This document shows, piece by piece, positions 1 to 34,772 of a stretch of 34,772 nucleotides of DNA. How positions within the stretch are numbered: position 1 is the first letter of the stretch; every line of letters starts with the position of its first letter. The stretch is from positions 1 to 34,772 of the forward strand of contig QHYH01000157.1 of assembly GCA_003223215.1 (NCBI GenBank). The letters are read 5' to 3'. Position numbers and translations under genes: made by a program. The notes beneath the pieces are model-generated. The model was not told the DNA's origin. It searched no databases and saw nothing but the letters and a program-made list of their open reading frames with translations. The stretch comes from Acidobacteriota bacterium (lineage in GTDB: Bacteria; Acidobacteriota; Terriglobia; Acidiferrales; UBA7541).

Positions 1-775
1 CATCAAACACGAAGACCGCCTCGCGGATGCCGAAACGGCGCCGCAAGGTGCTCAACAGTCCCTGCGTGGTGGTATCGCCGCGGTTGCCGCGCAAGACCTC
101 CAAATGCAGCGGCAGGCCCTGCGCGTCGGTGGCTACCGCCAGCAGGACTTGCGGCCGATCCGAGCGATGGTCCCGGCTATGCCCATACTGACTGGTCCTT
201 GACGGGCCGTTCCCTTCAAAATACACACTGGTCAGATCGTAGAGCACCAACGAGACGCCCTGGGGAAAGCTCTTTTGGTAGAGCTGCTTCTCGATGCCGA
301 CCCAGTGTCCGTTCAGTTGATCCATGGCGGCATACAAGTCGTCCTCGTCGAAGTCTTCGGTGGCCTGATCCAGGCCACAGGCCGCGGCCAGCAGGGTGCC
401 GCGAGCGTGATCGAGCAAGGCCAGTTTGGCGCTGGGAAACAGAATACGACCCAGGGTCATGGCCTTAAGCAGACCGGCCATCCGAGCATCCGCAACGAAG
501 TCAAAGATCGTGCTCAAACCAAACTCCTCCCAGGCCTGGTGCAGGACCATCAGCCCGCCGAAATTCCAGGCTGCGGCCAGTTGGAGCGACTCTGCGGCCA
601 CAAAGCTGCGCCCCTGGAGGGACTGGCTGATGAGCTCGCGGGTCTCGGGGGGCAGGGCCGTGATGTTGCAGATCGTGCGGGAGCGAGGGCCCTGTGGGGT
701 ACGAAAGGACTCGCGAACCAGATAGGTGAGGTAGGTGGTATTGCCGCGCTTGCACTTGGTGGCCTGGACAAACAT
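1..775 (-). CDS. IS1634-family (IS4-like) transposase, 3' end outside window
   Basis: An open frame on the minus strand starts at an ATG (775) and runs without a stop for 258 codons off the window edge, so only the N-terminal part is seen. The protein opens MFVQATKCKRGNTTYLTYLV, has a helical N-terminal region, and carries LYDLTSVYFEG at about residues 178-188. That motif is the usual surrounding of the first catalytic Asp of IS4/IS1634-type DDE transposases; here the Asp is D180. It is followed by a Tyr/His/Arg/Asp-rich stretch (YGHSRDHRSDRPQ, about 197-209). The remaining catalytic residues lie outside the window. It would catalyse cut-and-paste movement of its element. The frame is intact as far as visible. 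Family assignment is by recognition, not by search. Confidence 0.85.
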   Translation of the reverse strand, partial: MFVQATKCKRGNTTYLTYLVRESFRTPQGPRSRTICNITALPPETRELISQSLQGRSFVAAESLQLAAAWNFGGLMVLHQAWEEFGLSTIFDFVADARMAGLLKAMTLGRILFPSAKLALLDHARGTLLAAACGLDQATEDFDEDDLYAAMDQLNGHWVGIEKQLYQKSFPQGVSLVLYDLTSVYFEGNGPSRTSQYGHSRDHRSDRPQVLLAVATDAQGLPLHLEVLRGNRGDTTTQGLLSTLRRRFGIREAVFVFD

Positions 776-965
776 ACGTGCTACATTAAAGCAAATAAAT
801 CCAGTAATTCAAGACAAATCTGAACTAATTACTTGCTACATTTCAGGCGGAAAACCTTTCTCTGTAAGGGTTTCCCATATTTTAAAGGGAAGTCAGGCTA
901 GTGTTTTTGATGTCGCGCCAATAAGTACAACGGCTACACAGCTTCCGAGCTTGCTGGTGAATTCG
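776..965. other. AT-richer spacer, probable IS terminus, with a hairpin
   Basis: This stretch separates the transposase start from the end of TonB receptor 1 and is visibly richer in A and T than its neighbours. It contains an inverted repeat, GGAAAACCTT at 849-858 and AAGGGTTTCC at 866-875 (9 of 10 pairs, 7-nt loop). Also present are two short direct copies of TGCTACATT at about 779 and 834. The hairpin lies just downstream of the receptor's stop codon on that gene's strand but lacks a T tract. It may therefore belong to the IS end rather than be a terminator. The exact IS boundary cannot be fixed from one end. Confidence 0.35.
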
Positions 966-3900
966 TTAAAAATCTAAGCGCACGCCGAGCTGAATCACAC
1001 GCGGATCGTTCCCTTGCGTGGTGATGACGCCAAAAGTCTGCGGACTCTGCAAACTGACCGCAGGATCCAGAAAGTTCACATGGTTAAAGAGGTTAAAGAA
1101 TTCCGCGCCAAAGGTGACTGAGTTGTGTTCGGTCACTGCAGTCTTCTTTCTTACGCCCAGGGCCACGTCCCAAGGCTTGAATCCGCGCAGCGTGCCCCCG
1201 CGCGACGTTCTATCTACGCTCACCTGAATTGGGCGAAACAGGCTGCACACTGCTTGTGGATCCGCGAATATATTCAGGCCACTGCCGGTTCCACTAGCGC
1301 TGGAGCCGCAGCCACTGGCCGGAGCGACATGATGAATGCCGCTCTCGGTGCGTCCTGAACCGATACGAACCGCTTCGGAAGCTGCGCCCAGACTCGTTTG
1401 GCCGAATTCCTGCCCGGAGCCGTCCAACACTCGAAGTGGAAGCCCACTGGCCACGCTAACGATAGGAGAAACGTCCCACCCGCCGATCACACGGTTAAGC
1501 CATCCTGTTTGGGCGTGCAGCGGCAGCTCCCATGTGCCGAACACGGTGAGGACGAACTTGCGATCGAACAGCGATGTCCCGTAGTCGTAGTCCGGATTGT
1601 AGCTGTTTGTGAATGCCTGGTCGGTGTCCTGATTGACGCCGGTATTATCAAGACTGTGAGCGTAGGTTGCGTTGGCATCCAGCGTAAGACCCTTGTATGC
1701 GCGGATGCGATAAGAGGCGAAGCCCGCGTGGTAATTGGAGAGAGCGAGACTAGACCAAAAGAACAAACCACCGCTGATCTGCGTGGCTGCGGCGGTAGCA
1801 GGTCCCAACCTGAATGCCGACTGGATGCCCTGAAAGACGTCGCGCACGCGTTGGTTGGCGATTTGTGAGGCAAAATTAGAGGCCACGCCGGCGCTGCAAC
1901 TGGGAAAGCCCGAGCAGAATTTGCTGTTTACTGCCAAGGAAGCCTCAAAGAAAGCCTGTGCCGCTACCGGAGACGAAGTCTGGCTCTTAGTCAAGTTGGG
2001 GTCCGCGGCCAGAGCGTCGAACGCCCGCGCAAACGATTGCCCGCCCGCCGTCATAAAGAGTGGAACCTGGTTAAGATCGATGCCCTGATAGATGTTGCGC
2101 GCAGTGTGCCCGACGTAGCCGATTTCAATGCGGCTCTTTCCCGGCAACTCGCGTTGAATCGTGAAGTCCCACTGGTTGTGTGAACCCGGCGTCCACTGCG
2201 GGTCCTGCACAAACGAGTTCGGGACGACAGCAATGGTTGCGTTCGACACCAGAGTGTTGCCTGGTATGATCGGCGGCGTAAGGGTGGCGGCAATGGTCGG
2301 AAGCGGGATGGTGCTGCCGTCAATTCCAATGCGAAATGCTGTGCTTGGGGTTGTGCCACTGCTGCCGCGACAATCGCTGGCGGTGGCGGCATTCAGCCCG
2401 GGGCCCTGACACAACAGCGGTTGTCCAATGCCCACGCTCTGTAGCGTATCAATGACCGCTTGCACACCATTCAGGCGATCAAAAAAGCGCCAGTAGCCGC
2501 CCCGCAGCACGGTCTTGCCGTCGCCGAAAATCCTGCCCAAAATGCCGGAGGTAAATTTGGGCTGCCAAGCCAGCGCCGCACGCGGCTCAAAATTGTCGGT
2601 AACAAGCGACCATGGATAATCGCGGCCCATGTTGCGGAAAGGAGTGAATCCGACTACCGGATTAAAGATCTGTCCGGCAAGAGCGGCTTGGCTGCGCTGA
2701 TTCAAATATGTGCGCGGCAACAGGGCCCTGCCATCGGCCGCCGAAACCGTCATGATCAGTTTGCCATTATCGGCAGGCAGCGAGGGCACGCTCGCGGCCC
2801 AAGCCAATCCACCCGTGAGCGTGAGCGTAGGCCGCACTCGCCAGGTATCCTGGGCATAAAGTGTGGCCGGCTTGTATGTAACGGTGTTGCTCAAATCGGT
2901 GCCTTGTGGCAGCAGCCCAAGATTGGCGTCGCGTGCGCGCAGAATGGTGACGCCATCCACCATGCCCAGCACCTCCGCATACAAGCCGTTCCAAGTGGAA
3001 TTCTGGCTGCTCGGCAAACAATTCGTGGTGACGGAGGCCGAGCACGCAGGCGGTCGGGCCGAACTGGGAAAACTGATCCCGCCCAGGCTGGTGTTACCGA
3101 TGAAGTACTGCAACGTCTTCTGCGAGTTCTGCTGGCCGTCATCGCGCACAAAATCAGCCCAAGTGTGATTCAACGAGCCACCCAGACGGATAATGTGGCC
3201 CCCGCGCACCCACGTGACGTCGTCGCGCACCGACAGGCCATGTGAGTTCCAGCGACGGGTACGTGCCCCCTGGGTGTCAATGTTCACTGGAACCAGAGCA
3301 TTGACGGTATCGCCTCCGGGCACCAGAGCGGCGGGCGTTCCCGAAACCTGCGGAAACGGCGGCAGCGAATTCCACTGCCACCAATCGCGCAGCCAGCTGA
3401 CGTGCACATCGTTGGTGAAGGCGGGAGTCGGGCTGGCGGTCAGTCCCGTCACCAGGAAGCGCGGCTGCCGCGGTATGTCAGAGAGGATCTTTGGTGTTCC
3501 AAGCACGTCGCCGCTGACAAGTCCTCCAATATCAGCCTGCCGAAGAATTCCGGCCGCTTCCGTGTAGTGGCGATAGCTGGCGGTCCAGTGAAACCGAGAA
3601 CCGAAGTCGTGGTCCGCCCGGATCAACCCAAAGTTATCGTTGTGCGGCATCTTCCCGAATCCCGAGAAGCCTATGGTATTGAGGCCGTCGCCCTGGGAAA
3701 TGTCATTGCCTGCGGGCTCCAGCGCCCACAGCTTGCTTATCGGTGGTGCCATCCCCAATCCGCGAGGATCGAAAGAACCGGTGCCCGCAGAGTTACACGC
3801 AGCGTTGGGTGCACCAGGCACCATGGAGTAACCCACCGTGTTTCCCGCGGCATCCTTGAAACGGAGGATGCCCTGCTTTAGGCAGGCAGTAGGCACGATG

Positions 3901-4919
3901 CGTGTCAGGAAAACCGCCTCATTGCGGCGGCGACCTTCGTAATTGACGAAAAAGTAGCTCTTCCATTGATTGGGGAGCACGTGTCCGCCGAGGCTGCCGC
4001 CAAAGCGGTTATTCACCACATTTGGCTTCGGACGGCCCAGTCGGTTTGCGTCCCACCGATTGGCGTTCAGCACTGAACCGTTGTAGCTGTAATAGAGCGA
4101 GCCGTGGTAGTGGTCGCCACCGCGACGGGTCACCATAATGACTTGCGCGCCACCTCCCAGGCTAAGGCTCTGGCTGCCGCTCGGATTATTGGTCTCGACG
4201 TTGAATTCCTGGATGCTTTCTACTGGCGTGGGAATGGCGCCTTCAGGCCCGCCATTGAATGCCTTGTAATAGTCGGAGTTCCCTGAAACTGGATTCGTGA
4301 TCTCGCCGCCATCCAGCAGGAATGAATTCTGGTCGCTGCGCGCTCCGGCTACTTGTCCGCCGAAACGGCTAGATTGAGAGCTGAACTGTTGCGGCGTAGA
4401 CAGCGGTTGCAGTAACAATAAGCTAGTGGTATTGCGCTCCAACGTTGGCAGCGCAACGATTTCATTCCCTCCGATCGTGTTGCCGACGGTCGCGTCCATG
4501 GTTTGCAGCTCGGCTCCGGGCGTAGACCGGACTTCAACCACCTCCGTCGCGTTCCCCACCTTCAGCTCTACATTGATGTTGGCTGTTTTTCCCACCTGAA
4601 CCGTCACGGACGGCACAACCGTCTGCGCGAAACCGTGCGCCGAAACAGTAAGCGAATAAGTGCCCGGCGCGATTTGCGCAAGCGCGTATTGCCCAGCGGA
4701 GTCAGTTGTGGTCGTACGTACCGCGCCGGTCGCAGTGTCACGCAATTCGACTTTCGCCTGCGGCACGAGGGCTCCGGTGGGATCGGTGACCTGCCCGATG
4801 AGCTGACCGGTCGTCGTCGTTTGCGCCAAAGTGAAATGGGAGGAGCTAAAGATCACCGATAGAACCGCAATGGAAAGAACCAAGCCCCGGATGCGCGTCC
4901 TTTGATTAGAAGCCTTCAT
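966..4919 (-). CDS. Oar-like TonB-dependent receptor with carboxypeptidase-regulatory-like domain (receptor 1)
   Basis: The chosen start gives 1317 aa. A longer reading from 5087 is possible, but the ATG at 4919 has a near-perfect AAGGAGG just upstream and opens a clear signal peptide ending near FTLAQ (about residue 33). Next comes a carboxypeptidase-regulatory-like beta-sandwich (about 37-120: GQVTDPTGALVPQAKVEL, then a Gly-Tyr-Ser-Leu strand pattern). A plug domain follows, with LLDGGEITN and ESIQEFNVETNNPSGSQS, then a long beta-barrel ending in LGVRLDF with the terminal Phe typical of outer-membrane barrels. By family it sits in the outer membrane and takes up large substrates, probably oligosaccharides or peptides, using TonB energy; the substrate cannot be told. 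It stands alone, downstream of a co-directional transposase, and differs strongly in sequence from receptors 2 and 3. Confidence 0.93.
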   Translation of the reverse strand: MKASNQRTRIRGLVLSIAVLSVIFSSSHFTLAQTTTTGQLIGQVTDPTGALVPQAKVELRDTATGAVRTTTTDSAGQYALAQIAPGTYSLTVSAHGFAQTVVPSVTVQVGKTANINVELKVGNATEVVEVRSTPGAELQTMDATVGNTIGGNEIVALPTLERNTTSLLLLQPLSTPQQFSSQSSRFGGQVAGARSDQNSFLLDGGEITNPVSGNSDYYKAFNGGPEGAIPTPVESIQEFNVETNNPSGSQSLSLGGGAQVIMVTRRGGDHYHGSLYYSYNGSVLNANRWDANRLGRPKPNVVNNRFGGSLGGHVLPNQWKSYFFVNYEGRRRNEAVFLTRIVPTACLKQGILRFKDAAGNTVGYSMVPGAPNAACNSAGTGSFDPRGLGMAPPISKLWALEPAGNDISQGDGLNTIGFSGFGKMPHNDNFGLIRADHDFGSRFHWTASYRHYTEAAGILRQADIGGLVSGDVLGTPKILSDIPRQPRFLVTGLTASPTPAFTNDVHVSWLRDWWQWNSLPPFPQVSGTPAALVPGGDTVNALVPVNIDTQGARTRRWNSHGLSVRDDVTWVRGGHIIRLGGSLNHTWADFVRDDGQQNSQKTLQYFIGNTSLGGISFPSSARPPACSASVTTNCLPSSQNSTWNGLYAEVLGMVDGVTILRARDANLGLLPQGTDLSNTVTYKPATLYAQDTWRVRPTLTLTGGLAWAASVPSLPADNGKLIMTVSAADGRALLPRTYLNQRSQAALAGQIFNPVVGFTPFRNMGRDYPWSLVTDNFEPRAALAWQPKFTSGILGRIFGDGKTVLRGGYWRFFDRLNGVQAVIDTLQSVGIGQPLLCQGPGLNAATASDCRGSSGTTPSTAFRIGIDGSTIPLPTIAATLTPPIIPGNTLVSNATIAVVPNSFVQDPQWTPGSHNQWDFTIQRELPGKSRIEIGYVGHTARNIYQGIDLNQVPLFMTAGGQSFARAFDALAADPNLTKSQTSSPVAAQAFFEASLAVNSKFCSGFPSCSAGVASNFASQIANQRVRDVFQGIQSAFRLGPATAAATQISGGLFFWSSLALSNYHAGFASYRIRAYKGLTLDANATYAHSLDNTGVNQDTDQAFTNSYNPDYDYGTSLFDRKFVLTVFGTWELPLHAQTGWLNRVIGGWDVSPIVSVASGLPLRVLDGSGQEFGQTSLGAASEAVRIGSGRTESGIHHVAPASGCGSSASGTGSGLNIFADPQAVCSLFRPIQVSVDRTSRGGTLRGFKPWDVALGVRKKTAVTEHNSVTFGAEFFNLFNHVNFLDPAVSLQSPQTFGVITTQGNDPRVIQLGVRLDF

Positions 4920-4959
4920 AAAGCCCTCCTTACGCCGGCAGGCGATGAAGTCGGCCAGT

Positions 4960-4965
4960 AATATA
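4960..4965 (-). promoter_or_regulatory. possible -10 element for TonB receptor 1
   Basis: On the minus strand a TG immediately precedes TATATT, about 40 nt upstream of the receptor's ATG. No convincing -35 hexamer lies 16-18 nt upstream. The site is plausible but weak. Confidence 0.25.
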
Positions 4966-5199
4966 CACCCGGCGTGCTGAAGGTTCTCTGGCGGATTGTT
5001 ACGGGAACCGATTGTACCGGCAATCGCGCCGTATCCGGTCGGAGTGAACGATGAGATCCCGCGAAACGCGCTGTAATTGCGAAACACCGAATGATTTCTT
5101 TGGAAGTATTGCCGAGGTCGACCGGATACCGCAGCGAGCCCGAGTCCTTCGGAATCACGCAGCCATTGGTGTTTGATATAAGGATGGACAGTGCGGTTG

Positions 5200-6120
5200 T
5201 CATCGAAACGACTGGAGATTGGCGACTGGTCTTGACAGCGTATGCGGCGTACGCCCTTCCAGTGAGTTATGCGTGCGATGGTTGTTGAAGTAGGTCCTGA
5301 ACTCGAGCAGCTTGTTTTCGAGGTCTGCCGTCGTCCAGAACAACATGTGATCCAAGTATTCCCGCTGCAGCGTGCCGTTCAGCCTTTCCACGAATGGATG
5401 GCACAGGGGGACGTAGGGGATGGTCTTGATTTCTGTCACCTCTAGTATCCGCAGATTGGCTTGCCATCGGTGGAACCGATAGAGCGGATCATTGTCAGAG
5501 CTGAGGTACTTCGGCATCCAGTATTGGCCTCGAATGGCGCGGTTGAACATCCGACACAGCGCGGCACCATCGACCGTTCCCGCATGTACGCCGAACCCAA
5601 TGATCCGGCGTGTGTATTGATCCATGATGACCAGGACCCCGGGGGTCCGCAAGGTGGCCGACTCGCACCGGAACAGATCCATGCTCCAGAGACTGTCTTT
5701 CATGTGGCCCAGGAAAGTCAGCCAGGAGGGACCACCAGAGTCCTGTCCCGGCCGGTAGCGCTGAGCGAGAATCCTGCGAACCACGTCTTTGTCGATTTGG
5801 ATGTGGAACGCCAAGGCGATCTGTTGAGCGATTCGCGGACAGCCCCAGTTGGGATTCCGTTGCTTCATCTCGACTACCGCACGGATGAGTTGTGTACTCG
5901 GTCCTTTCGGGCCGGGCTTGCAACGGCGATTCGGGGAGAACAGCTCGCGGTACTTTTGCTTGCTCAAGGCTTTGTCAAGGCCAAGCAGTGTCGAAGGCTT
6001 CAGAACGATTGCGGAACGGAGCAGACGAGTGGGACGTACCAAGAGCGCCATCAAGCCGGCGAGGATGCGGTCCGAGGTACATAAATTCGGCGATCGTTGC
6101 CGGGATCGCTTCACGATCAA
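5200..6120 (-). CDS. integrase-core (rve) DDE transposase
   Basis: The 306-aa protein has a helix-turn-helix-like N-terminal region with NWGCPRIAQQIA (about 94-105), then an rve/RNase H-like core. Its catalytic residues are visible: D in WSMDLFRCES, D in the YLSSDNDPLYR block, and E in HPFVERLNGTLQREYLDH, followed by the family-typical FNNHRTHNSLEGRTP tail. It would catalyse integration of an insertion sequence. The start is a TTG (6120) inside EHQLLIVKRSRQRS. The same frame stays open upstream to a TAG near 6250 without any ATG, and homologues normally carry a few dozen more N-terminal residues. The 5' end has therefore probably been lost or rearranged. The catalytic part is complete, but activity is doubtful. 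Confidence 0.85.
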   Translation of the reverse strand: MIVKRSRQRSPNLCTSDRILAGLMALLVRPTRLLRSAIVLKPSTLLGLDKALSKQKYRELFSPNRRCKPGPKGPSTQLIRAVVEMKQRNPNWGCPRIAQQIALAFHIQIDKDVVRRILAQRYRPGQDSGGPSWLTFLGHMKDSLWSMDLFRCESATLRTPGVLVIMDQYTRRIIGFGVHAGTVDGAALCRMFNRAIRGQYWMPKYLSSDNDPLYRFHRWQANLRILEVTEIKTIPYVPLCHPFVERLNGTLQREYLDHMLFWTTADLENKLLEFRTYFNNHRTHNSLEGRTPHTLSRPVANLQSFR

Positions 6121-6181
6121 GAGTTGGTGCTCCCTGTGGCCGCCCTTGACTGCGGCTTCGCTGAGGGAAATTGTCCAACTA

Positions 6182-6501
6182 TCAGAGGTCTTAGCAAACA
6201 GCCACCTTCTCGCGCGTTTTAAGAAAATTTCTTGTGGGTCCTACTGGACATGGTAGCGGATCTACGAATCGCGAAATCGACTATGCTGCCCGGCACCTAT
6301 GCGAGGACCTCAACCACATGCAGCCCGTAACCTTGGAACTGCAACTCAAGAGCCGAAATGTGCCGCCTGCTCTTGAATCAGAAAACGGCCCGGCCGAAAA
6401 CCCACAAGAAATTATTTTGGATTCTCCCTCGTGTAAGCGCTTATTTTTGTGGGACCTATGAAGACACCCTTTTCAGCGTGGCTGTTTGCTAAGACCTCTG
6501 A
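6182..6501. repeat. two-block inverted repeat, likely paired IS or MITE ends
   Basis: Bases 6182-6205 are the perfect reverse complement of 6478-6501 (24 bp, core GCTGTTTGCTAAGACC). Bases 6226-6239 are the perfect reverse complement of 6400-6413 (14 bp, ACCCACAAGAAATT). Both pairs occur in the same relative order, so two copies of one terminal sequence face each other. The spacing between blocks is 20 bp in the left copy and 64 bp in the right copy. The right copy adds its own stem, ACCCACAA with TTGTGGGA. These are probably ends of the neighbouring insertion sequence plus a second solo end. Confidence 0.7.
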
Positions 6502-6561
6502 CTATGAGAGGCTGCGCCTCTCTAGGCGCAACACAGCAGTGGCGCACCTAGAAACATGGAC

Positions 6562-6590
6562 TTGACACCATATGGATAAGATGTCATACT
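6562..6590 (+). promoter_or_regulatory. sigma70-type promoter of the HigBA-type pair
   Basis: TTGACA (6562-6567), a 17-nt spacer and CATACT (6585-6590). The expected transcription start is 6596-6598, exactly at the GTG start codon of the toxin, so the message would be leaderless. The spacer contains the palindrome CCATATGG. TATG and CATA half-sites flank the -10 region and could serve as an operator for the antitoxin. Confidence 0.75.
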
Positions 6591-6597
6591 GTGCCCG

Positions 6598-6957
6598 GTG
6601 AAATGGGCTGTTGAGATGGCCGACGAATTCAAACCAGAATTCGACGCGCTCGACCAGGATGTCCGCAGAGAGATTCTCGCGTTGGCCCGCGTGCTACAGG
6701 AGTTTGGGCCGCAGCTAGGGCGGCCCCGTGTTGACACACTCAACGGCTCCCGCCACGCCAACATGAAGGAATTGCGATTCAGCGCGGCAGATGGCGAATG
6801 GCGAGTGGCTTTCGCTTTTGATCCCAGGCGCAAGGCGATTCTACTCGTGGCGGGAGACAAATCCGGCGGGAGCGAAAAGCGCTTCTACCGCGAACTAATG
6901 CGGAAGGCCGACGAGCGTTTTGACGCCCATCTTGCCCGGATCGAAAGGGGGACGTAA
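6598..6957 (+). CDS. Gp49-like/HigB-type RelE-superfamily toxin
   Basis: The 119-aa protein has the phage Gp49-like toxin signature: an N-terminal strand/helix (KWAVEMADEFKPEFDAL), LGRPRVDTLNGSRHANMKEL in the middle, and WRVAFAFDPRRKAILLVAGDK followed by FYRELMRKADERFDAHL. By family it is a ribosome-dependent mRNA interferase acting in the cytoplasm. The N-terminal residues before the internal Met7 align with the first strand of the family, which supports the GTG start at 6598 over the ATG at 6616. No Shine-Dalgarno precedes it, and the promoter places transcription onset at the codon itself. The antitoxin follows after 2 nt, giving the toxin-first order of HigBA. Confidence 0.9.
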   Translation: MKWAVEMADEFKPEFDALDQDVRREILALARVLQEFGPQLGRPRVDTLNGSRHANMKELRFSAADGEWRVAFAFDPRRKAILLVAGDKSGGSEKRFYRELMRKADERFDAHLARIERGT

Positions 6958-6959
6958 CC

Positions 6960-7319
6960 ATGCCCGTAAACGTGAATGAAATAATTCGGAAACTGAGCCC
7001 AGCCGAGCGCAGGAAGGTAGAGGACCGCGCGGCTGAAATAATCGCAGAGGAAATGAGCTTGCGTGACCTCCGAAAGGCCCGCAGGCTCACGCAGGCCCGC
7101 GTCGCTAAGAGGCTCGGAATTACCCAGGACAGTGTGTCACGACTCGAAAAACGCAGCGATCTGCTGCTCTCGACGCTACGAAAAACGGTCAAAGCGATGG
7201 GCGGCGACGTGCGTATTGTTGCTGAATTCCCGGATCGTGCGCCGGTCGTGGTGTCTGAACTATCCGAGGACGAACCGCCCCGCAAATCGTCTCGGAGACA
7301 TGCGCACGCTCAGCCTTAA
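6960..7319 (+). CDS. XRE-family HTH antitoxin (HigA-type)
   Basis: This 119-aa protein carries a helix-turn-helix at about residues 44-63 (LTQARVAKRLGITQDSVSRL), then a short KRSDLLLSTLRKTVKAMGG segment typical of HigA-like antitoxins partnered with Gp49 toxins. A purine-rich GGGGGA lies just upstream inside the toxin gene end, and only 2 nt separate the two genes, so they are one transcription unit. It should neutralise the toxin and repress the shared promoter. The basic C-terminal tail after about residue 105 looks unstructured. Confidence 0.9.
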   Translation: MPVNVNEIIRKLSPAERRKVEDRAAEIIAEEMSLRDLRKARRLTQARVAKRLGITQDSVSRLEKRSDLLLSTLRKTVKAMGGDVRIVAEFPDRAPVVVSELSEDEPPRKSSRRHAHAQP

Positions 7320-7454
7320 GATTCCCTTCGCTCTCGCCACCGTCAAGGGCAGGCCCGCTTGCGCGGCTCCCTTTGGCCGCTGTGGTCCGCAAAAACTCCG
7401 TCAGACTTCAAAATCAACAAGTTATAGTGAGTCTGCGTAACATTGTCGGTCCGA

Positions 7455-7661
7455 GAATAAGGGGAATACTCAAGGAGTGGGGCTCATTACAACAAGGGTC
7501 GCACGCACTCCAGCCTGGGGCCAGGCATGCCTGAACCCACAGGAGGCATTCCGGTGCTGGAAACTTCAGGTCACTGAACTCCGGGCGGTCACCGAGTGGC
7601 AGGGAGCTGTGTCCTGGGCGGTCTGCATCACGAATATCGACTGGAGGAAATAGCTGCATGA
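7455..7661 (+). pseudogene. C-terminal remnant of an IS481-like integrase transposase
   Basis: Translation gives GAHYNKGRTHSSLGPG, then MPEPTGGIPV and LGGLHHEYRLEEIAA followed by a stop. This is the typical C-terminal end of integrase-core transposases whose last residues read LGGLHHEYRLEE-A-A. An in-frame TGA after SGH and a frame change just upstream, between KEW and GAHYN, show that it is dead. The rest of the transposase is absent, so this is a scar of a former insertion downstream of the HigBA pair. Confidence 0.75.
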
Positions 7662-8154
7662 GGAGCGGGCGAAAACCCAGAACGACGAGGTTTTTGCGGA
7701 ACACCAGGCTGTCAAGCAAATGTGTCAAGTTGCAATCGTACAAAACACCAAGGGGGGTCTGGCGCGCTACCCCAAGGAATTCGGTCCAACTTCGGTCCAA
7801 TTCAAGAGGGTGATTGGGCGACCTTTTCGGCTGTAAGCGACACCAGATGCAGCACTTATTTGATTTTTACTGCCTTCTTAACAGCCGAGTGAACAATTTA
7901 ATCAAATCTTGCCGGAGTTTGCGCTAATCGAGGGAAACCAGCAAGTCGTGATGAAACGGAGCGAGTCGTTTTCTCCTTCTCTTTTTATTTTTTGTTCGCA
8001 ATTCGCTGCGATTTGCCGCGATTCGTATGACATTTTTACGACAGCGCGGACTTGACTCGTGGAGTTGCAGCAACCATTGTTGAGGGCCACAGGTCAGGTT
8101 GCTATACTCTGGACGATGCCGCATGCTGAATGACAGTCCTAAAGAGGGAATTCT
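7662..8154. other. intergenic, probable IS end and antitoxin promoter
   Basis: No gene is supported. The left part, around 7740-7810, is probably the end of the decayed insertion sequence; a frame open on the minus strand there lacks protein-like character. The right part is AT-richer and carries the parD-type promoter. Confidence 0.5.
8080..8108 (+). promoter_or_regulatory. sigma70-type promoter of the ParD-type antitoxin
   Basis: TTGAGG (8080-8085), a 17-nt spacer and TATACT (8103-8108). Transcription would start near 8115, leaving a leader of about 40 nt that contains AGAGGG as ribosome binding site ahead of the ATG at 8155. Confidence 0.7.
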
Positions 8155-8409
8155 ATGAGCGTCTCGCTGACTCCAGAGCTGGAACGGTTTCTAAACGAGC
8201 AAGTCCGAAGCGGCCGATACTCTTCCAAAGAGGAAGCCGTGGGCAAAGCCGTAGAGCTGCTCAAGGAGATGGAAGAGGCCGAGGGCCGGCTCGAAACACT
8301 GCTGCAAGAAGCCGAAGACAGCGGTCCGGCGACCGAGATGACGGCGCAGGATTGGGCGGACATCGAAAACGAAGGCTTAAAGAGGCTCCGGTCCGGCAAG
8401 TCCGCCTGA
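8155..8409 (+). CDS. ParD-like ribbon-helix-helix antitoxin
   Basis: An 84-aa protein beginning MSVSLTPELERFLNEQVRSG, then RYSSKEEAVGKAVELLKEME. This is the ribbon-helix-helix DNA-binding and dimerisation module of ParD/CC2985-type antitoxins. The C-terminal half is acidic and would wrap the toxin. A good ribosome binding site lies 8 nt upstream. Its partner, starting 5 nt downstream, is broken, so this is now probably an orphan antitoxin that may still repress its own promoter or neutralise related ParE toxins encoded elsewhere. Confidence 0.88.
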   Translation: MSVSLTPELERFLNEQVRSGRYSSKEEAVGKAVELLKEMEEAEGRLETLLQEAEDSGPATEMTAQDWADIENEGLKRLRSGKSA

Positions 8410-8413
8410 TTCC

Positions 8414-8619
8414 ATGGCTCGCGTGATCAAGCGCGTTGCCGCAAAACGAGATCTGACGGACCATTTCGTATTTCTGGGAGACAATGCCAGCGTGGACGTG
8501 GCGCGCCGTTTTCTTCACGCCTGCTTTTCGTTCTCTTCTTGCAGCGTGCGGAGCTCACGCCAGCGGGGGTACCGGTCTACTTTGGCGGGATCGAGCAAAT
8601 CCGGGTGCGCCTACTTTAA
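8414..8619 (+). pseudogene. truncated, frameshifted ParE-like toxin
   Basis: The start is ParE-like (MARVIKRVAAKRDLTDHFVF, then LGDNASVDVARRFL), but the reading then becomes unrelated serine/cysteine-rich sequence. A C-terminal ParE-like segment (PVYFGGIEQIRVRLL, stop at 8617-8619) is present in a different frame. An internal deletion plus a frameshift have therefore destroyed the gene. A shortened 80-aa peptide could still be read from the first frame to 8656, but without the C-terminal strands needed for gyrase poisoning it should be inactive. Confidence 0.75.
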
Positions 8620-8794
8620 GTCTTGCCTATCCGCAAACCGTGCACAATCCGTCTAGCAACCGGAAGACAGATACCGGACTTTGCCGTGAAACTACAACGA
8701 CGAATGTGACGGGCTCGCGTTTCATCGGGGAACATTGATAGCGCTATTGCCTCACGGCGCTCGTTGCTGCGAGCGCAAGCAGTGGGAGACATCA

Positions 8795-9330
8795 TCATTT
8801 CAGAGGTTGGCTCGAAAGTTTGTCAACCCAAACTGGCTCCTCGGGTTCCGGTTCGATCGGCTTCCCCCGCGCGAGTCCCCAACGATGAATCCAGGAGAGC
8901 CCCTTGCGGCCGACGTATGTGTCTGGCGTACGGTAGCATTTGTCGTTCATAGCCTGCTCCAAGCTGACGAAGGTGTACCCTCGTTCTCTGAGCCAGAGAG
9001 ATCCACTGGAAACGCCTTTATCCACAGGCGACAGCACCTTTCTCTCTTTTATCCCTTCTCCCTCTACGATCCTGTAAATTGCATCGGACGCGGTGTTCTG
9101 AAATGTCTCGGTCTTTCCGTTCGGCCGTCGGATTTCTGCCGATTCCATTTTGGTGGCCGTGCCAAGTCCGAAATGTTGGCGAAACTCGTTCTGCGACAAA
9201 TAGCTGCCGCCGGCTCGAACCTCGCTGAACTGACGGACGCCCGGTGCAAGAACGGTTACGCGGGCACCGATTGCGGCGCGATGGCTCTTAGTCCCCGATG
9301 AGTCTAAGCAGCACGCGCATCAGCCGGTTT
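8795..9330 (-). pseudogene. ASPIC/UnbV (CRTAC1-type) domain fragment
   Basis: Minus-strand translation gives AIGARVTVLAPGVRQFSEVR, then AGGSYLSQNEFRQHFGLG and a segment ending IYRIVEGEGI. This is the ASPIC/UnbV domain that closes secreted FG-GAP/CRTAC1-like proteins. The preceding residues (RVLLRL, then IGTKSHRAA) continue only if one base is skipped in a GGGG run near 9290, so there is a frameshift. No start or N-terminal FG-GAP repeats are present. The residues after EGEGIKERK (about 70) are not recognisable and probably belong to joined DNA. It is a dead fragment. Confidence 0.72.
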
Positions 9331-9446
9331 CAATTTGAGACACAGCGGCCTCGTAGGAATTCTGGACACATGGTCGGGCAACCCGACTTGATCGGCTCAG
9401 GCTGATGGCACGGGCTCCATACACATCGCTGCGTGCCAGAAAATAC

Positions 9447-9475
9447 TTGACAAACTCTGGCGTGGAACCTAAAAG
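9447..9475 (+). promoter_or_regulatory. possible sigma70-type promoter of TonB receptor 2
   Basis: TTGACA (9447-9452), a 17-nt spacer and TAAAAG (9470-9475), about 40 nt upstream of the ATG. The -35 is perfect and the -10 matches 4 of 6. Confidence 0.5.
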
Positions 9476-9514
9476 GAAACCCGATCCAGCAAAATCTCGC
9501 GGAGGACCTGCTCC

Positions 9515-12500
9515 ATGACGCAGCCACGCGCGTTTTCGAAAGTGCGATCACTAGCCTGTCTCGCCTTGTTGCTGCTTTTCGTTTCCGGCAGCGGTGCGCA
9601 GCAAGGAACCAGCGGCTCGATCGAGGGAACCATCACCGACCAGCAGGGCGGGGCAATCGCCAATGCCAAGTTGACGGCAGTCAACGCAGCGACTGGGCTA
9701 ACGCTGCAAGCCTCGAGCGACGATAACGGGTTGTTTCATTTTCTTGCGGTTCCGGTGGGGACTTACCTGGTCACTGTGGAACACAGCGGCTTTGCCAAGT
9801 ACTCCGCCGACGTCACCGTCGATGTCGCGGCGCGCATCAACTTGCCGGTGCAAATGGCCGTCGGTTCACAGGCCGAAGCTGTTACCGTATCGGCCGCACC
9901 GCCGGTTCTTGAGACCACGCGTTCCTCTGTTCAATCGGTTGTGAATGACCTCGCCGTAGCCGACCTGCCGACGCTCGGCCGCAATTTCATCAATTTCACG
10001 CTCCTCACGCCTGGCGTAACCACAGATGTTCGTACCGGCGACATCAGCTTTGCCGGGCAGCGCGGCACACTCAACTCGCTCATCGTAGATGGTTCAGACA
10101 ACAACAACACGTTCTTCGCGCAAACGCTGGGACGAACTGGCTCCGGTCGCGGTCCTTATCAATTTAGCCAGGACTCCGTGCAGGAATTCCAGGTGAACTC
10201 CAACAGCTATTCAGCCGAGTATGGAAACGCCGCCGGAGCCGTGATTAACGTCGTCACTAAATCAGGAACAAACGATTTCCATGGTACGGCCTTTGAGTTC
10301 TACCGCGATCGCTCGATGAATGCCTTTGATCCGATCGCTAAAGCCCTGAACAGACCCAAGCAGCCCTACCACTTCAACCAGTTTGGCGGCGATATCGGGG
10401 GCCCGATTAAAAAAGACAGGCTGTTTTTCTTCTTTGATTATGACGGCCAGCGCAACACCCTGCAGAATCTCGTTTTTGTGCCCCCAGCCTGCACTGGTGC
10501 GCTCGACGCCAACCAGGCCGCTGCCTGCAATTACCTGCTCGCGCTCGCCGCTTCTTGGCTTCAGACTTTCAATCAGGACGTCTATCTAGGCAAAGCCGAC
10601 TGGCACATCTCCTCCAAAGAGCTTTTGTCGGTGCGCGTTAATAGCCAACGCTTTAATGGCGCTAACCTGGAATTCAGCGGACCGACGGTTTCGAACGAGC
10701 ATACTGGCGCCTCGAACGTGATCACCGACACGATCTCCGGCCAGCTTACCTCGACTCTTTCACAGCGCTTCGTCAACGAGTTCCGCGGGGCTTACGTGCG
10801 CGACAATGAGCCCGGGCAGGCCAACAGCATCAATCCCGAAGCGTTCGTCCGCCAGGGCGGCAATACTCAGCTGACCATTGGCCGGAATTCTTTCAGTCCG
10901 CGCTTCACCAACATTAAACGCGGCCAGTTCGCTGATATCCTGGCCTGGGTCAGCGGCCGCCACACCATCAAGTTCGGCGGCTCAGTAATGTTGGACCGCA
11001 TCGCCAATTTCTTTCCCGGCAATCTCTCGGGCACCTACACATTCAACAGCCTGGAAGGTTTCGGGTGCAGCCTGAATGCGGGAGGTTCGTCTTGTTTTAC
11101 GGGCCCCGACGCCGCCGACACATTTACCCAGGCCTTCGCAGGCACCGGCACCTCCGGCCCAACTACCAATCCTAAGCTCAACGAATTCTCCGCGTTCGTT
11201 CAGGACGAGTGGCGCGTCACGTCGAATTTCACTCTAAACCCAGGCTTGCGTTATGACCGTGAGGGGCTAGCCCAGCCTGACGTGCTCAACCCAACTGCGC
11301 AGGCGGCCGGGATTCTCACCAACCGGATTAATGGGGATAACGATAACTTCGGCCCGCGACTGGGCTTTGCCTGGAACCCCACTCAGTTCAACCACCGCGC
11401 CGTCGTTCGCGGTGGTTTTGGGGTCTATTTCGGACGCACGCCGTCCATTCTGGTAGGCACGGCACACTCAAACAACGGCCTGCAGATTAAGACTCTCACG
11501 TTCGTCGGCGCTGCTATACCGGCCAATTATCCGAATACCGTGTGCGGCAGCCCCAGCGCCAACCCGAGTTGCGCCGCTCCAGCGCCCGGGCCCGGCATAC
11601 CGACACCGCCGCCGCCAACGATTTTTGTGTTCAACCCCAATTACGTCCAGCCTTACACCGAACAGGGCAACTTAGGCCTTGAGTGGCAGGTCAGTAAGGA
11701 TTCAAGCGTCACGGTATCGTACCTCGGCGTTCGCGGTGTGCACCTCCAGCGCACCCGAGACATCAATCTGGCCGGCGAAATTCCCACGACCATCCGCATT
11801 GCCGGCAGCACGACGCCGCTTACTTTCGAGCGATTTCCCAGCCCCGTCGGCGGGGCATGTCCTGCAGGCCTTTTCATCATCCCCTCGAGCACGACCTGCC
11901 GCCCGAATGGTAATTTTCAGCGGATTGAAGAGGTCGAGAGCAATGGCAATTCGCTCTATCACGGACTGATTTTGCAGTTCAACAAACGTTTCGCGAAGAA
12001 CTACCAACTGCTGGCGAGCTATACCTATGGCAAGGTGATTGACGACAGGCCGGACGGAACCTCCGTGGTGCCCTTCAACTCCACGGACGACCCCAAAATG
12101 GTGGAAGATCCTCTCAATGTTCGCGCCGACCGCGGCCCAGGCGTGACCGACCAGCGTCATCGCTTTGTTTTGAGCGGTGTTTGGACATTGAATTATGCGC
12201 AACGCTCGCGAGCTGCGGAGCGCCTAATCCTGGGCGGGTGGGAACTGAGCGGAATTTTGACCGCGCAGTCCGGCCAGCCCTACTCCGCGCTGGTGAGTTC
12301 TGACCTGAACAATGATTCAAACCGTTTCACCGATCGCGTGCCGGGCGTCGGGCGCGACACTCTTTACTTGCCGCGGACCGTTTCACTCGATCCTCGCGTG
12401 ACCAAGAATATTCAGCTTCGTGAGCGCCTCAAGCTGCAGTTGATAGGCGAGGCCTTTAACATTTTCAATCACACGAACATCAATGGCGTCAACGCCACAC

Positions 12501-12649
12501 AATTCATCCTCTCATCCAGCGCTGCGGCCTGCGGTATCGCTGGCACGCCTTGTCTGCTGCCAAACACTTCCGGCACATCAGCGTTCCAGTTCCCAACCTC
12601 TGACGTCACGCCGCGTATCGTCCAGTTAGCGGCCAAGTTTTTGTTCTAA
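9515..12649 (+). CDS. Oar-like TonB-dependent receptor with carboxypeptidase-regulatory-like domain (receptor 2)
   Basis: The protein is 1044 aa. The ATG at 9515 is preceded by GGAGG with 9-nt spacing. The signal peptide is hydrophobic (LACLALLLLFVSGSGAQ, cleavage near residue 29). A carboxypeptidase-regulatory-like domain follows (about 32-115: SIEGTITDQQGGAIANAKL), then a plug with LIVDGSDNNNTFF and SVQEFQVNSNSYSAEYGNAA, then GAVINVVTKSGTNDFHGTAF at the plug-barrel junction. The barrel ends IVQLAAKFLF. It is an outer-membrane receptor expected to work with TonB-ExbBD; the substrate is unknown. It is the shortest of the three receptors and close to the usual length of this family. No neighbouring hydrolase or transporter gives a clue to the ligand. 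Confidence 0.94.
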   Translation: MTQPRAFSKVRSLACLALLLLFVSGSGAQQGTSGSIEGTITDQQGGAIANAKLTAVNAATGLTLQASSDDNGLFHFLAVPVGTYLVTVEHSGFAKYSADVTVDVAARINLPVQMAVGSQAEAVTVSAAPPVLETTRSSVQSVVNDLAVADLPTLGRNFINFTLLTPGVTTDVRTGDISFAGQRGTLNSLIVDGSDNNNTFFAQTLGRTGSGRGPYQFSQDSVQEFQVNSNSYSAEYGNAAGAVINVVTKSGTNDFHGTAFEFYRDRSMNAFDPIAKALNRPKQPYHFNQFGGDIGGPIKKDRLFFFFDYDGQRNTLQNLVFVPPACTGALDANQAAACNYLLALAASWLQTFNQDVYLGKADWHISSKELLSVRVNSQRFNGANLEFSGPTVSNEHTGASNVITDTISGQLTSTLSQRFVNEFRGAYVRDNEPGQANSINPEAFVRQGGNTQLTIGRNSFSPRFTNIKRGQFADILAWVSGRHTIKFGGSVMLDRIANFFPGNLSGTYTFNSLEGFGCSLNAGGSSCFTGPDAADTFTQAFAGTGTSGPTTNPKLNEFSAFVQDEWRVTSNFTLNPGLRYDREGLAQPDVLNPTAQAAGILTNRINGDNDNFGPRLGFAWNPTQFNHRAVVRGGFGVYFGRTPSILVGTAHSNNGLQIKTLTFVGAAIPANYPNTVCGSPSANPSCAAPAPGPGIPTPPPPTIFVFNPNYVQPYTEQGNLGLEWQVSKDSSVTVSYLGVRGVHLQRTRDINLAGEIPTTIRIAGSTTPLTFERFPSPVGGACPAGLFIIPSSTTCRPNGNFQRIEEVESNGNSLYHGLILQFNKRFAKNYQLLASYTYGKVIDDRPDGTSVVPFNSTDDPKMVEDPLNVRADRGPGVTDQRHRFVLSGVWTLNYAQRSRAAERLILGGWELSGILTAQSGQPYSALVSSDLNNDSNRFTDRVPGVGRDTLYLPRTVSLDPRVTKNIQLRERLKLQLIGEAFNIFNHTNINGVNATQFILSSSAAACGIAGTPCLLPNTSGTSAFQFPTSDVTPRIVQLAAKFLF

Positions 12650-13032
12650 ATTATTCCCAACGACCTCACCAACAATCTCTTGCCTCTGGCGATGACCAAG
12701 CAAACCAACAACACCACAGGCGTGGATATCTGGGCAATAACGAACCAGATCTGTGCCTACGGGAGCTCTCCGCAGGGTCGAACCACAAGCATCGGCGTAT
12801 TCTTCCGTGCGTCTTTGCCGAATCTGTCGCCTCCTCAGGGGATGAATTGCACGATCGCCGGATACGTCGTGCAACCGTAGATCGTAACTGCCGGCGAATT
12901 TCCCTGGAACGGCCACCACGCTGCTCTGCGCCTTTGTCTTCCCGGTCCTGAGGCGCGGGCTGGCGCACGGAGCAGCCAGGTTGCCTGCTGTTTTGGCGGC
13001 TCACTCCACGACGTTTTTCAGCCTAGTCGCTC
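12650..13032. other. intergenic between receptor 2 and PEGA gene, nothing recognised
   Basis: Short frames are open on both strands, but none has a ribosome binding site, a recognisable motif or protein-like composition. No terminator hairpin with a T tract was seen after the receptor stop. Confidence 0.5.
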
Positions 13033-13611
13033 CTATTTTGCCTTGGGGACAAGCTCCGCATCGACACCGATATGCCCGCTTGAGAGCTTAAACTTTTTCT
13101 TCCAGACAATGAATCCACTCTTCTCGATTGCGATCCGGTGATCTCCCGGTCTTAGGAGAATCGTTGAAGGAGTACGGCCGAAGAAATGTTCATCGATGTA
13201 GAGGTCTGCTCCAGTTGGAGTAGAGGAAACGTCGATCAAAGCACCCTCCGTGGTACCCATGGAAGACGCAGAATCATCGGCCTTCAGTATAAGTGTTGGA
13301 GTACTGGCAATCGCTCCCGGTGCTTGTGTAGGTGGCGCTTTCGGTTCAGCCTGATTTGGCGTTTTGCCGGCTTCCCCTAGGCAATCCGCTCTGGCTTGTT
13401 TCAAATCCCCGGATGTGTAATGTGACTCTAGGACAATGACTTTGGCGCCCCGGTCCTGCAAATTGCGCACATCGTCATCGGTCATTCTGCCATGGGAAGG
13501 GAATCCTTCAGGTAGTTTGCCTTCAATATATCGAAACTGTTTTCCGCGTATGCCGAAGGAGTACAAGTCGCTCGTAACCTGATCGACGCGTCCCATACGC
13601 TTCAAGATCAC
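13033..13611 (-). CDS. PEGA-domain protein (mature part of an interrupted secreted protein)
   Basis: A 192-aa reading from GTG 13611. Residues 1-70 form a conserved-looking alpha/beta region (GIRGKQFRYIEG, DDDVRNLQDRGAKVIVLE) of a kind seen before PEGA domains in Acidobacteria-like proteins. A Pro/Ala-rich linker spans about 84-104. A PEGA domain follows (about 124-189: ALIDVSSTPTGADLYIDEHF, LRPGDHRIAIEKSGF). PEGA domains are surface or periplasmic beta-sandwiches, often with a role in binding. No ribosome binding site precedes the GTG. The signal peptide lies in the same frame just upstream, beyond a single TAA (13621-13623). The original gene therefore ran from 13731, and this part probably cannot be exported unless the stop is read through. 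Confidence 0.75.
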   Translation of the reverse strand: MILKRMGRVDQVTSDLYSFGIRGKQFRYIEGKLPEGFPSHGRMTDDDVRNLQDRGAKVIVLESHYTSGDLKQARADCLGEAGKTPNQAEPKAPPTQAPGAIASTPTLILKADDSASSMGTTEGALIDVSSTPTGADLYIDEHFFGRTPSTILLRPGDHRIAIEKSGFIVWKKKFKLSSGHIGVDAELVPKAK

Positions 13612-13731
13612 GCAACTTGCTTAAGACGCGTGACCAGCATCAGCCTGCGGAATTGCGGCTTCGGATTGGGCGTGGGACTTCGTGGCCAGCAGAAATACAG
13701 TAAACGCTGTCCTGACCATAAGACGCTTCAT
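13612..13731 (-). pseudogene. signal-peptide exon-like 5' part of the PEGA gene, ending in an in-frame TAA
   Basis: From ATG 13731, with GAGAGG upstream, the frame reads MKRLMVRTAFTVFLLATKSH, then AQSEAAIPQADAGHAS and TAA. It then continues in the same frame with ASCVILKRMGRV into the PEGA protein. The first 36 codons are a standard signal peptide plus a short mature stretch. One base change (TAA to CAA, GAA, AAA or another sense codon) would restore a 232-codon secreted protein, so this looks like a recent nonsense mutation or a sequencing error. Confidence 0.7.
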
Positions 13732-14019
13732 AGTGCCTCTCTTTGAGGGCGAGGTTTTTGCGCCGGACTCCTAGATCTGGAATCCAAGATGAGGCTCGCA
13801 GGCTGAGTGGAAAGAGCCGAAGAGGTTCTGTGCAACACCTTATCCGCCAAACCTAGAAGCTGTCAACGCCGATAATGTCGTGTGTGTGAATGATGCACTG
13901 GCGAATCGACCGGCAATCCGTAATAAGTCTTACCCCATAGGTGACGCGATGCGGTAGCTCGCTGGAGGAGCAGGAGGAGAAGTCATCCAGTCGATATACA
14001 AAAGCTAGTCGTCGCAGCC

Positions 14020-14130
14020 ATGTTCTTCGTGCTGTTCTCATTGGTCTACGTGTCAATGGCAAGCGCATGGCTTCTAAGCGCCATGACCACGAAGATACTG
14101 AAAGCGATTGAATTAGCATCCAAATCCTAG
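14020..14130 (+). CDS. possible small membrane peptide
   Basis: A 36-codon frame opens with a strongly hydrophobic stretch (MFFVLFSLVYVSMASAWLLS) followed by a short Lys-containing tail (TKILKAIELASKS). The frame is also hydrophobic for a few codons upstream (KLVVAA). A GGAGGAGCAGGAGGAG tract occurs at about 13963-13978 but is about 40 nt from the ATG, so the start is uncertain. It may be a real single-helix protein or chance. Confidence 0.25.
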   Translation: MFFVLFSLVYVSMASAWLLSAMTTKILKAIELASKS

Positions 14131-14169
14131 CGGGAACAATCGCATGACTCCCGACCGTGCCGCGAGAAG

Positions 14170-14190
14170 CCGTCGCCTTTCAAGCGACGG
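14170..14190 (+). promoter_or_regulatory. hairpin in the leader of the chaperone operon
   Basis: CCGTCGC (14170-14176) pairs perfectly with GCGACGG (14184-14190) over a 7-nt loop. There is no T tract, so it is more likely a leader structure or operator than a terminator. Confidence 0.4.
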
Positions 14191-14316
14191 AGTGATCACC
14201 AAAAATTTCCTCAACCCCAAAGAAATCCACAGGTTGAGCCCGAAAGTTATGTGGATCTCCCGGTGCCTCCCTGCTGTAGAATCCGACCTGACTTGGGAAA
14301 GCCCGACCAGAGCGAG

Positions 14317-16965
14317 ATGCCTGACATACGAAAACACCAACCGCCAAGCAGGCCTCATTCGATCGCGGCTGGAACGAAGCCTGGCGCTGTGCAGCAGTGG
14401 GCCGTATGGGCAGAAGAAGTGGAGCGGTTGCTTGAGCAGGGAAAATCCAAGCCTGCGGTTGAGCTGGCGAAGGTAGCCCACAAGCACACGGCCTCTGCGG
14501 CCTCGGAAGCCCTCTTGGTGAAGGCCTATGCTGCGAGGATCCGTGCACTCGTCCAGGCCGGCCTAAATGAAGAAGCCAAAGCCCTGCTTGCGCTCGTGGG
14601 GCAACGGTATTCCCGGTTCAAGGAAGCACTCGCGGGAATCGGGTTCATTCTTCATGCGGGCACCTCGCTCGATGATTTCCTGCGGCCCTTCGCGGACCCG
14701 GATCTCCCACAGGACAGGCGCGCCGAGATCGAGACGGTGATCCGACGCGAGCTGACCGATCTGGGGCCTCTAGCGCAATCTGCGGTGCTGCCGGCCACCC
14801 ATCCGCTTCGCTTGGCTGCGACCAAACTCGAGCAAGCCTTCCGGGCAGTCACCACTGGGCCGGTGTCGGATGACGCCCTCTCCCTTACAGAAATCTCTCA
14901 CCAGAGTCCCCTTGCTCCGTGGAAGTCGCTGGTGCGCGCCATCGCCAGTTTCTACCGCGGTGACGATCGTGCGTGCGAACGGTGGCTCGAACAGGTTGCA
15001 GCCGATTCGGCTCCCGCGCGCCTCGTGCCTGCCTTGAGCGTCATGCTCGCAAAGCCGAGCAAGCAACCGCTCAAACCGGCCGCAATCAGGCTGACAACAC
15101 AAATCGTCGGAGAAGCATCTTCGGTTCGCGCATCGCTCGAGGCGCTTGACCGCGCCTTCGTCGGCGGGAAACCGAAACGCATCGCGCGTCATATCGAGAA
15201 GGCCGTGGCGGCTGTAAAGACGAGCTGCCCGGACCTCGTCGAGAGACTGAAACAACACATTGCCGTTCGGGCTTATGTGTCGGATCGCCGCGCCTTGGCG
15301 GCGATTCCGGATGGCTATCGGAAAGACGCACACTTTTGGCACCTCCTGGCGCGACTGACCGAACTTTTGGAGCGGGATTTCACCCTTGAGGCGTGCAGTC
15401 TCTGGGAGCAATTTCGCAAACACGCCGTTGCGCAAGGTTTATTTGCTGAGGACGGACCGGAGATCGCGGCCCTCTACCTGCACATGGCGGAAATTCTCGA
15501 ACAGTCGTCGCCGGAGGAGTTGGCTCGCGAGCGCCCTGCCTTCGAGGACCGATTCCCTGGTTATCTTAAGTATTACTCCGACCAACCGGCGGACATTCGG
15601 CGAGCTGGGGCACGGCAGGATCCGGAGGCTTGCTATTTCCTCTACCCCGAGTTGCTTTACGCGCGCGCCTGCGCCATCGACCCCGATCCGGAGATCTTTC
15701 GTCAGTGGCTCCATTGGGCGCGGCGAAGCGAGGATTGGCACGTGTCCGACCGGGCCGCCCAGAGTTGGCGGCGAGCGCTCCCTAAAGACGGTCGGCCGCT
15801 CTTGCACCTGATGGAGTCGGCGGAGAAACGGGGCGCGCTCAAGAAGGCGCTTGGCTATCTGGAGGAAGCGGAGGCCCTCGATCGGCTCAATCCTGAGGTT
15901 CGACGGGCGCGCTTGCGTTTGCTGACCGCCAACGCCGTGCGTCATTTGAGCCAGAACAAGGTGCACCTCGTCGAGCTGGACGCGGCTGCCCTGGAAGCCT
16001 TGCCGCAGGCCGGGGAGGTCAATCGTCCTGCCTTTCCGGCGGCACTACGCTGGGCCTCCGGAGTGCTCCACAACAACCGGCAGGAAGCCTTGCACTATTC
16101 CGCCCAGGTGGCAGCATTACTTGAAAGCCGAGCCGCAGCGACGGTGACGCTCGCGAACCTCGCCGACATGGCTGGATTCCGGTCGGCGGCCAACGGCTTT
16201 CTCGGCAGTGACATCTCGGGAGAGAAGATCGCCGAGGCGGTGGCGCGCGCCTGCGCCCTTGGCGAGGACCTTGGACTGAAGTTTGTAGTTCCTTCGGAGT
16301 GGGACGAGAAAATTCTCGATGAACTTCGGGAGAGGCGCCTGGAGGTGGGCACCCGGCAGCTTTGTCTGTTGGCCGAGGCCGCCCTGCGTGCCGGTCGTCG
16401 GGAATTGGCGTTCGCCGCCTGTGGAGCAGGATTAGCGAAGGGTGGGCCAACCGAGGCGCGGTTCTTGCTGTTGCGTGGGCAGGCCCTGCCTGAGTGGGAA
16501 TTCTCTCGGCGCGACGAGTGCTTTATAGCCGCCGCCGAACTGGCGCGCCGCCAACGGGATATGGACCTGGCGGAGGAGGCCGTAGAGCTCCTGCGGACTT
16601 ACAGCCGCCAAGGTTCCACCTTCCTCAGATGGGCCGCTCACCGCGAGCCACGTTCCTTTTCGATGAGCAGCGAGGAAGTGCAGAAAATTCTGGAGCGGGA
16701 AAGGAAAGCGAGCAAGTTGCCCGTTCTCAGCCCTGACAAGCCCGCTCCGGACTATGGTTCTGGCCGCTGGAACGAAGAAATCGAAGAAGAGAATGAAGAA
16801 GAGAATGAAGAAGAGGAAGACGATTCCTTCGCTGCTATGAACTTCAAGGAGCTGACCCAATTTCTATTTGAACTCGCAAAGCGAATTGTTGGGCCGCGCG
16901 ATCCGGATGGCACACCGGGGAAGAGACACCGTCCGTCATCGCGAGGACCGCGGAGTCTGTTTTGA
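14317..16965 (+). CDS. large helical-repeat-like protein with acidic tail, first gene of accessory Hsp70 operon
   Basis: An 882-aa protein of unrecognised family. The ATG at 14317 is preferred over an in-frame GTG at 14251 because the extra 22 residues are Pro/Cys-rich and unlike the rest. No signal peptide or membrane span is seen. The body is Ala/Leu/Glu/Arg-rich and reads as successive amphipathic helix pairs (AVELAKVAHKHTASAASEAL, ALKKALGYLEEAEALDRLNP), suggesting a TPR/SEL-like alpha-solenoid. A nearly continuous acidic tract lies at residues 819-836, coded by a GAAGAAGAGAAT-type micro-repeat, followed by a short basic tail. Its stop codon overlaps the start of the J-domain gene, so the two are translationally coupled. 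Co-transcription with J, GrpE and Hsp70 proteins suggests a client-binding scaffold or adaptor for that chaperone; this is inference. Confidence 0.8.
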   Translation: MPDIRKHQPPSRPHSIAAGTKPGAVQQWAVWAEEVERLLEQGKSKPAVELAKVAHKHTASAASEALLVKAYAARIRALVQAGLNEEAKALLALVGQRYSRFKEALAGIGFILHAGTSLDDFLRPFADPDLPQDRRAEIETVIRRELTDLGPLAQSAVLPATHPLRLAATKLEQAFRAVTTGPVSDDALSLTEISHQSPLAPWKSLVRAIASFYRGDDRACERWLEQVAADSAPARLVPALSVMLAKPSKQPLKPAAIRLTTQIVGEASSVRASLEALDRAFVGGKPKRIARHIEKAVAAVKTSCPDLVERLKQHIAVRAYVSDRRALAAIPDGYRKDAHFWHLLARLTELLERDFTLEACSLWEQFRKHAVAQGLFAEDGPEIAALYLHMAEILEQSSPEELARERPAFEDRFPGYLKYYSDQPADIRRAGARQDPEACYFLYPELLYARACAIDPDPEIFRQWLHWARRSEDWHVSDRAAQSWRRALPKDGRPLLHLMESAEKRGALKKALGYLEEAEALDRLNPEVRRARLRLLTANAVRHLSQNKVHLVELDAAALEALPQAGEVNRPAFPAALRWASGVLHNNRQEALHYSAQVAALLESRAAATVTLANLADMAGFRSAANGFLGSDISGEKIAEAVARACALGEDLGLKFVVPSEWDEKILDELRERRLEVGTRQLCLLAEAALRAGRRELAFAACGAGLAKGGPTEARFLLLRGQALPEWEFSRRDECFIAAAELARRQRDMDLAEEAVELLRTYSRQGSTFLRWAAHREPRSFSMSSEEVQKILERERKASKLPVLSPDKPAPDYGSGRWNEEIEEENEEENEEEEDDSFAAMNFKELTQFLFELAKRIVGPRDPDGTPGKRHRPSSRGPRSLF

Positions 16966-17282
16966 GCCGAGAACGGCGAGGCACGCTCGCTCCAGGGGAT
17001 GACCCGCGCGAAATCCTGGAGTTGGAGCCGAACGCGACTGATGAAGATATCCGTGCGGCCTATCTGCAGAAGGTCAAAGAACACCCTCCGGAGCGCTCTC
17101 CTGAGGCGTTCGAACGCATTCGCGACGCTTACGAGCTCTTGCGCGATCCGCGCCGACGGGCCCTCTGCTTCTTGCTCTCGGTCGATGCCATGGGGCCCCT
17201 AGTTTCGCTTGTGGCCGACCGAGTGGGGAAGAGGCAATTTGTAGGACCCGGCCCGTGGCTGGACGTGTTGCGCGAAAAATGA
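16962..17282 (+). CDS. minimal J-domain protein with HPP in place of HPD
   Basis: A 106-aa protein starting at a TTG that overlaps the preceding stop (TTGA). Residues 13-60 match a J-domain: DPREILELEPNATDEDIRAA forms helix I and the start of II, KEHPPERSPEAF is the loop, and ERIRDAYELLRDP is helix III. The catalytic loop reads His41-Pro42-Pro43, so the Asp of HPD, which normally triggers Hsp70 ATP hydrolysis, is replaced. There is no Gly/Phe region, zinc finger or DnaJ C-terminal domain, only about 45 further residues. It probably docks on the Hsp70 of the same operon, either with specialised chemistry or as a J-like regulator. Confidence 0.85.
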   Translation: MSRERRGTLAPGDDPREILELEPNATDEDIRAAYLQKVKEHPPERSPEAFERIRDAYELLRDPRRRALCFLLSVDAMGPLVSLVADRVGKRQFVGPGPWLDVLREK

Positions 17283-17288
17283 ACGAAC

Positions 17289-18074
17289 ATGCGTCGAGAT
17301 CGCAAACAAATTTTGCTGAGCTTCGAGGCTTGGCTCGATAGGGTGCTAGCCGAAGAAGAGCCTCCCGAAGGGCTCCCGAGCGAGATCCTCGCTCGGCTGT
17401 CGACGGAGTCTCCTCATTCGACCGAGGGCTCGTGCGACCTTTACTCCATGTGGTCGCAGATGACCGCATTAGTCCAAGAGGTGAAGCTGCAAGGCCGCAG
17501 CTTCAAGCAATTGAGCGATGCCGTCGCTCCGGTGGCAGATCTGGCGCCGCGGCTGGTCGAAATGGAACGTGAGGCTCAAACCAAGGCCCGGCGCGAAGTC
17601 CTCGAGATGTTTCTGGACCTTCGCGATCGAATGGTCCGGGGACTGGAGACGGCGCGCAAAAGCCTCGTTCGTCTTGAGGGGTTGTCGCCACGGGGGTGGA
17701 GACGCAAGATGCTGGACTGGGAAAGCCTCCGCGAGACTGCGCGGGAAACGGCCGTCGCACTTGAAAAGGGCTATGCGCTGAGTCTGGATCGTCTCGACGA
17801 GGTTCTCCACCAGTTGGAGGTAACCGAGATCCCTTGTCAGGGGCGACCGTTCGACCCCAGGTATATGCAGGCAGTGGACTTGGAGGAGACTAACCAAGTT
17901 CCCGAAGGCACGGTGGTGGAGGTCTATCGCGTTGGCTACGAATGGAAGGGTCAGACCTTTCGTCTGGCCCAAGTCAAGGTCTCCCGGTCCGCGGCTGGCC
18001 CGGCCGCCGGGGAGCAAGAGTCCGGCAACGCAAGCCGCGAACACGATGCTCGACGCCCGGCTCGGTTGATGTGA
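17289..18074 (+). CDS. GrpE-family nucleotide exchange factor (accessory)
   Basis: The 261-aa protein starts 6 nt after the J-domain gene. A long helical region (about 52-175, with EVKLQGRSFKQLSDAVAPVA resembling the GrpE dimerisation helices) is followed by the GrpE head at 185-234: GRPFDPRYMQAVDLEE, VPEGTVVEVYRVGYEWKGQ, FRLAQVKVSRS. The N-terminal 50 residues and the C-terminal 27-residue polar tail are extra compared with the usual GrpE of about 190 aa. By family it releases ADP from Hsp70. Its place between J-protein and Hsp70 genes indicates a dedicated partner rather than the housekeeping GrpE. Confidence 0.9.
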   Translation: MRRDRKQILLSFEAWLDRVLAEEEPPEGLPSEILARLSTESPHSTEGSCDLYSMWSQMTALVQEVKLQGRSFKQLSDAVAPVADLAPRLVEMEREAQTKARREVLEMFLDLRDRMVRGLETARKSLVRLEGLSPRGWRRKMLDWESLRETARETAVALEKGYALSLDRLDEVLHQLEVTEIPCQGRPFDPRYMQAVDLEETNQVPEGTVVEVYRVGYEWKGQTFRLAQVKVSRSAAGPAAGEQESGNASREHDARRPARLM

Positions 18075-18173
18075 GTGATCTTAGCAGACTTGCTTTTCTG
18101 ACTTCTAATGCAAGGAGGCCGCGGCTCGGGTGGCCATGTTTTGAGGCACGGCTAGCCGACGCGCAGGAAACCG

Positions 18174-20021
18174 ATGATTGACTTCGTCGTAGGCATCGAT
18201 TTGGGAACCACAAACTCGGAGATCGCGGCGTATGTTGGCGATCGTGTGCGGATCCTCGGGAGCGGAACAAAAATGCTCCCCTCCTGCGTGGGGTTCTCGC
18301 CAACCGGGGAACTTTTGGTAGGGCAAGCGGCGCGCAACCAGCAAATCCTCTATCCAGAGCGCACCGTGCGCAGCGTCAAGCGCCGGATGGGAATGCAGGA
18401 AGCCGTGCCCCTTGGCGATAAGACTTTTACGCCGCAGGAGATTTCCGCCTTGATCCTGCGCGAACTGGTTCAGTGGGCTCGCAGTGAACTCGGCCAGCCA
18501 GTTGAGAAGGCGGTGATCACCGTGCCCGCGTATTTCTCCGACGCCCAGCGCACGGCCACCCGCGAGGCGGGAATGTTGGCGGGCTTGGAGGTGGTTCGCA
18601 TCCTCAATGAGCCGACCGCGGCAAGCTTGGCTTACGGCTTCGGCGACGCTTCGCGTCACACCGCGATGATCTACGACCTGGGCGGCGGCACGTTTGATGT
18701 GTCCGTTGTTATTGTGGAAGGCGAAGTAACAGAAGTTCTCGCAAGCCACGGCAACAATCACCTGGGCGGAGATGACTTCGACGACTTGTTGCTCGAGCGT
18801 CTGGAACAGGAATTCGAACGGCTGTATGGCATTGATCTGCGTCACGGCCATGCGGCCGCCCACGCCCGGTTGTGGTGGGCGGCGGAAGAGGCCAAAAAGA
18901 AGCTCAGCTTCGAGCCTTATGTGAGCGTGCGCGAAGAAAACCTGGTGATCCAAAACGGCAAGGCTCTGCACCTGGATCTCGAGCTCTCCCGCACCGAGTA
19001 CGAGGAAATGATCTTGCGCCTGGTAGAATCCACGCTCGATAGCGTTTCGAAAACCCTCGCCGACGCCGGCAAGGGCGCTTCGGACCTCGATGCGATTTTG
19101 CTTGTGGGCGGCTCGACCCGCACGCCGCTGATCTCACGGCTGCTCCGGGAGCGCTCCGGCCTCGAGCCCCGCCAGGACGTGCATCCGGACCTGTGCGTCG
19201 CGCTGGGTGCCGGGGTGCTGGCCTCCCGCCTCGCCGGTCACGAAGTGGAGCGAGTGCTAGTGGATGTATCGCCCTATTCTTTCGGTCCTTCCTACCTGGG
19301 AGACCGGGGCGGTGTCCTCTATCCGCATTGCTACCGTCCGATCATTCATCGCAACACGCCGTTGCCTATTACGCGCACGGAGTCCTATTGGACAGCGGCA
19401 CCCTATCAGAAGGTAGTGCAGCTCGAGATCTATCAGGGAGAGGATGAAGACGCACTGAAAAACATCCTGGTAGGCGATTTCCGCGTCGAAGGTCTGCAGC
19501 CCACCGAAGAACCCAATGAAGTGCTTTGCCGGATGAGCCTGGATGTTGATGGCATCCTGCACGTCACAGCCACCGAAAAGCAGACCGGGAAATCTAAACA
19601 TATCACCGTCGCCAATGCCCTCCAGACCAAGACCGCAGGCGAAATCGAAGCGGCGCGGCAGCGCTTGAAAATGGTATATTCCCGGCGTGCCCAAAGCTTC
19701 GATGACTCCTTCGAGACACGCGAGGGCGAAGTCGCTTCGGCTCCCGACCTACGGGCTGAGGTTGAAGGCGAATCTGTGGCGAGCGCGTCCCCACCGAGCG
19801 AGATTCTCTTGCGCCGGCCCGGTATGGAAGCCGTGAGTGATGCCAGAAGACTGATCGAACGGTCTCGCCGCCTGCTCGAAAAGATGCATCCCGATGACAA
19901 GGAGGAAGCGATCGGCTTGCATGAGAGCATCGAAACGGCCATCGATGCCGGAGATCCGGCGACGCTGGAAAAAGCGATAAAGGACCTGGGGGAGCTTCTC
20001 TTTTTTGTGGAGGGTCAGTGA
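18174..20021 (+). CDS. Hsp70 (DnaK-family) chaperone, accessory paralogue
   Basis: The protein is 615 aa. The ATG at 18174 has AGGAAA upstream. The nucleotide-binding domain is complete: phosphate-1 VGIDLGTTNSEIA (6-18), the VKRRMG Lys region (68-73), VITVPAYFSDAQRTATREAG (114-133), LNEPTAASLAYG, phosphate-2 YDLGGGTFDVSV (167-178) and adenosine motif ILLVGGSTRTPLI (308-320). The hydrophobic linker reads VERVLVDVSP (358-367). A substrate-binding beta domain follows, then a helical lid that is charged and variable at about 500-545 and ends FFVEGQ. It is somewhat shorter than the usual DnaK of about 640 aa. It should be an active ATPase chaperone serving this operon's system. The zinc-ribbon gene starts inside its stop codon. 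Confidence 0.95.
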   Translation: MIDFVVGIDLGTTNSEIAAYVGDRVRILGSGTKMLPSCVGFSPTGELLVGQAARNQQILYPERTVRSVKRRMGMQEAVPLGDKTFTPQEISALILRELVQWARSELGQPVEKAVITVPAYFSDAQRTATREAGMLAGLEVVRILNEPTAASLAYGFGDASRHTAMIYDLGGGTFDVSVVIVEGEVTEVLASHGNNHLGGDDFDDLLLERLEQEFERLYGIDLRHGHAAAHARLWWAAEEAKKKLSFEPYVSVREENLVIQNGKALHLDLELSRTEYEEMILRLVESTLDSVSKTLADAGKGASDLDAILLVGGSTRTPLISRLLRERSGLEPRQDVHPDLCVALGAGVLASRLAGHEVERVLVDVSPYSFGPSYLGDRGGVLYPHCYRPIIHRNTPLPITRTESYWTAAPYQKVVQLEIYQGEDEDALKNILVGDFRVEGLQPTEEPNEVLCRMSLDVDGILHVTATEKQTGKSKHITVANALQTKTAGEIEAARQRLKMVYSRRAQSFDDSFETREGEVASAPDLRAEVEGESVASASPPSEILLRRPGMEAVSDARRLIERSRRLLEKMHPDDKEEAIGLHESIETAIDAGDPATLEKAIKDLGELLFFVEGQ

Positions 20022-20491
20022 CCGAAGCCCTCACGCCACGGTGCTGCCCCGTTTGCCAGGCGCGTTTTCGAGGCCAAAGCATCTGCTCGCGTTGCGGCGC
20101 GGACCTGAAGCCGGTGATGTTTCTCATCGCCGTGGCTTACCGATGTCGCGCCGCCGCGCGGCAAGCCCTGCTCGCCGGAAAGTTCAAGCAGGCCGAAACC
20201 CTGGCCTCCCAAGCGCAAGCTGCCTGTTCGACACCCCTCGGAAGCGACTTGCTGCTTCTCAGCCGGTGGCTGGTTTCGCTCGGCTCCGAGCGCCATCAGC
20301 GCTCGCGCCGCAGGGTCAAGGAGCACCGGCCTGTCCGCCAGGGCTCCGCGAACCTGGTCAAGCTTCATCGTCAGATACTGCGCGCCGTCGACAGGCTGGA
20401 AAGTACCCTGCGGCGGCTGCCGGCTCCGTCGCCAAGGAAAAAGAGGAGCAGGAGGATGGCGGGACGCATCAAAGCGCGATCAAGAGTTTGA
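20018..20491 (+). CDS. small zinc-ribbon protein, last gene of accessory Hsp70 operon
   Basis: The 157-aa protein starts at a GTG that overlaps the Hsp70 stop (GTGA). Two CxxC knuckles, Cys10-Pro-Val-Cys13 and Cys23-Ser-Arg-Cys26, form an N-terminal zinc ribbon. A helical hairpin follows (CRAAARQALLAGKFKQAETL, about 44-63), resembling one TPR-like pair, and then a strongly basic C-terminal third (KKRSRRMAGRIKARSRV). The family is not recognised. A zinc finger plus TPR-like helices recalls the client-handling parts that normal DnaJ carries but this operon's J-protein lacks; that split of functions is inference. Confidence 0.78.
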   Translation: MTEALTPRCCPVCQARFRGQSICSRCGADLKPVMFLIAVAYRCRAAARQALLAGKFKQAETLASQAQAACSTPLGSDLLLLSRWLVSLGSERHQRSRRRVKEHRPVRQGSANLVKLHRQILRAVDRLESTLRRLPAPSPRKKRSRRMAGRIKARSRV

Positions 20492-20531
20492 CGATGTTGA
20501 GGGGCGCACCGCGCCGATTCTGCGACTGCCG

Positions 20532-20650
20532 CTAGTAAGCAAAACCAACGCGCGGCGCCACATCGCCATATTGGGTGGACTTCCCTCCCGTTCGCGACGT
20601 GCCGTTCACCCCCGCGTAGACCAGGGTGGCGCGCATTCTGGATATATCGA
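20532..20650 (-). pseudogene. fragment of a TonB-dependent receptor
   Basis: Minus-strand translation ends ATLVYAGVNGTSRT, a short linker, then YGDVAPRVGFAY and TAG. The same motif order (FAGVNG then GPRVGFAY) occurs in the barrel of receptor 3, so this is a scrap of about 38 codons from another Oar-like receptor. It lies between the zinc-ribbon gene and the MazF-type toxin and cannot be functional. Confidence 0.65.
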
Positions 20651-20713
20651 GGCTGTTCCGGCGTCCCCCGGTTGGCTGCTGAGCGCCTCGCCGGGGGCAG
20701 CCCGGAGGTCTTT

Positions 20714-21100
20714 TCATCCAATGTCGTTAGGCACAAATCCCATGGCACGGACTACACCGCGGGCGATTTCCCTCAAAGTGCTTTCGCTGAGCCTCCTGAG
20801 AGCGCCTCTGGATGGCTGAAGAGTCTGCTTCCGAATCGTCGAAATGGTTTCTGCTTGGAGGTCGCAGGCCTCGGCAAGCCCGGTTTCACCGGGTTGTAAT
20901 CGGATGTGTGTCGGCGACTCTCTCAGCGTCGTGGAAAGGGGCACGGCCAGCACGGTCTCCGCCCTAGGGTGCTGGTTTCTAGCGTCCATGGAAACAATCA
21001 CAACCGGACGAGGATTTTTTTCTGGGGGATCTGAGGGAAACTTGACAAACCAGATTTCGCCCCGCTTAGGCTGCGGCAGCGGCGTCGCTTGACTCGGCAT
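20714..21100 (-). CDS. MazF/PemK-family endoribonuclease toxin
   Basis: A 128-aa protein with the MazF beta-barrel signature: KRGEIWFVKFPSDPPEKNPR near the N-terminus, RPVVIVSMDARN, VLAVPLSTTLRESPTHIRL, and GLAEACDLQAETISTIRK. By family it is an mRNA-cleaving endoribonuclease. The Arg in the first loop (about R27-R31) and the Ser/Thr of PLSTT are where catalytic residues normally sit. It follows its antitoxin by 5 nt on the same strand. No obvious ribosome binding site other than GAGCC precedes it, so translation may be coupled to the antitoxin. Confidence 0.9.
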   Translation of the reverse strand: MPSQATPLPQPKRGEIWFVKFPSDPPEKNPRPVVIVSMDARNQHPRAETVLAVPLSTTLRESPTHIRLQPGETGLAEACDLQAETISTIRKQTLQPSRGALRRLSESTLREIARGVVRAMGFVPNDIG

Positions 21101-21105
21101 TGTGG

Positions 21106-21384
21106 TTATGGCTCGGCTCTAGCCAGCTCGCTCTCCGCAAACTCACCCCAGGCGGCCTCTTCGCGCCGTTCTTGTTCCGAGAGCGAATCATAATAGGCTA
21201 GTATTTGAGCGTTGAGTCGCGCCGCCTCAGAAGTCTGTCTTGAGACTGCGATGATCTGTTCCACGCATGCGCTGACCGATGACGCTTTTGCCTTCGCGCA
21301 GCTTTTCAAGAACCTGACCGTTCCCCTTTCGAGGGACAGCGTAAGGCGCTCCTTACGTCCAGCTTTCTGGCGTGCCTGGGCCAT
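21106..21384 (-). CDS. ribbon-helix-helix-like antitoxin (MazE partner)
   Basis: The chosen start (ATG 21384) has GGAG 8 nt upstream and gives a 92-aa protein beginning MAQARQKAGRKERLTLSLER, then GTVRFLKSCAKAKASSVSAC. A basic beta-strand followed by two helices fits an Arc/CopG/MazE-type ribbon-helix-helix antitoxin. The C-terminal half is acidic (SLSEQERREEAAWGEFAESE), suited to hold the toxin. A further in-frame ATG at 21420 would add 12 residues, but these are coded by the operator palindrome. It should bind MazF and repress the shared promoter through the CTCATAC array. Confidence 0.85.
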   Translation of the reverse strand: MAQARQKAGRKERLTLSLERGTVRFLKSCAKAKASSVSACVEQIIAVSRQTSEAARLNAQILAYYDSLSEQERREEAAWGEFAESELARAEP

Positions 21385-21394
21385 GTTCGACTCC

Positions 21395-21473
21395 GTATGA
21401 GGAATCTCATACTCTCTCATACGATCATCATACTATATTTACCAGGCATTGCAATACTCATGCACACTCATAC
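21395..21473 (-). promoter_or_regulatory. promoter and phased operator array of the MazEF-type pair
   Basis: On the minus strand, TTGCAA (21454-21449), a 16-nt spacer and TATGAT (21432-21427) form a promoter. Around it lie CTCATAC-like half-sites, read on the plus strand, at 21406, 21416, 21427 (ATCATAC), 21457 (CTCATGC) and 21467. They are about one or three helical turns apart, and an inverted partner GTATGAG at 21395 makes a perfect 7-bp palindrome with the 21406 copy. One site overlaps the -10 and others flank the promoter. This is the expected design for cooperative binding of a ribbon-helix-helix antitoxin. Confidence 0.75.
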
Positions 21474-21850
21474 TCCTCTGCCGGCCGACCCAACAGTAGT
21501 CCAGAACATGCCTCTTCCACTGCACTCCGCCCTCTTCGCTCGTACCAATAGACTCCGAGCGGCTCGTTGGCGCCCGGATCACGGTCGTGCGCATAGTAGC
21601 GTTTGCCCGTGATCAATTCACGCCGTCCATCGCCATTCAAATGCGCCAAGGTCACAGCGTCTGCCTGCGACCAGCTATTATCAATCAAACGCTTCGTCCA
21701 CACGCCATTCCCCCGGGCATCCTTTTTCTGCATACCAGAAGATGGCGTGGTCGTGAGCCAGGCTAGCGATCAAATCGGGCAACCCACTAAAATTCCCGCC
21801 CGCGCGTGTTCATCTGCCGAGATCCATGTGCCAGTCAGACGCGGATAAGA
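21458..21850 (-). pseudogene. FG-GAP/VCBS-type repeat protein fragment
   Basis: Minus-strand translation gives DLIASLAHDHAIFWYA, then after a frame change QKKDARGNGVWTKRLIDNSW and SQADAVTLAHLNGDGRRELI, ending GKRYYAHDRDPGANEPLGVY and WYERRG. LNGDGRREL is the calcium-binding FG-GAP/VCBS repeat core. The frameshift falls in an AAAAA run near 21725. Neither start nor natural C-terminus is present. It is the remnant of a secreted beta-propeller protein, partly overlapped by the promoter of the toxin-antitoxin pair. Confidence 0.68.
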
Positions 21851-21996
21851 ATCAGGCGAAGGAAAGATTCAGGTGATGTCCTGAATCAAAATTAGGGATT
21901 GGCTTGGATTGGCGCGAAGCCAAGCTTGTGTCATTTGGATTAGGCGTTCGTCGAACTACTGTCCCGTAAGACTTCACCACTTCCTGGAGCTTGCTT

Positions 21997-24900
21997 ATGC
22001 GCCTACAGAGGACAAATACGCTCTTTCCACACACCGCAGCCAGGACCGGCAGACTCGCTTTTTTCGTCGCAGCCGCTCTGTGTCTTTGTGGGTCCATCAA
22101 GGCGTCAGCGCAGGAGGCTCGTGCGAAGCTCGGTGGCCGGGTTACCGACCCGCAGGGCTACGTCGTCCCAAACGCAATCGTGACCGTGACCTCCAACGAC
22201 ACGGGCGTAAGGTACCAGACGCAGACCAATACCCAAGGGAACTGGATCGTTGAATTCTTACTGCCGGGTCCTTACCGCTTCACCGTGAAGGCGCCTGGGT
22301 TCAGAACCGCCCAGCGCGGCGGCGTCACGCTGCAAACGGCAGACGACAAAGAGATTGATGTCCAACTCGAAGTCGGCGCCGCGACAGAGAGTGTCGAAGT
22401 AAGTTCGGGAACGCCACTCATTGATACCACCTCTGCCACATCCGGCACGGTCATCACTTCGGAGGAATTGAATGAACTGCCGACAAGTTCGCACGTGGTC
22501 ACGCTGTTCGCGACACTGTCTCCCGGTCTGGTCGCCCAATACCAGAACAACAACGTGGCGCACTTGTGGTCGTTTAACGCGGCGTCACAGTTCGAGGCGA
22601 ACGGTGGCCGCAATAACATCTATTCCAATAACTACCTCCTGGACGGCATGCCCGATACGAAGTCCGGGGGCGACATCGCGTTCATCCCGTCCATGGATTC
22701 CGTGCAGGAGTTTCGTATCCTGACCAACGCTTACGACGCTTCCATCGAACGCCAAGCTGGATCCACGATCAACATACAGACCAAAACCGGCGGCAAGGAT
22801 TACCACGGCAATCTCTACGAATACAATCAAAACAACCTGCTAAACGCCAACTATTTCCAGAATAATCTCGCGGGCGCCCCCAAGCCCGCGGTACATTTCA
22901 ACGAGTTCGGAGGCACATTCGGCGGGCCCGTGTGGATTCCCAAGGTTTATCGCGGACAGGAGAAAACGTTTTTCTTTGTCGCGTATGAGGATACGCACAA
23001 CATAGACCCACGCGGTGGGATACGATCCGTGCTCACCGCGCTCGAGCGGCAGGGGGACTTCAGCCAATCGTTCGCCCTCATCGGGGGGCAGAAATTCTAC
23101 ACTCATCTTTTTAACCCCTTCGATGTGGATTCGAACGGCAACCGCCAGCCGTTTAAATGCGACTCGGCGGGCAATCCTATTGTGCCCGACCCCGCCACAC
23201 ATAAACAGGTAGGCGGCGTGGATTGCTGGATTTCGGGAGTGCAGGGTAGCAAGATTCCCCCTCAACTGTTCGATCCGATTGCTCAGAATATTCTCAAGTA
23301 CGTTCCGCTCCCGAATACGGCCAGCCTCCCCAACGGCAACGCGGTGAACAACTATGTCTCTCCTGCCACGCGCCATGACACCTTCCCGGTACTTTCCGTG
23401 CGCGTGGATCAAGCGTGGAATAATTCGAACCATAGCTTCTTCGCCGTGCGCTGGGCCCACCTGCACGAGTTCCTGGACGACCATTTCCAAGATATCGCCA
23501 CCGGCAGTTTTATGGAGCGCATTATTGGAGCCGTGGGCCTCGATCACTCCTGGCTTCTTTCCAACACCAAGGCCCTCGACCTGCGCTTTGCCGTTAACCG
23601 CTACGGAAATCCAAATCACGACCAGGGCGCGGGCTTCGACCCAACGCAACTCGGTCTCCCGCAGAGCTATGCGGCGCAATTGGTCAAACCTTCTTTCCCT
23701 CGGATTACGGGTTTTGCAGGTGATTTCGGGACGTCGCAAGCGGACGGCTATACCAACAATACCTATTACACGTGGGCCGGTAACTTCACTCAGTTGCACG
23801 GGAACCACACGTTTCACTATGGCGCCGAATACTGGATTCTCCAGGAAGCTGATGGCAACATCGGGGTCCAGGGCGACTTTGATTTCAGCAACGTTTGGAC
23901 GAGGAACAGCGCTACGTCGGGCGCGGGAAATGGTGTCGGCTCCGCATTCGCTTCCTTCTTGCTGGGTCTCCCTTCGGGCGGCAACGTGCCGGTGAATGCC
24001 ACAGGGTTCTATTCGCAGCGTTTCACTGGGCTATACATTCAAGACGATTGGCGTGCCACCAAAACGCTGACTTTGAATTTTGGTCTTCGCTGGGATGTTG
24101 AGCAGCCGGTCACCGAACGGTATAACCGCCTGACCGCTGATTTCGACTTCAACGCTACCAATCCAATCAGCTCGGCTGCCCAGGCAGCCTACGCGAACAT
24201 CTTGGGGTCCCCGCCTTCCTGCGCAAGTGGTGTTCCGGCAGCCGAGTGCGCCATGGTCTTTCAAACCCTGGGTTCGCTGCTCCCCGCGAGTGCCTTCCGG
24301 GTTCCTGGCGTGCAACTCTTCGCCGGAGTTAACGGGCAACCTCGCGCGTTCTCAAACACCGATTGGCACGAATGGGGGCCGCGGGTTGGCTTTGCCTATC
24401 GCATCGGAAAGAACACGGTCATTCGAGGAGGATTCGGCCGGTTTACGCAGGCGACTTATGAAAAGGGCGGCCAGAACGGCTTTGGTCAGACGACCACTCT
24501 GGTGTCGTCGGCGAACAACAATTTCACGCCATGCGATACGCTGGCCAATCCGTTCAACCCAAGCTGCCCAGGGGGTTCGGGGCCAGCTGGCGTCCTCCAG
24601 CCGACCGGGTCATCGCTGGGAGCGCTCACCAATCTCGGGCAGGGTGTGGACTTCAATAACCTAAACCCGAACCGGCCGTATTCGCTCGAATACAGTCTGC
24701 ACCTCCAGCACCAGTTGAAAACATGGTTGTTTGAGGTCGGCTACTCGCACAACAAGACCTACGGGATCTATGAAGGACGCGTACAGGATTACTATCCTTT
24801 CCCTCTTTGGCAGCAGTTGCGAGCGCCACTATTTGACCCCAATGGGCGGCCCTATGACACCCAGCCCTGGGATGTGCAAATCCCCAATCCGTTCAATCAA

Positions 24901-25842
24901 CTGGTCTGCCCGAACGGTGCGAAGTGTATCACGGGGTCCATCGGCCGCACCTCCACCACCAATTTCGGCCGCTTTGTCTTTGGGGATCCTCTGCTTGGTG
25001 CCGTGACTGAAAACGACAACCCATTGGGTAAAAATCAGTATGATGCCTTGCTCACAAAAGTGGAGCACCGCTTTAGCAAGGGCTTCAGCGTTCTCAGTTC
25101 CTTCACCTGGTCTAAACTGTTTGAAGACACAGCTTTTTACCCGGACAACACCCTTACCAATCCTAACCTGGCCGTCGAGCACAAACTCGGCGGCGAAGAT
25201 CGTCCTTTTGTATATAGCGTGGCGTCCGTGTGGGCATTGCCGTTTGGCCGCGGCAGGAAGTTGGGAGCATCAGTGCCAAGGCTCCTCGACGCCCTAGTCG
25301 GGGGCTGGGAGCTGACCGGACAATACCAAATTCAATCCGGCATTCCCGTCGTGTTCGGCACCAACTCGTTCTTCAGTGGGGTGGATCCGGCCCTTCCCGG
25401 AGGCGGCACGCTGAATAAGTGGTTTGACACATCACAATTCTTCCCTTTCCCTTCCAAGAACACAGATATCTCCGCCTATCCCGCCTGGACTGGCATCCAG
25501 AACCTGCCGGGTTACAGTTACCAGCCCACGGCCACGGATAAGCAGAACGGCCTCCGCAACGGTGTCTACCAGGATTTCAACAATTTTGTTCGGACCTATC
25601 CCACTCGTTTCAGCAATGTCCGCTCAAGCCGGGTGAACGAGGCAAATATTGGAGTCCACAAGAACTTCAAGCCCACGGAGCGTATGACCCTCCAACTGCG
25701 GATGGACGCTTTCAACGCCTTCAATCATCCGCGGTTCAACGTGCCGGACACCAACCCTGGATCCGCGACATTTGGAGTTGTGGGGGCATCTCAGGTGAAT
25801 CAACCGCGAGCAATTGAACTGGCGGCTCGACTGGCCTTCTAG
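21997..25842 (+). CDS. Oar-like TonB-dependent receptor with carboxypeptidase-regulatory-like domain (receptor 3)
   Basis: The protein is 1281 aa. The ATG at 21997 has GGAG 7 nt upstream; an in-frame TTG 6 nt earlier is less likely. The signal peptide LAFFVAAALCLCGSIKASAQ ends near residue 39. A carboxypeptidase-regulatory-like domain follows (about 45-125: LGGRVTDPQGYVVPNAIVTV), then a plug with LLDGMPDTKSGGDIAF and SVQEFRILTNAYDASIERQA, and GSTINIQTKTGGKDYHGNLY at the barrel entrance. The C-terminus is AIELAARLAF. It is an outer-membrane TonB-driven importer of unknown substrate. Bases 22226-22627 (end of the regulatory domain and start of the plug) are duplicated downstream at 26401-26803. 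Confidence 0.94.
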   Translation: MRLQRTNTLFPHTAARTGRLAFFVAAALCLCGSIKASAQEARAKLGGRVTDPQGYVVPNAIVTVTSNDTGVRYQTQTNTQGNWIVEFLLPGPYRFTVKAPGFRTAQRGGVTLQTADDKEIDVQLEVGAATESVEVSSGTPLIDTTSATSGTVITSEELNELPTSSHVVTLFATLSPGLVAQYQNNNVAHLWSFNAASQFEANGGRNNIYSNNYLLDGMPDTKSGGDIAFIPSMDSVQEFRILTNAYDASIERQAGSTINIQTKTGGKDYHGNLYEYNQNNLLNANYFQNNLAGAPKPAVHFNEFGGTFGGPVWIPKVYRGQEKTFFFVAYEDTHNIDPRGGIRSVLTALERQGDFSQSFALIGGQKFYTHLFNPFDVDSNGNRQPFKCDSAGNPIVPDPATHKQVGGVDCWISGVQGSKIPPQLFDPIAQNILKYVPLPNTASLPNGNAVNNYVSPATRHDTFPVLSVRVDQAWNNSNHSFFAVRWAHLHEFLDDHFQDIATGSFMERIIGAVGLDHSWLLSNTKALDLRFAVNRYGNPNHDQGAGFDPTQLGLPQSYAAQLVKPSFPRITGFAGDFGTSQADGYTNNTYYTWAGNFTQLHGNHTFHYGAEYWILQEADGNIGVQGDFDFSNVWTRNSATSGAGNGVGSAFASFLLGLPSGGNVPVNATGFYSQRFTGLYIQDDWRATKTLTLNFGLRWDVEQPVTERYNRLTADFDFNATNPISSAAQAAYANILGSPPSCASGVPAAECAMVFQTLGSLLPASAFRVPGVQLFAGVNGQPRAFSNTDWHEWGPRVGFAYRIGKNTVIRGGFGRFTQATYEKGGQNGFGQTTTLVSSANNNFTPCDTLANPFNPSCPGGSGPAGVLQPTGSSLGALTNLGQGVDFNNLNPNRPYSLEYSLHLQHQLKTWLFEVGYSHNKTYGIYEGRVQDYYPFPLWQQLRAPLFDPNGRPYDTQPWDVQIPNPFNQLVCPNGAKCITGSIGRTSTTNFGRFVFGDPLLGAVTENDNPLGKNQYDALLTKVEHRFSKGFSVLSSFTWSKLFEDTAFYPDNTLTNPNLAVEHKLGGEDRPFVYSVASVWALPFGRGRKLGASVPRLLDALVGGWELTGQYQIQSGIPVVFGTNSFFSGVDPALPGGGTLNKWFDTSQFFPFPSKNTDISAYPAWTGIQNLPGYSYQPTATDKQNGLRNGVYQDFNNFVRTYPTRFSNVRSSRVNEANIGVHKNFKPTERMTLQLRMDAFNAFNHPRFNVPDTNPGSATFGVVGASQVNQPRAIELAARLAF

Positions 25843-26172
25843 GACAACCGCCGTGTGGCGTTTCCAACTCCAGTTCGCGAACTCGCCCTTCAAGGTCACG
25901 CGGTTTTCGTTGCTTGTGTTGCCCGACAGGTGACTCGGCGGATGGTGCTTCATAGAAGCTGGTGCATATCCACAGGCTGCACTAAGGCCAAAATTTTCCT
26001 CGACGGATTGCTCCCCGATCACAGCTTGCTAGGGCCGTTTCGGGAACTTTATGGCGCATTTCACCGGAATAGCATAAGGGGAGCGACTTAGCTTGCGCCG
26101 CGCTTAGGTGGCGTTGCTTTTGTCCCCCAGTTTGCGTCCTTATTACTGATTAGAGACAATTCGGACCATTAA
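25843..26172. other. intergenic after receptor 3
   Basis: No gene is supported. It contains the perfect 12-bp palindrome AGTTCGCGAACT (25872-25883) shortly after the stop codon, without a T tract. Otherwise nothing was recognised. Confidence 0.5.
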
Positions 26173-26400
26173 ATGTCCCATCAAACAAAACACATAATGC
26201 CGCTGAGCTTCTCGTTGCTGATCGCTGGAACCAACGGAGCGCAAGCGGTAAATCCCCAATCACAAGAACAAGATGCACAGCCGCCGCCCTCGGCCGGGCG
26301 CAGGCAGGGACAGGGACCCGGCGACCAGCGCGGCCGTCCTTTGTTTGGAAAAATCACGGCAATCAACGCCAACTCGCTGGAATTGGCTGTGCTAGCTTAG
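26173..26400 (+). pseudogene. truncated small secreted protein (DUF5666-like N-terminus)
   Basis: The reading starts MSHQTKHIMPLSFSLLIAGT with a signal-peptide-like stretch. A Gln/Pro/Gly/Arg-rich linker (SAGRRQGQGPGDQRGRP) follows, then FGKITAINANSLEL. A signal peptide, a Gln/Gly-rich linker and a G-x-ITAI-x-x-NSLEL strand are the usual opening of DUF5666-like exported proteins of about 150-250 aa. It breaks off after AVLA at a TAG, exactly where the duplicated receptor segment begins (26401). The rest of the domain is missing, so the gene was cut by that rearrangement. Confidence 0.55.
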
Positions 26401-26803
26401 CCAATACCCAAGGGAACTGGATCGTTGAATTCTTACTGCCGGGTCCTTACCGCTTCACCGTGAAGGCGCCTGGGTTCAGAACCGCCCAGCGCGGCGGCGT
26501 CACGCCTGCAAACGGCAGACGACAAAGAGATTGATGTCCAACTCGAAGTCGGCGCCACGACAAAGAGTGTCGAAGTCAGTTCGGGAACGCCACTCATTGA
26601 TACCACCTCTGCCACATCCGGCACGGTCATCACTTCCGAGGAATTGAATGAACTGCCGACAAGTTCGCACGTGGTCACGCTGTTCGCGACACTGTCTCCC
26701 GGTCTGGTCGCCCAATACCAGAACAACAACGTGGCGCACTTGTGGTCGTTTAACGCGGCGTCACAGTTCGAGGCGAACGGTGGCCGCAATAACATCTATT
26801 CCA
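26401..26803 (+). repeat. duplicated 0.4-kb segment of TonB receptor 3
   Basis: Bases 26401-26803 match 22226-22627 almost exactly. I count four substitutions and one inserted base (an extra C near 26506, which breaks the frame). The segment codes for the end of the regulatory domain and the first part of the plug, but here it has neither start nor signal peptide. Both flanking genes are truncated exactly at its borders. Confidence 0.95.
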
Positions 26804-27033
26804 TTTCATGATGATGCTTGATGCCCAGAAGGGCCGCATCACCGCTTACGACGTAATCGGCGTTCGCAGCGAGTGCCGCGAGGAAATTGTCATGGCATCG
26901 TCGGGATCGCGGCAAATGGGTTTCGAGAAGGAAACCGGCTCGACCCTCTCCGAGTGAAGCTCGAGCAACTTGAACGGGGGACACTTCCAGAAAACACCCA
27001 AAATGAAAACATCAATATCGAGGATTGCCTTCA
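26804..27033 (-). pseudogene. decayed PIN-domain toxin
   Basis: From ATG 27033 the minus strand reads MKAILDIDVFILGVFWKCPP, then FKLLELHSE, which is the N-terminal strand and helix of PIN-type toxins (normally LDTN-x-F/L; here LDID). It then jumps to RVEPVSFSKPICRDPDD, a C-terminal motif, so the middle (about half the domain) is deleted. After a frame change it continues FLAALAANADYVVSGDAALL and GIKHHHEM, the closing PIN motif, before hitting the receptor duplication. Deletion, frameshift and truncation make it non-functional. AbrB-like sequence upstream suggests it was once a toxin-antitoxin pair. Confidence 0.78.
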
Positions 27034-27285
27034 TCTTCACTTCTCGCGGCGCCTGACTCCAGCAATCTCCGTTTTCAACTCCGCCTTCTTGACGCCAGCT
27101 TTTTCGCTTCCGCACGAGCTTGGCTGAGAAGCCCGCGGAATCGTCGATCTTAGGCGGTGTAATTGCCTTGAGGTTTACGCATCGCCTTCGCCGATGACGA
27201 CAAATTGGTCGCCCTCGTTGAGCCCCAGAGCATTGCGGATCTCTTCGGGAATAACCACCAGTCGCCCTGACGAAAGCTTCGTCGC
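27034..27285 (-). pseudogene. decayed AbrB/SpoVT-type antitoxin upstream of the PIN toxin
   Basis: The minus strand near 27282-27185 reads TKLSSGRLVVIPEEIRNALG, then LNEGDQFVVIGEGDA. This is the swapped-hairpin DNA-binding domain of AbrB/SpoVT/MazE antitoxins (consensus LSSKGQVVIPxEIR). A TAA follows GEGDA in that frame. The expected continuation (VNLKAITPPKIDD) is present one frame over, so there is a frameshift, and no start codon is in frame upstream. It directly precedes the PIN remnant, as in functional AbrB-PIN pairs. Confidence 0.72.
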
Positions 27286-27386
27286 ATGGTGTTTTGAGCA
27301 GCTCTTGCGCCGCTTTCAACGCACCAGTCTCGACATCCGCGATCTTCTGCGTCATAGAATTCTGATGGAGCGAGCGCCAGTTAAAA

Positions 27387-27392
27387 TATAAT
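27387..27392 (+). promoter_or_regulatory. consensus -10 element of the SEC-C gene
   Basis: A perfect TATAAT at 27387-27392 overlaps the first possible ATG (27391). Transcription would start near 27399, at or next to the second in-frame ATG (27400), pointing to a leaderless message beginning there. No clear -35 was found. Confidence 0.55.
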
Positions 27393-27399
27393 GTGCTAT

Positions 27400-28251
27400 A
27401 TGTTATCGACAACCCCGAGTGGCAGAGGTGAACTGCTCATACAGCAAGGCGAGCTCGCTGGTCGCAGCTATCGGTTTGAAGCCATCGTTTGCCAGAACCC
27501 CACTTGCCAGTGCGACCGCGTTACCCTCAAGTGCTTCACTGAGACGCCCGAGGCGAGACCCGGTGTCCCCATCTCCGTGTGCCTGGAGATGGATCTTGAA
27601 CGACAGGAGATTGCCAATTTAGAGGAACTAAAGGCCAATCCCACTGCATGGGGTCTGGCGAACGCGGTTGCGGCCGAAAGTGGCCAAGAAGAATGGAATC
27701 AGCTCAGACGCATCTACTGGGAACTCAAACAGTATTGGACCGAACACTCGGACCTGGAGCAGGTCGAGGTCTCCTTTCCACCTGAAGTTCTGGCTGGCAC
27801 CATGGTCGCATATTTCGACATTTTCCCGTTTGCCAGGCGGCTTGAGTTTACTCATGAGCAGGAAACTTGGGTTATCGACGACCAATACTGCTGCAATCCG
27901 AAATGCCCGTGCCAGGAAGCCGTTCTCTCGTTTATTCGCCCTCCCCAGGGAGCGGAGCGGGGTCCCCTCCGGCCGACTCTGTCGATCTCTTACCGATATC
28001 GAGACGGCAAAGTCAGTCGGCTCGATGCAGAAAAGAACGCTCGGTATTCCGAACAAGGTTTGTTGGAATTGTTGAAAAAAGCCCGTGCCGACTTAGATTC
28101 GCTGTTGGCCAAGCGGCAGTCACTGCTGAGGCGGTTGTGTGGCCGCGGCTTGAAAACGCAGACAATTCAGTCGCCTACGCCCAAAATCGGTCGCAACGAC
28201 CCCTGCCCTTGCGGCAGTGGCAAGAAGTGGAAAAGATGCTGCGGAGCCTGA
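27400..28251 (+). CDS. SEC-C motif protein with two CNPxCxC clusters
   Basis: The ATG at 27400 is chosen because the upstream ATG at 27391 lies inside the -10 element; numbering here follows the 286-aa longer form. The C-terminus is a SEC-C zinc module (about 267-285: [18 protein letters not shown]), as at the end of SecA. Two further clusters, CQNPTCQC (34-41) and CCNPKCPC (167-174), are alike in sequence and in what follows (DRVTL, EAVLS), suggesting an internal duplication of a cysteine-binding unit. No signal peptide is present. SEC-C proteins are cytosolic and often bind ribosomes, SecB-like partners or nucleic acid; the specific role here is unknown. Confidence 0.85.
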
Positions 28252-28577
28252 TATGACGTGCGCACAGGGCTGCCTACCCGGTTTGGGCGCGGATCGCGCG
28301 CGGAAACAGCCGACAAGGGGTGCAACGGATCGATCAGAATTGAGGAACACCCGGTAGCCGGTCGGTTGTCACCAGAAAAGTTCTAAAATCGTCTGCCAGG
28401 GCCGACCATTTACCCTACTCCATTCAAGCATTTACGGCCATTTCCAAAACGCGTGCGGATTCAAGTTTCGGTCCATTCGGTCCAATTAAGCACTTTTCGG
28501 ACAAAAACTGCTTCGCCGCAGCCGCTGATTTTGGACGGAAGCTCGAAACCCAATCCCCTTTTCTGCCGCTTCTTTGC
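28252..28577. other. intergenic, nothing recognised
   Basis: No ribosome binding site, protein motif or clear terminator was found. A short repeated phrase, CGGTCCAATT, occurs here (near 28477) and near 7790, probably by chance or from shared IS debris. Confidence 0.45.
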
Positions 28578-28823
28578 GGAACGTTTCCTTGGGTCACAGC
28601 GTTTGATGGGAGCGATATCTGGATAGCGAACATCTCGGACGGCACCGTCAGTAAGCTGAGGCCAAGCGACGGTGCTACCTTGGGTGTGTTCCCCGCTGGT
28701 CCAATTCCTATTGGTTTGGCATTTGACGGGCAAAACATCTGGGTGGCAAACCAAGGTGGAGCAAACACCGTCACCAAGTTGCGCGCTTGCGATGGCGAAG
28801 CCCGGCTCTCCGCATTGCGCTGA
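28578..28823 (+). pseudogene. beta-propeller (NHL/YVTN-like) fragment
   Basis: Translation from 28587 gives PWVTAFDGSDIWIANISDGT, VSKLRPSDGATLGVFPAGP, then IGLAFDGQNIWVANQGGANT and VTKLRACDGE before a stop at 28821. The repeating AFDG-x-x-IWxAN pattern, then VxKLRxxDG, is two blades of a secreted beta-propeller. No start, signal peptide or further blades are present, and the last residues (ARLSALR) look like joined sequence. It is a fragment. Confidence 0.7.
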
Positions 28824-28857
28824 ATCGCCGCGTCTCGCCGTGTTATCCTCGCAAACC

Positions 28858-29112
28858 GTGCTTGAGCATCTAAGCTGGTTGAAAACGCTCAATGGCTTTT
28901 TCAAGGCAGTTGTTGATCGGGTCGCCCTCGCAATCACCCGGCGCAAGCCCAAACTTCATGTTCATCCTGTGGTCGGGAATGAAGTTTGGTGTCGAGCATA
29001 TCAGGGCGCGACTGAATTCATGCAAGTTGTTTGTTGGGCCGACGTAACCCATGACGATCCAAAGAACAATCTCGCCAAGACTTCCACGAGCAGGTGCGCG
29101 ACATGGGAATAG
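28858..29112 (+). CDS. hypothetical protein, probably 3'-truncated
   Basis: An 84-aa reading from GTG 28858: MLEHLSWLKTLNGFFKAVVD, a basic ITRRKPKLHVH turn, then VGNEVWCRAYQGATEFMQVV and CWADVTHDDP. The alternation of strands and polar turns looks like a real beta-rich domain start, but the family is not recognised. A TATCCT at 28844-28849 sits 8 nt before the GTG, again suggesting leaderless transcription. The last dozen residues look foreign. In another frame the same DNA codes QSRQDFHEQVRDMGIEAVLS ending at a TAA (29127-29129), the tail of a different gene, so two broken genes seem joined here. Confidence 0.4.
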   Translation: MLEHLSWLKTLNGFFKAVVDRVALAITRRKPKLHVHPVVGNEVWCRAYQGATEFMQVVCWADVTHDDPKNNLAKTSTSRCATWE

Positions 29113-29138
29113 AGGCGGTGCTGTCCTAACCCCACGAG

Positions 29139-30275
29139 CTAGTCGAGGAACTCGCCCTCCTTCAACCGGGCCGGTACGTATTGTTCCGTAACATAGCTGA
29201 TGTCTTTGCTGATCAGGGCTTCGACTTCGAGCTTGAAGCCGTTCTTCAACATCAGCTCGATTTCCTTTTGCCAGGGCTTTTTGTTCACGAACCAGGTATA
29301 CTGCGCGATCTGCCGGGCCCGTTTGATGTCTTGCTCGTTCAATTTGATTTGCACGCTGGGGCTTAGCTGGCAGCGGCCATAATCCAGACTGCGCAATCCC
29401 AGGAAACGCGCATCGGGGATAGCCATGCGGCGCGATTCGTAGGCAAGATTGATCGATCCCTGTTTGATCACGCTGTAGATGTAATACCCCCAGGGGTCGT
29501 TATCCAGCAGGCAATACACCGGCAGTTTCAACTCGTGATGCAGACGGTGGAGCATACGACGAACGCCGCGGGGCGGTTGACCTCCGCCATGTGTAAGGAT
29601 GCAGTTGTGTTTGCGCCAGAATTTATCCTCGTTGAATCGCCGCCAAACTGTGTCTTTCTCGACATGCAGGATGAATTTTGCAGTGTTCTTTTTGAACTGC
29701 ACGATGTCCTGTTCGACGATCGACGGGATGCTGTAGCCGCCAGAGCCCATGCGGGAACAGTCGATCGTGTCGCCACTATCTACCAGTGTGATCGGGCCAA
29801 CCATCGCCCCCGCGTTTTTGGCGTACAGGTGAAGCTCTTCGCGCATCGAATCGAGTGAAACCTCGATGTCTTCAATGACGGGATCGCATTCATTCTGCGT
29901 ATCGAACGTCTCTTCGCTAGTCCCTTCAATGGTGTGCTTCAGCAGGTAGAACAAACCTCGGATGCTGGTTGTCTTTCCTTGATCGATCAGTTGCTTGCAT
30001 CCGGAAGCGACAAGCAATGTCTGCATATAGCTGCGGGCTTGAGCCAGATTGAATAATTCGCGCCGGTTGGTCCCGCTGCCCATCTCAATAATGCGCTTCG
30101 ATTGATTGAACCGAACATTCGATAATGATCGTGACGGGATATCCACGTACGGCTCCCGCCCACGTCCCGCGGACTGGACGACGGTATCTGCAAGATCGCG
30201 AATCGAACCGAGAGTTTTCCTATCTTTCGTCGAGCGATTCGGTTTGTCTGAAGTCGATTTCGTTTTCTTAGCCAT
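29139..30275 (-). CDS. top6A: DNA topoisomerase VI subunit A (Spo11-like)
   Basis: A 378-aa protein of normal Top6A length. The 5Y-CAP domain carries the Spo11-type motif SIRGLFY, giving Tyr110 as the nucleophile that attaches to the DNA 5' end. The Toprim domain has ILHVEKDTVW (Glu206) and LLDNDPWGYYIY (Asp258 and Asp260) as metal ligands. A Lys/Ser/Thr-rich N-terminal tail precedes the domain. With Top6B it forms an A2B2 enzyme that passes one duplex through a double-strand break and relaxes or decatenates DNA using ATP. It follows top6B on the same strand with 4 nt between the B stop and the A start, so the two are one operon. All key residues are present. Confidence 0.93.
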   Translation of the reverse strand: MAKKTKSTSDKPNRSTKDRKTLGSIRDLADTVVQSAGRGREPYVDIPSRSLSNVRFNQSKRIIEMGSGTNRRELFNLAQARSYMQTLLVASGCKQLIDQGKTTSIRGLFYLLKHTIEGTSEETFDTQNECDPVIEDIEVSLDSMREELHLYAKNAGAMVGPITLVDSGDTIDCSRMGSGGYSIPSIVEQDIVQFKKNTAKFILHVEKDTVWRRFNEDKFWRKHNCILTHGGGQPPRGVRRMLHRLHHELKLPVYCLLDNDPWGYYIYSVIKQGSINLAYESRRMAIPDARFLGLRSLDYGRCQLSPSVQIKLNEQDIKRARQIAQYTWFVNKKPWQKEIELMLKNGFKLEVEALISKDISYVTEQYVPARLKEGEFLD

Positions 30276-30279
30276 AACT

Positions 30280-32334
30280 TTACGCAGTTGGTTCAGACGA
30301 TGCCGTTTCGCCGGGAGTTTCTTCCGGGTTGACGATCAGCACATTCTCGCCAAACTCCTCGGCAGCGTTTTCACGCTGTTTCCCATCGTCCTTCAGTTGC
30401 GTCTCCGCAGCGGCCGTCTTACGTTTCGCGACATAAACCAGCCGGCCATACAGATCCTTTCTCGGGCGATCGCCAAAATCCTTGATTGTGGCGACGGCGT
30501 GTGCCACCTCACCAAGATAGCGCAGGAAAATCTCACGACGTTCACCTTCCTGACGTACGCGTTTACGCCGATTGAGGTAAATCGCCAGTTTTCTTCCCAC
30601 GGCCTGAAGGCCGAGCCGCAACTCCTTCATGATTTCGGGATACGACGCGATGGCTTCTTTCGATTCACTGGTAAACGGCACCCATACGCTGGCGACATGC
30701 ACCATAACGGTGACCGGACCGACCGGCAATTGACCGCGGGATTGAGCCAAACCGTAAGCCCGCCAGTTGGTCCCGATGACCGACTGCGTGATGGCACAAG
30801 CCGCCGGCTGAAACTGAAGTGGAACGCGGTTCGCGTAGCGCAGCACCTGCATCGACTGGTTTTCGCTCAGGTTAACATTTCTCATTGCGGCGAAAAGTTG
30901 ATCGATTTCCTCCTTCTTTAGCTTGGAAGGCGATTGACGAGTTCCCATCTTCGCCTGCGACAGGATCTTGTCGGCACCGATCGCGCCCACTCCATCGAAC
31001 GTCGTCAGTAAGAATTGCTTCAGCGACCGGGCATCACTCTCGCTGAGCAGGTCGGTCAATGCGTCCAGCGTGACCTTCTGGGTTGAACTGGTACCACCAT
31101 AGGCAAGTCCAACCTCGATGAGAAACGGGTTTCCGCGATACACGGCGGGCGGACGCGTCGCAGCACAGAAAAATTCGCCGGGCAGCTGATGATGAAGGCC
31201 TTTGAGAATCAGCGATTCCCCGATCGGCGAGATGCAGTCGGTCCCGGGAGCGCTGATTTTGGTTTCTTGAATCGCTTTGTAAAGTGAGTCAGCTTCCTGG
31301 CGTCCAATCTTCTTGGGATTGCCGCGAGTGCCGATCTTTGCAGTTTCGCAGATTTTCTGTGCGACCCCGGAGCTGACACGGGAAAACGAGGTCGTCAGAA
31401 ACTGCGCCATAGACGGCGCCGAGGTGTCCTTCAACATGGTGACCAGCTGCCCGAGTTCGATGCCATATGGGTGTGGCTTGATCTCTACGGGTTCAGGCGG
31501 AAGCTGGGTTGTGGAGCGCGAATACGTAGTCTCGCCGCTATCGGGATCGACATAGTGAATCGTCACCTGTGGATTGGCGATGGCCGTCTGTTCTAGATAT
31601 TCGTCCACACTGCCGCGTCCGCGTTGGTAACGTCCTTCGAGCTCGATCGTGACACGCGTGCCGCTGCGCACTACATGATGATGATGGGGCTGTTGATCCG
31701 AAATGGGGTAGTGCGATACCCATTCGATATCATGATCAGTAATATACTTCTGGCCTTTTTCACCGGCGGGAATATCTTCGCCGTCTCCTTTACCGTTGAT
31801 GATTTCCGGCATGTTCCGCCGCGTGTCGATTTGGATTTCGAAGTAATGCGCTGGCTTCTTTGGCGAAGTCATGGAAACGATCTTTACCGGTTTGCCCGTA
31901 GTCAGCATCCCGTACATGCCCGCAGCGCTGATGCCGATTCCCTGTTGTCCTCGACTCATTCGCAGTCTATGAAATTTCGAACCATAGAGCAGTTTTCCAA
32001 AGATTAGCGGGATCTGTTTTTTGACAATGCCCGGCCCATTGTCTTGGACACCGATTTTGTACCGATTGGGACCCGCAGCTTCGATATGAACCCAGGTCTC
32101 GGGAACAATGCCCGCTTCCTCGCAAGCGTCGAGTGAATTGTCGACAGCCTCTTTAACCGCCGTCAGGAGAGCCTTTCTCGGATTATCGAAGCCAAGCAGG
32201 TGCCTGTTCTTCGCGAAAAATTCGCTGACGGATATGTCTCGCTGTTTTGCCGCCATCGACTCGGCCGTGACGGCGCGGCGCTTTGGCTGTTCACCTGTTT
32301 CGTTGACGTTCGGCATATTTGTGTGTTCTTCCAT
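30280..32334 (-). CDS. top6B: DNA topoisomerase VI subunit B (GHKL ATPase)
   Basis: A 684-aa protein. The GHKL ATP site is complete: N-box EAVDNSLDA (62-70), DNGPGI (98-103) and GQQGIGISAAGMYGMLTTG (129-147). A helix-two-turn-helix and transducer region follow, with the switch-lysine area unresolved by eye. ATP binding closes the dimer gate and triggers cleavage by subunit A. There is no Shine-Dalgarno before ATG 32334; a Met at residue 7 is an alternative start. The 32-aa charged N-terminal extension before the domain is slightly longer than in archaeal enzymes. It is divergently placed 46 bp from a small open frame at 32381. Confidence 0.93.
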   Translation of the reverse strand: MEEHTNMPNVNETGEQPKRRAVTAESMAAKQRDISVSEFFAKNRHLLGFDNPRKALLTAVKEAVDNSLDACEEAGIVPETWVHIEAAGPNRYKIGVQDNGPGIVKKQIPLIFGKLLYGSKFHRLRMSRGQQGIGISAAGMYGMLTTGKPVKIVSMTSPKKPAHYFEIQIDTRRNMPEIINGKGDGEDIPAGEKGQKYITDHDIEWVSHYPISDQQPHHHHVVRSGTRVTIELEGRYQRGRGSVDEYLEQTAIANPQVTIHYVDPDSGETTYSRSTTQLPPEPVEIKPHPYGIELGQLVTMLKDTSAPSMAQFLTTSFSRVSSGVAQKICETAKIGTRGNPKKIGRQEADSLYKAIQETKISAPGTDCISPIGESLILKGLHHQLPGEFFCAATRPPAVYRGNPFLIEVGLAYGGTSSTQKVTLDALTDLLSESDARSLKQFLLTTFDGVGAIGADKILSQAKMGTRQSPSKLKKEEIDQLFAAMRNVNLSENQSMQVLRYANRVPLQFQPAACAITQSVIGTNWRAYGLAQSRGQLPVGPVTVMVHVASVWVPFTSESKEAIASYPEIMKELRLGLQAVGRKLAIYLNRRKRVRQEGERREIFLRYLGEVAHAVATIKDFGDRPRKDLYGRLVYVAKRKTAAAETQLKDDGKQRENAAEEFGENVLIVNPEETPGETASSEPTA

Positions 32335-32380
32335 TTTGCCGGATTTAATTTGGTACTCGTGACGGACAGATCATGACCAG

Positions 32381-32506
32381 ATGTCGGAACCCGCCCTCAA
32401 AGCACGCGCGCAAAACACCGAAGACGAGCCGGCAGTTTTCATAGTCCGCAGGGCTTATCGCTGGGTCAGACACCCCTGGTACCTGGTCGCAATCGTGCTG
32501 TTCTGA
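32381..32506 (+). CDS. possible small or truncated membrane protein
   Basis: A 41-aa frame starts MSEPALKARAQNTEDEPAVF, with a polar N-terminus, then an Arg/Trp-rich turn (RRAYRWVRHPW), and ends in the first part of a hydrophobic helix (YLVAIVLF) at a TGA. It reads like the start of a membrane protein cut off inside its first span. The ribosome binding site is weak. It is divergent from top6B. Confidence 0.3.
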   Translation: MSEPALKARAQNTEDEPAVFIVRRAYRWVRHPWYLVAIVLF

Positions 32507-32797
32507 TCGTGCGTTGATTTTACGTCAGACCGGGCCGAGACCCGCCAGTGCGCCAGACGGAGTTTCGTTAGGGACAATAGCGGTGGCCGATGCCAAAACG
32601 CAGGAGCCCCTCGAATCGAGCATCATTGTGGAGCCTGTGGCGATAGTGTCACAGATGACTTTCTCTATTCCGCTTTACTTGCTCTCGTAGCTCGGCCGAT
32701 AACGCACCGATCTTCCCAGTTCAGCAGGCCGCCCTTTTTCTGCCACTCATTTTCCTGGTCACTGCTTCAGGCTAATTCCTGCGTCCGGCAGCTTCGC

Positions 32798-32910
32798 GGC
32801 TTCTGCTTTCTCGGTTCCTCCCTGTGAACCGTTTCGGGCCCCTCCCAGAATGCAGCCGCTCGCTTTTGGAAGCAGAAGCCCTCACTTTGGGTGCCCCAGA
32901 AAAATGGGGC
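32798..32910. repeat. nested inverted repeats, possible structured RNA or element end
   Basis: GGCTTCTGCTT (32798-32808) pairs perfectly with AAGCAGAAGCC (32870-32880). Inside it CGGTTC (32812-32817) pairs with GAACCG (32826-32831). Downstream GCCCCA (32893-32898) pairs with TGGGGC (32905-32910) over a 6-nt loop, directly before a ribosome-binding-site-like AAGGAG (32915-32920). Confidence 0.6.
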
Positions 32911-32928
32911 AGAAAAGGAGACATTTTC

Positions 32929-32997
32929 ATGTCCTACTTATATGTTAAGTGGAATAGCTTCGCGCTGAGCTTTGCCCGCCGACGTTTCCGACATTAG
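32929..32997 (+). CDS. very short frame behind a strong ribosome binding site
   Basis: AAGGAG (32915-32920) lies 8 nt before ATG 32929. The frame reads MSYLYVKWNSFALSFARRRF followed by RH and TAG, 22 codons in all. The hydrophobic/aromatic start and Arg-rich end could be a leader peptide, a remnant of a longer gene cut by the palindrome downstream, or chance. Confidence 0.25.
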   Translation: MSYLYVKWNSFALSFARRRFRH

Positions 32998-33013
32998 AGC
33001 ATGGTTTGTCTTG

Positions 33014-33090
33014 CGCTGGCCACCCCCGTAGCGAAGACCTGCGACACCGGAGGCGGCGCGCTTAGGTCGTAGCGGAGGGAGTGGCCAGCG
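33014..33090. repeat. long imperfect palindrome (REP- or MITE-like)
   Basis: CGCTGGCCAC (33014-33023) is the perfect inverse of GTGGCCAGCG (33081-33090). Inside, GACCT (33036-33040) pairs with AGGTC (33064-33068), and C-rich (CCACCCCC) and G-rich (GGAGGGAGTGG) flanks can pair partly. The whole 77-nt unit can fold into one long hairpin. Confidence 0.65.
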
Positions 33091-33382
33091 ACGGATTACG
33101 GGGCGAATCTCGTCCGAGCGGGTACCCTTGCGAATGCCGCCGTCTGCTACATTTGCATTACTTCCGAGTTGCCCTTGACTCTGGCAACAATCGCCTGGCG
33201 TAATGCAGAAGATAATGTCCTCCATGCACGCGACCTTTGGTTTTAAATTCCCTTTGCACGAACCGGCGACGCTGAGAGCAGGGTTGGAGGTTCGTTTCTT
33301 GGTCGTCATCTCCACCATGGAACAGAATTATCACTAACCGGAGGTTTAGGTAATTCGTCCAACGCTACCAGGACGACTCGAG

Positions 33383-34651
33383 ATGCGCCTCAAATCGACT
33401 GTTTTTATATTCTGGCTGTGGTTGTCTGCAATAGCCGCGCGCTGCCAGGCGCCGGCCACTTTACAACTCATACGCGATGTTCGAGTCTTTGACGGCGAGC
33501 ACGTGTTCGAACATCGCAGCGTGCTATTAGAGGACGGTAAAATCAGCAGGATCGGTGGGTCGGAATTGAAGGTCACGAACGCCGAAGTAGTCGATGGGCG
33601 TGGCCGCACCCTTTTACCAGGACTCATCGATGCGCATGTCCACCTTCCTAATCCAGTAGAAAAGGCATCTCGTCAAGCGCTCGTACTCGGTGTCACCACC
33701 CAACTCGACATGTTCAACGGCGGGTATCGGCTAAAGTTGATCAAGAAGTTTGAATCGGAAGATCGCCCGGATATTGCGGATATGCGGACCGCGGGAACGG
33801 GAGCAACCGTCCCGGGCGGGCATCCCACCCAAATGGGCGGTGGACCGATACCTACAATCACAGCGCCCGACCAGGCACAAAGTTTCGTGGACGCCAGGAT
33901 TGCCGAAGGCTCCGACTACATCAAAATCATTCACGACGATGGCAGCACCTGGTCATGGACGACCCAACGCGTTCCCATGCTGGACAATGCCACGATGCGG
34001 GTGCTTGTAGAGGCAGCGCATAAGCGGGGAAAGTTGGCGGTTGTTCATGTTCTCTCAGAGCAGCAGGCGCGCGACGCCATTTCGGCGGGAGCCGATGGAT
34101 TGGCGCATATGTTCGTGGGCGAAAGCGTGGGCCCCGATTTCGGCCGATTTGTCAGCGACCATCATGCCTTCGTGATTCCCACCCTCGTGACCCTCTATCC
34201 GGATTGTGGCAAATCAGAAGGCCCAGCTACCCTTGCGGATCCGAATCTGCGTCCCTACATCGGTGAGGGCTGGCGGCAGTCGATGGAAATGGCAAAGCGG
34301 AATCTGCAATTAAACCATCTCTGCAACGGGACCGACGTAGGCATACGGCAGTTGGTCCAGGCTCATGTTCCTTTGTTGACGGGAACCGATGCTCCGGTTC
34401 CGGGCACAACTTATGGAGCCTCCGTGCACGTGGAACTTGCGCTTCTGGTGCGCGACGGTCTAACGCCGGTTCAAGCGCTTGCTGCGGCGACATCCGTCCC
34501 CGCGCAGGCTTTTCATCTTTCCGATCGCGGATGGATTCGTCCCGGCATGCGCGCCGATTTGGTTCTCGTAGAGGGGGATCCGACGACGAACATTCTTGCG
34601 ACGCGCAACATCGTCGCCGTGTGGAAACGTGGGATTCGCGCACAGCGTTAG
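33383..34651 (+). CDS. exported metal-dependent amidohydrolase
   Basis: A 422-aa protein of the amidohydrolase superfamily (imidazolonepropionase/prolidase-like group). The N-terminus is a signal peptide (LKSTVFIFWLWLSAIAARCQ), so the enzyme is exported. After a beta-sandwich strand (IRDVRVFDGE) come LLPGLIDAHVHL (first metal-binding His pair), a YIKIIHDDG strand whose Lys is the probable carbamylated ligand, VVHVLSEQQA and GLAHMF (further His ligands), and LLTGTDAPVPG (the catalytic Asp). The domain ends with the usual RPGMRADLVLVEGDPT. It probably hydrolyses cyclic or peptide-like amide bonds in the periplasm; the substrate cannot be assigned. The ribosome binding site is weak. A terminator follows 19 nt after the stop, so the gene is transcribed alone. 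Confidence 0.92.
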   Translation: MRLKSTVFIFWLWLSAIAARCQAPATLQLIRDVRVFDGEHVFEHRSVLLEDGKISRIGGSELKVTNAEVVDGRGRTLLPGLIDAHVHLPNPVEKASRQALVLGVTTQLDMFNGGYRLKLIKKFESEDRPDIADMRTAGTGATVPGGHPTQMGGGPIPTITAPDQAQSFVDARIAEGSDYIKIIHDDGSTWSWTTQRVPMLDNATMRVLVEAAHKRGKLAVVHVLSEQQARDAISAGADGLAHMFVGESVGPDFGRFVSDHHAFVIPTLVTLYPDCGKSEGPATLADPNLRPYIGEGWRQSMEMAKRNLQLNHLCNGTDVGIRQLVQAHVPLLTGTDAPVPGTTYGASVHVELALLVRDGLTPVQALAAATSVPAQAFHLSDRGWIRPGMRADLVLVEGDPTTNILATRNIVAVWKRGIRAQR

Positions 34652-34670
34652 GGACGCATGGGGCTCGGCC

Positions 34671-34690
34671 CGGCCTCTCGGCCGTTTTTT
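34671..34690 (+). terminator. intrinsic terminator after the amidohydrolase
   Basis: CGGCC (34671-34675), loop TCTC and GGCCG (34680-34684) form a perfect GC stem, followed directly by six T residues (34685-34690). Confidence 0.85.
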
Positions 34691-34772
34691 GTACCATGTT
34701 CGATTCCGTCTTTGCGCCAAATTTCCGCCAAATCCCCTGACTGTTCGCCTGCCACCATGAATTCTCAGGTCT

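Follow-up and report, generated by a model that had tools for sequence, protein, structure and literature searches.

A helically phased half-site array as the putative operator of a MazF/PemK-type toxin–antitoxin operon in an Acidobacteriota genome

The window (the whole 34,772-nucleotide stretch of DNA analyzed here) carries six short half-sites ahead of an antitoxin gene and a toxin gene of the PemK/MazF type. The half-sites span positions 21395-21473 and read GTATGAG on the strand of the genes, with five copies direct and one inverted. They lie on one face of the helix, and related loci conserve part of their geometry. The repeat cluster is genuine, and both the number of sites and their helical phasing exceed chance. 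Judged from its sequence and setting, it is very likely the autoregulatory operator of the operon.

Results

A six-site array overlaps the putative promoter

Four half-sites are exact: CTCATAC on the plus strand at 21406, 21416 and 21467, and its reverse complement at 21395. The copies at 21427 (ATCATAC) and 21457 (CTCATGC) each carry one mismatch. Successive starts are 11, 10, 11, 30 and 10 bp apart; counted by hexamer starts, the core spacings are direct 11, direct 10 and inverted 12. The original prediction listed five copies of the 7-mer. Its positions were right, but only three of these copies are exact and two are near matches, and the inverted copy brings the total to six. The perfect palindrome that it described with this inverted copy, GTATGAG-N4-CTCATAC, occupies 21395-21412.

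Table 1 Features of the toxin–antitoxin locus in window coordinates
Feature	Position	Strand	Description
Gene flanking the pair	18174-20021	+	
Toxin gene	20714-21100	-	128 aa, PemK/MazF-type
Antitoxin gene	21106-21384	-	92 aa, PF19891 (DUF6364), predicted ribbon-helix-helix-like N-terminus
Shine-Dalgarno-like GGAG	21391-21394	-	Between half-site 1 and start codon; sequence read directly
Half-site 1	21395-21401	+	Exact; orientation opposite to that of the other five (gene's strand: CTCATAC); immediately 5' of the ribosome-binding site
Half-site 2	21406-21412	-	GTATGAG, exact; perfect palindrome with half-site 1
Half-site 3	21416-21422	-	GTATGAG, exact; 10 bp from half-site 2
Half-site 4	21427-21433	-	GTATGAT, one mismatch to GTATGAG; putative -10 hexamer inside
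Putative -10 TATGAT	21427-21432	-	Inside half-site 4
Putative -35 TTGCAA	21449-21454	-	Shortly downstream of half-sites 5 and 6
Half-site 5	21457-21463	-	GCATGAG, one mismatch; upstream of -35
Half-site 6	21467-21473	-	GTATGAG, exact; upstream of -35
Gene flanking the pair	21991-25842	+	

No other 7-mer has four copies within 80 bp anywhere in the window. Such a family arose once in total in 60 random sequences with the window's dinucleotide frequencies, and in none of 5000 random sequences with the local 120-bp dinucleotide make-up. An upstream pair like 21457/21467 came up in 27 of 20,000 randomizations of the 100-bp stretch there. The predicted placement on one helical face was borne out: taken together, the half-sites give a phasing R of 0.90 for a turn of 10.5 bp, a value attained by 0.4% of 20,000 random placements. 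For the four sites between 21395 and 21433, R is 0.99 (attained by 0.25% of 20,000). Across the organism's own 8.8-Mb genome there are four matches to the pattern TCATACN{3,6}TCATAC, of which two fall in the array, and one match to a backward control pattern. No toxin–antitoxin pair was seen among the open frames inspected at the other two places (L055, L056).

The conserved sites overlap the operon's own putative promoter, which is sigma-70-like (TTGCAA, a 16-nt spacer and TATGAT; 9 of 12 consensus bases). The overlap of one half-site with the -10 element and the position of two others upstream of the -35 element, both anticipated, hold for these putative hexamers. Close to where transcription is expected to start there is an in-frame ATG, at 21420; its use would lengthen the antitoxin by 12 residues (MREYEIPHTESN), encoded by window positions 21385-21420 (minus strand).

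A 91-amino-acid frame (21458-21733, minus strand) lies upstream of the operon, and the extra two half-sites fall at its 3' end. A Pfam search gave no match for this frame, which resembles a remnant of an FG-GAP/VCBS-type repeat protein.

The operon encodes a MazF/PemK-type toxin

The toxin matches PF02452 (E 1e-17; 64.7 bits against a cut-off of 23.1), and its nearest solved chains are named MazF9 (E 1e-5) and MazF7. The antitoxin gene ends 5 bp before the toxin gene, and its product matches PF19891 just above the cut-off (28.0 against 27.3 bits). With a MazF/PemK toxin and a small antitoxin gene directly upstream, the locus has the predicted composition of a MazEF/PemIK-type operon. A MazF-like frame also lies 3' of the antitoxin at 11 of 14 family loci and 12 of 15 distant loci, as counted by eye from the first long frame listed. 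NCBIfam, PHROGs and PADLOC returned nothing useful for the antitoxin. Our literature search found no paper naming DUF6364 and none combining Acidobacteria, toxin–antitoxin, mazEF and operator.

The pair has as neighbors a gene resembling Hsp70/DnaK and one for a large outer-membrane barrel that carries a carboxypeptidase-regulatory-like domain. Elsewhere in the same genome there is a weak relative of the antitoxin (L002, 1412-1723, plus strand; E 0.02). It is preceded by the inverted repeat ACACGTATAATACGTGT and followed by a frame that by eye resembles a PIN-domain (VapC-type) toxin.

Half-site geometry is conserved within the bacterial family

The antitoxin is present in 14 of 89 family genomes, the organism's own included, and an order-wide search of 95 genomes that include these 89 found no further antitoxin loci. 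The 14 upstream regions, taken in the correct orientation, were searched for the hexamer GTATGA with at most one mismatch per half-site. Among the 13 other loci, an inverted pair at 12-13 bp occurs in nine and a direct pair at 11 bp in seven. The full triad (direct 11, inverted 12) occurs in six (L005, L007, L008, L009, L010, L012), whereas random sequences gave 0.087 pairs and 0.000 triads per 14 loci. Since the motif came from the window and the spacings were first seen in the relatives, the fair measure is the spacing table rather than a single test. Over 6-40 bp, its counts exceed 2 of 13 only at direct 11, at inverted 12-13 and at inverted 23-24, which is their sum.

The original prediction had staked itself on orthologous loci carrying the half-sites, and this came out divided: phased promoter half-sites are kept in 9 of 13 loci and missing in 4 (L014, L015, L016, L017), where both the inverted pair and the triad are lacking. 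In L014 and L016 the 5' end seems to be damaged or displaced; identity is only 34% for L015 and 29% for L017. Half-site 1 has a counterpart (TCATAC or a one-mismatch copy) in nine of the 13 loci. GTATGAT, the form of half-site 4, is also found in most family loci with a core, and L010 shows a matched change in both arms (GTGTGA..TCACAC).

The exact palindrome GTATGAN6TCATAC is found at five places in five of the 89 family genomes, and its backward control in two genomes. Four of the five (G000, G024, G055, G059) lie just upstream of an antitoxin gene; at the fifth (G017, L058) no toxin–antitoxin operon was seen among the open frames inspected. The exact form is missing from 10 of the 14 antitoxin genomes, six of which (L005, L006, L009, L010, L011, L013) have a variant.

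The window's array is the longest in this set, in keeping with the predicted unusual length of the operator. Exact GTATGA occurs five times in its upstream 200 bp and at most three times at any other of the 14 family loci; a count that allows one mismatch on both strands is too loose by itself. With 10 bp between the starts of half-sites 2 and 3, the array holds one 10-bp unit more than the direct-11, inverted-12 core of the relatives. Half-sites 5 and 6 have no counterpart at that place in the relatives examined.

Distant relatives partly share a paired design

In a class-level draw of 399 genomes, 28 had a match, 13 of them within the family. A phylum-level draw of 396 genomes, with 12 candidates scored per genome, gave a match only in the organism's own genome and in G351. 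A single-sequence scan of genome contigs found no relative, and neither did searches of plasmids and viral contigs. An alignment scan of genome contigs gave nine loci, all in metagenome-assembled genomes that bear the label Acidobacteria, Terriglobia or Candidatus Sulfotelmatobacter.

The distant set comprises sixteen further upstream regions, two of them from the genome-contig alignment scan. Excluded from it were L019 (the match starts inside the protein), L026 (core sequence identical to that of L041), L028 (a partial match), L038 and L051 (the places of L016 and L015), and L018, L020-L024 and L029-L036 (repeats of family loci). Direct GTANGA pairs at exactly 12 bp occur in 9 of the 16 loci against 0.026 expected, a descriptive count since the motif was picked after the distant sequences had been read. 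In these pairs the first copy was exact save for the free fourth base, and the second had at most one mismatch. The pair is missing in the other seven (L027, L037, L042, L045, L048, L049, L052), and an inverted partner at 13 bp occurs in 4 of 16. Other spacings in the distant table are direct 15 bp (5 of 16), direct 24 (4) and direct 27 (3). The 24-bp spacing is twice 12 bp, and those of 15 and 27 seem to stem mostly from a word sharing three bases with the second repeat, as judged by eye in L039, L040 and L047. The paired design thus seems to predate the family; in the distant loci each of the two spacings is longer by one base.

At L043 (about 1770-1799, minus strand), three direct half-sites in 12-bp steps (GTATGAT, GTACGAT, GTAAGAT) precede a distant antitoxin relative. 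Several distant loci have a possible leaderless start near the second repeat.

The antitoxin is probably a ribbon-helix-helix protein

Structural matches of the antitoxin are weak, and assignment to the ribbon-helix-helix class, based on modeling and sequence, is reasonable. The alignment-based model (block pLDDT 75-95, residues 11 to 90) shows coil to residue 19 and helices at 20-31 and 37-67, with no strand assigned. The ribbon of this fold forms only between two subunits, so a monomer model need not show the strand. Among structural neighbors of the model, a short chain of the MazEF-mt1 complex scores highest (Z 4.1) but is in effect tied with an unrelated chain (4.0), followed by a Vibrio putative transcription factor (3.7), MatP (3.5), and NikR and CopG (2.7-2.1). 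Profile matches to CopG and CcdA (E 0.4-0.5) rank below chance-like matches such as protein A. The best Foldseek match has an E of 0.29; such weak matches are no evidence for a new fold. A single-sequence structure model was set aside for its poor quality.

Candidate DNA-reading residues occupy alternating positions before the first helix. In the near set (10 rows), R13 and T15 never vary and S17 hardly does. Of the 18 loci with paired half-sites, 11 carry T15, and all of these have T as fourth base of the second word; six of the seven that carry S15 have G or C there (the exception is L050). At residue 17, S predominates among the T15 loci (T in L011) and T among the S15 loci (S in L040); the link to the word thus holds for residue 15 and not strictly for the pair 15/17. 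As this link tracks the two main clades, it may reflect shared descent and is a lead rather than a test.

Alternative explanations

The array might be bound by a regulator other than the cognate antitoxin, and there is precedent, since FIS also controls E. coli mazEF according to the available part of one source (PMC4803016). The distribution of the exact palindrome makes this very improbable here: four of its five places in the 89 genomes are at the antitoxin locus, and it is missing from 74 of the 75 genomes that gave no antitoxin match (G017 is the exception). The repeats could also be promoter and start features only, with TATGAT as the -10 element, the next GTATGA as a leaderless start codon, and the rest owed to chance or repeat slippage. 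The putative -10 does lie within a half-site, several distant loci have their second repeat at or near a possible start codon, and the window's ATG at 21420 is close to where transcription should begin. The inverted TCATAC would have no such role, yet nine of the 13 other family loci keep it, altered by one base at most, and by eye a stop codon interrupts the reading frame that runs from the second half-site in L005 and L007. We give this explanation very little credence.

A different possibility is that the inverted pair acts in the mRNA, where GUAUGAGAUUCCUCAUAC would form a 7-bp hairpin directly before GGAG and control antitoxin translation. This hairpin is present in the predicted minimum-energy fold of the leader, although that fold is unremarkable (z -1.47; 15 of 200 shuffles were as good). 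The inverted pair is the most widespread part of the array in the family loci (9 of 13), the arms of L010 carry paired changes, and a G-U pair would form in L005. Against base pairing, L006, L009 and L011 have one arm changed and its partner unchanged, and in L013 both arms have changed at unmatched positions; in all four, each arm is still within one base of the half-site word. An mRNA hairpin would also leave the 11-bp direct repeats and the overlap with the -10 unexplained, and we regard it as very unlikely.

Comparison with known operators

In the F-plasmid ccdAB operon, whose antitoxin CcdA is of the ribbon-helix-helix class, repression depends on the ratio and extends over a long operator with many sites. 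It resembles the present operon in the probable antitoxin class and in operator length, and its toxin, CcdB, differs in targeting gyrase. E. coli MazE differs from the present antitoxin in being of the AbrB type. The E. coli mazEF promoter bears an alternating palindrome, described in the available part of its source as three related segments of which the middle one pairs with either neighbor (PMC4803016); this resembles the present array in layout.

The nearest known systems are the heptad arrays of the omega repressor and the operators of RelB and MazE6, as far as the available portions of the sources describe them. The ribbon-helix-helix repressor omega of pSM19035 binds arrays of the non-palindromic heptad 5'-WATCACW-3', one dimer each (PMC9499535, PMC4803016). 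Both systems use 7-bp non-palindromic words, direct and inverted, at promoters, and ATCATAC and WATCACW have the letters ATCA in common. The omega heptads are contiguous and number 7-10, whereas the present words are 10-12 bp apart, number two or three in the cores of relatives and six in the window, and serve a MazF-type pair. A contiguous WATCACW array of the omega type was considered for the window and rejected; its words are CTCATAC/ATCATAC at 10-11-bp steps.

Dimers of E. coli RelB, likewise ribbon-helix-helix, bind repeated 6-bp words on one DNA face cooperatively and need exact spacing, and inserted spacing in relO abolished repression (PMC2812701, in the part available). Repeated short words on one face are thus common to both operators; relO differs in consisting of two adjacent 12-bp half-sites of hexads, and its toxin is RelE. 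M. tuberculosis MazE6 is a ribbon-helix-helix antitoxin of a MazF toxin with an 18-bp site over the -10 (PMC9477884), and so resembles the present system in probable antitoxin class, toxin family and operator position. Its site is bound by one dimer, and the available part of that source describes no array (PMC9477884).

Discussion

The original prediction was cooperative ribbon-helix-helix binding with graded autorepression set by the toxin–antitoxin ratio; for the putative operator we infer antitoxin binding with one dimer per half-site, cooperativity, a strength that depends on the toxin, and the direction of change. A dimer formed by the predicted ribbon-helix-helix N-terminus of the antitoxin would most likely read GTATGAN, a non-palindromic word. 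With the putative -10 inside one half-site, we propose that occupancy of that site excludes RNA polymerase. Further half-sites follow 10-12 bp downstream on one helical face, where neighboring dimers could touch or be bridged by toxin; such same-face dimers one turn apart may add cooperativity, directly or through the bridging. The inverted site beside the ribosome-binding site would close the core.

The ancestral core likely had three half-sites, with direct 11-bp and then inverted 12-bp spacing. The core in this genome may have gained one 10-bp unit that kept the helical face, and a second pair may have been gained above the -35, about three turns upstream, giving six sites. Several relatives keep a two- or three-copy core, so the array looks like an enlarged version of an ordinary switch. 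The operator seems to combine known features, with the window holding the conserved core, the 10-bp unit and the two upper sites.

More tentatively, a general rule is conceivable for this MazF-linked antitoxin family. Non-palindromic heptads may be read dimer by dimer, as by omega though at one-turn spacing, from a three-site core; the core spacings (11/12 to 12/13 bp) may shift together between clades, as T15 to S15 does with the fourth base of the word, and operators might lengthen by one-turn units, site number tuning repression. The loci would then form a natural series within one toxin–antitoxin family, differing in reading residues, in spacing and in operator length, with two or three half-sites in relatives and six in the window. 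Such a series would permit a direct test of half-site number against the steepness and ratio-dependence of toxin–antitoxin autorepression.
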